From: a virus
DNA: 56,749 nt
Virus record (IMG/VR): IMGVR_UViG_3300025108_000059
Location: 1 to 56,749 of that record
Strand: one strand, 5' to 3'
Below the pieces are notes generated by a model, which was not told the origin of the DNA, did no database searches, and saw only the letters and a program-made list of their open reading frames with translations. Positions within the stretch are counted from its first letter, which is position 1. Each line of letters opens with the position of its first letter. Positions 1-56,749 of the stretch are shown one piece after another. Position numbers and translations under genes: made by a program.

Positions 1-383
1 CTTGTCATACCTCTGTAAATCTCTAATGGATGCAGTATTGTAGGTGTCAAATCGTCTGTTAGCATGGTGATCTCGTTGCTACGTATAATACATATTGCTT
101 TGGACCCTGCAATTAATCCATCTAATTCCATTTTACTTTGTCTGCCATCGGCCTGTGTTGCACTGCCACCATTTTTAATACTAGCAAGTATCCACAAGTA
201 ATCATCTATTGTAACTTGGCTTTCTGCTACTACAAAAACAACGTGAGGACCAATACCGTGTTCTTTTAGTCTTTCAATTTTAGCGTCTAGATTAGTATGT
301 AGTTCGCCCCACGTAATTTGTTCTGTTGATGAACTTAGAAATATTTGGTCATCGCTTAATGGTTTTTGTTTTTGTTTTAACAT
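1..383 (-). CDS. ANL-superfamily (AMP-forming ligase) N-terminus-like protein, partial
   Basis: The gene starts at an ATG at 383 and runs off the left edge; 127 residues are visible. Residues 27-65 read like the N-terminal subdomain of acyl-CoA synthetases and adenylation domains: ITWGEL, a helix, GIGPHVVFVV, then WILASIKNGGSATQAD, resembling the family pattern T-x-x-EL ... G-x-x-x-x-D-x-V ... A-x-x-A-G-A. A following ICIIRSNE strand fits the next beta-alpha unit. The signature P-loop and catalytic motifs would lie outside the window. An AAAGGT ribosome site and a late-type promoter (404-412) precede it. The family call rests on pattern resemblance only; it could be an unrelated Rossmann-like protein. 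Confidence 0.45.
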   Translation of the reverse strand, partial: MLKQKQKPLSDDQIFLSSSTEQITWGELHTNLDAKIERLKEHGIGPHVVFVVAESQVTIDDYLWILASIKNGGSATQADGRQSKMELDGLIAGSKAICIIRSNEITMLTDDLTPTILHPLEIYRGMT

Positions 384-403
384 ATGTTTAATACCTTTAC
401 ACT

Positions 404-412
404 TATTTATTT
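404..412 (-). promoter_or_regulatory. late promoter element
   Basis: Minus strand AAATAAATA, a T4-late-like -10 element 21 nt before the ATG at 383. It is weaker than the window consensus (G/C)ATAAATAC. Confidence 0.45.
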
Positions 413-441
413 AAGAAAAAACCCAGCACGTTGGCTGGGTT
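413..441 (-). terminator. rho-independent terminator
   Basis: Minus strand stem AACCCAGC / GCTGGGTT (420-427 with 434-441) with a 6-nt loop, followed by a TTTTTTCTT tract. It closes the tRNA transcription unit. Confidence 0.85.
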
Positions 442-447
442 AATTTT

Positions 448-521
448 TGGTGGAGGATAAGAGAGTTGAACTCTTAATTCCTGGATGCAAACCAGACGTG
501 ATCCCATTTCACCAATCCCCC
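448..521 (-). tRNA. tRNA-Ala (UGC)
   Basis: Cloverleaf with 7-bp acceptor stem, 5-bp anticodon stem, loop TTTGCAT giving anticodon UGC, T-loop TTCAACT on a 5-bp AAGAG/CTCTT stem, and an encoded 3' CCA. The acceptor stem carries G3-U70, the classical alanine identity element, which supports the assignment. It is 113 nt downstream of tRNA-Thr in the same unit. Confidence 0.93.
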
Positions 522-634
522 GAACTGTTTATAATTTTTGTTAATGTCTTGTCTATTTGTATTTCCTAGTAAAGCATTTAAGCCCGGCAGTCCTGTCGCC
601 TTCATGTTTATGTTTTTATATTATGTGTAGTTGG

Positions 635-710
635 TGGTGCCGGTAGAATGATTCGAACACTCGACCTGATGCTTACAAGGCAACTGCTCTTCCAACTGAG
701 CTATACCGGC
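635..710 (-). tRNA. tRNA-Thr (UGU)
   Basis: Perfect 7-bp acceptor stem GCCGGTA/TACCGGC, D arm with TTGG, anticodon loop CTTGTAA (UGU), T-loop TTCGAAT and an encoded CCA. The anticodon stem has one T-T mismatch at positions 28-42 (GTTGC against GCATC). A late-type promoter lies directly upstream. Confidence 0.93.
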
Positions 711-724
711 TTTTTTGTTACTTT

Positions 725-733
725 TTATTTATC
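725..733 (-). promoter_or_regulatory. late promoter element
   Basis: Minus strand GATAAATAA, about 15 nt before the tRNA-Thr 5' end; it overlaps the stop codon of the glycine-zipper gene. It would start the tRNA unit. Confidence 0.5.
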
Positions 734-1283
734 GGTTGTATCTCAGTGAGTATTTTGCTGTAATTGTAAACGTATCATTGAGTGTAGGACACTTGTTAAG
801 TATAAATGTATGCAACGAGTTATTCATTGCAGGCACTTTTACTGTCACTCTGCATTTAGGTGGGTTTTCTTGCCATGTTACTTTATTAATAATTTCACAT
901 TGTTCTACTTGTTTGTATCCAACAATAGTTTGCTGTCCGCCTTTTTTATTGGCATAGTCTGCCCCTAGTATTGCACCTAGTATAGTTGCGGCATCTTTAC
1001 CCTTACCACCACCTACTTGGTTACCTAGTATACCACCAATAATTGCGCCGCCTAATACTTCGCCAGTTTGTGCACCGCCAGTTTTACCATAAATTGGAAC
1101 ATTTACAACAGAACAAGATCTGGTTGGAGTTAACACTTGAGTAGACCCTGTATTCTGTAATTCTGCTTTTATTACAAAGCCAGTAACATTGTCAACATTA
1201 GTTGTTATCATCATCGCATCAGCAAATACTGATTGAGCGAATAATATAGTTGTTAGTATAATTCCGTATGCAAATTTATTCAT
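729..1283 (-). CDS. secreted glycine-zipper (17-kDa antigen-like) protein
   Basis: 184 residues. The start at 1283 is chosen because AGGAGA lies 6 nt upstream; an ATG at 1301 is in frame but lacks a site. A signal peptide is visible: MNK, a hydrophobic run, then SVFA before DAM. Residues about 75-115 (GEVLGGAIIGGILG, GAILGADYANKKGG) form the glycine-zipper 2TM pattern of the Rickettsia 17-kDa antigen family, followed by a Cys-containing beta-rich tail (EQCEI ... KCRVTVKV). In bacteria such proteins are envelope lipoproteins or periplasmic. In a phage it could act on the envelope during infection or lysis; that role is inference. Confidence 0.75.
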   Translation of the reverse strand: MNKFAYGIILTTILFAQSVFADAMMITTNVDNVTGFVIKAELQNTGSTQVLTPTRSCSVVNVPIYGKTGGAQTGEVLGGAIIGGILGNQVGGGKGKDAATILGAILGADYANKKGGQQTIVGYKQVEQCEIINKVTWQENPPKCRVTVKVPAMNNSLHTFILNKCPTLNDTFTITAKYSLRYNR

Positions 1284-1297
1284 AGTTGATCTCCTAA

Positions 1298-1585
1298 TCA
1301 TTGTAGTTCTGGAAACATTTGTTTCACATAGTTTTTAACAATAACTTTTGTATCGTTATCGATTCCATTAACTCGTTCTCTTGGGTTTTCTGTTCCAAAC
1401 GTTTTAATTTCTTCTTTAGCAAGATGCAAAAGTTGTCGTTTATTCATTTGTTGTAGACTTCTTAAATCTATAGATTCGCCAATTAAGGCGCTTAAGATAT
1501 AATCACCTACATCGTCATTACTAAGCGGAACCTCAATTTTAGCATTGATTCGCTTAATTCCATCGTTATATTTTTGTGCTCTCAT
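1298..1585 (-). CDS. hypothetical protein, 95 aa
   Basis: Small charged protein rich in Lys/Arg/Asp with predicted helices (RSLQQMNKRQLLHLAKEEIK). No family recognised. It is the first gene behind the sigma70-type promoter at 1622-1650. Its end lies 14 nt upstream of the chosen start of the glycine-zipper gene, so the two are probably co-transcribed. Confidence 0.7.
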   Translation of the reverse strand: MRAQKYNDGIKRINAKIEVPLSNDDVGDYILSALIGESIDLRSLQQMNKRQLLHLAKEEIKTFGTENPRERVNGIDNDTKVIVKNYVKQMFPELQ

Positions 1586-1621
1586 TTTAGTATCATTTCT
1601 TTATTTAATACAATTATATAT

Positions 1622-1650
1622 AATATAACAGTAAGATAGTCTTTTGTCAA
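1622..1650 (-). promoter_or_regulatory. sigma70-type promoter with imperfect spacer palindrome
   Basis: Minus strand TTGACA (1645-1650), 17-nt spacer, TATATT (1622-1627). The spacer contains AAGACTATCTT, an odd-centred version of the AAGA-NN-TCTT element seen at 28.8-30.1 kb. Confidence 0.75.
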
Positions 1651-1685
1651 CCGAAATGTCTTGTTTTTTTAGATTTTTTTGAATA

Positions 1686-2969
1686 TTACCAAGAACTTAG
1701 CGAAGCTCTGGCCCAAATACTAGTAATTCCGTCATAATCTGCACTAGCTATATAGATATGTGTGCTATCTGATGCTAAATCACCCTTTTTATCGCCTGGA
1801 CTACCTATACTAGTAGCAGGAACACCTTTTCTGACCATTGGATTAGGGTTAGTTAAATTTGTTGTTGTAGCCGGTGAACTATTACTTACTATTCCACCTT
1901 CTTCTAATCCAGTTATACCAGGTGCTGTAGATAATGTTACTGGAGATCCTTCACTTTTAGCTACTGTGTAATCTGGTGATGTTGTATATCCTGTAATTAC
2001 GCCACAATAGTCATAAACCGGTGTTCTAACTACAGATGCAGCTACAGCCGAATCGTTTTGCTTTAATTTGTCTAACATTTGTTTATCTAACAAATAGTCA
2101 AATATACTGTTTCCTAGATCATCAACTGGATATCCGCTTAAACTATCATATGCGGCTTTCAGTGCCGCTGCAAGTCCTTGTGCTTTTGCTAGTGTTAATG
2201 TGCTTGAATCAATTGCAGTTCCAACGCCGGTATATGTTTCTTGTGTGCTTGTATCTGCAAATGCACTACCGCCATTAGAGTTTGTTCCACTAAAGTTATT
2301 TTCTAATGTAACTAAATTCTTCATATCAGATGCAAATGCATTAAGTTCATTTGCTAAACTGTTAATAGTTGCCTGTGGAGCATTTGCAAGACTACCAAAT
2401 TCGTCAATTACATCTCCCAACGATTTAAGAATTCCACCTTGGAAAATACCTGCATTAAATCCACTACCTGATGTGCAACCACCTACGTCACTGTCTAACA
2501 TGGTTCCTAGTTTGTCAAGAATGTCTTTACCTGCTCCCAAGTATGAACCAAATATCTGCTTCAATACATTTGGAATAGGTTTTGGATTAACTGGTGTTCC
2601 ACAGAAATTAATCATATTAGCAATTGCGGCAAACTCGGCGATTGCTGCATTAAGTCTTGCCAATACATTATCAATATTTGTATGTGCTATAAATTCGTCT
2701 AAGGCCGCTTCGGCTTCTGCAAGTGCTTTATATAATTCTGGTGGAACTCCTGATATACCTAACAATCTGCCTAAGTTAATTTTTAAACATAACTGTAAGT
2801 TAGGAAGTTTAATTCCATTACCTGCAAGTAAACTACAGATAATTTCTCGTAAACTCATACTAGTTGTAGTTGTTTCTACTTCACCTGTGCCGGCATCAAC
2901 AGTAACACTTGTTACTAAATCAACATCAGTGTTCTTTAAATAATTGGCCGCTGTTTCAAAATCTGCCAC
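1686..2969 (-). CDS. virion/baseplate-associated structural protein
   Basis: About 427 residues. A GTG start at 2969 is preferred because GGAG sits 6 nt upstream, inside the end of the PAAR gene; TTG at 2981 is an in-frame alternative. The N-terminal half is helical and Ala/Leu/Asn-rich (LYKALAEAEAALDEF, LARLNAAIAEFAAIANM). The C-terminus ends in a beta motif (GDLASDSTHIYIASADYDG, then SIWARASL) that resembles decoration modules in the sheath gene of this window. It directly follows the PAAR tip gene, so a place in the tail tip or baseplate is likely. No T4 orthologue is recognised. Confidence 0.6.
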   Translation of the reverse strand: MADFETAANYLKNTDVDLVTSVTVDAGTGEVETTTTSMSLREIICSLLAGNGIKLPNLQLCLKINLGRLLGISGVPPELYKALAEAEAALDEFIAHTNIDNVLARLNAAIAEFAAIANMINFCGTPVNPKPIPNVLKQIFGSYLGAGKDILDKLGTMLDSDVGGCTSGSGFNAGIFQGGILKSLGDVIDEFGSLANAPQATINSLANELNAFASDMKNLVTLENNFSGTNSNGGSAFADTSTQETYTGVGTAIDSSTLTLAKAQGLAAALKAAYDSLSGYPVDDLGNSIFDYLLDKQMLDKLKQNDSAVAASVVRTPVYDYCGVITGYTTSPDYTVAKSEGSPVTLSTAPGITGLEEGGIVSNSSPATTTNLTNPNPMVRKGVPATSIGSPGDKKGDLASDSTHIYIASADYDGITSIWARASLSSW

Positions 2970-2970
2970 G

Positions 2971-3261
2971 TTATGCTCCAACCTTTACGTCACCACTGGC
3001 AGTAGTTGCCTTTGGATTGCAATGATCACCACCGGGTATTGGACAAAGATTATCTGCTGATGCACTATTACCTTGTATCACTACTAATTTATGATTAACC
3101 TTTACATTATTACATGCTGCTTTTAAATTGCCATCGCCGTGGGTGTTTGGATCACCATGAACACTACATAGTTTATTATTAACCCATACCGTGCTTTGTC
3201 CTGTAACATTAGTTGAGGCTCCGCATGCACGACTGTCTGTATTTCGGTGAACTCCTGCCAT
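2971..3261 (-). CDS. PAAR-repeat tail-tip protein
   Basis: 96 residues with the PAAR-repeat pattern: MAGVHRNTDSRACG, then VWVNNKLCSVHGDPNTHG and VNHKLVVIQG, GDHC and ASGDVKVGA. Cys and His residues (C13, C32, H35, H41, C73, H79, C80) could bind the structural metal of PAAR cones. PAAR proteins cap the central spike of contractile tails (T4 gp5.4) and help pierce the outer membrane. It lies 1 nt from the Sm-like gene and abuts the structural gene downstream. Confidence 0.85.
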   Translation of the reverse strand: MAGVHRNTDSRACGASTNVTGQSTVWVNNKLCSVHGDPNTHGDGNLKAACNNVKVNHKLVVIQGNSASADNLCPIPGGDHCNPKATTASGDVKVGA

Positions 3262-3262
3262 A

Positions 3263-3559
3263 TTATGCTTTTGCTAAATGTATACCTGTTGTTTGTTGAA
3301 TATATGTATCGCCGGCGTCCTTCGCTGACTTAACTACACATATAATACTATTTATATTCAAACGCACTTTAGCATCTGGGCTAACTGTGAACATAAATGG
3401 TGATAGGCCTACGCCTTTTTCTGCTGCTACTAAAATAAGTGGCTTGTTTAGTGAAATGTGTGTTGCTGTTTCTTCTTCGAGTTTCGCAATCATTTCTTCA
3501 CCACTGCTTAGTTTGATACTTACTATGTCCCCTACTTTATAAGGTGCTTCAATAATCAT
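3263..3559 (-). CDS. small Sm-like beta-barrel protein, hypothetical
   Basis: 98 residues. The N-terminal 50 residues (YKVGDIVSIKLSSGEEMIAKL, then SLNKPLILV) resemble an Sm/LSm or SH3-like barrel. The end is predicted extended (NINSIICVV). It overlaps the glutaredoxin gene by 4 nt (ATGA). RNA binding is possible by analogy to LSm proteins but cannot be read from the residues; similar small proteins occur in marine T4-like phages as conserved hypotheticals. Confidence 0.6.
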   Translation of the reverse strand: MIIEAPYKVGDIVSIKLSSGEEMIAKLEEETATHISLNKPLILVAAEKGVGLSPFMFTVSPDAKVRLNINSIICVVKSAKDAGDTYIQQTTGIHLAKA

Positions 3560-3813
3560 AATGTAAATCCTGTTCCGTTAAAATTGGTTGTTTCAATGTA
3601 TGTTGTCAATTGATCATACCCGCCAATGTTTGTTCCGTTAATAAACACTTGTGGGAAGGTTCTGGCTCTTGGAGCAACTTCCATTAAATCTTCTCTTGTA
3701 AAATCTTCATCAAGCATTTTTGCTTCAAACTCAATGTCCATTCTTTTTAGTAATGCCTTAGTCTTATCGCAATAAGGACAATGTGGCTTACTGTATACTA
3801 CTACTTTTGTCAT
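3556..3813 (-). CDS. glutaredoxin
   Basis: 85 residues, a compact thioredoxin fold with the dithiol active site HCPYCDKTK at residues 11-19, cis-proline segment TFPQVFING and GGYDQL near the C-terminus. All three are glutaredoxin hallmarks. It overlaps nrdB by 4 nt, which fits its role as electron donor for ribonucleotide reductase. Confidence 0.95.
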   Translation of the reverse strand: MTKVVVYSKPHCPYCDKTKALLKRMDIEFEAKMLDEDFTREDLMEVAPRARTFPQVFINGTNIGGYDQLTTYIETTNFNGTGFTL

Positions 3814-4943
3814 AAACTAAATCCTTTAAATGTATCTTCTGATACGTCCTGTTTAACACCACCAACCACATAACTACTGATTTCAGTTTCTTGTGGAGCA
3901 ACTTGCACTTCAGAGCCGCTAATCCATTTTTGTGTCCATGGTAGTGGGTTTGCTTGTGATATACTATATGGACATTTTAATCCAACTGCGGCCATACGCT
4001 TTGATGCGATCCATTCAATATAATCACTTAATAGCTGTGTATTCAATCCAATCATTGATCCATCTTTAAACAAATAATCTGCCCATGCTTTTTCTTGTTC
4101 TACTGCATCTACAAACATCTGAATACATTCTTCTTCTGTTTCTTTAGCAATCTTAATATAGTCTGGGTCATCTTTTGGTAGAACCTTTAATAAAGATTGC
4201 GTAAATGCTAAGTGCAAGTTTTCATCACGTGCAATTAGTTTAATAATCTTAGCATTACCTTCCATCTTTTTAAGTTCTGCGAATGCCCATGAACATGCAA
4301 ATGAAACATAGAAACGAACACCTTCTAGGATGTTCACACTCATTAGTGTTTTGTATAGTAACTTTTTAATTTCATACTTGTCAATTGTAATTTTTTTACC
4401 GTTAACTGTATGTTTGCCTTCGCCTAATAAGTTGTAATAAGAGGTAAGTTCAATAAGTTGATCATAACATTCTGAGATATCGGCTGCACAATCCATTATT
4501 TCTGGAATATCCATCATTTCATCAAAAACAATACTTGGGTTAGCATATACATTACGAATAATATGTGTATAACTACGTGAGTGAATTGTTTCACTAAATG
4601 TCCAAGTTTGAATCCATGCTTCTAGTTCTGGTAAACACACTAATGGACCAAATGCTTCTACTGGTGCTCTGCCTTGAACACTGTCTAACAATATTTGTCT
4701 TTTGAGGTTGCTTGTAAAAATATGTTGCTCGTGTTCTGTAAGAAGTTTAAAATCATTTGCATCTCGTAGAACATCTACCTCTTCTGGACGCCAAAAGAAT
4801 CCCAACTGCTTATCAGTTAGTTTATCAAACTGCTTATACTTCATAGTGTCATATCGCTGGATTGCAACTGCACCTGCTGGGTCCATAAAAGCTAATGCTT
4901 TAGTGTGATCTGTTTTATTTGCTGAATTAAATACTGACGTCAT
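3810..4943 (-). CDS. nrdB: ribonucleoside-diphosphate reductase class Ia, beta subunit
   Basis: 377 residues, normal length. The di-iron/tyrosyl-radical residues are all present: Asp in LLDSVQGRAP, Glu and His in FSETIHSRSYTH with the radical Tyr in SRSYTH, Glu in EGVRFYVSFAC, and Glu/His in ARDENLHLAFTQ. The tail DTFKGFSL supplies the peptide that docks on NrdA. It lies between glutaredoxin (overlap) and nrdA (16 nt). It makes dNTPs for phage replication. Confidence 0.98.
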   Translation of the reverse strand: MTSVFNSANKTDHTKALAFMDPAGAVAIQRYDTMKYKQFDKLTDKQLGFFWRPEEVDVLRDANDFKLLTEHEQHIFTSNLKRQILLDSVQGRAPVEAFGPLVCLPELEAWIQTWTFSETIHSRSYTHIIRNVYANPSIVFDEMMDIPEIMDCAADISECYDQLIELTSYYNLLGEGKHTVNGKKITIDKYEIKKLLYKTLMSVNILEGVRFYVSFACSWAFAELKKMEGNAKIIKLIARDENLHLAFTQSLLKVLPKDDPDYIKIAKETEEECIQMFVDAVEQEKAWADYLFKDGSMIGLNTQLLSDYIEWIASKRMAAVGLKCPYSISQANPLPWTQKWISGSEVQVAPQETEISSYVVGGVKQDVSEDTFKGFSL

Positions 4944-4959
4944 TTTATATTACTCTCTA

Positions 4960-7281
4960 TTATATCTTGCAACTATCACAGTCCTCGTCATCAAGGTCTG
5001 ATGTTCCTTCGTATTCTGGCAAAGCATTTACTCCATTAAGTTCATCTATATTGAGCTCGCCTTGACCGTCATGTGTATTAAAATAATACAATTGTTTTCC
5101 ACCGTATTTGTAAAACATCATTAGATGTTGTAGCATAACACTCATTGGTATCTTGTCATCTTCGTAAAACTGTGGATTATAACTTGTATTAACACTAATA
5201 CCTTGATCGATATACTTTTGTAATACTGCCATAATTTTTAAATAACCTTCTGGAGATTTTTGATTCCATAGTAAGTCATATTTATTCTTTAACCTAGCAA
5301 AACCAGGAACCACTTGCTTTAACACACCATGCTTACTTTGTTTAACACTTACTAAACTACGTGGTGGTTCAATACCGTTTGTGCTGTTACTAATTTGTGC
5401 TGATGTTTCTGCAGGCATAAGTGCCATTAATGTTGAATTGCGGATACCTGTTTCTTTTAACTGTTTACGCAATCCTTTCCAATTTTGACGTTCTTTGTGT
5501 GGGACTAATTCATCTACATCTTGCTTATAAGTTTGATTAGGTGTAATACCTTTACCATACTTAGTTTCATTATTTTTAGGAATTGCACCTTTTTCTTCGG
5601 CTAAATCTGCACTTGCTTTAATTAAATAATAACTCCATGCTTCTGCCCATTCGTCAACTAATGCTAAACCACCTTTATTGATGTCTTGATAGTTTAAGTC
5701 ATTCTTGGCTAGCCAATAAGCAAAGTTAATAATACCAATACCCAATGGGCGTCTATTTTTTGTGCTACGTTCTGCTGCATCAACTGGATAGTCTTGATAT
5801 GTTAATAATTCATCTAATGCTCTTACTGATAATCTGCAGACACGTTCAAAATCTTTTGGTGCTCTAATATTGCCCCAATTGATTGCCGCTAATGTGCATA
5901 AACTAATTTCACCTTCTTCGTCAAACACATGTTTCAATGGTTTAGTAGGTAGGTTAATTTCACAGCATAAATTACTTTGTTTAATTGGTGCTGCCTGTTC
6001 ATCAAATGCGCCATGTGTATTTGCATGGTCTACATTCATTAGATATACACGACCTGTATTTTTACGTTCTTCAATAAACTGGCTAAACAACTCAATTGCT
6101 GTAACTGTTTTTTTACGCAATCGTGTATTACGTTCAGCAGTTTCGTATAGTTCTTTAAATTTGTCTTGGTCACCAAAAAAAGCTTCATAAAGTCCTGGAA
6201 CATCACTTGGTGAGAAAAGAGTAATATTTCCACCCGTTAGCAAACGCTCATACATAAGTTTATTAAATTGCACTCCATAGTCCATGTGTCTTACACGATT
6301 ATCTTCTGTGCCTTTATTGTTTTTTAGCACTAGTAAATCTTCAACTTCTAAATGCCAAATTGGATAATACAATGTTGCTGCTCCACCACGCACACCACCC
6401 TGGCTACATGATTTAACTGCACTTTGAAACATTTTATAAAATGGAATAACACCTGTGTGACTTGCATCACCATTACGAATAGGTGAGTTAATAGCACGAA
6501 TACTACCTGCACCAATACCAATACCAGCCTTTTGACTTACGTATTTTACTATAGAACTAGAAGTAGCATTAATGCTATCAAGACTGTCGTCGGTTTCAAT
6601 AAGAACGCAACTACTGAATTGACGTTGTGGCGTGCGGAGTCCGGCCATAATAGGAGTAGGTAAACTAATATCGAAATTACTAATAGCGTCATAAAAATCC
6701 TTTACATATTTTATTCTTGTTTTTTGAGGGTAGTTAGCAAACAATGTTGCTGAAATCATCATGTATGCAATCTGTGGTGTTTCGTATATTTCACCTGTTA
6801 CTCTATTTTGAACTAAATATTTTCCACGAAACTGTTCCATTCCAGCAAATGCAATATTCTCATCTCTGTCATGTTTGATATAATGATCAAGTTGAAAAAT
6901 TTCTTCAGGGTTATAAACGGCGAAAAAATTCTCATCGTAATAACCTAGCTCTACATTGCGTTTAGCAATTTCATTAAGACTACATGGTTGAAACTTACCA
7001 TATACTTCTTTACGTAGGTGATAATTAATTAAACGTCCTGCTACCCATTGGTAGTTAGGTGTTTCTTCGCTGATAAGATCTGCGGCTGCCTTGATTAATG
7101 TTTCTTGAACTTTTGCTGTTTCTATTCCATTATAAAATGAAATATGACTTTTAATTTCTACTTCACTTGGACTAACACCTGTAATCCCTTCACAAGCATA
7201 AAAAACTACCTTGTGCATTTTTTCTAGATCTAACTGTTCGCTTGTTTGATCTCTTTTAATAACCGTAATATTATTTGTCAT
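4960..7281 (-). CDS. nrdA: ribonucleoside-diphosphate reductase class Ia, alpha subunit
   Basis: 773 residues with an N-terminal ATP-cone (ITVIKRDQTSEQLDLEKMH). Catalytic set: Cys in FSSCVLIETDD, Asn/Cys/Glu in SNLCCEINLPT, second Cys in SLCTLAAINWG, the radical-relay pair in QLYYFNT, and C-terminal shuttle cysteines CDSCKI (CxxC). A full aerobic reductase set (nrdA-nrdB-grx) is thus present in one operon. The ribosome site GGATGAGA precedes ATG 7281. I see no confident promoter in the 62-nt gap upstream. Confidence 0.98.
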   Translation of the reverse strand: MTNNITVIKRDQTSEQLDLEKMHKVVFYACEGITGVSPSEVEIKSHISFYNGIETAKVQETLIKAAADLISEETPNYQWVAGRLINYHLRKEVYGKFQPCSLNEIAKRNVELGYYDENFFAVYNPEEIFQLDHYIKHDRDENIAFAGMEQFRGKYLVQNRVTGEIYETPQIAYMMISATLFANYPQKTRIKYVKDFYDAISNFDISLPTPIMAGLRTPQRQFSSCVLIETDDSLDSINATSSSIVKYVSQKAGIGIGAGSIRAINSPIRNGDASHTGVIPFYKMFQSAVKSCSQGGVRGGAATLYYPIWHLEVEDLLVLKNNKGTEDNRVRHMDYGVQFNKLMYERLLTGGNITLFSPSDVPGLYEAFFGDQDKFKELYETAERNTRLRKKTVTAIELFSQFIEERKNTGRVYLMNVDHANTHGAFDEQAAPIKQSNLCCEINLPTKPLKHVFDEEGEISLCTLAAINWGNIRAPKDFERVCRLSVRALDELLTYQDYPVDAAERSTKNRRPLGIGIINFAYWLAKNDLNYQDINKGGLALVDEWAEAWSYYLIKASADLAEEKGAIPKNNETKYGKGITPNQTYKQDVDELVPHKERQNWKGLRKQLKETGIRNSTLMALMPAETSAQISNSTNGIEPPRSLVSVKQSKHGVLKQVVPGFARLKNKYDLLWNQKSPEGYLKIMAVLQKYIDQGISVNTSYNPQFYEDDKIPMSVMLQHLMMFYKYGGKQLYYFNTHDGQGELNIDELNGVNALPEYEGTSDLDDEDCDSCKI

Positions 7282-7343
7282 TTCTCATCCGTTTCTTTAG
7301 TTAGCTAATAAGTTATTTACAATAACAATCAAAGCATAAAGTA

Positions 7344-7778
7344 TTACGTTAACTTGCTAACCTTAATTTTTTCTAGAATAGTTGTGTCGTTATCTAGATC
7401 ATTCATATCATTTACTATACCATAATTATAGTTTAAAATATGCTTTTTGTCGACCGAAACTATTAAATTTATATAACTTTTTTTTGTATTCTGCACAAGT
7501 AAAATTTCACACTGTGCATAACTTTCTAACTGCAAAGTATATGCCATACCCAATGCTACATTGTTCTCATCATAGACGCCTTCCCAAATAAAATCCCAAG
7601 GTTGGGCCCATGTTTTGGCATCGTAAATGTCTGTATGCATACTAGACATCGGTGCCATTTTCCAAAAGTCTACAACTGCTTGTAGTCTTTCTAGATATTC
7701 CATACTTGCTAAAGTTTTTCGGAATTGCCTCCACAAACTAAGACGTTGCTTTGGCGAACACTGCCAAAATTCGTTCAT
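7344..7778 (-). CDS. conserved hypothetical protein of T4-like marine phages
   Basis: 144 residues. The opening MNEFWQCSPKQRLSLWRQFRK and the later WAQPWDFIWEG ... ALGMAYTLQLE are, from memory, a conserved family in marine T4-like phages of unknown function. No signal peptide or membrane span. No Shine-Dalgarno is obvious. It sits between a late structural gene and nrdA. Confidence 0.7.
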   Translation of the reverse strand: MNEFWQCSPKQRLSLWRQFRKTLASMEYLERLQAVVDFWKMAPMSSMHTDIYDAKTWAQPWDFIWEGVYDENNVALGMAYTLQLESYAQCEILLVQNTKKSYINLIVSVDKKHILNYNYGIVNDMNDLDNDTTILEKIKVSKLT

Positions 7779-7787
7779 ATTGTTATA

Positions 7788-8558
7788 TTACGCTGTAACG
7801 AACTTTGATGCAGTTTGTGTATAATTAAATTGTAATTCAGTAGTTAATGCTGTCTTAAATTTTAGTGTAAAGGTTCCTGATCCGTCATTTGTTACAGAAA
7901 ATTCTACATCAGTTAATTGAGAATCTCCGATAAATTTGTCTTCTATGTTTGAAGAAGAATTTCCATTAACTAGAATACTTAATGTTCCTTTACGCATATG
8001 TGTTGCATTAAACAATGCATAATCAATGCTAATATCATTTACAACGGCACTAGAAAAATTAATACCTGTTGTTTCAACTTGGCCGCCAGTGTTAGTAAAT
8101 TTAATAGTATTTCTTTTAACTCTGTCGTCAGTTGGTGAGCTTGTTATTTCTTTATTGTAATGTAATACAAATGTGTCGCCACCTGCAACCGCTCCACCTA
8201 GTCCATGAGCAAATGTGTAAATTGGCGGGTTGTTACCTTCTCCATCAGGATCGCTTACTGTTACGTCATTTGCTGGAACTGTAGTTGTTGAGTTGTCTGA
8301 GGCTTTGGTTACAACAATTGAATAGTCTGCTAGATTACTTAAATATAACGGAGTGGAAACTCCACCAATCGGAACTGCAAATGATACACTTGCATTAGTA
8401 GTAGTTGAGCTTTCTACAACACCAGTAACAGGTGTTTGTCCTAGAAAAAGTCTTTGCTCATCTTCTGCAAGGTAAAATTCGCCTGCTGCCAAAGAGCTTG
8501 GAATGTCCCCTATGTTCTGTTTTCTAATAATAATCTGCGATATTTTTGTTGTTGCCAT
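7788..8558 (-). CDS. virion structural protein (tail/fibre-associated)
   Basis: 256 residues, Thr/Ser/Asn-rich and predicted all-beta. The N-terminus (KISQIIIRKQNIGDIP, then AAGEFYLAEDEQRLFLG) is the opening common in phage tail appendage proteins (GEL-x-YAED-x-x-LFIG). The gene has its own late promoter (8585-8593) and a GAGGAT ribosome site, so it is expressed late. Its exact position in the particle is not known. Confidence 0.7.
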   Translation of the reverse strand: MATTKISQIIIRKQNIGDIPSSLAAGEFYLAEDEQRLFLGQTPVTGVVESSTTTNASVSFAVPIGGVSTPLYLSNLADYSIVVTKASDNSTTTVPANDVTVSDPDGEGNNPPIYTFAHGLGGAVAGGDTFVLHYNKEITSSPTDDRVKRNTIKFTNTGGQVETTGINFSSAVVNDISIDYALFNATHMRKGTLSILVNGNSSSNIEDKFIGDSQLTDVEFSVTNDGSGTFTLKFKTALTTELQFNYTQTASKFVTA

Positions 8559-8584
8559 TATCTTATCCTCGTTTTCTATATACT

Positions 8585-8593
8585 GTATTTATG
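8585..8593 (-). promoter_or_regulatory. late promoter element
   Basis: Minus strand CATAAATAC, 27 nt upstream of ATG 8558; it overlaps the stop region of the exonuclease gene. Confidence 0.7.
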
Positions 8594-9284
8594 ATGACAT
8601 GCCATAAAACTTCTCTAATCTTTTAGCCCACTGTGTTGACCAATAAGGAAATTCTGTTTCATCTGATTCAAACAATTGCCATTGGCAATCACCACTACAC
8701 ATAAAGATAGCAATGTTTTGAATCTTTGTTTCAAACATTTCATTGTGTGCTAATGCGTATGCGGCTCCTTGTAAAAAGTAGTCGTCAATCCATTCACGCT
8801 TTTTGGGTTTGTTAGTTTGCTTAAAATCCATAATAGTTGGTTTGCCTTTATACATACCAACTAAATCTGTTGTTCCTGCATATAAATTTGCCGCACATAA
8901 CATAACTTCTGTGCCCCATATTGCATCAATATCTTTATCGATATTATCTACAACAACCTGTGCCATTGCTTTAGCCTGTCTATGAATAATATTGTTACCT
9001 GGATTGTAAGTTTCATATTCGCCTAATGCCCAGTGTTCCAGGATATTATGCATTACTGTGCCTCTATTGGCAGCAGTTGTTGTTATACGTTGTGCTTCTT
9101 CTGTTCCAACACGTTTACGCCAGTTAGCTAATGCTTGTCGTTTTTCTGCTGGTTGTGTAGCACTTAAAATTGTTGTGACACTTGGAACTGGATCGCCGTA
9201 TGGATTCTCATACATGCGTTTGCCGTCAGCTTGTGTTTGACGGGTAAGTTCTTTGTAGTCATAGAGTTTGATTAATTCAGCCAT
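8589..9284 (-). CDS. PD-(D/E)XK exonuclease (RecB/Cas4/MGME1-like)
   Basis: 231 residues. The order matches RecB-type nucleases: SVTTILSATQPA, GTVMHNILEHWALG (His/Glu region), the acidic residue in AGTTDLVGMYKG, the D-x-K core in IMDFKQTNKPKK, and a downstream Gln/Tyr helix (FLQGAAYALAHN). The family trims single-stranded or broken DNA ends in repair and recombination. It has its own promoter (9291-9319) that ends 6 nt before the ATG, so the mRNA is probably leaderless. Confidence 0.88.
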   Translation of the reverse strand: MAELIKLYDYKELTRQTQADGKRMYENPYGDPVPSVTTILSATQPAEKRQALANWRKRVGTEEAQRITTTAANRGTVMHNILEHWALGEYETYNPGNNIIHRQAKAMAQVVVDNIDKDIDAIWGTEVMLCAANLYAGTTDLVGMYKGKPTIMDFKQTNKPKKREWIDDYFLQGAAYALAHNEMFETKIQNIAIFMCSGDCQWQLFESDETEFPYWSTQWAKRLEKFYGMSS

Positions 9285-9290
9285 GCTTAT

Positions 9291-9319
9291 ATGTTACACT
9301 AAAAACGTTAAGTTGTCAA
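9291..9319 (-). promoter_or_regulatory. sigma70-type promoter of leaderless class
   Basis: Minus strand TTGACA (9314-9319), 17-nt spacer, TAACAT (9291-9296), then 6 nt to ATG 9284. Transcription would start at or next to the start codon; there is no Shine-Dalgarno. Confidence 0.75.
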
Positions 9320-9984
9320 TCTTTTCTTAGTAGCCAACTACCAGGAATTTCACTCCAATGTAAAACTTCTTCAAAGTTATAACCAGAAGGATGACAGTTA
9401 TTGATTATCCAATTCCATTGTTCTATATTAATTTCTAAACAAGTTGATTGTATTTTATGTTGCATGTATTCAGTAGCTTTTTGCTTATTTGCAAATGAAT
9501 AGTTAATAACCATCATACTCAGGAAGTGAAATAATTCTGCTACAATGTAAAATGCTGTATGCTTGTTACCTTGTAATGCATCATCCCAATCAATTAACAC
9601 AGGCTTGTCTTTGTATAGCATAATGTTAAGATTAGTCATATCAACATTACATAATGGAAATACTTTTAAATTTGTATCTATCCAAATATCTATTAATGAG
9701 TAAACGTCTGCTTCTACATCATAGTTATAGTTTGCGTTTTCTAATTTGTGCATATCCATGTAAATATATTGGTCATTACAATAAACGTTTTTGAAATACT
9801 TAAAACCTAATGATTTGTTAATTATATCAGCATTTTTGCTTATTTCTTCTGTTGTAAATTTAGCAGAAGTTCCATTTGGAATAATTTTGTGGATATGGGT
9901 ATCACAATCATATACCCACCTTGGCAATATGAAGCTGTTACTAGTAGAATGATTGGATTTACTTTGATGTATGATTAACTTCAT
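9316..9984 (-). CDS. aminoglycoside/choline-kinase-like phosphotransferase (APH fold)
   Basis: 222 residues. A Brenner-type catalytic loop is visible in the C-terminal half: NVDMTNLNIML (family pattern H/N-x-D-x(4)-N, with Asn replacing His), followed by the metal motif VLIDWDDA. The N-lobe is short compared with typical APH enzymes (about 250-300 residues). The substrate is unknown and may be a small hydroxyl compound. The start overlaps the stop of the SGNH-like gene (TAATG), so translation is coupled. Confidence 0.7.
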   Translation of the reverse strand: MKLIIHQSKSNHSTSNSFILPRWVYDCDTHIHKIIPNGTSAKFTTEEISKNADIINKSLGFKYFKNVYCNDQYIYMDMHKLENANYNYDVEADVYSLIDIWIDTNLKVFPLCNVDMTNLNIMLYKDKPVLIDWDDALQGNKHTAFYIVAELFHFLSMMVINYSFANKQKATEYMQHKIQSTCLEINIEQWNWIINNCHPSGYNFEEVLHWSEIPGSWLLRKD

Positions 9985-10829
9985 TAGGATAACGCATCAA
10001 TAACTTTTTTGTTAGCTAAAATATAGTTATTAAGTAATTCTGAATTTCCTTTAGAAGTCAAATGATTATCAGATGCTGATACTTGTATTCCAATGCTGGC
10101 CAGATAATTATCAAAATGAACATCATCATGTTCGTTTGTTTGGTAGTTATATTTTTCTCTAAAATATTCCATCACACTAAAATCCCATGTATTAGAAGTA
10201 TGGTGAATAACATTGCGTTGGCCACCATCTTCGTTAATTTCTTGGGTTTGATGGGATCTATAATCCCAATCAATTAGAAATAAGTTATCAAAATTATATA
10301 AGTTATGTGCATTTCTATACCATTCTATTTCGTATAATCTTCGTAATTCACTACCTGATAAATTTATCTTCCAAAAATGCTCCAGTTTATTTAAATTTAT
10401 TACTGATTGTTGTGGATTCTGAGAGTTATACACACGACCTGGCAAAGGAGAGCCGTCTTCATACTTTGGGGAATCATTAACGGTTCCCCAAAAAAATTCA
10501 TAAGATGGACGGACTTCTTGCCAGTTTGGTTCTTGGTATCGAATTGCATATTCCCAAACTGGTTCTTCGTGTGCTATCTGAGCCATAAATGCCCAACGAC
10601 CTTGATATGTTCTATTCATGAATACAATATCAGCACCCCACTTTTTGGCATCCAGTAAGGCCCATTGAAATTGTTCTATTCCTTGTCCGCCTTTAGAATA
10701 ATTTCTATATTCATGATGTGGGTATGTTTTATATAACTGATAAGTCCAGTTAGATTTACATTGTGTTGGTTGATCGTGGCCAGCAAAATGACTACACCCG
10801 ATGATTGCTATCTTCTTGGATGTAGTCAT
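9984..10829 (-). CDS. SGNH/GDSL hydrolase-like protein
   Basis: 281 residues. Block I is IAIIGCSHFAGHD, with Ser of GCSH as the likely nucleophile; a block II-like Gly is in SKGGQGIEQF; block III-like Asn is in DIVFMNRT; block V is SDNHLTSKGNSEL, with D and His near the end. The family includes esterases and acyl- or acetyl-hydrolases. The spacing of the last block (D-N-H rather than D-x-x-H) is atypical, so activity is unproven. It is coupled to the APH-like gene. Confidence 0.65.
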   Translation of the reverse strand: MTTSKKIAIIGCSHFAGHDQPTQCKSNWTYQLYKTYPHHEYRNYSKGGQGIEQFQWALLDAKKWGADIVFMNRTYQGRWAFMAQIAHEEPVWEYAIRYQEPNWQEVRPSYEFFWGTVNDSPKYEDGSPLPGRVYNSQNPQQSVINLNKLEHFWKINLSGSELRRLYEIEWYRNAHNLYNFDNLFLIDWDYRSHQTQEINEDGGQRNVIHHTSNTWDFSVMEYFREKYNYQTNEHDDVHFDNYLASIGIQVSASDNHLTSKGNSELLNNYILANKKVIDALS

Positions 10830-10838
10830 TTGTAATTA

Positions 10839-11543
10839 TTAAATTGTATAATGAGCTGGGTCGCCTCTATCTGAGAGATCTGGTGGTTCGTATACATGAT
10901 TAACAGAATGTGGATGTTTTCTCATTTCTTTTTCTGCTTCCGGGCTCCATTCATGTGTTGGATATCCAACACCTACTAATAGTGCAGCATAATCAAAGTC
11001 ATCTCTGCCTGACCATTCTTTGATCATTTCTGTAATTGGATGTGGATCAAAACATACACAATTTCCTGTGTGTAATCCTAGTCTGTTAGCTTCAAATGTT
11101 AACATTCCCATTGCAGAGCCTACTGCAAATTGAGTATTCATCTGTTCCTCTTCTTCTATATCAAATGCTGTTGGATCCCAATGTTCTTCGTCTGGATAAT
11201 CCGGTGTTGGTGTATCTAATCCAGCAAATACAAATAACACAGGTGCTAATACTTGAGCATTACCTATAAATGTTGTTTGTGTCCCATCTTTGTTCTTTTT
11301 TGGCCAAGCCTTTAACGCTGCTTCTTCATCTGGGCGTGCTGTGTGCTTCCAAATTTTATCCATTTTATCTGGATCTGTAATTGTATAGATGTCAAAATAC
11401 CTGCGGCCTTGTTTAAATGGGCCGCCCATTGCCACCTGTGCTAAATGGTCAATTAGTGCTGATTCTACTGGAGTATCTGCATAATTTCTTGCACATATTT
11501 TTGATCTGTTTACTGCATCAATTGATGCCTGTAAGTCTTCCAT
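10839..11543 (-). CDS. nitroreductase-family protein
   Basis: 234 residues. Similarity is to the FMN-dependent nitroreductase fold: an N-terminal R-x-x-x-R/Y segment (RSKICARNYADTPV), AMGGPFKQGRRYF, the helix QMNTQFAVGSAMGMLTFEANRLGLHTG typical of the family core, and ALLVGVGYP near the C-terminus. It would reduce nitro or quinone compounds, or an enoyl-type bond, with NAD(P)H. AAGGGGA precedes the ATG. It heads the nitroreductase-SGNH-kinase cassette. Confidence 0.8.
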   Translation of the reverse strand: MEDLQASIDAVNRSKICARNYADTPVESALIDHLAQVAMGGPFKQGRRYFDIYTITDPDKMDKIWKHTARPDEEAALKAWPKKNKDGTQTTFIGNAQVLAPVLFVFAGLDTPTPDYPDEEHWDPTAFDIEEEEQMNTQFAVGSAMGMLTFEANRLGLHTGNCVCFDPHPITEMIKEWSGRDDFDYAALLVGVGYPTHEWSPEAEKEMRKHPHSVNHVYEPPDLSDRGDPAHYTI

Positions 11544-11609
11544 TTTATTTCCCCTTATATTTAAGCAACCACGCAGGTCGTAATAATATCTACGGTGATA
11601 ATATTTTTT

Positions 11610-11906
11610 TTATATATCTTCTCTAGTGTGTTCACTGCGAGAAGAACCACTTTTGTCATATTCGTTTATGTTAGCCATAGCTGCTAAAAATTCATCAGCT
11701 GTTGCTGAGTCAACGAAAATAGTTGTCAGTGTATATGATCCATCTTCGGTATTCTCATTAGATTGTTGTTGAGATGTAATTTTGCCTTCTGCTACAAATT
11801 GTTCGTGTATAGCTGCGGCTTCTTCTGATAATACTTTATCTTCACCTAATCCGGTTGCACTATCTAATAATGCTGGTGAAACTTTTACTGTCATTTTATG
11901 TGCCAT
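11610..11906 (-). CDS. hypothetical protein, 98 aa
   Basis: Small acidic protein with a beta segment (SYTLTTIFVDSATADEFLAAM) resembling a ferredoxin-like half. It has no recognised family. It follows the probable structural gene by 17 nt and ends about 66 nt before the nitroreductase gene, with no clear terminator. Confidence 0.6.
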   Translation of the reverse strand: MAHKMTVKVSPALLDSATGLGEDKVLSEEAAAIHEQFVAEGKITSQQQSNENTEDGSYTLTTIFVDSATADEFLAAMANINEYDKSGSSRSEHTREDI

Positions 11907-11923
11907 TGTTTATGCTCCTTTAA

Positions 11924-12541
11924 TTACCAATATATATGCCACTTGAATGTTTTTCCTGTAGCTGAGTTAGTTAATCTTTCTAATTTATAACCCAAGTTAT
12001 TAAAATATTTAATAACTGAATTCATTTGATTTTCCAAAGCTCTATCTGTGATAGTGCCTTGCCATGATGTGAAATAAGTAGTGCTATCGGGTGTAGGAGG
12101 GACATATATGCCATCTGTAAAACCTAATGCTGTATTTGCCGTGCCTGATCCTATTTCGTATGACCATGTTGTAGATGCAGGTAAAGTTATATTTAAAACT
12201 AAATAACCTGCGTCTTTGCTTGCTGTTACATTTGTAACACCAGCATCATTTATATCTGCTATAACAGAATTTAAATTTGTTCCGGAAGTTCCTAATGTAA
12301 TTGTGCTTCCATTAATAATAAAGGTGTCGCCTGCTGAAATTGTAGGATTATTTACTGTGCCAATTTTAATTGTGGCTGGTGTGGATTCTGTCATTGTAGT
12401 TCCATCGGATACATATGTATCGTAATCACCTGCAACACTTTTTGTAACTACGGCTCGCATGATTGCTGTGCATTCATCGAATACAATCATATCTTGTGAA
12501 CTTTTTGCTCTTGCCTGTGCTGCGTTTAATCCTATGTTCAT
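11924..12541 (-). CDS. probable virion protein with flagellin-like beta segment
   Basis: 205 residues. The middle (TISAGDTFIINGSTITLG, then LNSVIADINDAGVTNVTAS) resembles the beta-rich repeats found in flagellin hypervariable regions and phage adhesins. The C-terminal 40 residues (YFNNLGYKLERLTN) look globular. It overlaps the preceding gene by 4 nt (ATGA). A structural role is inferred from composition and late operon context. Confidence 0.6.
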   Translation of the reverse strand: MNIGLNAAQARAKSSQDMIVFDECTAIMRAVVTKSVAGDYDTYVSDGTTMTESTPATIKIGTVNNPTISAGDTFIINGSTITLGTSGTNLNSVIADINDAGVTNVTASKDAGYLVLNITLPASTTWSYEIGSGTANTALGFTDGIYVPPTPDSTTYFTSWQGTITDRALENQMNSVIKYFNNLGYKLERLTNSATGKTFKWHIYW

Positions 12542-12837
12542 TTGCTCATCTCTTTATCTACTTTTTTCTTAGCCAGTTTTGCAACTGTCTTGTCTTGTTT
12601 TTCTGGATCAGGTGCATCAACATCGCCGTCGTGATTAAAGAAAACTACGTTATCTTTTATAGTATTTACAATGGGGATACTATCAAGTAGTTCACGTAGT
12701 TCTTGTCCATCGACATGCATGTTTTGTGCATCTAATGTTTTTTCTAATGTTTCTAACGATACTGATGTGGCTTCTTCCGCTGTCATTACTGACAACATAT
12801 CTATTAGAGTATGCCTTATTAAATCGTTATACCTCAT
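12538..12837 (-). CDS. hypothetical protein, 99 aa
   Basis: Helical N-terminal half (LIRHTLIDMLSVMTAEEATSV is the visible pattern) and a Lys-rich tail (KTVAKLAKKKVDKEM). It overlaps the gene downstream (ATGA) and starts 3 nt after the one upstream. Unknown function. Confidence 0.6.
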   Translation of the reverse strand: MRYNDLIRHTLIDMLSVMTAEEATSVSLETLEKTLDAQNMHVDGQELRELLDSIPIVNTIKDNVVFFNHDGDVDAPDPEKQDKTVAKLAKKKVDKEMSK

Positions 12838-12840
12838 TTT

Positions 12841-13602
12841 TTACTTCTTTAACTGTGCAAACGCTTGCTTAAGAATACTTGGAGAAACTTTGCCTTCGGC
12901 TTGTGCTTCTTTAATTGTGCGAACTGCTGCCAAGTATGCATCTTCTTTCATCTCACGTCCGTCCATGTCGGAATCGGCATCCATTGCATCTGCTCCACCA
13001 AATTCGTCATCCATTGGTGCATCTAATGGTGCGTCAAGACCTGCTTCCATGTCACCTTCTGGTTCTACAGGCATATCCATGTCTGATGTTTCTGGTGCCA
13101 TACCTTGTGCTGTTAATACTGCATTTCCAACTTGCTCGTTTGCAGACTTAACTGCCTCTAGAGCTGAGCCAATAGCTGCTTCGGCACTTGAATTAAATGC
13201 ATCTGCTTCTGCTGTTCCAACTTGTTCTTTCATAGCATTATGAATACTCATTAGGTCCTCAACTTGCATACTTGCTAAGTTTTCGGCCATCTTTTGTAAG
13301 TCATCTGCCATTTGTTTTGCTGCTAGTAGGACTTCGGCTTGATCTAAATCAGCCGATTCTTCTAGCTTCTTTTTTTCTATTGCCATATCCATTCCTTCCG
13401 CAATTAGTAGTAGCTTTTGAAAATCTTTGTTACTAACGTCTTGGCCGTTTTCTCGAAGATCTGTAATTTTTCTTTGTGTAGACTCTTGTATTGCTTCTAA
13501 CTTAGAGCTAGGTGCATTAAAGTCTAACTTTAGACTAAAAACATCATCAAGCACACGCTTGAGTGTTGTTAGTTTGTTTTCTTTTAATTGTTGTAATTCC
13601 AT
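12841..13602 (-). CDS. acidic, coiled-coil-rich hypothetical protein
   Basis: 253 residues. Residues 1-150 are helical and charged (TLKRVLDDVFSLKL, KITDLRENGQD, AAKQMADDLQKMAENL). Residues 160-215 are a Met/Asp/Glu-rich low-complexity stretch with repeats of DAPLDAPMDD type. The composition resembles head-core or scaffold-type proteins, but no homologue is recognised. A late promoter at 13640-13648 starts this unit. Confidence 0.6.
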   Translation of the reverse strand: MELQQLKENKLTTLKRVLDDVFSLKLDFNAPSSKLEAIQESTQRKITDLRENGQDVSNKDFQKLLLIAEGMDMAIEKKKLEESADLDQAEVLLAAKQMADDLQKMAENLASMQVEDLMSIHNAMKEQVGTAEADAFNSSAEAAIGSALEAVKSANEQVGNAVLTAQGMAPETSDMDMPVEPEGDMEAGLDAPLDAPMDDEFGGADAMDADSDMDGREMKEDAYLAAVRTIKEAQAEGKVSPSILKQAFAQLKK

Positions 13603-13639
13603 TTTAGAACCCCATTTTTCTGATTAATATACTTATATT

Positions 13640-13648
13640 GTATTTATG
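13640..13648 (-). promoter_or_regulatory. late promoter element
   Basis: Minus strand CATAAATAC, 38 nt upstream of ATG 13602, just before the stop of the upstream gene. Confidence 0.7.
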
Positions 13649-13649
13649 C

Positions 13650-14270
13650 TTAGAGCAGTGATTTGATCTGTTTTTTGCAATTTGACATCTTTTGTATTGC
13701 ATTTCCTTGCTTGGCTATATATACATCTGTCTTATAACTTTCAGTTAAAGTCATTGACTTTTGTTTATACATAGCTGCTTCTGTTAAATATCCAGCATAA
13801 CGCTCATCTAACTTTGCAATTTGATCTACTTTGTATTGTTGTTGTGTTTTGTTAAACATCAAATGTTTAACGATTCCCATAGCACTTTCAAATAATGCTA
13901 CGTCTTCGTATAACATATTACCTTCTGCATCTTTAACATTATAGTATTTCTTTTTAACCCCATCAATTACATATTTTTGCACTATCTCAACATTATAATT
14001 ACCATTAATAGTAATATTGTCATTTTCTTTAAGTGCAACTGCTGTTAACATAGAAGATTCTGTATCTTTTTGTGTAATTGTTTTCTTTGTAGCGTTGGTG
14101 GTTGCTTCATCTAATTTTTGTAATATTTCATACATGGCTTTTGCATCAGATGAAACATTTCCAGGTGCTACTGATTTGTCAGTAACTACTGGTGTTGATT
14201 TTTGTTCTGTTGCGTTTGCTAATTTATTTAATATGTCTTGCATTCCTTGGACATCGTCAGATGATGGCAT
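13650..14270 (-). CDS. hypothetical protein, 206 aa
   Basis: N-terminal part has two copies of a short helix motif (MQDILNKLANAT and MYEILQKLDEAT) separated by a linker, then a small beta domain (NITINGNYNVEIVQKYV) and a helical tail (YAGYLTEAAMYKQK). No family recognised. It overlaps the 69-aa gene by one base and belongs to the late operon. Confidence 0.6.
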   Translation of the reverse strand: MPSSDDVQGMQDILNKLANATEQKSTPVVTDKSVAPGNVSSDAKAMYEILQKLDEATTNATKKTITQKDTESSMLTAVALKENDNITINGNYNVEIVQKYVIDGVKKKYYNVKDAEGNMLYEDVALFESAMGIVKHLMFNKTQQQYKVDQIAKLDERYAGYLTEAAMYKQKSMTLTESYKTDVYIAKQGNAIQKMSNCKKQIKSLL

Positions 14271-14479
14271 TATATACTCCTCGCTTGTTTGTAGTAGACT
14301 TTTTTGCCTTCTACTTGTTTGTTAACTAAATTCTTATTTACTAGACTTTGCATAAGATATACATCACGTTCAGAAAGGTCGTCTTTACATACTCTTTCTT
14401 CCATCATGCATTCATATACTTTGTTTTCTAATTTGTTTACAAATGTCGGGATTCCGCCTGGGCCTAATATAGATCTCAT
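14270..14479 (-). CDS. hypothetical protein, 69 aa
   Basis: Small charged helical protein (CKDDLSERDVYLMQSLVNK, ending YYKQARSI). Its ends share single bases with both neighbours, so it is tightly coupled in translation. Function unknown. Confidence 0.6.
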   Translation of the reverse strand: MRSILGPGGIPTFVNKLENKVYECMMEERVCKDDLSERDVYLMQSLVNKNLVNKQVEGKKVYYKQARSI

Positions 14480-15345
14480 TAACGTCTCCCGTATGCGAGT
14501 TGCTTTAATCTTTCAATTTCAGCTGCATTTTGATTTGATAATTCTGCGTTTGCGTTTGACTGTGCTGCATTTTGTCCACGTTCGACATCATCTGGATCTG
14601 CTCCAACTGATCTTGCTGCGCCTTGTCCTGTTGCTTGTTTATTACCGCCTGCTACTGTGCGTTGAACATTTGATGCAGATCTTTGTTGATCTTGTTGATT
14701 GTTTGTAAAGTCACGCTGGTTATTGTCGTTTTTTGTTGTTTGTGCTTTAATTGTCGAAGCTGATGCTTGTTGTGTTCCTACTGTTCCATATGCTTCTTCT
14801 ACATCAGTGTCTATTGCTTCTACTTTTGCTAATACTTTTATTTGATCTGGTGTCATTGTTTTTGATCTTTCTAAGTCATCACCAGATAATTTATGTTGGT
14901 ATGGACCGCGTCCGGCTGCAATATCTTCTTGTTCTAATTCGTTGTATAGGTTATCGCCTAAATCTTCGTTGTTTTTGTAAATGCTAAAATGATCGTTGCC
15001 AATGAAAACATCATCATCGCCAATTTGAACATCAAGCTCGTCACTACCATTTTTATCATGATAGTAATCTTCAATCTTGTCAATTAATCCGTGCATTGTA
15101 TAATCTGCTAGTTCACCGTCATCTGTGTCTGTTGTATACACATCATTTGCTTCTTCTGTTACTGAAGCATTAATATTTAATAATTCTAATACTGCGTTTT
15201 TATCATTCACTTTTAGACTATCCATTAAATTAAGTGTTTGACTGAAATTTAATTCTCTTAGCGAAGTTGATAATAGATCTTGTTCTATTTTAATATTATT
15301 ATCTGTTAAAAATTCTTGAACTTTATTTATTAATGAATCTGCCAT
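14479..15345 (-). CDS. hypothetical Asn/Gln-rich protein
   Basis: 288 residues. The N-terminal 60 residues are helical (LNKVQEFL-type and SLRELNFSQTLNLMDSL), followed by an acidic domain (ELDVQIGDDDVFIGNDHFSIY). The last 80 residues are rich in Gln, Asn and Ala (NQQDQQRSASNVQR, GQNAAQSNANAELSNQNA), low-complexity and probably disordered. A virion or core role is possible but not shown. Confidence 0.6.
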   Translation of the reverse strand: MADSLINKVQEFLTDNNIKIEQDLLSTSLRELNFSQTLNLMDSLKVNDKNAVLELLNINASVTEEANDVYTTDTDDGELADYTMHGLIDKIEDYYHDKNGSDELDVQIGDDDVFIGNDHFSIYKNNEDLGDNLYNELEQEDIAAGRGPYQHKLSGDDLERSKTMTPDQIKVLAKVEAIDTDVEEAYGTVGTQQASASTIKAQTTKNDNNQRDFTNNQQDQQRSASNVQRTVAGGNKQATGQGAARSVGADPDDVERGQNAAQSNANAELSNQNAAEIERLKQLAYGRR

Positions 15346-15346
15346 G

Positions 15347-15634
15347 TTATCTTCTCGCTTTATTTAATTGTCTCACAATTCTACTTTGTGGACTTATTCT
15401 TTTTGTTCTTTGTGCTTTTTTCATCATACGTGAACCTTTTGACATTCTCGTTTTTTTAAGCACGAATCTCTTTTTTAAATCTATAGGTTTGCTACATTGA
15501 GCTGGAGAGGCTACAACACGACCTTTTCTTGGTCCTACTGTGCATCTAAACTTAGTAGTAACTGCTTTACCTCGTCTGGCATATACTACTTTAGCTTCTG
15601 TAACAACGTTACTATATGACTCATTTAATATCAT
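15347..15634 (-). CDS. small Lys/Arg-rich protein
   Basis: 95 residues, strongly basic throughout (RGKAVTTKFRCTVGPRKGR, then KKTRMSKGSRMMKKAQRTKR). Two cysteines flank a short loop (C32 and C48) and may bind metal. The sequence type is known to me from marine T4-like phages as a conserved hypothetical. Nucleic-acid binding, for example as an internal head protein, is a reasonable inference from charge. Confidence 0.65.
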   Translation of the reverse strand: MILNESYSNVVTEAKVVYARRGKAVTTKFRCTVGPRKGRVVASPAQCSKPIDLKKRFVLKKTRMSKGSRMMKKAQRTKRISPQSRIVRQLNKARR

Positions 15635-15639
15635 TACTA

Positions 15640-15927
15640 TTATCCTGGTGGTATAAACCCTTGCATTCCCTGAAGGTTCAGCAATAATAATACTATAGTA
15701 GATAGTAATCCTGCAATAACTGTTGCGGCAGCTCCAAGAACTAATTTGTTCCCTGAAACTTTATCTGCTGTAGCCTTGTCGGCTAACTTCTGAACAGAGT
15801 CCACAAGGTCATCGACCTTATTTTCTAATCTTGTAAATTTTTCTTCCAAAACGCGATACCTCTCTGCACATAAATCTACGTGTGCTTCTAAGTTTTCACG
15901 CTCAAGTCTTGACTGTTGCATTGCCAT
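15640..15927 (-). CDS. small coiled-coil membrane protein
   Basis: 95 residues: an N-terminal heptad coiled coil (RVLEEKFTRLENKVDDLVDSV) and one C-terminal transmembrane span (LVLGAAATVIAGLLSTIVLLL). No cleavage site. This layout fits a membrane-anchored oligomer such as a spanin-like, lysis-inhibition or superinfection protein; none can be picked from sequence alone. Confidence 0.65.
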   Translation of the reverse strand: MAMQQSRLERENLEAHVDLCAERYRVLEEKFTRLENKVDDLVDSVQKLADKATADKVSGNKLVLGAAATVIAGLLSTIVLLLLNLQGMQGFIPPG

Positions 15928-15998
15928 TTATCTGTTCATCCTGTTTGCAGTCTATTAAAGAGCTGTGTTTCTTTTATATACTGTCGTAGTATATACTA

Positions 15999-16007
15999 CT
16001 ATTTATA
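15999..16007 (-). promoter_or_regulatory. late promoter element
   Basis: Minus strand TATAAATAG, identical over 8 bases to the T4 late consensus TATAAATA, 72 nt upstream of ATG 15927. Confidence 0.65.
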
Positions 16008-16470
16008 TGTTTTCACTAAATTTGAAGTAGGTATTTAACTTATCTTCATTATCAGTATTTATAATATCTCCATCTATTGTTACTGTTTCATCTAAATTAT
16101 CATGTATAGGAACAAAGTTAAAATCTTCTAGCAATAATGCGGTTTCAATATCATCTTTTTTCCATGCACCGTCTGTTTCTGATACAAATTTTAGTATCCA
16201 AACAGTCTGTGATCCAGTAAAATCATTACCAAAGTTATGAGTTGACATGCTTTGTGATTCTAGTTTAACAACACTACTTATAATTGGTTGTGTTCTTAAT
16301 CCAATTACTTGCATAAATGTATTCAAATTTTGACTTTGATAAAACTTTTTTGCATTTATTTTAGGACTAGATACATTTGAATCGGTTACATCTATTAACG
16401 TATAAATTGAATAGAAAGATGTATTACGACCAATGACTTCTGTGGGTCGCTGATTACTTTTTGTATACAT
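16003..16470 (-). CDS. hypothetical protein, 155 aa
   Basis: Mixed alpha/beta protein with TVWILKFVSETDGAW in the middle and an acidic C-terminus (ETVTIDGDIINTDNED). No recognised domain. It sits 3 nt after its upstream neighbour and is part of the late block. Confidence 0.6.
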   Translation of the reverse strand: MYTKSNQRPTEVIGRNTSFYSIYTLIDVTDSNVSSPKINAKKFYQSQNLNTFMQVIGLRTQPIISSVVKLESQSMSTHNFGNDFTGSQTVWILKFVSETDGAWKKDDIETALLLEDFNFVPIHDNLDETVTIDGDIINTDNEDKLNTYFKFSENI

Positions 16471-16473
16471 GTC

Positions 16474-24963: not shown

Positions 24964-25441
24964 GAACTTCAGGTAATTTATTTGCATCTTTGACAAATAA
25001 TACACAAGGCGAATTTGGTTTGTCGCTAATTGGAACACATAATAAGTGTCCATATTTTAGTTTAGGTGCATACCATTTAACATCACTGTATATGTTTACA
25101 ATTGATACATCTATGTATTGGGCACTAAATCCTGTAATTGGATTAAATGCAAATGCTGTAAATCCTCTATCGTTTAGACTCATAAGACTCATTACTTCTG
25201 GATCGCCTACTTCTGAATCACATATAACCATATGCCAATCAAGTGGCATACTGATTGTAGTGTTTCCAATTTGTAAAATTGCCGCAGGTGCATAGAAGCT
25301 TTCTAAAAACACCAAGGGAATAAAATAATAATCTACATTTAATGGATTTGTATAATCTAAAATACCATATCTTAAATCATCAATAGTTTCTGGTATTTCG
25401 TCTAGATCATACGTCTCGTTTTCTACGGTTAATATTTTCAT
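24941..25441 (-). CDS. conserved hypothetical protein, 166 aa
   Basis: Mixed alpha/beta protein; the opening KILTVENETYDLDEIPETI and the segment MPLDWHMVICDSEVGD are distinctive. No catalytic pattern recognised. It follows uvsW by 11 nt and is presumably in the same unit. It may belong to DNA metabolism from context only. Confidence 0.6.
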   Translation of the reverse strand: MKILTVENETYDLDEIPETIDDLRYGILDYTNPLNVDYYFIPLVFLESFYAPAAILQIGNTTISMPLDWHMVICDSEVGDPEVMSLMSLNDRGFTAFAFNPITGFSAQYIDVSIVNIYSDVKWYAPKLKYGHLLCVPISDKPNSPCVLFVKDANKLPEVLDIEQLW

Positions 25442-25452
25442 TTATTTCTCTC

Positions 25453-26907
25453 TTAACGCCAATCAGTCTTTTCAATAGTAAAAGGATAATTGGCTTCTTT
25501 ATAAAATTTCTTACGTTCAGTAAGATGCTTTTTGCTAAACTTGGCTGTGCTAGTCACATCCCAAATTTGCACAAAATCTTTGTCTTCGGCTTTACGCACT
25601 CCACGTCCTATTGATTGGATAACTCTAACAAACGACTTCCCAGGTTCAAGAAGTATAAGGTTAAATATACGTGGAATATTAATACCAACGGCAGCCACGC
25701 CATAGGTTGCGACAGTGATGCTATTAGTTGCTTCATTAATTTCATCATATGCGTCCTTTCTGTCAGTGACTTTCATAGCCCCTTTAACAAAAGTAACACC
25801 TGGTATATTTTCTGCAATTATCTCTCCTGCTTTAATTCTATCTACTAACACAAGTGTATTACCAGATTCAGCAACTGTTGAAATAAATTTGCTAAGATAC
25901 TGCATACGTTCTTTATCTGTTGTTAAGTAAGTTAGCTCACTTTGATAATTGTTATATACCGCTGTTTCTTTTAGTTGAACTACGTTAACGTGACAGTTAC
26001 TTAGAACTCCCATGTCTTGTAATTCGCTTGCACTTAGTTTGTTTGTAACTTCACCTAAACATGCCTGCAAACTTGCTTTGGCATGATCTTCTTTTGGTAT
26101 AGTTCCTGTTAATCCCCAACGTAATGGAATGTGTGCAAATTCCTTAGTAAGCATATCTTTTAAGACGTCTGCTTTTGCTTGGTGAACCTCGTCTACAATA
26201 ACACAAACAGCTCCATCTGTAAACTCTCTTAAACTCATATCGTCTAGACCATCTCTGAATCTTTTCCTGATACTATTTAAACTCTGCCATGTGCATATTG
26301 TATGGGTGCGTCCTATGTCTTTTTTGTCGCCGAAGTAAACTCCGACGTCAAGTCCTAAATTCTCATAATCATCAAATGTCTGTCTCACTAAATCTTTGTT
26401 TGGGACAATAACAATTGACCTTCCATACTTTTCCACTCGTTCAGATAGAGCTGCTGTGATCAGTGTCTTACCAGCACCAGTGGCAATTTCTTGCAAGCAT
26501 TGTGGCGTAGTAAGATATTTATTTACGATAGTAATTTGATAATCTCTAAGCACAACTGGCTGTCCTGCAATAGGATGCTTTTCTGGCCAAGTCTTGTGTG
26601 CAAATGTAGATTCGTCTACTGCTGAAAAATCAAATGCTTCGTTAGTTTCTCGTTTATCATCTACAGTAATAGAATAACCATTATCCATAATAATAGGTAA
26701 AACCCTATCAAGTAAATTAACATATGTTACACCGCCCACACTAAAGAAGCTTACACATCCATCCCATCTACCTAACTTGTATGCTGGCACATGAAATGCA
26801 TACGGCATAAAGAACTTTAGTTCTTTCTCGCATTTTTTACGGGTGTTCAAATCGAGTCCTTCGACTTTACAATTTACTTCGTCTTTGATTACTATATTAC
26901 AATTCAT
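25453..26907 (-). CDS. uvsW: UvsW-type recombination helicase (SF2)
   Basis: 484 residues from ATG 26907. A GTG at 26925 lies inside the -10 region, so it is not used. SF2 motifs in order: RDYQITIV (Q-like), ATGAGKTLIT (I), VPNKDLV (Ia), VIVDEVHQAK (II, DEVH), GLTGTIPK (III), VATYGVAAVGIN (V) and QSIGRGVRKAED (VI). The N-terminal 90 residues carry the small UvsW domain. In T4 this enzyme processes branched DNA and R-loops and switches off origin use. Confidence 0.96.
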   Translation of the reverse strand: MNCNIVIKDEVNCKVEGLDLNTRKKCEKELKFFMPYAFHVPAYKLGRWDGCVSFFSVGGVTYVNLLDRVLPIIMDNGYSITVDDKRETNEAFDFSAVDESTFAHKTWPEKHPIAGQPVVLRDYQITIVNKYLTTPQCLQEIATGAGKTLITAALSERVEKYGRSIVIVPNKDLVRQTFDDYENLGLDVGVYFGDKKDIGRTHTICTWQSLNSIRKRFRDGLDDMSLREFTDGAVCVIVDEVHQAKADVLKDMLTKEFAHIPLRWGLTGTIPKEDHAKASLQACLGEVTNKLSASELQDMGVLSNCHVNVVQLKETAVYNNYQSELTYLTTDKERMQYLSKFISTVAESGNTLVLVDRIKAGEIIAENIPGVTFVKGAMKVTDRKDAYDEINEATNSITVATYGVAAVGINIPRIFNLILLEPGKSFVRVIQSIGRGVRKAEDKDFVQIWDVTSTAKFSKKHLTERKKFYKEANYPFTIEKTDWR

Positions 26908-26913
26908 ACTACT

Positions 26914-26942
26914 ACTATACAACACTTAGAGCATTTTGTCAA
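26914..26942 (-). promoter_or_regulatory. sigma70-type promoter of leaderless class
   Basis: Minus strand TTGACA (26937-26942), 17-nt spacer, TATAGT (26914-26919), then 6 nt to ATG 26907 of uvsW. Confidence 0.85.
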
Positions 26943-27505
26943 TTGCTTTTGCTCCAAAATTCAATCAACTTACTATTTGTTTTATTATCAAAACATATTT
27001 GTTCTTTAAAATAATCAGATAATTCGCATTGTAACTGAACCCATGCGTCAATGTTATGTAACTTTAATAGTTCATAAGGATCAATTGTAATATAATTTAT
27101 ATCTTCTATAGGTAACTGGTCTTGGCCAAAAGTTCCTCCAGATAATTTTTTATAATATAATCTACGATGCCACTCAATACCCGCAGATGATCCAATACGA
27201 GAAAAAATAGTCATATGTTTATTCCATGGCTCTATTCTGTATTTAAAATAATTAGGGTCATTGGCGGTTAGGGTATGATCTCGTTGTATATTAATTAAAT
27301 TAGTGGAAAAATTAATTCCAGTGTCTTTGAGCGGCACAGGTTCTGTATGAAAAAACCGGACTACATTTTGAAGGTCCCATTTATTGTTATCATTGATGCT
27401 AGTTTGAACTGGTGCAAATGCTGGATTTTGTCCTATCAACCATGATAAAAATTCTCCGCCATGTCCAGGTGAATACAATATACTTATTGCTTTATTTAAT
27501 ATCAT
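26939..27505 (-). CDS. hypothetical protein, sulfotransferase-like N-terminus
   Basis: 188 residues. The opening ILYSPGHGGEFLSWLIG has the strand-Gly-rich-loop-helix look of sulfotransferase-like P-loop proteins, and later parts are aromatic and basic (GIEWHRRLYYKKL). No PAPS 3'-phosphate motif is clear, so the family is only suggested. It ends within the -35 box of uvsW and starts 5 nt after the membrane protein gene. Confidence 0.5.
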   Translation of the reverse strand: MILNKAISILYSPGHGGEFLSWLIGQNPAFAPVQTSINDNNKWDLQNVVRFFHTEPVPLKDTGINFSTNLINIQRDHTLTANDPNYFKYRIEPWNKHMTIFSRIGSSAGIEWHRRLYYKKLSGGTFGQDQLPIEDINYITIDPYELLKLHNIDAWVQLQCELSDYFKEQICFDNKTNSKLIEFWSKSN

Positions 27506-27509
27506 ATTA

Positions 27510-27842
27510 TTAATTTTCTAAGTAATGTTTTAGGAATAACAATGCAATCATTGTTACTGAGATTGAACTTAAAAGTGATACCCAAAAGTTCCAGTGATTT
27601 AATGTAATGACAAATATTGGAAAGAACACTAAACTAACTAAAACAAAATATATTGTTTCTTGTGCTAGTTGTTGGAATACTTTAACATCAACTCCTGCGT
27701 AATACATAAAGACGATGCTGATAATACTACCTAATGGTATGCCAAGTATTAATGCACCGAGTGTAGGATTACCACGCTGAGCTGCCGTAACAACGCCTGC
27801 AACAATTAATCCGCCTATGATTGCTTTTATTACAAATTCCAT
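27510..27842 (-). CDS. small integral membrane protein (DUF3147-like)
   Basis: 110 residues with four hydrophobic spans (IKAIIGGLIVAGVVTAA, LGALILGIPLGSIISIVFMYY, TIYFVLVSLVFFPIFVI, FWVSLLSSISVTMIALLFL). The size and topology match DUF3147/GlpM-type small membrane proteins of bacteria. Role in the phage unknown. A late-type element ends 5 nt before its ATG. Confidence 0.65.
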   Translation of the reverse strand: MEFVIKAIIGGLIVAGVVTAAQRGNPTLGALILGIPLGSIISIVFMYYAGVDVKVFQQLAQETIYFVLVSLVFFPIFVITLNHWNFWVSLLSSISVTMIALLFLKHYLEN

Positions 27843-27847
27843 GTTAA

Positions 27848-27855
27848 TATTTATG
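27848..27855 (-). promoter_or_regulatory. late promoter element
   Basis: Minus strand CATAAATA, 5 nt upstream of ATG 27842, directly after the terminator of the AAA+ gene. Confidence 0.5.
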
Positions 27856-27857
27856 TC

Positions 27858-27890
27858 ATAAAAAAAGGCTTGTCGACCAAGCCTTTTTTA
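27858..27890 (-). terminator. rho-independent terminator
   Basis: Perfect stem AAAGGCTTG/CAAGCCTTT (64-72 with 78-86 of this hundred block) with a 5-nt loop and T runs on both strands. On the minus strand it closes the AAA+ gene. Confidence 0.88.
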
Positions 27891-27908
27891 TTATCTTATT
27901 TTATTTTA

Positions 27909-28772
27909 TTACAGTCGACGCATACATGTAACTTCTGCAACACGTTTCCACTTCTCGCCGCCCATTGCCTTCTTAAGGTCTGCAAGTTTGGTAACCATAC
28001 GCAAACTAATTTCACGCATTATTTCTTTGTTATCTAACAAAAATGCCATAAGCTCATTTTGTTCCGCTGCACTAAACTGATATTCGTTAAGCATACCATC
28101 TGCAACAATCTGCTTACAACGTAATACTTTTTCACGCATTGTATCCATTGTAAGATCTAAGTAGTGACAACGTGACATGATAGCATCTAAGTGATCTTTA
28201 ATCTTACCACGCACCTTATCAAACTTAAGGTTAGTAATAAAGATAACACTACCTTTAAATTCAAAGCTATCTGGAATACCTTCTCGACGTAGCAATGCAC
28301 TGTCTGTATTCCAGTTTAGTGTTCGCTTTTTACTTGAGTCAAGTGCCGCTTTAAGCAAGTTAAGACTTGTCTCATCATACAACACTGTATCACAATCGTC
28401 TAGCACAAGAACACTATTACGATCTGCATTTTCAAACAAAACTTTATACAAACCAATTGCACTTGAGGCACCTTTGATAACTTCAAAACGCATCTTGTTG
28501 CCTGCAAGTTTATCAAACAAACTGTTCTTTTCTAAAACAGCTTCTACACCAAATGACTTACCAACGCCTGGAGGTCCGGTAACAACCATACCACGCACAA
28601 CGCCATCAATTGACGCTTGTGTCATATCATCTAAGATACTAAAACGTTCACGCATACGTTCAATAATCTGATCATCGCTTTCATTTGGATTATCAACTGC
28701 ATCATTTACAACTTCAATTAGTTTAGTTGCTTTCGAAGGACGCCCACGTTTTTTAGTAACTAACTTTTGCAT
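27909..28772 (-). CDS. AAA+ ATPase
   Basis: 287 residues. Walker A is VVTGPPGVGKSFGVE (about 66-80) and Walker B SVLVLDDCDTVLYDE (about 120-134), with a sensor-like VIFITNLKFD. The N-terminal 25 residues are basic (KLVTKKRGRPSKATK, an AT-hook-like RGRP). It is not gp44: clamp-loader zinc and RFC motifs are absent. It has its own promoter, AGGAG site and terminator, so it is a single-gene early unit. Confidence 0.85.
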   Translation of the reverse strand: MQKLVTKKRGRPSKATKLIEVVNDAVDNPNESDDQIIERMRERFSILDDMTQASIDGVVRGMVVTGPPGVGKSFGVEAVLEKNSLFDKLAGNKMRFEVIKGASSAIGLYKVLFENADRNSVLVLDDCDTVLYDETSLNLLKAALDSSKKRTLNWNTDSALLRREGIPDSFEFKGSVIFITNLKFDKVRGKIKDHLDAIMSRCHYLDLTMDTMREKVLRCKQIVADGMLNEYQFSAAEQNELMAFLLDNKEIMREISLRMVTKLADLKKAMGGEKWKRVAEVTCMRRL

Positions 28773-28804
28773 TTAACAACTCCTATTTGTTAATTTATAA
28801 TTAT

Positions 28805-28833
28805 ATATTACAGTAAGATGTCTTACTTGTCAA
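28805..28833 (-). promoter_or_regulatory. sigma70-type promoter with palindromic operator
   Basis: Minus strand TTGACA (28828-28833), 17-nt spacer, TAATAT (28805-28810). The spacer is a perfect inverted repeat AGTAAGA-CA-TCTTACT (28812-28827). Leader of about 30 nt with AGGAG before ATG 28772. Confidence 0.85.
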
Positions 28834-28841
28834 CCTTTAAT

Positions 28842-29192
28842 TTACGCTACTTCTTTGAAACCAAAGTTAGCAACAACTTGTTTATTACCTGCTTCGTCTT
28901 CAATAATGTCGCCTACTGAACATGAATACATTGGAGCCAAACGCTCAATGTTTTCTTCTGGACCCATGTTACCTGTATGAAATACACCATCAAGATTATC
29001 AGCAGTAATGTTTGATACATGTGTGTAATATCCACGTCTAAATGCATCACCGGCAACCATTCCTGTATCACTCTTACTAAGACCCATGTCTAACTTTAAA
29101 GACTGCTTATGAACTGCATCATGCCCTTCTGCATTGATTAAGTCAATTTCAGCGTCTGTTAAGTGTATTTGGTATAGTTTAAATTGTGCCAT
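28842..29192 (-). CDS. conserved hypothetical protein, 116 aa
   Basis: Small alpha/beta protein (FKLYQIHLTDAEIDLINAEG, then CSVGDIIEDEAGNKQVVANFG). Its stop lies 8 bp before the -35 box of the next unit. It has its own operator-type promoter and an AAGGAAGGA site. No family recognised. Confidence 0.65.
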   Translation of the reverse strand: MAQFKLYQIHLTDAEIDLINAEGHDAVHKQSLKLDMGLSKSDTGMVAGDAFRRGYYTHVSNITADNLDGVFHTGNMGPEENIERLAPMYSCSVGDIIEDEAGNKQVVANFGFKEVA

Positions 29193-29226
29193 TTTTACGT
29201 CCTTCCTTTATTGTTAATATACTTAT

Positions 29227-29255
29227 ATTATACAGCAAGATGTCTTGGTTGTCAA
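29227..29255 (-). promoter_or_regulatory. sigma70-type promoter with palindromic operator
   Basis: Minus strand TTGACA (29250-29255), 17-nt spacer, TATAAT (29227-29232). Spacer palindrome CAAGA-CA-TCTTG (29236-29247). Drives the 116-aa gene. Confidence 0.88.
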
Positions 29256-29264
29256 CTAAATCAG

Positions 29265-29295
29265 CAAGAAAAAAACCCTTATATATCAAGGGTTT
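29265..29295 (-). terminator. rho-independent terminator
   Basis: Minus strand AAACCCTT/AAGGGTTT stem with 7-nt loop and a TTTTTTTCTT tail, downstream of the 244-aa gene and 10 bp before the next -35 box. Confidence 0.88.
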
Positions 29296-29311
29296 AAAAC
29301 TTTTTTTGAAA

Positions 29312-30046
29312 TTATTTTACTAAAGTTAGCTTAACTCTGTTAAAAAGAGTCTCTTTTGCGTTACTATACTTGCTTAATTCCTGTTTATTAACAGTTCCAC
29401 GTATAGTTATTGTTTTGCCTTCGATAATATCAGTTAGATCTGGCTGTTCTCTCCACCAAAACTTAACAATATCTCGGTTATCAGATACGCATGTAATCAT
29501 GTAAACGTCACTTGACTGTATAAACTTAACATCTATTACATCTACTTCAATGTCATAGCGAGCGCCTTTTTTACCAACATATTGGCTTATATGCTTTAGT
29601 TGAGACATTGTGTCGTTAAGTGCTTCACGCTTCTGGTCAATCTTTAAAGAATTTGGAACACTTGCAAGAATACTTACATGGAAATTATTAACATCATCAG
29701 AGGTTGCTCTTACTAGTCCACTTTCAAAGTTAGTAAGGCCACCGCCAAGTTTTTTCATCATTAATTTACCATTAATGCGTTCAATTTCTGCGGTTGCTTG
29801 ATCTACGTATTTTTGATTAGGAATGTATTTTCCTTTAAAGTTTTTTACGGTTTGAATGATAACTGTTTTGTTATCTTTAATATCAGTGTAGATTTGATTT
29901 CCATCTTCGTCTACTGTATTAGTAGGTTCTTTATAACCGTATCCGCTTTTAACAAAGCCTTGTGCGTCAAATACTTCAAATGAGATGGCTAATATTTCAG
30001 CCGGTGTATAATTGCTTATATCATTTTTTACTTGTGTTGCTGACAT
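29312..30046 (-). CDS. hypothetical protein with OB-fold-like C-terminus
   Basis: 244 residues. The C-terminal 80 residues (YDIEVDVIDVKFIQSSDVYMI, DIVKFWWREQPDL, GKTITIRGTVNKQEL) have the strand pattern of an OB-fold. The N-terminal half is alpha/beta with many charged residues. Nucleic-acid binding is possible. It is a monocistronic unit with an operator-type promoter, AGGAGA site and terminator. Confidence 0.6.
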   Translation of the reverse strand: MSATQVKNDISNYTPAEILAISFEVFDAQGFVKSGYGYKEPTNTVDEDGNQIYTDIKDNKTVIIQTVKNFKGKYIPNQKYVDQATAEIERINGKLMMKKLGGGLTNFESGLVRATSDDVNNFHVSILASVPNSLKIDQKREALNDTMSQLKHISQYVGKKGARYDIEVDVIDVKFIQSSDVYMITCVSDNRDIVKFWWREQPDLTDIIEGKTITIRGTVNKQELSKYSNAKETLFNRVKLTLVK

Positions 30047-30080
30047 AGTATTTCTCCTACTAATTAAACTTTATAATAAT

Positions 30081-30109
30081 AGTATACGGTAAGAAGTCTT
30101 ACTTGTCAA
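30081..30109 (-). promoter_or_regulatory. sigma70-type promoter with palindromic operator
   Basis: Minus strand TTGACA (30104-30109), 17-nt spacer, TATACT (30081-30086). Perfect palindrome GTAAGA-CT-TCTTAC (30089-30102) in the spacer. Confidence 0.88.
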
Positions 30110-30122
30110 CCTTTTTTTAGTC

Positions 30123-30154
30123 AAGAAAAAACCCAGTCCTAAAACTGGGTTTTT
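30123..30154 (-). terminator. rho-independent terminator of the structured RNA
   Basis: Minus strand 9-bp stem AAACCCAGT/ACTGGGTTT with 6-nt loop and TTTTTTCTT tail, 3 nt after the closing helix of the RNA. Confidence 0.9.
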
Positions 30155-30373
30155 AAATAAGCAAAATAGGGAGGACTGGGGTGCACCTCCAAGTAGCACA
30201 TCTAGATACCTTTTCTAACTACACTACCACCTACTCCTGCGTATCCGCAATGTGACTCCCTCCGTTTTCCGGGTAAAGCCTGGGTATAACCCCTGAGCAG
30301 TCAAGTTCGACGCCTAGGTAACGCCTCTTCCTTGCACTATAAACATTGAGCCGCTAAACTCTTTGTTGCTTAT
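30123..30373 (-). ncRNA. orphan structured non-coding RNA (about 220 nt plus terminator)
   Basis: No credible reading frame covers this gap. The minus-strand RNA is closed by ATAAGCAA (30373-30366) pairing with TTGCTTAT (30164-30157). Inside lie a 13-position stem with one mismatch (30227-30215 with 30205-30193), a TGCG-GATA-CGCA hairpin (30249-30238), CCG-GAAAA-CGG (30272-30262), GGG-TTATA-CCC (30292-30282), a TGACT/AGTCA helix enclosing the last two, and a GGAGG/CCTCC arm. Its promoter puts the 5' end at the first base of the closing helix. It does not match tmRNA, RNase P, 6S or a riboswitch that I know. Confidence 0.8.
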
Positions 30374-30379
30374 GTATTT

Positions 30380-30408
30380 AATATAATACATCTTGACCGA
30401 AAAGTCAA
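30380..30408 (-). promoter_or_regulatory. sigma70-type promoter of the structured RNA
   Basis: Minus strand TTGACT (30403-30408), 17-nt spacer, TATATT (30380-30385). The inverted repeat TTGAC-N6-GTCAA (30393-30408) covers the -35 box, a different operator from the AAGA-NN-TCTT type. Confidence 0.82.
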
Positions 30409-30427
30409 CCTTTTTTTTAAACTTTTT

Positions 30428-31132
30428 TTAAATTTTATATATGGTTTCTTTGTTACCTTTTGCAACTAAATTCCATGTTGTTTCTGTTGCTGTTCCTGTT
30501 ATCTGCAAACAAGGTCTTTTAGTCCAACTACCATTCCATGTAACATGCGGCAGTGTGCTCCAATCCCATGCAAATATTGTTCCTGCTTTCCATTGTGTAT
30601 ACACAATGTTTCCAAATTGAAATATTTGTCCTGGTTCGTGATCTTCTAATGTAATTAAAAAACGTATCTTATCAGGATGCTGATACTTAAACTCTGGGTT
30701 GTCAATAACTCTATCCTTGCGTGGGTTTCCGGGTAAGTTATCAATGTGCCACATTAACTGATCATTTGGATACTGATCGTTAAATTTACATGTTAGTTTC
30801 TCATCTGTGTTGAAACAAAACATGTCTGTAATCTTTGTAAACTGTGGAAACTCTCCTGGAAACTTATCGTAATTAACTTTACGAAACATAGTTGTGTTTG
30901 GCTTTCCATATGGGTTGTCTGCATCTTCTACGACATGATCTTTGCTTTTAACATTAGCCGCATGCTCGTATCTTTGTTCGTTGTAGATTTGAGTTCGCAC
31001 ACCCTTGCTACGTGCATGTTCTATTTCTGCTTTCCAGTCGCCTGCTAATACGCCTGCGATCTTAACGTATTCGCCTTCTTTATCTTCTTTAAATTTATCA
31101 AAGTGCCATGGTGTTTTAAAAGGTGAGGGCAT
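30428..31132 (-). CDS. 2OG-Fe(II) oxygenase-like protein
   Basis: 234 residues. The double-stranded beta-helix signature can be traced: metal ligands HxD in LMWHIDNLPG, strands RFLITLEDHEPGQIFQFG, GTIFAWDWSTLPHVTWNG with the distal His, and RPCLQITGT, where Arg would bind 2-oxoglutarate. Phage members hydroxylate proteins or nucleotides, but the substrate here is unknown. A late promoter (31174-31182) and AGGAGT site precede it. Confidence 0.7.
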   Translation of the reverse strand: MPSPFKTPWHFDKFKEDKEGEYVKIAGVLAGDWKAEIEHARSKGVRTQIYNEQRYEHAANVKSKDHVVEDADNPYGKPNTTMFRKVNYDKFPGEFPQFTKITDMFCFNTDEKLTCKFNDQYPNDQLMWHIDNLPGNPRKDRVIDNPEFKYQHPDKIRFLITLEDHEPGQIFQFGNIVYTQWKAGTIFAWDWSTLPHVTWNGSWTKRPCLQITGTATETTWNLVAKGNKETIYKI

Positions 31133-31173
31133 TTATTACTCCTGAGTTTAGTAACACATCATTGTGCTCAGTA

Positions 31174-31182
31174 TTATTTATC
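31174..31182 (-). promoter_or_regulatory. late promoter element
   Basis: Minus strand GATAAATAA, 42 nt before ATG 31132. Confidence 0.6.
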
Positions 31183-31639
31183 AGAGTGATATATCTTCTA
31201 ATCCTGCGGCACGTAGTTTAACTACATTATTAATTTGAAAGCCTTTGGCTTCAAGTGCCTTAATTATACCTATATATTTGTTTCGTATTAGACTAAAATC
31301 ATTGATTAGATATTGTAAGTCTACTACGTCTTGTTCACCGTCTACATATTTTTCTGCATCACGACTACTTAATGCTTTGTTGTAATTTTCTAAAAACTTA
31401 CGAAATGTTCTACTACGTAGTTTACGCATTTCTGTATTTAAATGTTCTAATATTGCTTCTACTTCTTGTAATTGATTAAATCTGTGTTCAACAATACCTG
31501 GCATTTCTCTACTGTGTTTTTCTAACACACCTTTCATACCACACTCAAACCTGGCGGCATCAATTTCACGTTCATAGAAAGAGATAGCCGAAACTATCTC
31601 TGCCATGTTCTGCGAAACTTTACGATACCAGTTACTCAT
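31181..31639 (-). CDS. uvsY: UvsY-like recombination mediator
   Basis: 152 residues, helical; T4 UvsY is 137. The acidic/aromatic centre (KALSSRDAEKYVDGEQDVVDL) and the end GFQINNVVKLRAAG resemble the UvsY C-terminus, which carries a similar G-F-x-I-x-N element. UvsY loads UvsX onto gp32-coated DNA. It is transcribed with uvsX and an 88-aa gene and shares its start base with that gene's stop. Assignment rests on position and pattern. Confidence 0.6.
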   Translation of the reverse strand: MSNWYRKVSQNMAEIVSAISFYEREIDAARFECGMKGVLEKHSREMPGIVEHRFNQLQEVEAILEHLNTEMRKLRSRTFRKFLENYNKALSSRDAEKYVDGEQDVVDLQYLINDFSLIRNKYIGIIKALEAKGFQINNVVKLRAAGLEDISL

Positions 31640-31905
31640 TAATCTTCATCTTCCCAATATTCTTCTGCATATTCTTCGTCAGAGTCGTGGTCATCATTGA
31701 CTTCAAAGTGATCTGCAAGTGCTTGGTCTAAATGTTCATCGTGATCACCTATTTCAACCGCATGTCTTGTTAGATCTACGCCGTAATCATCTAAAGTAAA
31801 GATATAGTCTTCTGCAAACTTTTCTTTATTTTTGTCTGGTATATGTGCTATTGCTTTATCGAAAATTTGTAAGAATAACTCTAAATCGTTATCACTCAGA
31901 TTCAT
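31639..31905 (-). CDS. small acidic protein, 88 aa
   Basis: Start at ATG 31905, which has an excellent AGGAGG site 6 nt upstream; an in-frame start at 31935 lacks one. The C-terminus is extremely acidic (EVNDDHDSDEEYAEEYWEDED). It overlaps the end of uvsX by 14 nt. An acidic tail could mimic DNA or bind UvsX or gp32; this is inference. Confidence 0.65.
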   Translation of the reverse strand: MNLSDNDLELFLQIFDKAIAHIPDKNKEKFAEDYIFTLDDYGVDLTRHAVEIGDHDEHLDQALADHFEVNDDHDSDEEYAEEYWEDED

Positions 31906-32989
31906 TAATAACCTCCTGGTTAGGTTGTTCGCCATCGCTATCTTTTATGTGATCTGGTTGCATATCCCATTCATTCATAACAAGATCCAAGCAATTATCT
32001 TTGTTAGCATTCCAAGGTTTGCGGAACATTTTAATTACTTCACCTGTTACCGGGCTAATATATTCTAAACTGTTACCACTTTTCTTAAGAACATCTTTTG
32101 CTTCAAAGAATTCAACTAGTCCACTGTATGGACTCATACCTGTTTCGTATGGAATTTCTACTTGCACACTTTCAAATGGTTTTGCATAACGTGTTTTCAT
32201 TACCTTACACGCTGCTCTAATACCAAATACTTGTGATGTTTTATTGCCTTCTGCATCTACTTTTAGTTTAAGTTTACGCATTGCGATAACAATACTACTT
32301 GCATAGATAAAGCCTTGACCACCTGAGATCTTATCATCTGGATCAAACATATCTTGTGATGCATATGTATGGTTTGTGCATAACATACCAACATTAAACT
32401 CACCAAACATATTAACTGTGTTACGAACTAATGAAGTTAGTGCTTTAGGCTTACGACCCATATCACCTTTCATATCACCTTTTTGAAACTGATCAACATC
32501 AGTAGGTGTTAGTAACATACCTAAACTATCTACAACAAATAATACTTTAGGACGTTCTTCCTTTTCTTTATCTGTATATTCTGCTTTATAATCTTTCATA
32601 AAGTCACTCACTGTGCGAGCAACATCATCAATCATACTCATGTTTAGTTTTAGTAGTTTATCTTCAGCAGTATCTACGTCAAGTGCATGTAGCCATTTCT
32701 CATCTAGTGCGTTTTCACTATCAATAAGAACTACAAATATACCTTGATCTTGTGCTGCCTTAACTACATTACCTGCTGCAATGTAACTTTTGCCTGCACC
32801 TGATTCTCCTGCAAGAACAGTTACTTTACCTAAAGGAATACCTTTCACAAAGTCGTTACTGATTAATTTGTTTAGTGTGTAGTTGCCTGTTGAGATCCAT
32901 GTGTCTGGATCATTAAACCCGACACTTAGTCCGGGCACCGCTTTAGTAATACTTTTACGGAATTTGCTTACGTCAAAAGGTTTTGCCAT
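31892..32989 (-). CDS. uvsX: UvsX recombinase (RecA/Rad51 family)
   Basis: 365 residues, near T4 UvsX. Walker A is VLAGESGAGKSYIAAG (57-72). Walker B is KVLFVVDSLGMLL. Other family segments are DSENALDEKWLHAL, GMLCTNHTYAS, and the L2-like SGGQGFIYASS. The C-terminal region is acidic (HIKDSDGEQPNQEV). It catalyses strand exchange in recombination-dependent replication. Confidence 0.97.
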   Translation of the reverse strand: MAKPFDVSKFRKSITKAVPGLSVGFNDPDTWISTGNYTLNKLISNDFVKGIPLGKVTVLAGESGAGKSYIAAGNVVKAAQDQGIFVVLIDSENALDEKWLHALDVDTAEDKLLKLNMSMIDDVARTVSDFMKDYKAEYTDKEKEERPKVLFVVDSLGMLLTPTDVDQFQKGDMKGDMGRKPKALTSLVRNTVNMFGEFNVGMLCTNHTYASQDMFDPDDKISGGQGFIYASSIVIAMRKLKLKVDAEGNKTSQVFGIRAACKVMKTRYAKPFESVQVEIPYETGMSPYSGLVEFFEAKDVLKKSGNSLEYISPVTGEVIKMFRKPWNANKDNCLDLVMNEWDMQPDHIKDSDGEQPNQEVINESE

Positions 32990-33007
32990 TTATATCTCCA
33001 ATCTAAG

Positions 33008-33039
33008 AAACTTGGACATGCTTATGCATGCCCAAGTTT
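33008..33039 (-). terminator. stem-loop terminator after gp32
   Basis: Minus strand stem AAACTTGG-GCATGC / GCATGT-CCAAGTTT with ATAA loop; one G-U pair. The T tract after it is short (TTTCTTAG), so termination may be partial, allowing read-through to uvsX. Confidence 0.7.
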
Positions 33040-33045
33040 TGTTAT

Positions 33046-34053
33046 TTACTTACGATTACGAATCGCTGCTAGAATGTCTTCTGCACTCGGTGCCGCCTGA
33101 CCTGTTGTTGCATCTGCTGGTGCAGGTGCTGGTGCTGGTGGAGGTGTTACTGGTGCCGCTTCTGCAACTGGTGCCGCTGGTGCTGTTTCAACTGCTGGTG
33201 CAGGTGCTACAGGTGCCGCAACTTGTTCCGCTGGTGCAGGTGTAACTTTAGGTGCACTTGTTGGTGCGTCTACACCGTATGGACGATAAAACGTTCCAAA
33301 GCGGTCTACATCATAAAGTTCACCATTTACACTTGCTTCAAACATTTCAAAGATAGCGTTTAAGTGATCTGCATCTGGCTTCTTAGGTAAGAAGTCATTT
33401 AGATTATGCAATCCATTTGCTGCAATTCCATCACGCTCTGTTTGATCTAAACTACGTGAACGTCTGCTCCAATTAGATGTGCTATAATCAGCATATCCAC
33501 CTTTACTAGACTTGACTACTTTAAAGTCAGTTCCTGCTTCATAGTCTGTAGGAATCTCTTCAAACTCTGGATCCATTAGTGCTGCACTAATGATTTTATA
33601 AATTTGAGGTGAGATAACAAACCTACGAATAGGATTCTCTGGTGTGTTGTCTTCTGGTGAATCGTTTTGTGTAACAAAACCTTGAAAAATATAAGAACGC
33701 TTTTTCCAATACTTACGAGCAGTATCTTCTAAAGCTGGATCTTTAAACCAAGGACGAATTTCTGCGTGAACAGGACATTGCTCGCCCCACATTTCAACAC
33801 AAGGAACTTGAACCATTACTGGTTTGTTCTCGTCTTGTCCTTTGACTCCTGGAAAGCTCAAACGGATCATTTGACGTTCTTTCCAAAAGAACGTATTTGA
33901 TTCATCTGCGTCTGGTAGGAATCTTAGTGTTGCACTTGAACCTTCTGCGATGTTCCAATGTGCAAAGATGGCGTTGTCGCCGCCTTGTGCCCCGCCTTTG
34001 GGGCCTTTTTCCTGTGCTTGTAGTTTTGCACGGATTTCTGCTAATGTTGCCAT
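33046..34053 (-). CDS. 32: single-stranded DNA-binding protein gp32
   Basis: 335 residues. The core matches gp32: basic N-terminus with LAEIRAKLQAQEKG, NTFFWKERQMIRL, metal-site cysteines in PCVEMWGEQCPVH (C85, C93, H96) and PIRRFVISPQIYKII. The tail from about residue 255 is a long Ala/Pro/Val-rich linker ending in PSAEDILAAIRNRK, whereas T4 gp32 ends in an acidic tail. Codon-level repeats of gctggtgc type make this stretch low-complexity. Own promoter and a repeat-bearing leader. Confidence 0.93.
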   Translation of the reverse strand: MATLAEIRAKLQAQEKGPKGGAQGGDNAIFAHWNIAEGSSATLRFLPDADESNTFFWKERQMIRLSFPGVKGQDENKPVMVQVPCVEMWGEQCPVHAEIRPWFKDPALEDTARKYWKKRSYIFQGFVTQNDSPEDNTPENPIRRFVISPQIYKIISAALMDPEFEEIPTDYEAGTDFKVVKSSKGGYADYSTSNWSRRSRSLDQTERDGIAANGLHNLNDFLPKKPDADHLNAIFEMFEASVNGELYDVDRFGTFYRPYGVDAPTSAPKVTPAPAEQVAAPVAPAPAVETAPAAPVAEAAPVTPPPAPAPAPADATTGQAAPSAEDILAAIRNRK

Positions 34054-34062
34054 AGTATTTCT

Positions 34063-34147
34063 CCTTTGTTAGCCTATGATAGCCTTTATTAGTTTTATAA
34101 AGTATACAATTCACTTGCATACAGTTGTTTTGCCTTTGTTAGCCTAT
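34063..34147 (-). repeat. direct repeats in the gp32 mRNA leader
   Basis: CCTTTGTTAGCCTAT (plus strand) occurs at 34063-34077 and again at 34133-34147, with a degenerate copy near 34083-34092 (CCTTTATTAG). In the RNA the copies read ATAGGCTAACAAAGG; the one near the start codon is continuous with the AAGGAG ribosome site. They may be cooperative gp32 binding sites. Confidence 0.75.
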
Positions 34148-34149
34148 AC

Positions 34150-34178
34150 AGTATACTACTTTAAGTGCTTACTGTCAA
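34150..34178 (-). promoter_or_regulatory. sigma70-type promoter of gp32 with overlapping inverted repeat
   Basis: Minus strand TTGACA (34173-34178), 17-nt spacer, TATACT (34150-34155). An inverted repeat AGTGCTT-N6-AAGCACT (34164-34183) spans the -35 box. The predicted leader is about 90 nt. Confidence 0.82.
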
Positions 34179-34195
34179 GCACTATTTCCTATTTT

Positions 34196-35476
34196 TTAGG
34201 AAATTCTTTTACGAAGTTCTGCAATTACAGAATCTGTAATAGATTCTTCTTTTGTTACAGCTACTTCCATTTTTGTTGCTGATCCCTTTTTATACAAGAA
34301 GTTAGCAATTTTTGCCGCTAACATTGTATTATTAGTTTTCATATCATGAACATCATTACTCATTTGTGTTAACACATTAAATAATTCATCATTCTTAGTT
34401 GTCATACCAATATAAGATAACATCGCACTTAACTTAGCAAGTGGGCCCATTCCGCCGCTCCATTTTACTGGATCTTCGTTGTTAGGGTTATCTGGATCGT
34501 TTGCGTCAATATGTAATTTAAGATCATCTCCGGATTTGATTATAGCCATTGTGTCATTTAATAGTTTATCATGCATAGTATCTTTACCCTCACGTTCGTT
34601 AAAAATGCGAGATACCGTAGAAAGGACTTCATTCATGTCTACAGTCTCAAATGTATTATACAAGAACTTATCGGATATGTCAACCGAGTTTTCTTCGGTT
34701 TCTACTATTTCTTTTGTTTGATAACTATTATAGCCTCTTAATGTTTGGAGACTTCTTACTGTTTCTTTAATGCTTTTTAATTGCGATTTGATAGTTTCAA
34801 CTACGTTAGCATTGCCTTCGTTAACTAATTTGTTTTTTCTTACGTGTGTAAGGAACTGTGCCATTTCTGTTGCTTCTTTACACATATTCATAATGCCTGT
34901 GCCTTTAGCATCTTCAAATGTTCCACCATGGTTAACATGCATGGCCATAGCTTTAGCACCTGCCATATATTTGTATGGGAATCTTGTTTGTTCTTTATTT
35001 GCATTTTCAACAAATAAACTATGTATGTTTCTGCTTCTCGCTCCACGCTTTTCTTCATTAACACCTTTGCTGTGTCTAATGATTAATCTTGCGTTTTCTA
35101 ATTGTATGTAGCTTGTTTTTACGCTACCAAATGCTTTACTAAATCCTTCTGTCACGCTTTGATGTGAGAAGTCTTTTGGTTCTATGTTTTTATCAAATCT
35201 TTTCACTGTATATTCACCCATTTGTTTATGCACTGCACTCTTAAAACTATTTAACAGTGGCTTATTTGTGTCAATGTCAAAACCTGATCCTATTTGAACC
35301 AATAATTCTAACTTGTTATCTTCTGAACGTAATGAAACCATCATATCATGTTCGTTGACATAAAATCTTGTTGCTTCTTCTGAATTTAATGTTTTTTCTC
35401 CAGAATCAGTAAATAACACCACATCGTAATTGGCGCCTTTTATAATATTAAATATTTCTTGTGCAACTGTATTCAT
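34196..35476 (-). CDS. hypothetical protein, 426 aa (late)
   Basis: Large alpha/beta protein with no recognised domain. Segments: ANYDVVLFTDSGEKTL, LLVQIGSGFDID, YMAGAKAMAMHVNHGG and a helical C-terminus ending in IAELRKRIS. It follows the terminase unit, with its own late promoter 17 nt upstream. A virion or packaging accessory role is a guess from timing. Confidence 0.65.
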   Translation of the reverse strand: MNTVAQEIFNIIKGANYDVVLFTDSGEKTLNSEEATRFYVNEHDMMVSLRSEDNKLELLVQIGSGFDIDTNKPLLNSFKSAVHKQMGEYTVKRFDKNIEPKDFSHQSVTEGFSKAFGSVKTSYIQLENARLIIRHSKGVNEEKRGARSRNIHSLFVENANKEQTRFPYKYMAGAKAMAMHVNHGGTFEDAKGTGIMNMCKEATEMAQFLTHVRKNKLVNEGNANVVETIKSQLKSIKETVRSLQTLRGYNSYQTKEIVETEENSVDISDKFLYNTFETVDMNEVLSTVSRIFNEREGKDTMHDKLLNDTMAIIKSGDDLKLHIDANDPDNPNNEDPVKWSGGMGPLAKLSAMLSYIGMTTKNDELFNVLTQMSNDVHDMKTNNTMLAAKIANFLYKKGSATKMEVAVTKEESITDSVIAELRKRIS

Positions 35477-35492
35477 TGTGTTCCTCTTTATA

Positions 35493-35501
35493 CTATTTAT
35501 G
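35493..35501 (-). promoter_or_regulatory. late promoter element
   Basis: Minus strand CATAAATAG, 17 nt upstream of ATG 35476. Confidence 0.65.
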
Positions 35502-35514
35502 CCAAAACGTAAAA

Positions 35515-37077
35515 TTATAACATACTAAAAGGCATAGGCTGCATAAAATCGTCATCATCGTCATCTACTAGGTATTCAAATGCTGATTCTTCATAGTTAA
35601 CAATTTCTTGTGCCATTCGCACTATTAATATAAGTGCCATAACCAAGTCATCGTGTTCGCCGTCTTTTGCTGAATAACTATTACCACGTGCAATAAAGAC
35701 TTTGAGTTCGCCCAATAAGTTTTGACTTGCTATTTCTAGTTTATCTGTTTCTATCCAATGTTTTAGTTTACTACATGCTGTAAGTTTACTTTTATGTGTT
35801 GTAGTAAATCCTTTTCTAAACCTACGTGCATTACCGTGCCGTTTTGTTTCACTAATGAATGTGCCTGGAAAAAATTCTTCACCTGTTTCTGCAATTACAA
35901 CTAAAGCCGCTTCACCTAGTGTGTTATTCTCTACACTATAATACTGTTCTGCTTCACCATCTGTTTCAGTTTCTATATACATTAATATTTCACGTAGTAT
36001 TTTAATCTGACCTTGAACAGTAGTTTTATTGTGTTGCCATTCTGCTACTTGTTTCATTCCTGGCATTTCGTATACCTGTATTGCAGCAGAGTCGCCACCT
36101 GTTCCCAAACTTGGGTCCAATGATGACATGTATATTTTGTCTTTGCGTATTGGTCTATACCAACGCACCTGTCCCATTTTAGCATATGGTTGTTTTGCTT
36201 CCATTAATGATAGTTTGATACTGTCAATAAGTGTCTCGTCAAACGCAATAAACTCATTTAAGTGTTCACGTCTAAAACGTTCTTCGCCAATTTTGTTGCG
36301 TTCTTCTTCTGCCCATTCTTCATCTCTTTCTGGGTGATATTTCCAATCAGCGTTAAAGGATTTGAATCCATTTAATCCCAATCCATTTTCTGTGTCGTTA
36401 CCAAATTCATCTTGTGCTTTAGCAGCCTCTCTATAAATTTGTGCAAATTGGTCATCATCCTGATTTGGTGTGCTTGTAATAATACATTTACCACCAGTTG
36501 ATAATGTAGGTGATAGTGCTGTCCAAAATTCTTTGGCTATGTTAGGACGCACAAATGCAAATTCGTCTAAGTATGCTAATGATATACTCAAACCACGTCC
36601 AGTATTTTCTGTTGTTGACTGTGCAATAATACGTGACCCATTATCAAATTCTAAACTACCTTTATTGTAACTTGTTACACCTGCACGTATAAAGTCTGGA
36701 AGTGTTTCGTATGCAAAACGTATACGTTGCATAATTTCACTTGCACCTGAATATTTGTGTGCTGCAATAAGAATCGTTTGATCAGGAACAAACATAGCAT
36801 ACCATAATAGATATCCTGCTGCCGCTGTTGATTTACCCATTTGCCTACTTACCAATGCAATACTGTATCTGTTGTTGTGATAACAGTCTACAAGTTCTTT
36901 TTGATAATCAAATAAGTCAAATTTTACACGACCTTTAGTTGGATGTTGAATCCAACAATGGTTTATCAAGAAGTATTTTGGATCTTCAGCACACTTGGCT
37001 AATTCCAATAAATCTTCTTCTGTAAACTTTTCTTTTTGATACGGAGTTTTGGTTAATTTTGTATCTGCTGTGCTCAT
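35515..37077 (-). CDS. 17: terminase large subunit (T4 gp17)
   Basis: 520 residues, somewhat shorter than T4 gp17 (610). ATPase half: Walker A-like VSRQMGKSTAAAGYLLW, Walker B LAYLDEFAFV with catalytic Glu, and coupling motif CIITSTPNQ. Nuclease half (RNase H-like): SSLDPSLGTGGDSAAI, Glu in YSVENNTLGEAAL, and Asp in GEHDDLVMALIL. It pumps and cuts concatemeric DNA at the portal. Confidence 0.96.
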   Translation of the reverse strand: MSTADTKLTKTPYQKEKFTEEDLLELAKCAEDPKYFLINHCWIQHPTKGRVKFDLFDYQKELVDCYHNNRYSIALVSRQMGKSTAAAGYLLWYAMFVPDQTILIAAHKYSGASEIMQRIRFAYETLPDFIRAGVTSYNKGSLEFDNGSRIIAQSTTENTGRGLSISLAYLDEFAFVRPNIAKEFWTALSPTLSTGGKCIITSTPNQDDDQFAQIYREAAKAQDEFGNDTENGLGLNGFKSFNADWKYHPERDEEWAEEERNKIGEERFRREHLNEFIAFDETLIDSIKLSLMEAKQPYAKMGQVRWYRPIRKDKIYMSSLDPSLGTGGDSAAIQVYEMPGMKQVAEWQHNKTTVQGQIKILREILMYIETETDGEAEQYYSVENNTLGEAALVVIAETGEEFFPGTFISETKRHGNARRFRKGFTTTHKSKLTACSKLKHWIETDKLEIASQNLLGELKVFIARGNSYSAKDGEHDDLVMALILIVRMAQEIVNYEESAFEYLVDDDDDDFMQPMPFSML

Positions 37078-37091
37078 AATACTATTTAGTC

Positions 37092-37126
37092 AATAAAAAC
37101 GGCGTAGTTAATTAAAACTACACCGC
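37092..37126 (-). terminator. rho-independent terminator
   Basis: Minus strand CGGTGTAGTT/AACTACGCCG stem with 6-nt loop (one G-U pair), followed by TTTTTATT. It lies between the acidic protein gene and gp17. Confidence 0.85.
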
Positions 37127-37158
37127 TCTGTTATTCACCTGGGAGGAAACGTGAACTT

Positions 37159-37986
37159 TTATTTTTCTTTTTTTGCTTTGTAGGCTTCTTTAAGATCTTC
37201 TACTGTATGTTCTTTGATTCCTACTTTCATGCTTTCTGCATCTAAGTATCTTTTTAAACTTAGATTAACGCTTTGTGCAAAGTTTTCATATGGTTCACCA
37301 TGTTCTGTAGCTTCTTCTTCAGCTGCACCTTCTGGTGTGTTTGCCCATTCGTCTAATTTTGTTTTAATTTTTTCTTCTGATAAACCTGCGTTTTTCATCA
37401 TGTTAACTAGTTGTGTAGTATCCATTGTTGGAGACTCTTCTAATTCTTCTTTATCGTCTTCAGCTACTGCTACTTCTTCAAGCTCTTCGGTTTCTTCTTC
37501 AACTTTGTCAGCTTCTTCTTCAAGCTCTTCGGTAGTTTCTTCTGTAGTTTCTTCTGTAGTTTCTTTTACTTCTTTATCTTTGGCTGCTTTTTTCATTGTT
37601 TCTTTTTCATCGCCATCGCCATCTAAGTCAGCAAAATCTGGTTTTGCTTTTGCTTCTGGAAGTTCTTCTGTTGATGGTTCAGTTGGTTCAACTGACTCTT
37701 CTGTTTCTTCATCACCCATTGGTAACTCATGATGACGTCTAAAGTCTGCTACAAAATCTTCAATTTGATCGCCACTTAAATAACGAACTAAATCATCAAA
37801 TACTGGTTGACAGTCACCTTCAAAATGCATATCAATTAAATCATAAATTGGTTCTGCAAATTCGCCAACTGCTTCTTGTGCCACTGGCTTCATTTCTCTT
37901 TGTGTTGCTTCTGGAGCCGGGCTTGGTGTTTCTTCAACCTTTGCTTGGCTACCAGCAAGTTTTAATATTCTCTCTAATTCACTCAT
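37159..37986 (-). CDS. acidic head/core-type hypothetical protein
   Basis: 275 residues. Residues about 45-90 are globular (IYDLIDMHFEGDCQPVFDDL). Residues 95-190 are Glu/Thr-rich low complexity with short repeats (TEETTEETTEELEEE), including a calcium-loop-like DLDGDGDE. The C-terminus is basic (LKEAYKAKKEK). This charge layout is common in T4 prohead core proteins. It overlaps the upstream gene by 8 nt, between small and large terminase genes. Confidence 0.6.
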   Translation of the reverse strand: MSELERILKLAGSQAKVEETPSPAPEATQREMKPVAQEAVGEFAEPIYDLIDMHFEGDCQPVFDDLVRYLSGDQIEDFVADFRRHHELPMGDEETEESVEPTEPSTEELPEAKAKPDFADLDGDGDEKETMKKAAKDKEVKETTEETTEETTEELEEEADKVEEETEELEEVAVAEDDKEELEESPTMDTTQLVNMMKNAGLSEEKIKTKLDEWANTPEGAAEEEATEHGEPYENFAQSVNLSLKRYLDAESMKVGIKEHTVEDLKEAYKAKKEK

Positions 37987-38434
37987 TGCCTTTTTCCTTT
38001 TCTTTACGTAACTTTAATAATTCTTTAATTAATGAAGCGTTATATTCATCACCTGATAAATCCTTTGCTGGAACTTCTTCTGGTTCAAAGTGTTCTTCTT
38101 TTTCATCAACGTCTGTTTCGCCATCGCCTTTTACTTTTAGCACACCATCTTTCAATCCTAACATGTTTCCAATTTCATTTTGAATTTGGCTTGCTGTTGC
38201 AATTCTGTCTGTTGAAAAATCATACATATATACTTCATACCCTTTGTGTTTAGGGAAGTCTCTTGGCGCACTTTGTAGTATAGTTTTCTTCTCACCACTA
38301 AGTCCTTTAGAGTCGTATTTCATTAAGTGGTTCTCTATGCGATCACATTGCTCATCAGTTAATTGATGAACGGTTTTAATACAGAAATTCCAAGTTTTAT
38401 CAGATTCTGTTAGATATTGTGTAAATGATTTCAT
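37979..38434 (-). CDS. hypothetical protein, 151 aa (head-associated?)
   Basis: It opens with MKSFTQYLTES, the N-terminal form seen on many T4-type prohead and core proteins. The middle is alpha/beta (TDEQCDRIENHLMKYD, YEVYMYDFSTDRIA), and the end is charged (LIKELLKLRKEKEKG). Own late promoter (38453-38461). Head or core location is an inference from the opening and from neighbours. Confidence 0.6.
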   Translation of the reverse strand: MKSFTQYLTESDKTWNFCIKTVHQLTDEQCDRIENHLMKYDSKGLSGEKKTILQSAPRDFPKHKGYEVYMYDFSTDRIATASQIQNEIGNMLGLKDGVLKVKGDGETDVDEKEEHFEPEEVPAKDLSGDEYNASLIKELLKLRKEKEKGNE

Positions 38435-38452
38435 AACGTCTTCTCCATAATA

Positions 38453-38461
38453 CTATTTATC
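38453..38461 (-). promoter_or_regulatory. late promoter element
   Basis: Minus strand GATAAATAG, 19 nt before ATG 38434. Confidence 0.65.
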
Positions 38462-39001
38462 ATCATTCTTCATTTTAGTCATGATTTCAGCTAACAATTC
38501 TGATCTGTCTCCAATGATACGACCAGTTGCTTCTTCTGTATCCTCATCTGTGCCTAATTTATCTTTTACATATGCATCTGTTTTCTTTTCTTCTTGCTGT
38601 ATTCGTTGTTGACGCATTTGTAATTCAATCATTTTCATTTTTTTGTCCATTTTAGCCTGTTTGGCCTGTAATGCGGCCGCAAGCATTTTACTTGCACTAT
38701 CAAATATTGGTGCAGCATGCCTATCTTCTACATTTCTACCTAAATCTACTAAATCATCAAATGTTGCCATAGCCTTTGATGCATATGCATCCATTTCTCT
38801 GTCAAGCTCTTCCATTCCTGTTACCATTGGAAGTGCTGCGTCGGCACGCTCGGCAATGCTTAGATCATCTTTATATTTAACTATTTCGTTTTGAGTTTCT
38901 TCAACTGTCGGTTCATCAGGTTCAACTACTGATTCTGGAAGATTTGGCATTAAATCTTCAATTTTTGGCAGATTAAATTCTTCTTCTAATTTTTTTGTCA
39001 T
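38453..39001 (-). CDS. 16: terminase small subunit (T4 gp16-like)
   Basis: 182 residues; T4 gp16 is 164. The centre (TFDDLVDLGRNVEDRHAAPIF, then SKMLAAALQAKQAKMDKKMK) resembles the gp16 oligomerisation helices, followed by a charged coiled coil (LQMRQQRIQQEEKK). It stimulates the gp17 ATPase and recognises DNA. The large subunit is encoded 1.4 kb downstream with two head-type genes between, an unusual separation. Confidence 0.75.
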   Translation of the reverse strand: MTKKLEEEFNLPKIEDLMPNLPESVVEPDEPTVEETQNEIVKYKDDLSIAERADAALPMVTGMEELDREMDAYASKAMATFDDLVDLGRNVEDRHAAPIFDSASKMLAAALQAKQAKMDKKMKMIELQMRQQRIQQEEKKTDAYVKDKLGTDEDTEEATGRIIGDRSELLAEIMTKMKNDDK

Positions 39002-39019
39002 GTTAACCTCATTATAGTA

Positions 39020-39028
39020 GTATTTATG
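39020..39028 (-). promoter_or_regulatory. late promoter element
   Basis: Minus strand CATAAATAC, 19 nt before ATG 39001. Confidence 0.72.
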
Positions 39029-39755
39029 CTAGTTTTCCGAACGCCCATTTACGTTCTTTACACCACCAGCATTCGCCACAATGTTTAGAAAAATCAAATG
39101 TGGCTTCTTCACAACTTCTGGTTAAAGGAAATAATGTATCAGTTAAGTTATATCTATCATATAGTTCTGCTACTATCATCTTGTCGTATTTTGCAAATGG
39201 CCTGTTAAATTTCCAAAGATCAGGTTCCATATAAAGTTCTTCAGTAGGAACTGCAACATCTGAATCTCTTTCTAAATCTCTACCGTCTGCAATATTATGT
39301 AACTCTAACTGTTCAGCTGATGGATTTGCTGTAATACCCATGTATTGAACAGAATCTTTATTATGTAGACTTTGTGTTAGACTTTCTATATCATCGCTAT
39401 ATGCTGTTTTATTAATATCTACTCCATTCTCGTCAGGTCCATCATTACTATTAGCAACAGGTAAACTTTCATTATGATAATGCTTATAGTCACCCAATGG
39501 ATATATTTTATCTATAAACTTTACTACTTGGTTTGCAAATTCATACTGATATGGTTTAGTTGATCCTACTGTGCTTGAAATTTTAAAATTAAGTTCTGTA
39601 TTATATTCATTTTTATACTTTGCTAAAAGGAACATAAGTATTGAACTATCTGCTCCTCCTGACATTTTTACAATTACATCTCTACTGCCAGGAATATATA
39701 TGTTAACATCGCCTTGACTAGTAGGCTCTGTCATTGTTAAATATTCTTTGGTCAT
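39024..39755 (-). CDS. PP-loop ATP pyrophosphatase, QueC-like
   Basis: 243 residues, the usual QueC length. The PP-loop is VIVKMSGGADSSILMF (about 28-43). The C-terminus has SCEEATFD followed by HCGECWWCKERKWAF, a C-x2-C-x2-C cluster like the zinc site of 7-cyano-7-deazaguanine synthase. Alternatives are PAPS-reductase-like or thiouridylase-like PP-loop enzymes. It overlaps the methyltransferase gene by 4 nt. A role in modifying phage DNA or tRNA is possible; no other deazaguanine gene is visible here. Confidence 0.65.
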   Translation of the reverse strand: MTKEYLTMTEPTSQGDVNIYIPGSRDVIVKMSGGADSSILMFLLAKYKNEYNTELNFKISSTVGSTKPYQYEFANQVVKFIDKIYPLGDYKHYHNESLPVANSNDGPDENGVDINKTAYSDDIESLTQSLHNKDSVQYMGITANPSAEQLELHNIADGRDLERDSDVAVPTEELYMEPDLWKFNRPFAKYDKMIVAELYDRYNLTDTLFPLTRSCEEATFDFSKHCGECWWCKERKWAFGKLA

Positions 39756-40312
39756 TTCTTCCTCACAATTTTGTATGCAGAATGAGATTCTATGTGTTTT
39801 TTAGTAGAGTTCCCAATTGTTGGTATCTTATACTGATCCATATATGCACTACTTAGCAATGGGTTAAACTCTAACCAAATTTCACCATTTATTTTTACAA
39901 GGTCTAAAAGTTTCTCGACTAAGTTTGAATATTGTCTGTCTGTAGAAATTGGTCCACCTGACTCGCTGTGCATTGCATTTGCATTTGCAATTATATAATC
40001 GTATTGTTCATCTTTTTTAAGTATATCAAAACTAGTGTCTAATCCTGTATATTCCCAAAATATTGGGGTTACATATGGCGAGAGCCCACAATCTATCACT
40101 TCATTTTGAGATGAATTTGTGGTAATAACTGTATTGCCTTGTTTTGTTAGATGATGACTTAAATGTCCAGATCCTGCTCCAATTTCAAGTATAAAACTAT
40201 GACTTTTTATGCCTATACATTGTATTATTTCGTTAGATTCAATTTCACGCTCTTTATAGTCTACATGCCAGTCCCATACGCCTATATTGATTTGTCCTAA
40301 TTTTTTGGTCAT
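39752..40312 (-). CDS. SAM-dependent methyltransferase
   Basis: 186 residues. Class I motif I is FILEIGAGSGHLSHHL, then motif II region TVITTNSS, a motif IV-like YDYIIANANAMH, and ending strands NGEIWLEFNP. The NPPY/DPPY signature of amino-DNA methylases is missing, so a protein, RNA or small-molecule substrate is more likely. It is coupled by ATGA overlaps to gp4 on one side and to the QueC-like gene on the other. Confidence 0.8.
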   Translation of the reverse strand: MTKKLGQINIGVWDWHVDYKEREIESNEIIQCIGIKSHSFILEIGAGSGHLSHHLTKQGNTVITTNSSQNEVIDCGLSPYVTPIFWEYTGLDTSFDILKKDEQYDYIIANANAMHSESGGPISTDRQYSNLVEKLLDLVKINGEIWLEFNPLLSSAYMDQYKIPTIGNSTKKHIESHSAYKIVRKK

Positions 40313-40755
40313 TTCTTTCTCTTCTTAGAACGAGTAGGTTTATTAAAAATTTGATGTTCGGTTATTACTCTAAAACCCATTCCTTGTTGTCTGCACCATG
40401 CTTTTGCTGATTCCCATTTAGCATGATTAACTACTGCTTGTGCTTTATCTATCTGTGTTTTGGCTTCGCCTAATGTTTGCTTTGCTGGTTTAATCTCTAC
40501 CATTTCTGCATGGTTGCCGCCTTGTTTATCTTTATAAACCAAAAGCAAATCTGGAACATATGTTGATGCTTTACCTGTTAATGGATTTCTGTATGGAATT
40601 CTATGTGTTTCACTGCCCCAACCTAAAACGGCTGGGTGGTTATCACACATACGAAATACTGCTAATTCCCATCCACTTCTGTAGCGTGGTGCTTTTTTAC
40701 CTAAGTATTTACCTGGGTTAGAAATCTCATATATGCCACTCATATAGTTAGGCAT
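40309..40755 (-). CDS. 4: head completion protein (T4 gp4)
   Basis: 148 residues, as in T4 (150). Characteristic segments: YRSGWELAVFRMCDNHPAVL with catalytic-type Glu, IPYRNPLTG, STYVPDLLLVY (Asp) and EMVEIKPAKQTLG (E-x-K), a TnsA/PD-(D/E)XK nuclease-like core. It finishes DNA-filled heads before tail joining. Basic C-terminus (KPTRSKKRKK). Confidence 0.88.
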   Translation of the reverse strand: MPNYMSGIYEISNPGKYLGKKAPRYRSGWELAVFRMCDNHPAVLGWGSETHRIPYRNPLTGKASTYVPDLLLVYKDKQGGNHAEMVEIKPAKQTLGEAKTQIDKAQAVVNHAKWESAKAWCRQQGMGFRVITEHQIFNKPTRSKKRKK

Positions 40756-40758
40756 AAG

Positions 40759-41334
40759 TTACTGTCCTGAGTTTGAAGATTTTATTTCGAAGCCTTCGTA
40801 TACAAAAGTTAATCTGTATTGAACTAACTGGCTGTCTGAATAATCTAGAGTATCTGCTGATATATCTGTAATAAACGGATTGTAAACAGTTATAGTGTTT
40901 ATATCTGTTTTACTACCTTGTCTGATGATATTTAATGTTGTAATGTAGTTACGACTTGCTTGTAATTTAAAACCTTTAGGACCTGCAAGATGAAATACTT
41001 CATCTTGGTCATTCATTGGTCCTTCATAGTAATAGTTTGAATATTCTTTGAGGAAAGATTCAAGTGTTGCCGGGTCTCTTGTGTCATATGCAACAACAGT
41101 AATAGGAGTGTAATCATAAGTAGTTTGAACAACTTTTTTACGATTATAGGCATTCATTGTCATTGCAGACGAAGACCAGCCCGGCATTGTAATACTTGCT
41201 ATCTTATCAAGCGGAACATCTCCATCTAGTGTAGTAAGACTGGCAGTAAAATTGAACTTACTTCTTGGTACACCTTTAACAATCGAGGCCTTTTGACCTT
41301 GATTGTATTTGTCATACGCATAGTTCGTTCTCAT
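40759..41334 (-). CDS. tail-tube-like protein (gp19 paralogue or tube-end protein)
   Basis: 191 residues, predicted beta with the tube fold: FNFTASLTTLDGDVPL, SITMPGW, TYDYTPITVVAYDT, and a C-terminal QLVQYRLTFVYEGF. It lies next to the main tube gene. T4 gp54/gp3-type or a second tube protein are options; the sequence alone does not decide. Confidence 0.65.
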   Translation of the reverse strand: MRTNYAYDKYNQGQKASIVKGVPRSKFNFTASLTTLDGDVPLDKIASITMPGWSSSAMTMNAYNRKKVVQTTYDYTPITVVAYDTRDPATLESFLKEYSNYYYEGPMNDQDEVFHLAGPKGFKLQASRNYITTLNIIRQGSKTDINTITVYNPFITDISADTLDYSDSQLVQYRLTFVYEGFEIKSSNSGQ

Positions 41335-41381
41335 TTACTGTCCCTTCTTCACTAGAGCTAAATTAACTTAGCTCGGGTTTC

Positions 41382-42008
41382 TTAAGTAGTGGCTTTGCCT
41401 AGGGTATCAGTTTCTACGTTTGTGTCTGCCATGAGTGTATTAGAGGCGTTATCATAACGTATTGTTGCAGTAACCTGCACCATATCAGATGTTCCATAGT
41501 TTAGATCACCATATTGAACATTTGACAAGTAGCACCCTACTAATTCCCATGAATCTATTACCGTTGGTTTAGCTTGTCCATCTAGAGTTTCAATTAACAT
41601 TGTAAATTTGTATGGATTTCCGCCGCCTGCATCGGTTCCGGTTCCTGCTGCACTTGCCGTTGCCTTTATTGCTTGGCCACCTTGTGTGCTATGATCTAAT
41701 TGTTCTCTAAGTTGGTTACCAATTTTTTTAATAACGTTAGAATTCATATCGTCACGCATTACCAATGATACTGGTTCCCATGTGTGCTTACCTGCAAGGT
41801 ATGTTTTTGAGTTATAAGAATCTACTATAACTTCTTCATGTGTTATTGATGGGCGTCCTATACTGATAACGTTTTGCGTTACTTCAGTGATGTTTGCAGC
41901 GTTGCCGCCTAAACCAGTAAACGATACACGAAACCTATATTGCAACTTAGGCATTAAAGTTGCATTAGCATTTTCTACTGGGACTCCAAATTGTGTTGTT
42001 ACAGCCAT
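41382..42008 (-). CDS. 19: tail tube protein (T4 gp19)
   Basis: 208 residues. The start TTQFGVPVENANATLMPKLQ followed by YRFRVSF is the standard marine T4-like gp19 opening. Later SWELVGCYLSNVQYGDLNY and VQVTATIRYDNA fit the tube fold. T4 gp19 is 163 residues; the extra length includes an Ala/Gly-rich loop (TASAAGTGTDAGGG). A late promoter (42078-42086) drives it. Confidence 0.92.
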   Translation of the reverse strand: MAVTTQFGVPVENANATLMPKLQYRFRVSFTGLGGNAANITEVTQNVISIGRPSITHEEVIVDSYNSKTYLAGKHTWEPVSLVMRDDMNSNVIKKIGNQLREQLDHSTQGGQAIKATASAAGTGTDAGGGNPYKFTMLIETLDGQAKPTVIDSWELVGCYLSNVQYGDLNYGTSDMVQVTATIRYDNASNTLMADTNVETDTLGKATT

Positions 42009-42077
42009 ATTGTTTTCTCCTTGTAAACTGTATAAGTTTTTCTTCTACTAGAAAAACTTAACGTTTTTCTATATATT

Positions 42078-42086
42078 GTATTTATC
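42078..42086 (-). promoter_or_regulatory. late promoter element
   Basis: Minus strand GATAAATAC, 70 nt before ATG 42008 and just after the sheath-gene terminator. Confidence 0.75.
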
Positions 42087-42094
42087 AGATTAGA

Positions 42095-42130
42095 CAAAAA
42101 AAATAAAGGCTACTTTTAAAAAGTAGCCCT
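42095..42130 (-). terminator. rho-independent terminator
   Basis: Minus strand GGCTACTT/AAGTAGCC stem with TTATTTTTTTT tail, downstream of the sheath gene. It separates sheath from tube expression. Confidence 0.88.
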
Positions 42131-42162
42131 TATTCGTATCTTATTGTATGATATACAAAATA

Positions 42163-44520
42163 TTAGCTTAATTCGCCAGTATTTACAATTCTAATTGGAA
42201 TGTAAATAAACTCTGCTGACTTTGAAGGCTCAATTGCCACGTCAATCCAAAATTCGTTTGCATCAATTCTTGCTGGTGTGTTGTTTGATTCATCACATAC
42301 TACTGCAAAGTCAAAAACACCTCTTGTTTCTAATATACCACTCATAAATCCATCAAATGTTGATTTAGCATTTCTGCGAGTCGCTTCATCGTTTGGTTCA
42401 AACAAGTAAGGTCTTGCAATAACTGAGAATCTTTCACGTAAGTATGCTGTTAAACGAGCAACATTAACACGATCTAATGCACTAGCTGATGGGTGTAAAG
42501 TCTTTTGACCCCACACTACAACACCTTCTGCAGGAAATCTTGCAATTGGGTTCAGTCTAGCATTATACATTGTGTCTCTGTTTCCTTGTGTAAGTGAAAC
42601 TGATGTAAATTCATTTTCAGAAGTTAAATATCCAACACTTGCTGCATTTTGAACTTGACCACGTGTTAAGCCTGCTGGTGCAAACCATTGGAAGCTCACG
42701 TTATCACTGTATGCATATGTGTATAATGCCATGTGTGATGCTGGAGCAACAACGTTGTCGCCAGTTGCTGGGTTAGTTGTTAATGCATGTGGATAATAAA
42801 CTGCACTATAAGTATTTTTAGTAGCTAATCCTGATTCACCGTTTGAGCTTACGCCTACTCCGTTAACCCAGTTAACTGCTTCTGTTGGAGTTACACGGAA
42901 TGGAGCATCAATAATAACAAACGCTGTTTCATTGCGATTGCTGTTTAATGTTACCATTTCGTCAGTCATTTCTGGATATCCAGGTGCTGCAATTAAACTA
43001 AATGCTACTGTTTCTTGTTGTAATTCTGAACCTGATGCACTTGCTTGCATTGCCGCTACCACTACTGCTCTTTGGGCATGTCTACCAAATGAACCTGAAC
43101 CATCAACTTGGTTAGAAGCATGGTTACGCCATTTCCAAGATGTTGTTAGTGATGAATTATACTTTCTAACTGTTCCGCCTGAACGACACATGTTAATACC
43201 AGTTGTTCCAACTGGGTGTAACAATGGGTCTGGAGAACCTGCTAATAGAGTTGCTTCAAAGGCAGCTGCTGTTGTATCGTTGGCAGTAATATCACCAAAC
43301 ACAACACCTGCTGATGTTGTTTGGTCTGCGTTATCTTTCTTAACCCATGCAGCACCGTTTGAACGGTAAATTGCTGGATAGCCTGCTTCATCAGTGTCAA
43401 CCCAATAGTCACCTAAGGCGCCTACTGCTGGCTCGCCTGTTGCGTATGAAACGTTAGTTACACGTTGCCATTTTTGTGTTCCACTATCGCTTGCAACTTC
43501 ATAAATTGCTAATTCGTTAATGTCACCATCATGCCAAACTGTTCCATCAACTGGCGTTCCGCCTGGTTGTGTGTTTTGTCCAACTACTACTATATCAGCC
43601 CAAGCTGAGCCTGTGTATACTTGAACAGCAAGTTTATCTGTTTGGTGGTCTAACCATATATCACCTGCGGCTAATGTTCTGTCTTTAGCGCCTGTTCCGT
43701 TTTGCATTACATCAGCTGTTCCGTTTGGTGCTGAGTCTTGTGCATATGTTACTGCTTTTGCCACAAAAGAACCTGCTGCTGTTGTGTATTGTGAAACATT
43801 TAAGTTAACACCGCTACCTGGTGTAGTAGTTTTAACCCATAAGTCGCCTGCACTTGGTGAACTTGGTTCGCTGTAGTGTGGTGCAAAGTCATCAACTGCT
43901 GCTGTTGCCCATGCGCCACTGGCTTCTTTCCAATATTTAATTTCAGTATCAGCTGCACCTACGGCTACTTCTACTAAGTATCCACCTGTTACAACTGTTG
44001 AAGTTGGATTGCCTTGACCGTCTGTAATTTCTACTGTTGGTGTAACCGCTTCCCAACCTGCTGTTGTTGAGTATTTAAACAGCCCCCAGTTAGATGTGCT
44101 TGGGTTAAGCCAGTATGTGTTGTTTGCTGCAGGACCTGTTGGTGCTGAGCTTTGTGGACGTAATGATGTTAAATCAACATCTGCTCTAACAATATAAGCT
44201 GCCGAGCTTTGTCCTAAAAATGAATATGCGGCTAATAGTCCGTATTCGTTAGTTTCATCACCTTGTGCGACAGAGGCGCCTACTTTATGGAAATCAACAT
44301 TACCGAAGTTTTGTGTTAATTCACGTTGTGATGTTACTAATACAGGTTTGCCTGCTTTTGATTTAACAGTTTGTGCTGCTATATCTGTTGTGCCAGTTGG
44401 GTCAACCTTGTCTTGGCCTGTCGCAATGAATAACATTGGAACTGTGCCTGTGCCAGTTGGACCGTAAACTGATTCGTCTGTGATTGTTACCTGAACTCCA
44501 GGTGAAACAAGATTTGCCAT
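42163..44520 (-). CDS. 18: tail sheath protein (T4 gp18) with inserted repeat domains
   Basis: 785 residues against 659 in T4. The N-terminus NLVSPGVQVTITDES and the C-terminal half (RPYLFEPNDEATRRNAKSTF, then RIVNTGEL) are typical sheath. Between about residues 130 and 400 are five short beta modules ending in an aromatic/Trp strand (NTYWLNPS, GDLWVKTT, GDIWLDHQ, GTVWHDGD, GDYWVDTD), probably surface decoration of the sheath. Its own late promoter and terminator isolate it. Confidence 0.95.
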   Translation of the reverse strand: MANLVSPGVQVTITDESVYGPTGTGTVPMLFIATGQDKVDPTGTTDIAAQTVKSKAGKPVLVTSQRELTQNFGNVDFHKVGASVAQGDETNEYGLLAAYSFLGQSSAAYIVRADVDLTSLRPQSSAPTGPAANNTYWLNPSTSNWGLFKYSTTAGWEAVTPTVEITDGQGNPTSTVVTGGYLVEVAVGAADTEIKYWKEASGAWATAAVDDFAPHYSEPSSPSAGDLWVKTTTPGSGVNLNVSQYTTAAGSFVAKAVTYAQDSAPNGTADVMQNGTGAKDRTLAAGDIWLDHQTDKLAVQVYTGSAWADIVVVGQNTQPGGTPVDGTVWHDGDINELAIYEVASDSGTQKWQRVTNVSYATGEPAVGALGDYWVDTDEAGYPAIYRSNGAAWVKKDNADQTTSAGVVFGDITANDTTAAAFEATLLAGSPDPLLHPVGTTGINMCRSGGTVRKYNSSLTTSWKWRNHASNQVDGSGSFGRHAQRAVVVAAMQASASGSELQQETVAFSLIAAPGYPEMTDEMVTLNSNRNETAFVIIDAPFRVTPTEAVNWVNGVGVSSNGESGLATKNTYSAVYYPHALTTNPATGDNVVAPASHMALYTYAYSDNVSFQWFAPAGLTRGQVQNAASVGYLTSENEFTSVSLTQGNRDTMYNARLNPIARFPAEGVVVWGQKTLHPSASALDRVNVARLTAYLRERFSVIARPYLFEPNDEATRRNAKSTFDGFMSGILETRGVFDFAVVCDESNNTPARIDANEFWIDVAIEPSKSAEFIYIPIRIVNTGELS

Positions 44521-44562
44521 AATTTAGCTCCTTTATTAAAAACGTAGAATCGTTGTCTACTT

Positions 44563-44571
44563 GTATTTATG
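44563..44571 (-). promoter_or_regulatory. late promoter element
   Basis: Minus strand CATAAATAC, 43 nt before ATG 44520. Confidence 0.75.
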
Positions 44572-44615
44572 GTAGGTGCTGTAAAAAGGGGTGGTTACAG
44601 AGTTAAGTATATACT

Positions 44616-45233
44616 TTATAGCAGGTATTTTAGCGTTTGTTGACGTAAATCTTCCAATGTGCCGATATTGTTAATCTGTTTATCAAATGTCCAACCTGCC
44701 CAACTCCATTCACTTGGATGAACGCTTGGGTATTGTGTTTCCATTATATGTGGTGCGTGTTCTATATTTGCCTTACAAGCTGATCCCCACCATTCTGGTT
44801 CACCGTCTCGCCAAACAACTGCGGTAGTTCCACCGAAACGTTTTATTACGTTTAGTTCATTAAAGAATCTACAATCGCTTATAACAACATTCTTTTCGGC
44901 CATTGCAATTTGACGTTCACATGCTGCAACCCATATATCTGGATGAAAATGTCTACGCATAACATCTGTGCCTACTTGCTGTAGTGCTAGTCTGGGTGTG
45001 AAGTTAGGAATACTTAAACGCTCTGCCCACCATTCATCAACAGTTTCTCTCCAAACTCTGCTTTCTGGTGTATTGCCTTCTAGTAGTATTCTATCCCATT
45101 GAAATATATTAGCACATGCATCTTTTAATACACCTGCAAAACTAATACGCTGAAACCCTTCTTCGATTAAGAATCCGGCCGCTGTATCTTTGCCGTGTCC
45201 AATAAGTCCACATATACCAATTACTTTTTTCAA
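44616..45233 (-). CDS. 1: deoxynucleoside monophosphate kinase (T4 gp1)
   Basis: 205 residues. P-loop is IGICGLIGHGKDTAAGFL (5-22), then FQRISFAGVLKDAC, LALQQVGTDVMRRHF and VVISDCRFFNELNVI, which match the gp1 fold. It phosphorylates dNMPs for the phage dNTP pool. A strong promoter and TAGGAGA site are upstream. It lies alone between neck gene gp13 and the sheath gene. Confidence 0.93.
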   Translation of the reverse strand: MKKVIGICGLIGHGKDTAAGFLIEEGFQRISFAGVLKDACANIFQWDRILLEGNTPESRVWRETVDEWWAERLSIPNFTPRLALQQVGTDVMRRHFHPDIWVAACERQIAMAEKNVVISDCRFFNELNVIKRFGGTTAVVWRDGEPEWWGSACKANIEHAPHIMETQYPSVHPSEWSWAGWTFDKQINNIGTLEDLRQQTLKYLL

Positions 45234-45257
45234 TGAAATCTCCTATAACTTTTATAT

Positions 45258-45286
45258 ATTATAGTAGAATATTAATGATTTGTCAA
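45258..45286 (-). promoter_or_regulatory. sigma70-type promoter
   Basis: Minus strand TTGACA (45281-45286), 17-nt spacer, TATAAT (45258-45263), the closest match to consensus in the window. It drives gene 1. Confidence 0.9.
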
Positions 45287-45289
45287 GTA

Positions 45290-46027
45290 TTATCCGATAA
45301 CAAAACCTAAGCCGCTTTGTCCATCATTATATAATGTTAGCTCAGTTTCTAATTTGTCCATCTCTGCCATTGCATCAGTTCTAAGTTGATCTGCGTTCAT
45401 TGTAGTTCCGCCTTGTGGTCCTGCAATCTGTGTAAATTTACCACGTGCTTCTGCTATCATAAGTTTTGCATGACACAACGAGTAATCTTTAAGCCAAGGA
45501 CCAGCATATTGATCTGATATTAGTCCTTCATCTGTTCTATAGTTGTAACACCAAAGAACAGCATTATCGTTTGCTTTAAGTTTACGATGTATAATAAGTT
45601 TTTTATCTTGTGGGCGCCAAGTAAACATAAGCTCTGCTCCAAATAAGCGACCCATTGTTTCTCTGCTTTGTTGTAAGAAGTCAAATGTAGATAAACTACC
45701 TTTACGTGATGATCCTAGTAAGTATGTTTGCATGTATGCTGATTGAAATGGCTCAAAGTCATTACCTGAACCTGCACTTACACCTGTTGTTCGTCTATAA
45801 ATGTCACGCACTTCAATAACTTCATTTGGTAATGTGTATTCGCTTTGGTCTTCTAAAAGTTCTAATACAATAAAACTTTCTTCAACTGCATTTTCACTTC
45901 GTTGTCTGTATTTCTCTAGGCTTTTTTTAATGGCTAGTTCGTAATGTTCTGGATCAAGTTCAACATCGACCATTCCTCCGCCTAAACGAAGTTCAATTTC
46001 TTTTTGTAATTCTGCTTTTTTGCTCAT
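45290..46027 (-). CDS. 13: neck protein gp13
   Basis: 245 residues. The N-terminus (LQKEIELRLGGGMVDVELDP, then AIKKSLEKYRQRS) parallels T4 gp13's RRLG...NVEL...A-L-x-x-Y. The C-terminus (GPWLKDYSLCHAKLMIAEARG, ending GLGFVIG) parallels WVKDYATALAK ... FGILVG. It connects the head to the tail. Late promoter at 46063-46071. Confidence 0.88.
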   Translation of the reverse strand: MSKKAELQKEIELRLGGGMVDVELDPEHYELAIKKSLEKYRQRSENAVEESFIVLELLEDQSEYTLPNEVIEVRDIYRRTTGVSAGSGNDFEPFQSAYMQTYLLGSSRKGSLSTFDFLQQSRETMGRLFGAELMFTWRPQDKKLIIHRKLKANDNAVLWCYNYRTDEGLISDQYAGPWLKDYSLCHAKLMIAEARGKFTQIAGPQGGTTMNADQLRTDAMAEMDKLETELTLYNDGQSGLGFVIG

Positions 46028-46062
46028 GAATACATTCTCCTGGAAGTTCTTTTCCTTACTAT

Positions 46063-46071
46063 GTATTTATC
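46063..46071 (-). promoter_or_regulatory. late promoter element
   Basis: Minus strand GATAAATAC, 36 nt before ATG 46027. Confidence 0.75.
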
Positions 46072-46683
46072 TTATTCACTAAATAGATTTGTTGCAATTT
46101 TTACCATTTCTTCTGCATATTTTTTATCTACAGCATTGGTTGTTTTTAGTTTAGCAATATCTGGTATTTCCCTTGCTGATAAATCTTCTAGAAATTCATA
46201 ATTATCTTCATAAGGGTTTAAATATGTTATATCTAATTGATCCATGCTTACATGTGTTAATTCATCTACTACATTTCCTAAAAATGGATCTCTAATATCA
46301 AAGAACTTATACTTTTCAGTTTCAAATATAAAGAATTTTCTAAAAACAAAATCATCTTTTACAAAAGCACTTAGGTGTGGGAACCTTCTAGTAATTTTTG
46401 AACTTTTATCTCCAAACAATGTGCCAGAAAATACATATATAATTTTCCATACGCCTATTTTTGTAAGTTCTTGCACTGCTACGTCAAAATCAAGTCTATC
46501 TTCAAACATTATAATATTATTAAAACCGGCATGTTGAGCAGACTCAAGTGATACTAGCCCTAGCTTCTGATCTAAATCCATATCAAGCGAATGAGTTTCT
46601 GTATTTTTACAATCTATAATTACACCAAACTTATCATCTTCACTTATGTTAAAAACTTCATAAGGATTAATATAAGTGAACAT
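46072..46683 (-). CDS. hypothetical protein, 203 aa
   Basis: Alpha/beta protein (KFGVIIDCKNTETHSLDMD, GVWKIIYVFSGTLFGDKSSK). No known motif. It overlaps the upstream 434-aa gene by one base and is presumably in its operon, with gp13 following under a separate late promoter. Confidence 0.6.
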   Translation of the reverse strand: MFTYINPYEVFNISEDDKFGVIIDCKNTETHSLDMDLDQKLGLVSLESAQHAGFNNIIMFEDRLDFDVAVQELTKIGVWKIIYVFSGTLFGDKSSKITRRFPHLSAFVKDDFVFRKFFIFETEKYKFFDIRDPFLGNVVDELTHVSMDQLDITYLNPYEDNYEFLEDLSAREIPDIAKLKTTNAVDKKYAEEMVKIATNLFSE

Positions 46684-47987
46684 TAAAACACTGCCAATAT
46701 TACTGTTTCGTTATTGAAGCGACCGTTAAGTTTTGTTTCTGTTGTTTTTAGTGTTTGAAACAACTTCTCTGTCTTAGACTTTGTAGTTTTTTTAATCATT
46801 GGTAAAAACTCATCTGTTTTACGAACTGTGCGTTGCACACTTTTTTCTTCGTTATAACCTTGAAGTGTTGTTCCTTTAACACTTAGTCCTGATCCATCTC
46901 TACCTAGTTTCAATGGATCAACATTACTTGCATAATATAATCCAATTTTGCGATTTTTACAATTAAACACTAATGCAATATTGGCTCCAATAATCTTTTC
47001 AGGTGGAACACTTGCAATACCATAATTACTATCACTTAGTTTGTAATTAAGTTTTTTAACAAGTTGATCTGCTGACTTGAATTTAGCCTTACGTGGCTTG
47101 CGTTGTGCTTTACTTTCTACAGAAATAATATCACATGCATCTACAATACGCTGATACATTTCTAATAGAGTTTTTGCTTGCTTGGCTGATAAATGATCGT
47201 ATCCTTCTTTAAGTTGAGTATACATATCTTTCTCATGTTCGCTCATCTTCTTTAGTTTAGCACTAGTAGGAAAGTTAACCAAATCATAAATTTCATCACG
47301 CTCGCCTTGATACCATGTTTTAATTAATCTTGCATGTCCGGCTTTACAATTTTCTCTCCGTAATATTTTTACTGGCTCAAACTCCTTTAGTAATTGTGCA
47401 TCATATTCAGATAGATACGTATCTACAAAATTTTCAATATCATTTGCCATTACAATACATGCTTCACGCATACGTTCTTGTATGGTAGGTTGATATGTGT
47501 TTGCTTTTTCTTTTACAATTTCTTTCTTTGCAGCAAGGATTGGCTTACCTGCCTCTATTGCAGTATTAATTTGCTTTCGTAAAAACTCTGTTGCTGGTTT
47601 AAGATTGCCCATTGTTCCAGCCAATGATTCCCAATACTTATCTTCTTTTTCATTATAATCTGGCATACCTGCTGATAGTAACTTGGCTGTAATTCCTGCT
47701 GTTACACTTAGCGAATGTCCTGGTGCGGCCTTAACTGCTTTTATATCTTCTTTAGAGAACTCTTCTCCTTGTTGTTTCATCCATTCTTCAACTGCCGGAT
47801 AAAGATCTACTGGCTTGTAGTTGTGATAATACCATTCACGGGCATGTTGAGCTTTGCGATGAAATTGTTCACCTGTAAGTTCTTCCCAACCTTCCCAAGT
47901 TGGAGCTTCAAGTTTTGCACCTCGCTTAATGTGTGGTGCTCTACGTGGCGCCTTTTTCTTTCGGGGCTTTAAGTTTGTCTTTGCCAT
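46683..47987 (-). CDS. basic hypothetical protein, 434 aa
   Basis: The first 30 residues are strongly basic (KPRKKKAPRRAPHIKRGAK). The body is helical, and the C-terminal 130 residues hold a beta-rich module (SNYGIASVPPEKIIGANIALV, IGLYYASNVDPLKLG). It has a sigma70-type promoter and AGGAGA, so it is expressed early or mid. From memory, related proteins occur in marine T4-like phages without function. DNA or RNA contact is plausible from charge. Confidence 0.65.
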   Translation of the reverse strand: MAKTNLKPRKKKAPRRAPHIKRGAKLEAPTWEGWEELTGEQFHRKAQHAREWYYHNYKPVDLYPAVEEWMKQQGEEFSKEDIKAVKAAPGHSLSVTAGITAKLLSAGMPDYNEKEDKYWESLAGTMGNLKPATEFLRKQINTAIEAGKPILAAKKEIVKEKANTYQPTIQERMREACIVMANDIENFVDTYLSEYDAQLLKEFEPVKILRRENCKAGHARLIKTWYQGERDEIYDLVNFPTSAKLKKMSEHEKDMYTQLKEGYDHLSAKQAKTLLEMYQRIVDACDIISVESKAQRKPRKAKFKSADQLVKKLNYKLSDSNYGIASVPPEKIIGANIALVFNCKNRKIGLYYASNVDPLKLGRDGSGLSVKGTTLQGYNEEKSVQRTVRKTDEFLPMIKKTTKSKTEKLFQTLKTTETKLNGRFNNETVILAVF

Positions 47988-48022
47988 GTAGCTTCTCCTA
48001 TAATGATGAAATTCTTAAAAGT

Positions 48023-48051
48023 ATAATATTACAGTTTATTGGTTTTGTCAA
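48023..48051 (-). promoter_or_regulatory. sigma70-type promoter
   Basis: Minus strand TTGACA (48046-48051), 17-nt spacer, TATTAT (48023-48028). Drives the 434-aa gene. Confidence 0.85.
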
Positions 48052-48060
48052 CCATTGCGG

Positions 48061-48492
48061 TTAACTACCGGTAACAAGTGCAAGCGATCCATCGTCTTGC
48101 ATTTCAAAATCTTCAATGTAAATGTGCCAATCACCAACAGCTGCTTTAGCCTGTTGAAAACAACTTTCAGCGGCACGCCAAAGTTCGCCAACGGTACCAT
48201 TTACAGCCATTGAGCTGAACTCAATCCAAGTAACTTCACTGTCTAGTGTATCTCCCATTGATTCAATACACTTGTATGTAACTTTGCGTGGCTTGTTAGT
48301 AAAGATCTCAAAGTCCAACGGCATTGCAGTATCGCTCATTGACCAAACAGTTTGGTAACCTTGCTGTTCTTTAAGATCATTCCAATGTTCAATCTCAAGT
48401 GTCATATCATCCACGTCTTCAAATTTCACTCCTTCAAAGTGTAATATCATATCATCTACTGTATCGTCAAATTTTCCTAGTGCTTTAGACAT
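48061..48492 (-). CDS. acidic hypothetical protein, 143 aa
   Basis: Asp/Glu-rich alpha/beta protein (GKFDDTVDDMILHFEGVKFE, IYIEDFEMQDDGSLALV). No family known. Monocistronic: AAGGAAG site and an operator-type promoter upstream. It lies between the basic 434-aa gene and the SbmA-like gene. Confidence 0.65.
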   Translation of the reverse strand: MSKALGKFDDTVDDMILHFEGVKFEDVDDMTLEIEHWNDLKEQQGYQTVWSMSDTAMPLDFEIFTNKPRKVTYKCIESMGDTLDSEVTWIEFSSMAVNGTVGELWRAAESCFQQAKAAVGDWHIYIEDFEMQDDGSLALVTGS

Positions 48493-48523
48493 TTTTCTTC
48501 CTTTTTACTTAATTTACTTATAC

Positions 48524-48552
48524 AGTATAAGATATCTTGGTGCATTTGTCAA
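48524..48552 (-). promoter_or_regulatory. sigma70-type promoter with offset AAGATATCTT palindrome
   Basis: Minus strand TTGACA (48547-48552), 17-nt spacer, TATACT (48524-48529). Palindrome AAGATATCTT (48529-48538) sits about half a helical turn closer to the -10 than in the 28.8-30.1 kb set. Confidence 0.85.
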
Positions 48553-48583
48553 GAAAAAACCCAAGAAAAGAATCTTGGGTTTT
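48552..48583 (-). terminator. rho-independent terminator fused to next promoter
   Basis: Minus strand AAAACCCAAGA/TCTTGGGTTTT stem, TTTTTTCTTGACA tail. The last bases of the tail are the -35 box of the downstream promoter. Confidence 0.9.
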
Positions 48584-48603
48584 CAATTAGTTACAATTTT
48601 TCT

Positions 48604-49575
48604 TTATTTTTCTTTGATTTGTCTTTCAAATTCTCTTAAACGTTTGAACACACTCATTAACTCAATAAGTGTTGGCCACGCTCTAAAGAGATATTGCATA
48701 CTACCTTCAACACGTCCAAATGCACGAATAATCTGTTGCATTACACCTAGTGTTACAACGCCGGCTACAATAGCTGGTGCTAAGAACACATAAGCTGATA
48801 ACACGTTTGCTTGTAAGTATGTAATACGTCCTACATTAAAATACAAATAACGCAAATAAGACTTAAAGTGAATACTACGAACATCTTGGAAAAGTTCGTT
48901 AATAGTTTTTGGTCTCACATTGCCATCATCTTCTGCGATAACAAGTATTTTTCTGTATGCCGCTTCTTTCTTCTGCAAATCATATTCAACACCAACTAAG
49001 CGTAATATCCAACCTAGTGCTATTAAGAATAATGTTCCGCCTACTGACCAAACAATAGCACCTGTAACAAGTCCATATTGCCAATCACCAAAGAAGAAGA
49101 TAGGAATACCTACTGATAGTCCTAATAGAATAGGAACGAACTGAACTAGAACCATAATTGATTCAATAAAACTTGTTCCTAATCCTTCCATAATACGACT
49201 AAACTTAATAGTATCTTCTTGCACACGCTGAGCGGCGCCTTCGATAGTTCTAGCTTTGTCATATACACTATGATACCATTCAACCATTGCTGTGCGCCAT
49301 CTAAATAGATAGTGTGCTGTAAAGAAACTTACTACTACTGCGATACCTACATAGATAGCCGCCAAGTATAAGAAACTTGCTAAACTACCCCAATATTCAC
49401 CTATGGTGATTGCATTGGGTGTTGCTAATGCCTTTTGAATCATATCATAAAATTGGCCGAACCATTCGTTAATCTTAACATCAATTTCGACTTGTACCCA
49501 AAGCGATGATAGGATTATTGCTGATCCTAGCCAGGACCATAAAGCCCATTTTTTTACTGTAAAAAATCTAAACAT
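48604..49575 (-). CDS. SbmA/BacA-family peptide transporter
   Basis: 323 residues. Long matches in pattern to E. coli SbmA, in order: INEWFGQFYDMIQKAL, HYLFRWRTAMVEWY, RTIEGAAQRVQEDT, SFIESIMVLVQFVPILLGL, GAIVWSVGGT, EAAYRKILVIAEDD, RYLYFNVGRITYLQ, APAIVAGVVTLGVMQQI and WPTLIELMSVFKRLREFE. SbmA (406 residues) has about 80 extra N-terminal residues; here the first span is lost but the core is intact. The family imports peptides across the inner membrane. Single gene with its own terminator. Confidence 0.92.
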   Translation of the reverse strand: MFRFFTVKKWALWSWLGSAIILSSLWVQVEIDVKINEWFGQFYDMIQKALATPNAITIGEYWGSLASFLYLAAIYVGIAVVVSFFTAHYLFRWRTAMVEWYHSVYDKARTIEGAAQRVQEDTIKFSRIMEGLGTSFIESIMVLVQFVPILLGLSVGIPIFFFGDWQYGLVTGAIVWSVGGTLFLIALGWILRLVGVEYDLQKKEAAYRKILVIAEDDGNVRPKTINELFQDVRSIHFKSYLRYLYFNVGRITYLQANVLSAYVFLAPAIVAGVVTLGVMQQIIRAFGRVEGSMQYLFRAWPTLIELMSVFKRLREFERQIKEK

Positions 49576-49649
49576 AATTTTTCCTCTTTATAATGCTAGT
49601 TAAGATTAACTACGCATATAACTATTTACCATCTTGGAAGTTCGCAAGT

Positions 49650-49658
49650 CATAAATAC
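49650..49658 (+). promoter_or_regulatory. late promoter element, plus strand
   Basis: CATAAATAC, 22 nt upstream of ATG 49680; it opens the plus-strand neck cassette. Confidence 0.75.
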
Positions 49659-49679
49659 TGTATATAATAGGAAAACCAT

Positions 49680-50762
49680 ATGCCAAGATTAAGTTTATAT
49701 AAACCATACAAAAGCAACGATTATAACTTCATGGATAGAAGTATTCTCGAACAATTTTCAATTGGTGGTGTCGCAATACATGTTCATAAGTATCTTGGAC
49801 CGCAAGATGACCCGTCTAGTAACGATCCAAGTGAGCCTAACTATAGTAGTGGCACACAAAAAGATATGTTATCTGGTGAAGAATTAAATCCAGAAGGTTT
49901 AGTTGATGAAACTAAAATCCAAGACTTACTGTTTATGGAAAACAGAGATCGTAAATACGATCCTGATATATTTGAACTACGTGGTGTATATAATGTAAGT
50001 GATAACGATTTTGATCTAACACAATTTGGTTTATTTTTAACAAATGATACACTGTTTATTACTTTTCATATAAACGATATGGTTCAAAAACTTGGCAGAA
50101 GATTAATGCCAGGCGATGTTTTAGAATTACCACACTTACGTGACGAATTACTATTAAGCACAGACAGAGATGCTGTTAACAAGTTTTATGTAGTGCAAGA
50201 TGCAAGTAGAGGAAGTGAAGGATTTTCACAAACCTGGTATCCACACATTTGGCGTGTTAAGGTAGCACCATTAACAGATACACAAGAATACGCAGATATA
50301 CTTGGAACTGCTGGTGATCCAGATAGTCTTAAAAATAGCCTTAGTGCATACAAAACCGAACTTAATATTAGCAATGCAATTGTAGAGGCTGCAGAAGAAG
50401 CCAATCCAAATAACTTACCACTGGCAGAACATTTATTCGGAGTAGATGATCAAAAAGAAAGTGCATACGAACATGGTGAAGTTTTACAAACTGGTGATCA
50501 ATTCCCACAACAACCAAACGATGGAGAATATTTCATAAGAAATGATTTCAATCCAAATAGATTGTTTGTGTTTAGAGGCAGCAGATGGCATAGGTTATAT
50601 GATAACATTACAGACAAAACATGGTCTGATAAAACTTACAATGCAGGAGACTTTATTAACAATAATGCAACAACAGTTGTTGATAATACAGAGGTCCCAG
50701 AACGTCAAGCATTATCTAAGGTGATGACACCAAAGAAAAAAGGACTAGATTCAGACTTTTAG
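49680..50762 (+). CDS. 14: neck protein gp14-like
   Basis: 360 residues. The domain IQDLLFMENRDRKYDPDIFEL ... DFDLTQFGLFL ... RRLMPGDVLELPHLRDELLL ... WRVKVAPLTDTQEY has the order of gp14-type neck proteins, and the end GLDSDF resembles T4's DNDF tail. Residues 270-300 hold a small decoration-like beta motif (NDGEYFIRNDF, LFVFRGSRWHRL). T4 gp14 is 256 residues. It begins the only long plus-strand operon, opposite to gp13. Confidence 0.75.
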   Translation: MPRLSLYKPYKSNDYNFMDRSILEQFSIGGVAIHVHKYLGPQDDPSSNDPSEPNYSSGTQKDMLSGEELNPEGLVDETKIQDLLFMENRDRKYDPDIFELRGVYNVSDNDFDLTQFGLFLTNDTLFITFHINDMVQKLGRRLMPGDVLELPHLRDELLLSTDRDAVNKFYVVQDASRGSEGFSQTWYPHIWRVKVAPLTDTQEYADILGTAGDPDSLKNSLSAYKTELNISNAIVEAAEEANPNNLPLAEHLFGVDDQKESAYEHGEVLQTGDQFPQQPNDGEYFIRNDFNPNRLFVFRGSRWHRLYDNITDKTWSDKTYNAGDFINNNATTVVDNTEVPERQALSKVMTPKKKGLDSDF

Positions 50763-50771
50763 GAATAAGCA

Positions 50772-52142
50772 ATGGCAGAGCAACAATACTTTTACGACAA
50801 ACAGATTAGAAGATACATTCAGCAGTTTATAAGACTGTTTAGTGGATTTAGTGTGCAAATGGGCAAGGATGATACTGGCTTAGCACAAATGCAATTAGTT
50901 CCTGTTCGTTATGGCGATATTAATCGTATGGCAGCACATATAACAAGAGAAAATTCAGAAAACATTGTTAATACTGTTCCTTTTATTAGTTGCTACGTAA
51001 CTAACTTAGCTATGGCGCCAGAATTAAGAACATTTCCAGCTCATATTGATAAAGTTCAAGTAGCTGAAAAGAAATACAACAATGTAACTGGCGAATATGG
51101 TAATGAGCCTGGCAACAGATATACAATCGAAAGACATAATCCTGTTACATATATGTTGTCAATGAATTGTGATATATGGACATCAAATACTGAACAAAAA
51201 TTACAACTAATGGAACAAATATTAGTGTTGTTTAATCCAACGTTAGATGTTAAAACATCTGCTAATCCATTTGACTGGAGTGCTTTAACTTATGTAGAAA
51301 TGAAAAATACTACATGGAGTAGTAGAAGCGTAGGTAGTAGTATTGACGATATTATTGATGTTGCATCTATACAGTTTGACATGCCAGTATTAATTAACCC
51401 ACCTGCAAAAGTTAAACAACAAAAACTTATTCATACTATTATTAATCAACTATATAATCTGGATGATGCAGATTTAGATAATTTTAGACAAAATACTCCA
51501 TTTGATAGAACTTCAGTTGAATATACTGTTGTTACATTCGAAGATAGAAAAATTAAATACGAAGATGGTGAAATAACACTACTTGCACTAGATGGCTCTA
51601 ACTTAGATTCAAACGATGCTATCATTACATGGGAAAAAGATTTAAAACCTTTTGGAACATTACGTCCTGGTATTAGTCAAATTAGATTAAGAAAAAATTC
51701 AGAACCAGGCAACGACGAAGATGATATAATTGGAAAACTATACGAACATCCAAATAACCCTGGAAAATTAAATGTTACAATTGACGAAACTACTTTGCCA
51801 ACTAATACATTGAGTCCTATTAATGGAATAATAAACGGTATGATAAACTATCCAGGCGATGGAACTGTTCCTGCTCCAAATACTGTAGGAATTAGATACT
51901 TATTAATGGATTCTATTCCTGTTAGTTCAAATTGGAATGGATTATCAACCGCTAACAAATATGATATTGTTGAGTTTGATGGAAGTGGATGGTCTATAGT
52001 ATTTAATGCTAGTTCTAATATTTCGTCTACTCATTACTGTAATAATATATCAACTGGTGACCAGTTAGAATGGAAAAATGGTAATTGGGTTAATAGTTAC
52101 GAAGCTGTATACAATGCAGGATTCTGGAGAATCTACTTATAA
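50772..52142 (+). CDS. 15: tail sheath stabilizer/terminator (T4 gp15)
   Basis: 456 residues; T4 gp15 is 272. The N-terminal 250 residues match gp15 in pattern (YFYDKQIRRYIQQFIRLFSG, VPVRYGDINRM, RHNPVTYMLSMNCDIWTSN, MEQILVLFNPTLD). The C-terminal 180 residues are extra beta modules (DIVEFDGSGWSIVF, DQLEWKNGNWV). It caps the tail and joins it to the neck. Stop and next start overlap (TAATG). Confidence 0.9.
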   Translation: MAEQQYFYDKQIRRYIQQFIRLFSGFSVQMGKDDTGLAQMQLVPVRYGDINRMAAHITRENSENIVNTVPFISCYVTNLAMAPELRTFPAHIDKVQVAEKKYNNVTGEYGNEPGNRYTIERHNPVTYMLSMNCDIWTSNTEQKLQLMEQILVLFNPTLDVKTSANPFDWSALTYVEMKNTTWSSRSVGSSIDDIIDVASIQFDMPVLINPPAKVKQQKLIHTIINQLYNLDDADLDNFRQNTPFDRTSVEYTVVTFEDRKIKYEDGEITLLALDGSNLDSNDAIITWEKDLKPFGTLRPGISQIRLRKNSEPGNDEDDIIGKLYEHPNNPGKLNVTIDETTLPTNTLSPINGIINGMINYPGDGTVPAPNTVGIRYLLMDSIPVSSNWNGLSTANKYDIVEFDGSGWSIVFNASSNISSTHYCNNISTGDQLEWKNGNWVNSYEAVYNAGFWRIYL

Positions 52143-52564
52143 TGATAGAAGCAAGTGGCTGTATTTTTCTTAGCTCACATACTGGAAGAATTTTATTACA
52201 ACTTAGAAGCACTAATGTTACTCATTCTAAAACATGGGGATTTTTTGGTGGGAAAAGTGAAGAACAAGAACGTCCAGCAGAAACACTAAGACGTGAGATA
52301 AAAGAAGAAGTAGGTATAATGCCTGAAATAGTAAAAATTATTCCTATAAGCAAATTTACAAGTGGGAATGGTAAATTTGTATACAACAGTTTTGTTGTAA
52401 TAGTTGAAGAAGAATTTATTCCTATTCTCAACGGAGAAAGCAATGGATATGCTTGGGTTGATATAGGTCAATGGCCTAAGCCATTACACCCAGGTGCAAA
52501 AATACAATGTAAGTCAAAAGATTTCTTAAAGAAAATAAAAACTATCTACGCAAATGTTAGTTAG
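52142..52564 (+). CDS. Nudix hydrolase
   Basis: 140 residues with a complete Nudix box: GGKSEEQERPAETLRREIKE then EVGI (G-x5-E-x7-REUXEEXGU). Family members hydrolyse nucleoside diphosphates linked to other groups (oxidised dNTPs, NADH, capped RNA). The substrate here is unknown. It is coupled to gp15 and converges on the glycosyltransferase gene with an 8-nt overlap. Confidence 0.95.
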   Translation: MIEASGCIFLSSHTGRILLQLRSTNVTHSKTWGFFGGKSEEQERPAETLRREIKEEVGIMPEIVKIIPISKFTSGNGKFVYNSFVVIVEEEFIPILNGESNGYAWVDIGQWPKPLHPGAKIQCKSKDFLKKIKTIYANVS

Positions 52565-53657
52565 CACTAATACGTTTTTTCATACTTTCAACAAACTGTT
52601 CACGTAACCATTCAAAATCATTAATTTTGTTTAGTGCATCTACATCATCTTTGTGTTGAATACCATATGCTTTGCCTTCATTTGCGCCTTTAATACAGTA
52701 ACGTCCAAAACGTCCGCCATTATCATCTTCACACCATGTTTTTAAACGATCTTCAGTTTCTTTAACAGGAGAATTAGGGTTAATTTGTGATGATAATTTT
52801 ACACATTCACGGAATGCACTACGCCATGTTCTAAATGGATCTCTATTAAAACGTGTTATGTTTGAAACATCTCTAACTGGTTGATAAAATGCTGATCCTG
52901 TGCTGAAGTCTGGTAACACGTGTCCCATTTCAATAACTTGTTGTCTTGGAAATAATTTTATACCGCCAAATCCATATTCCAAATCATTAATTGGGTTACG
53001 AGCAAACCATACATATGTTGTATTAGCTCTTTTTGCCATTGGTGGAATATAATCAAAACAAAAATCATTCATAATATCTGCATCTGCATCAACAATATAT
53101 ACCATTTCTGATTTTGCTAGTTCTCCTGCTTTTTTATGAGCATTACCGATGCCTTCTACATTTTTAACATGTATTGCATCTGGAAAACGAACTTTTAGTT
53201 TTTGATAATTGTGGTCTGCTTCTGCTTCATGGAAACTGATCATAACAATATCAAAGTCTGCTTCGTGATAAGAGCCTATTACTTTATTTTTTACTGCTCC
53301 GTGTATTACGCCACCTGTTGGAACTAGTTGAATGTCTCCCCAATTTACAGGACGTCCAGTTCTTTTAATTACCTTTGGAAATTTGTGTATAACATTATGT
53401 CCTACATCACTTGGTTTATAGTGCCAAGGAAAATTAGGGTTTACTGTTGCTCCTTTAAGAACAACCCAAACCATATCTGATTTACCTGCATATTGTGATG
53501 CAAGTTCAGATAAAGAATCTGTATCAGTTGTTTTTTGATCTACGTAAATTATTGGATATGGAGTAAAAATAAATTTCTTTAATCTATCCCAAGGTGTAAT
53601 TACACTTTGTCCATTAAAACTAAGTAAATTATTATTTATTGAAGTTTTGCTAATCAT
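52557..53657 (-). CDS. glycosyltransferase-like protein with D-x-D motif
   Basis: 366 residues. GT-A-like features: YHEADFDIVMISFHEAEADH, GIGNAHKKAGELAKSEMVYIVDADADIM with the DxD-type metal motif, and GFGGIKLFPRQQVIEMG. It could decorate the virion, host surface or DNA. It overlaps the second glycosyltransferase gene by 8 nt, forming a pair. Confidence 0.75.
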   Translation of the reverse strand: MISKTSINNNLLSFNGQSVITPWDRLKKFIFTPYPIIYVDQKTTDTDSLSELASQYAGKSDMVWVVLKGATVNPNFPWHYKPSDVGHNVIHKFPKVIKRTGRPVNWGDIQLVPTGGVIHGAVKNKVIGSYHEADFDIVMISFHEAEADHNYQKLKVRFPDAIHVKNVEGIGNAHKKAGELAKSEMVYIVDADADIMNDFCFDYIPPMAKRANTTYVWFARNPINDLEYGFGGIKLFPRQQVIEMGHVLPDFSTGSAFYQPVRDVSNITRFNRDPFRTWRSAFRECVKLSSQINPNSPVKETEDRLKTWCEDDNGGRFGRYCIKGANEGKAYGIQHKDDVDALNKINDFEWLREQFVESMKKRISAN

Positions 53658-54300
53658 AACAATCGCCTTTTATTGTGTATTCTTTTGTGCCTATATGTGC
53701 AACTCTATCACTTAACTGATTGTCAACATGTGAAATATATCCATGTGTTGACGCTTTTTTGCAAAAATATATATCTTCGCCCATTAAGTTAGTATAGTCA
53801 TCATTCCATTCAACGCTATAGTGAGGTTTAGGAATATTTTCATATACACATCTATTTACCAATAACAACCCACTGCCTAATGCAAATACTTCTTCGACAC
53901 CGTTGCCGCTAAAGACTCTTTTATCAAGATTGGTTTCATTTTTAAATGCTACCGGTCTATGCGGTTTTACCCTAGTGCTATAATTTGCTCCTACAATGTC
54001 TTTTTTATGTGATAGCAAAGAAAATAATGCATCTACTGGAAATTTCATATCACTGTCAACCCAAAATATATGTGTTGCTTGTGTTTCTAAAACTTCGTCA
54101 ACTAGTTGTTGGCGTTGCATTGCTACTTCACTACCCATTACCATATGTAAGGAAACTTTTTGTCCTGCCTCACCACATTTTTTCATAAGCATAGCCAAGC
54201 TATAACTAAATGTAGATGTTACATGGTCCCTTACTGGAACACATATTGCAACATTTGAGATATAATTAGGTTTCTGTATAAACTTGGGTATACTTACCAT
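53650..54300 (-). CDS. glycosyltransferase (GT2-like)
   Basis: 216 residues. Short GT-A core: AICVPVRDHVTSTFSYSLAM, RQQLVDEVLETQATHIFWVDSDMKFP with the D-x-D motif, ALGSGLLLVNRCVY and GEDIYFCKKASTHGY with an acceptor-side Glu-Asp. Likely sugar donor and target unknown. Coupled with the 366-aa transferase. Confidence 0.85.
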   Translation of the reverse strand: MVSIPKFIQKPNYISNVAICVPVRDHVTSTFSYSLAMLMKKCGEAGQKVSLHMVMGSEVAMQRQQLVDEVLETQATHIFWVDSDMKFPVDALFSLLSHKKDIVGANYSTRVKPHRPVAFKNETNLDKRVFSGNGVEEVFALGSGLLLVNRCVYENIPKPHYSVEWNDDYTNLMGEDIYFCKKASTHGYISHVDNQLSDRVAHIGTKEYTIKGDCYD

Positions 54301-54305
54301 TTAAA

Positions 54306-54725
54306 TTAATCAGTAAGTTCTGAGCCAAGCTCTGCTTCAATTTCTTGCACTGAGTCATTTAATGATTTAGCAAGAGTTGTGGCTGATTTAACACATGATG
54401 CAAATGCATCATCTGATAGTGATGCCATATAATTCATATGCTCTGGTTGAACTTTACCAATTGTAAGAATATCAATTGCTGCCAAACGTGCAAGACGTGA
54501 TATCCAATATTCTTCTTCTGTTGCTTCAATGCCGCTAATTAAAGCGTCAAATTCACCGTTTTTAGCAACAAAGTCAGTAGCCACTGCTTCTAGTATTGCT
54601 AAGTCTGGATGTGACTGTGAACGTGCTTGCATTAGCTCATTTTGTAAATTTAATGCTTGACGTTCTATTGTTGGATGTGCTCCCAACAAAAATGTTTCTA
54701 TTTCAAATCGTGTTCTTGAACTCAT
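54306..54725 (-). CDS. hypothetical protein, 139 aa
   Basis: Helical protein (IERQALNLQNELMQARSQSH, WISRLARLAAIDILTIG) with an acidic end (EIEAELGSELTD). It leads the glycosyltransferase unit behind the promoter at 54767-54795 and a TCTCC/GGAGA site. Unknown function. Confidence 0.65.
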   Translation of the reverse strand: MSSRTRFEIETFLLGAHPTIERQALNLQNELMQARSQSHPDLAILEAVATDFVAKNGEFDALISGIEATEEEYWISRLARLAAIDILTIGKVQPEHMNYMASLSDDAFASCVKSATTLAKSLNDSVQEIEAELGSELTD

Positions 54726-54766
54726 AGTTTTCTCCTGTATTGAGTATACTTGTATGTATTCGTTTA

Positions 54767-54795
54767 ATTATACAACATAAAGCATACACTGTCAA
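54767..54795 (-). promoter_or_regulatory. sigma70-type promoter whose -35 lies in a hairpin arm
   Basis: Minus strand TTGACA (54790-54795), 17-nt spacer, TATAAT (54767-54772). The -35 is part of the perfect stem at 54784-54814. Confidence 0.87.
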
Positions 54796-54814
54796 GAGCG
54801 ACTTGACAGTGTAT
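54784..54814 (-). terminator. perfect 13-bp hairpin, probable terminator/operator
   Basis: ATACACTGTCAAG (54784-54796) and CTTGACAGTGTAT (54802-54814) with a 5-nt loop. It follows the 60-aa structural gene. The T tract is weak (GCTTTAT), so it may act as an operator rather than, or as well as, a terminator. Confidence 0.65.
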
Positions 54815-54823
54815 AATCATAAT

Positions 54824-55006
54824 TTATGATGCGCCTGTTGAGTTAGGGTTTTGCCATCCGCCAAAAGTGGCCGATAACTTAATGTTCGTTGTCACGTTAG
54901 GTGAGATGAACGTTCCTAATTGGTATAGTGAAACTGTTCCACTTAATCCAAAGTAGTCACGCACTGTGCTCATGCTAATTTGTGATCCGGTTGCTGGTAA
55001 TGCCAT
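54824..55006 (-). CDS. short virion-type protein, 60 aa
   Basis: It opens with ALPATGSQISMSTVRDYFG, a start seen in small tail/fibre accessory proteins of marine phages. Gly/Ser/Thr-rich beta remainder (NIKLSATFGGWQNPNS). A late promoter lies 52 nt upstream and an inverted repeat is in the leader. It directly follows the tail fibre gene. Confidence 0.65.
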   Translation of the reverse strand: MALPATGSQISMSTVRDYFGLSGTVSLYQLGTFISPNVTTNIKLSATFGGWQNPNSTGAS

Positions 55007-55036
55007 TCTTGTTACTCCTCGAGTTTATTAACGTTA

Positions 55037-55054
55037 ACAAACACTCGTTTGTTA
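55037..55054 (-). other. inverted repeat in mRNA leader
   Basis: AACAAAC-4-GTTTGTT (7-bp arms) between the late promoter and ATG 55006. It would form a hairpin in the leader, followed by the self-complementary TTAACGTTAA (55028-55037). Confidence 0.5.
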
Positions 55055-55057
55055 GTA

Positions 55058-55066
55058 TTATTTATC
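55058..55066 (-). promoter_or_regulatory. late promoter element
   Basis: Minus strand GATAAATAA, 52 nt before ATG 55006. Confidence 0.6.
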
Positions 55067-55098
55067 GTATTTGATATATTAGATGTGTTAATGGTTAA

Positions 55099-56749: not shown

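Follow-up and report, generated by a model that had tools for sequence, protein, structure and literature searches.

Phage P22 Arc is a small dimeric repressor whose operator lies between the −35 and −10 elements of the ant promoter, where it excludes RNA polymerase. MetJ requires at least two tandem 8-bp boxes, and activators of the MerR family bind palindromic sites between −35 and −10 in promoters with spacers of 19–20 bp. In the cluster A mycobacteriophages, one phage regulator acts at more than 20 operators or stoperators distributed over the genome; these sites are 13 bp long, asymmetric and bound by a monomer, and many of them act on elongation (PMC9283540). For jumbo phages, a review names the host polymerase and phage sigma factors, and a term search of its text gave no mention of repressors (PMC13282480); our search of the literature found no report of the motif described here or of jumbo-phage early repressors. 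Little is known about the timing of gene expression in jumbo phages without an RNA polymerase of their own.

The window analysed here, a 56.7-kb virus record that is probably a fragment, contains three minus-strand promoters (28805–28833, 29227–29255 and 30081–30109) that carry the palindrome AAGA-NN-TCTT at an identical place in the 17-nt spacer. All three have the layout TTGACA-NNN-AAGA-NN-TCTT-NNNN-(TATAAT-like), and AAGANNTCTT begins 3 nt inside the spacer in each. The promoter at 28833..28805 (TTGACA-AGTAAGACATCTTACTG-TAATAT; −35 at 28833–28828, 17-nt spacer, −10 at 28810–28805) contains a perfect 16-bp palindrome at 28812–28827 (AGTAAGA-TG-TCTTACT, arms of 7; core AAGATGTCTT at 28815–28824), which is kept in relatives, and precedes a minus-strand gene (27909–28772) for a 287-aa AAA ATPase of phrog_1250. 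The promoter at 29255..29227 (TTGACA-ACCAAGACATCTTGCTG-TATAAT; −35 at 29255–29250, 17-nt spacer, −10 at 29232–29227) has a putative operator with arms of 5 (CAAGA-TG-TCTTG, 29236–29247) and serves a gene for a 116-aa protein of unknown function (28842–29192, minus strand). In the promoter at 30109..30081 (TTGACA-AGTAAGACTTCTTACCG-TATACT; −35 at 30109–30104, 17-nt spacer, −10 at 30086–30081), the arms are of 6 (GTAAGA-AG-TCTTAC, 30089–30102); the gene behind it (29312–30046, minus strand) encodes a 244-aa protein of unknown function with a weak match to phrog_3628. The coordinates, the arm lengths (7, 5 and 6) and the shared spacer position given in the initial annotation agree with the sequence as read. 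Counted alone, the 5 motif copies in the window are a modest excess over the mean of 1.35, and 3 of 100 shuffles reach 5, so the signal is carried by position. Three of about 16 promoters have the motif at one fixed offset, which gives P ~ 3 × 10−11 under an independent-base model with both motif and offset chosen post hoc.

To follow the motif beyond the window, we used about 20 relatives that had been retrieved by protein similarity alone, with the motif playing no part in the choice; every record is an incomplete metagenomic contig. At loci found with the 244-aa protein, the palindrome is retained at the homologous promoters, with 2-bp centres that vary freely (CA, CT, AG, CG or GT) and outer pairs that are T/A or C/G. 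A perfect operator stands upstream of 12 of the 14 AAA ATPase orthologues; for the 244-aa gene, 3 of 14 orthologues are without one. The 116-aa gene has orthologues in 13 of 23 contigs, most of them straight behind an operator promoter. Across 25 records, the forward pattern gave 83 matches and the reversed control 1; several of the large contigs were selected for carrying the motif, which inflates absolute counts and leaves internal controls unaffected, so the evidence lies in the ratio and not in the count.

We also found that the motif is concentrated in promoters. Its density in the intergenic DNA of nine large related contigs is 38-fold that in coding DNA (56 intergenic copies, 12.6 per 10 kb, versus 30 coding copies, 0.33 per 10 kb), and none of the shuffled, odd-centred and re-spaced controls, including AAGANNNTCTT, AAGANTCTT and TCTTNNAAGA, was enriched in the same intergenic versus coding comparison. 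In a de novo scan of all 4+4 palindromes with gaps of 0–10, the motif ranked first, with 54 observed versus 1.5 expected. Called promoters hold 51 sites, compared with 56 intergenic copies in a nearly identical set of contigs. When promoters of the nine large contigs were called blind to their spacers, they either had the motif intact or departed from it by two mismatches or more, with no single-mismatch versions among these calls; the wider set contains a few one-mismatch forms, for example in the AAA promoter of the distant relative G004. The initial annotation had proposed a regulon under one dimeric regulator with operators in promoter spacers, an idea that turned on whether the motif recurs at further promoters in this phage and in related ones. 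Such promoters are strongly enriched in it, which supports the core of that proposal: a palindromic site inside or overlapping the −35/−10 region is common to several promoters and conserved against background.

A logo of 136 non-redundant sites yielded the extended consensus AGYAAGACRTCTTRCT, in which the columns for TTGAC and AAGANNTCTT, on which the sites were selected, are fixed by construction. The flanks are conserved as well, with A/T-rich AAAGG before −35 and GTATA after −10. The promoters consist of TTGACA, 17 nt, TATAAT and then a leader with a median length of 33 nt; nearly all spacers are 17 bp and the hexamers are consensus. In the main class, the 16-bp operator extends from about −29 to −14 and fills the 17-bp gap between −35 and −10.

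The position of the operator within the gap is restricted to a few registers. At 39 sites, the second base of the 2-bp centre is 9 bases ahead of −10; at 7 sites the distance is 7 bases, and at 4 sites it is 4. In the whole virus collection, measured from −35, offset 3 occurs in at least 120 stretches and offset 5 in 73, and the neighbouring offsets 4 and 6 are nearly empty (2 stretches and 1 stretch), the latter serving as a register control. For offset 8, the count was 100 stretches, obtained with a less strict pattern that is more prone to chance matches. Orthologous genes can differ in register. The genes at G005 15942 (register 3) and G010 25447 (register 5) encode proteins that are 94% identical; the AAA ATPase of G043 departs from all the others in having register 8 instead of register 3; and the pair formed by window position 48552 and G020 12374 has register 8 versus register 3. 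This turnover between orthologues argues for an operator recognized by a trans-acting dimer rather than for a sequence recognized by polymerase. At G043:C1:3841 on the minus strand, we observed an operator that overlaps the −35 hexamer (TTGACAAGACGTCTTG), possibly a further register.

The initial annotation had added two less regular sites to the three main promoters, and these fared differently. The first is in the minus-strand promoter of a 143-aa gene (48552..48524; −35 TTGACA at 48552–48547, 17-nt spacer, −10 TATACT at 48529–48524), where AAGATATCTT at 48529–48538 is placed 5 bp closer to −10 than in the main promoters, in register 8, with one base in common with the −10 element. The gene behind it (48061–48492, minus strand) encodes a protein of unknown function, and the orthologous gene at G020 12374 (40% identity) has its operator in the canonical register 3, which supports including the shifted site in the set. 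Near this promoter, window positions 48604–49575 encode a phage SbmA/BacA-family membrane transporter (PF05992, E = 6.5e-140) with orthologues in 10 contigs. The second is the odd-centred version in the minus-strand promoter at 1622..1650. This form is present in the window and is not conserved as a palindrome: relatives have AATGAGTGTCTTACTGT or AAAGGCTATCTTACTGT, in which only the right half is kept, and AAGANNNTCTT is enriched nowhere in the intergenic versus coding comparison. We therefore judged this promoter, which has the half-site TCTTACT only, to be outside the set. The 95-aa gene at window positions 1298–1650, whose −10 adjoins this half-operator, is conserved in 13 contigs. We considered its product as a ribbon-helix-helix regulator and rejected it on an AlphaFold model that is all helical.

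Taken together, the operator-like conservation of AAGA-NN-TCTT, its fixed registers, the turnover of these between orthologues, its restriction to promoters and its near-absence from cellular genomes make it very probable, as far as sequence comparison can tell, that the motif serves as the operator for a single sequence-specific protein, probably a dimer, that controls a scattered regulon in a clade of jumbo phages. In the mechanism that we propose, the host-type sigma70 promoters would be strong by default and would fire with host polymerase alone. A regulator, probably a dimer, would bind the operator (for example, AGTAAGACATCTTACT), and because the operator fills the gap between −35 and −10, the bound protein would exclude RNA polymerase and repress sterically, so that the promoter would be shut off whenever the regulator is present. 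Consensus hexamers at 17-bp spacing favour repression, and from this promoter geometry and general knowledge we infer repression rather than activation; the regulator presumably binds as a dimer and is of phage origin. The arrangement is classical, and the operator and its regulon appear to be new.

These sites resemble each of the known systems in part. As with Arc, the operator lies between −35 and −10, although the dimeric repressor that excludes polymerase is Arc's and is only proposed here. Arc differs in acting at one locus through a longer operator of another sequence, whereas here a single palindrome recurs at many promoters, and a search of 12 records gave no RHH_1 protein over the cut-off. 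The likeness to MetJ is in the sequence of the met box AGACGTCT: AGAC[AG]TCT is found within the most frequent operators, and an exact met box within the CG-centred quarter of the sites (35 of 136). By contrast with the two or more tandem 8-bp boxes of MetJ, each promoter here has one box, which has extra conserved flanks and is tied to the promoter spacer; MetJ was not among the families listed in Pfam scans of small open reading frames (best 25 for each contig). The cluster A system shares with our proposal one phage regulator and many sites over the genome. Its stoperators are asymmetric, oriented with transcription and also found outside promoters, whereas the sites described here are palindromic and confined to promoters.

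We searched for a gene encoding the regulator, including one with the same operator in front, as the initial annotation had suggested, and found no such gene. A doubtful candidate is an 86–89-aa winged-helix protein of the HTH_39 family (PF14090), which would fit within the operator model. In several relatives, its gene is flanked by those for the 244-aa protein and the AAA ATPase. The protein matches the family over the cut-off in G009, G010, G012 and G013, and HTH_39 was the sole DNA-binding repressor family among the Pfam matches listed (best 25 families each) for the small open reading frames of G010, G001, G002, G005, G015 and G011. The predicted structure is a winged helix (mean pLDDT of 67), close homologues have operators about 880 bp upstream and 350 bp downstream, and the gene's own promoter is without an operator, which we counted in its favour. 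However, homologues with an identical recognition-helix sequence occur near nrdA in operator-free contigs, which makes HTH_39 a weak candidate. Its presence does not track the operator, as some operator-free contigs have it and some operator contigs do not (all of them incomplete), and it was not found in the available sequence of the window, its near relatives or the 184-kb G011, which are likewise incomplete contigs. The operator half-sites are also closer together than those that most winged-helix dimers use. Foldseek gave weak winged-helix matches only, a PDB profile search with the HTH_39 family gave nothing, and no HTH_3 protein scored over the cut-off. Separately, the 116-aa target was rejected as the regulator, being acidic and showing no match to a DNA-binding family.

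We considered whether the palindrome could instead be bound by an activator, or by a polymerase or sigma factor modified by the phage, and thus mark a class of promoters that is switched on. MerR-type palindromes between −35 and −10 provide a precedent, and the conserved AAAGG and GTATA flanks would fit such a reading. However, MerR-type activation needs spacers of 19–20 bp, which are not seen here, where nearly all are 17 bp; the consensus hexamers need no activator; and three registers relative to −10, with switching between orthologues, are more easily reconciled with a block than with a polymerase contact at a fixed place. We regard activation as unlikely. It is also quite improbable that the sites are bound by a host-encoded regulator whose regulon the phage has borrowed. 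Exploitation of host regulators by phages is known, and DUF1127 and DUF6356 proteins in the 204-kb relative G010 hint at an alphaproteobacterial host. However, the strict pattern has no match in about 85,000 prokaryote species genomes, and a looser one matches 30 unrelated genomes once each, as by chance; scattered single matches of this kind make a host regulon unlikely.

The promoters could also be copies of one ancestral promoter in which the palindrome is a functionless relic, as members of the class share flanks such as AAAGG-TTGACA and GTAAGTATA. This is very improbable: the arms do not vary, unlike the centre, leader and flanks; the nine large contigs have no single-mismatch forms; and the same gene has different registers in different phages. 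Finally, short perfect inverted repeats in promoters recall the DNA hairpins of N4-type virion RNA polymerase promoters, an explanation with next to no chance of being correct given that a centre of 2 nt leaves too little room for a loop and the hexamers are those of a textbook sigma70 promoter; the repeat is upstream of the start and so is not an RNA hairpin either.

Returning to a repressor operator as the preferred reading, 104 operator promoters with a first gene fall into 40 families, most of which are small proteins without an assigned function; the named targets include the AAA ATPase, ribosomal protein S21 and proteins resembling a UV endonuclease and an endolysin. With such targets, 'early', as the initial annotation called these promoters, is at most a tentative label. 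The single-stranded-DNA-binding protein (SSB) of the window is 46–58% identical to SSBs of jumbo phages such as Sinorhizobium phage Phosso, PA5oct, Atu_ph07 and RaK2. In the isolated jumbo relatives Phosso, PA5oct, Atu_ph07, XaC1, Vibrio 2.275.O, GAP32 and RaK2, the motif is at control level with one mismatch allowed, and a blastn comparison of operator promoters with phage isolates gave weak chance matches only. These results provide an operator precise enough to be tested and a list of target genes for a widespread uncultured clade, and the natural register shifts between orthologues form a data set on which operator positions a promoter tolerates. More speculatively, a host-sigma70-dependent clade of jumbo phages, spanning marine and soil viruses, might run a genome-wide on/off programme through a dedicated repressor of its own that represents a new type of DNA-binding protein, with operators hopping between a few permitted registers.

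We made several further observations. The small open reading frames of G010 include host-like ClpP, ribosomal protein S21, NifU, Fe–S assembly proteins and S-adenosylmethionine decarboxylase, and sequences resembling IF-3 and ClpS were recognized by eye only. In the distant relative G024 (G024:C1:38258-38272, locus L353), the promoter spacer of the 244-aa orthologue contains another palindrome, CACGCA-gaa-TGCGTG, which is present in a single copy in that contig and may reflect a regulator with changed specificity or chance. Additionally, window positions 30120–30408 on the minus strand contain an apparently noncoding structured RNA of about 230 nt with its own promoter (30408) and terminator, which matched no Rfam family at the gathering score. 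This RNA is conserved in the distant relatives G012, G027 and G043, and at 24 of 55 predicted pairs both sides have changed with the pairing kept.

Follow-up and report, generated by a model that had tools for sequence, protein, structure and literature searches.

The closest described relative of the RNA studied here is manA (RF01745), which Rfam types as cis-regulatory and which was published as a riboswitch candidate (Weinberg et al. 2010, PMC2864571). Later publications have carried it forward as a metabolic regulator that acts in cis in cyanophages (PMC9964418, PMC12197685, PMC10665884). In pelagimyophages and cyanomyophages, a survey that used a riboswitch scanner detected none (PMC7029224). 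Neither PMC2864571 nor PMC9964418 names a ligand for manA, and we found no account of manA expression during infection in the open-access literature.

An RNA unit between two phage genes

The window, i.e., the whole stretch of 56,749 nucleotides analyzed here (IMG/VR record IMGVR_UViG_3300025108_000059), encodes a myovirus of the T4 superfamily, an uncultured and probably large marine phage. Its UvsX is closest to those of jumbo phages Phosso, Atu_ph07, and Vibrio 2.275.O, and its sheath protein to those of PA5oct-type phages (40%). A perfect tandem repeat at 56467-56749 (78-nt unit, 3.6 copies) reaches the window end. Between two minus-strand genes lies a gap of 381 nt (30047-30427), in agreement with the gene-free gap of about 380 nt in a preliminary description that had named no strand; all elements claimed there are present, and they lie on the minus strand:

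30428-31132, minus strand: upstream gene, 234 aa, without family match
30408-30380, minus strand: sigma70-type promoter of the RNA, with -35 box TTGACT (30408-30403), 17-nt spacer, and -10 box TATATT (30385-30380)
30374-30126, minus strand: body to terminator of the RNA unit, which consists of promoter, P1-closed body, and intrinsic terminator
30374-30155, minus strand: structured RNA body, matched by the branch model over its full length, predicted 5' end at about 30373
30154-30126, minus strand: intrinsic terminator, a 12-pair hairpin followed by a T run
30109-30081, minus strand: second promoter (TTGACA-17-TATACT), distinct from that of the RNA, for the gene at 29312-30046
30046-29312, minus strand: downstream gene, 244 aa, phrog_3628 (function unknown)

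The RNA is placed on the minus strand because of its promoter, its terminator, and its homologues; a plus-strand fold of the interval, which mixes promoter sequence with the RNA's complement, was rejected. The first base of the 8-bp closing helix (P1) indeed coincides with the predicted start site, 7 nt past the -10 box. A near-twin of the window (L031) has the same 3' flank and also carries a terminator, as do 37 other independent 3' flanks, and the separate promoter of the next gene is present in L031, L085, and L098 as well. The minus-strand fold of the window RNA (-81.0 kcal/mol, z -2.38, with 4 of 200 shuffles as good) is moderate evidence when taken alone, and promoter-like sites are not enriched in the 7 kb around the RNA (22 observed versus 26 expected), so that its promoter by itself is not significant. 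The case therefore rests on the homologues.

Homologues and covariation

Contrary to its first description as an orphan, the RNA has numerous homologues: its 17-nt core is shared by at least 119 IMG/VR stretches, with one full-length copy per viral record. Searching with blastn returned one annotated relative, Pelagibacter phage Mosig EXVC030M (72.6% identity over half of the query), in which the RNA is unannotated. An alignment of 41 non-redundant copies gave a consensus fold of 60 pairs, in which 96.7% of the alignment cells pair (79.8% when shuffled) and 38 of the 60 pairs have changed on both sides. The covariation score of 0.501 compares with 0.181 in shuffles and 0.05-0.12 (at most 0.116) with slid partners, and model R2, built without the window copy and its near-twins, scores the window copy at 171.7 bits (E 5e-54). 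The fold is made up as follows:

30373-30366, minus strand: P1 5' strand AUAAGCAA, paired with UUGCUUAU; covarying A-U/U-A and C-G/U-A among homologues
30164-30157, minus strand: P1 3' strand UUGCUUAU, paired with AUAAGCAA
30365-30341, minus strand: P2 hairpin, identical in L051 though most other domains differ
30340-30337 and 30169-30166, minus strand: P3, with 5' strand AUAG and CUAU, its first pair seen as AU, UA, GC, CG, and GU
30334-30302, minus strand: P4 domain with invariant CAAGGAAGAGGC ... AACUUG
30300-30231, minus strand: P5 domain, with closing helix 30300-30295/30236-30231 and hairpins P5a, P5b, and P5c
30227-30193, minus strand: P6 stem-loop with GGUAUC loop, comprising two helices of the consensus fold (10 and 11)
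30190-30170, minus strand: P7 hairpin GGAGG/CCUCC with UA/GC and AU/GC covariation

Double changes occur in all of P1, P2, P3, P5, P5a, P5b, P5c, P6, and P7. The covariation check that the preliminary description had proposed for the closing helix and for the 30193-30227 stem, which is P6, thus comes out positive for both, and the stem is real. In P4, the outer helix is invariant, so there is no covariation to score, and the inner helix covaries. An anti-Shine-Dalgarno role for the CCUCC of P7 was rejected, with relatives carrying CCUAC or CCCAC and compensating partners. We also do not claim a kissing loop or pseudoknot seen by eye between the ACC of the P4 loop and the GGU of P5a or P6, because these bases either never vary or vary without compensation.

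Across homologues, junctions are invariant and stems are swapped. One stem is identical while another is at most 50% alike in 40 of 820 copy pairs. The window shares P2 with L051 and an identical P5b with L062 and L121, and the other variable stems of these pairs are about 37-53% alike, which suggests that stem cassettes are exchanged between phages around a fixed core.

Most carriers of the branch are pelagimyophages or uncultured marine phages related to the GAP32/Phosso-type jumbo phages, and many relatives encode, upstream of the RNA, a capsid protein closest to the Phosso and GAP32 types. No convincing copy turned up in the jumbo relatives that are in culture (GAP32, Atu_ph07, Phosso, PA5oct, and Vibrio 2.275.O). 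Cellular bacterial copies were rejected: a scan of 257 Gb for the 17-nt core gave 10 matches, which is no more than chance, and only two of them (L178 and L179, from one marine Neomarinimicrobiota MAG) carry the RNA. In both, the RNA stands roughly 200 nt away from a gp23 capsid gene, so they are probably contigs of jumbo phages that were binned with a bacterial MAG. A position just downstream of the major capsid gene gp23 is seen both in T4-like cyanophages (L158, L162, L164, and L165) and in the marine jumbo-type L116 group. Other RNAs found nearby are freshwater-2 RNAs (RF02980), about 0.1 to 1 kb from the RNA in L049, L027, L067, L005, and L116. L116 and L121 also have glutamine riboswitches (RF01739) upstream of the RNA.

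Promoter, terminator, and neighboring genes across the branch

Of 46 independent upstream flanks, 39 have a sigma70 promoter that matches at least 10 of 12 positions and stops 3-7 nt short of P1 (1.4% when shuffled), and an intrinsic terminator directly follows the RNA in 38 of 59 independent downstream flanks (0.5% when shuffled, 2% at random places). The terminator hairpins are simple and differ in sequence from locus to locus, and we saw no conserved overlap between them and the RNA body. Within 220 nt downstream, 33 of the 59 flanks have a T4-type late promoter motif (7% background), and 50 of 59 have either a terminator or such a motif; in many relatives, late promoters stand between the RNA and the next gene. 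Clustering assigned the flanking genes to more than 20 unrelated families. In L016/L062/L089/L095 and in L094/L100, from two clades, the next substantial open reading frame even points the other way (L054 is also called so), so that the RNA has no cis target there. In a Mosig-type minority (L002, L008, L036, L061, and L106), the RNA runs straight into an open reading frame with no terminator in between.

The terminators, the unrelated neighbors, and the opposite orientation of some next genes indicate that the RNA does not depend on having a gene downstream. The initial description of a discrete structured RNA equipped with promoter and terminator is strongly supported by covariation, the leave-out model, and the recurring placement of both elements in homologues; sequence comparison establishes the fold, where the promoter lies, the presence of the terminator, and independence from any one downstream gene. 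In 17 of 46 independent copies (L003-L121), the motif TTTTGG, mostly followed by (T/A)AA, lies about 45-53 nt upstream of P1 and before the -35 box, compared with 1.75% of random 45-nt stretches, and it may be an extra promoter element.

Relationship to manA and other known RNAs

A search of the region and of the whole window against Rfam gave no manA match for the window copy at E<=10. The Mosig homologue, in contrast, matches RF01745 end to end with few broken pairs and scores 64.0 bits, above the gathering cut-off of 55.2, so that the statement that the RNA resembles no known riboswitch does not hold: its closest homologues match a published candidate riboswitch. This cut-off is passed by only 6 of 20 records of the window's branch, Mosig included, and most others reach 44-55 bits (E<1e-10). 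In the reverse direction, branch model R1 finds the canonical manA of P-RSM4 (E 6.4e-6) and R2 finds those of P-SSM3 (2e-10), P-HM2 (9e-7), and P-RSM4 (7e-6), matches that are significant yet weak and partly shifted in register. The helix topology is common to both branches (P2, then P3 around P4, a three-hairpin P5, P6, and P7); both also start at a sigma70 promoter and occur in marine myoviruses. They differ in the extra closing helix P1 of the window's branch, usually with a terminator directly after it, in the conserved core (UAGUGCAAGGAAGAGGC in the window's branch versus GAGUGACUGAAUAAACUU in manA), and in the set of host phages. Since the Mosig copy passes the cut-off, the reverse matches are significant, and the topology is the same, we conclude from these comparisons that the window's branch is homologous to manA; with no match of its own, the window copy is not a manA member by Rfam's own rule and belongs to a divergent, previously unrecognized sister branch.

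Canonical manA has a promoter of its own as well: one scoring 11-12 of 12 lies just upstream in 13 of 13 named cyanophages (for P-HM1, the scored register has spacer 19 and offset 0, with TTGACA and TATAAT visible in the sequence), and at least 11 of 12 positions match in 64 of 81 independent contigs, compared with 0.07% when shuffled. In the named cyanophages, the RNA often lies directly downstream of gp23 or pstS. A terminator was detected in only 18 of 97 copies, and the next gene is on the same strand in 95 of 97, at a median distance of 64 nt; these next genes fall into 33 families, of which a gp32-like protein is the largest. Because terminators are few and same-strand genes are close by, canonical manA may be a promoter-driven leader that acts in cis; for the window's branch, a free RNA is the better reading. 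Small "hypothetical protein" genes annotated over the manA RNA in S-SSM5 (L162), P-HM1 (L164), P-HM2 (L166), and P-SSM4 (L169) are probably not genes.

As for other classes, phi29 pRNA, 6S RNA, and GOLLD/ROOL are structured RNAs that stand alone, some of them made by phages from their own promoters. The likeness to the window RNA is one of kind only, since the architecture differs, and the Rfam search of the window found none of these families above cut-off. An end-to-end closing helix and a multi-branched body also recall tmRNA and RNase P, but neither these two nor 6S RNA match the window RNA with their family models, just as the preliminary description had held. A separate tmRNA gene, matching both the permuted and the alpha- or beta-type models, is present at another place in Mosig (L002:1543-1846) and in two relatives (L100:8797-9117 and L114:9533-9833). 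STnc430 and other low Rfam matches in the region lie below cut-off and were rejected because a generic terminator hairpin drives their score.

Proposed role and alternatives

We favor the view, to which we assign a probability of roughly 0.6, that the RNA is a discrete early phage RNA that acts in trans through its P1-P7 body together with a protein or RNA-machine partner. A host-type sigma70 polymerase would start the transcript at the 5' strand of P1 and end it at the terminator just beyond the 3' strand, yielding a noncoding RNA of about 220-250 nt that would fold into a closed, multi-branched body with the helix order of manA and P1 as outer helix. The steps after transcription are inferred, as are early expression and action in trans. 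The sigma70-type promoter would fit early expression, as would the T4-type late promoters found downstream in many relatives, and action in trans is suggested by the exclusion of a cis target. Invariant unpaired bases (the surroundings of CAAGGAAGAG, AGUCACA, GGUAUC, and the P7 loop) may form a binding surface for a putative partner, be it a protein or RNA machine common to the hosts of these phages or a phage protein, and the covarying peripheral stems would serve as exchangeable scaffolding.

The strongest competitor, though an unlikely one, is a cis-acting riboswitch or attenuator as proposed for manA, in which a ligand-sensing leader would use the terminator as expression platform for the next gene. 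The filing of RF01745, the same-strand genes downstream of most canonical copies, and the few copies that run into an open reading frame without terminator speak for it, but the RNA of the window's branch is not found as a cis-regulatory site in the 5' UTR of metabolic genes. In the window, a second promoter past the terminator serves the next gene, late promoters intervene in many relatives, next genes are functionally incoherent and in two clades face the other way, and the terminators vary by locus without conserved overlap with the body. With its fixed promoter, its terminator, its unrelated neighbors, and some next genes on the opposite strand, this branch does not fit a cis-regulatory filing. 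An antisense RNA that base-pairs with host or phage mRNAs would equally be a stand-alone unit with a Rho-independent terminator, like trans-acting sRNAs, yet most of the length is conserved structure, the invariant bases sit in junctions and small loops instead of a single-stranded seed, and relatives of the RNA are found in phages whose hosts are as distant as cyanobacteria and SAR11, all of which makes this improbable. Slightly less probable again is a decoy or antitoxin-like function of the RNA against a host defense nuclease or toxin, which would suit the early-type promoter, the variable stems around a constant core, and the many alleles apparently exchanged between phages, but no conserved toxin or defense gene adjoins the RNA. 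A chance fold or hairpin pair without function, as the single-sequence z-score and the regional frequency of promoter-like sites might suggest, is already contradicted by covariation, the leave-out match, and the fixed promoter and terminator placement in homologues, and has a negligible probability.

Beyond the window's branch, we tentatively suggest, at somewhat less than even odds, that RF01745 and its relatives are not riboswitches and that they form one widespread class of promoter-driven RNAs of cyanophages, pelagimyophages, and marine jumbo phages, which would act in trans on a shared host feature, with stems shuffled as cassettes and a fixed junction core. What is new here is the sister branch, which looks free-standing, beside a manA long listed among candidate gene-control switches. 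The promoters and terminators point to a plain and testable alternative to a cis regulator, namely a discrete phage RNA, and cultured systems exist for both branches, with Mosig on Pelagibacter HTCC1062 and P-SSM2, P-SSM4, and P-HM2 on Prochlorococcus.
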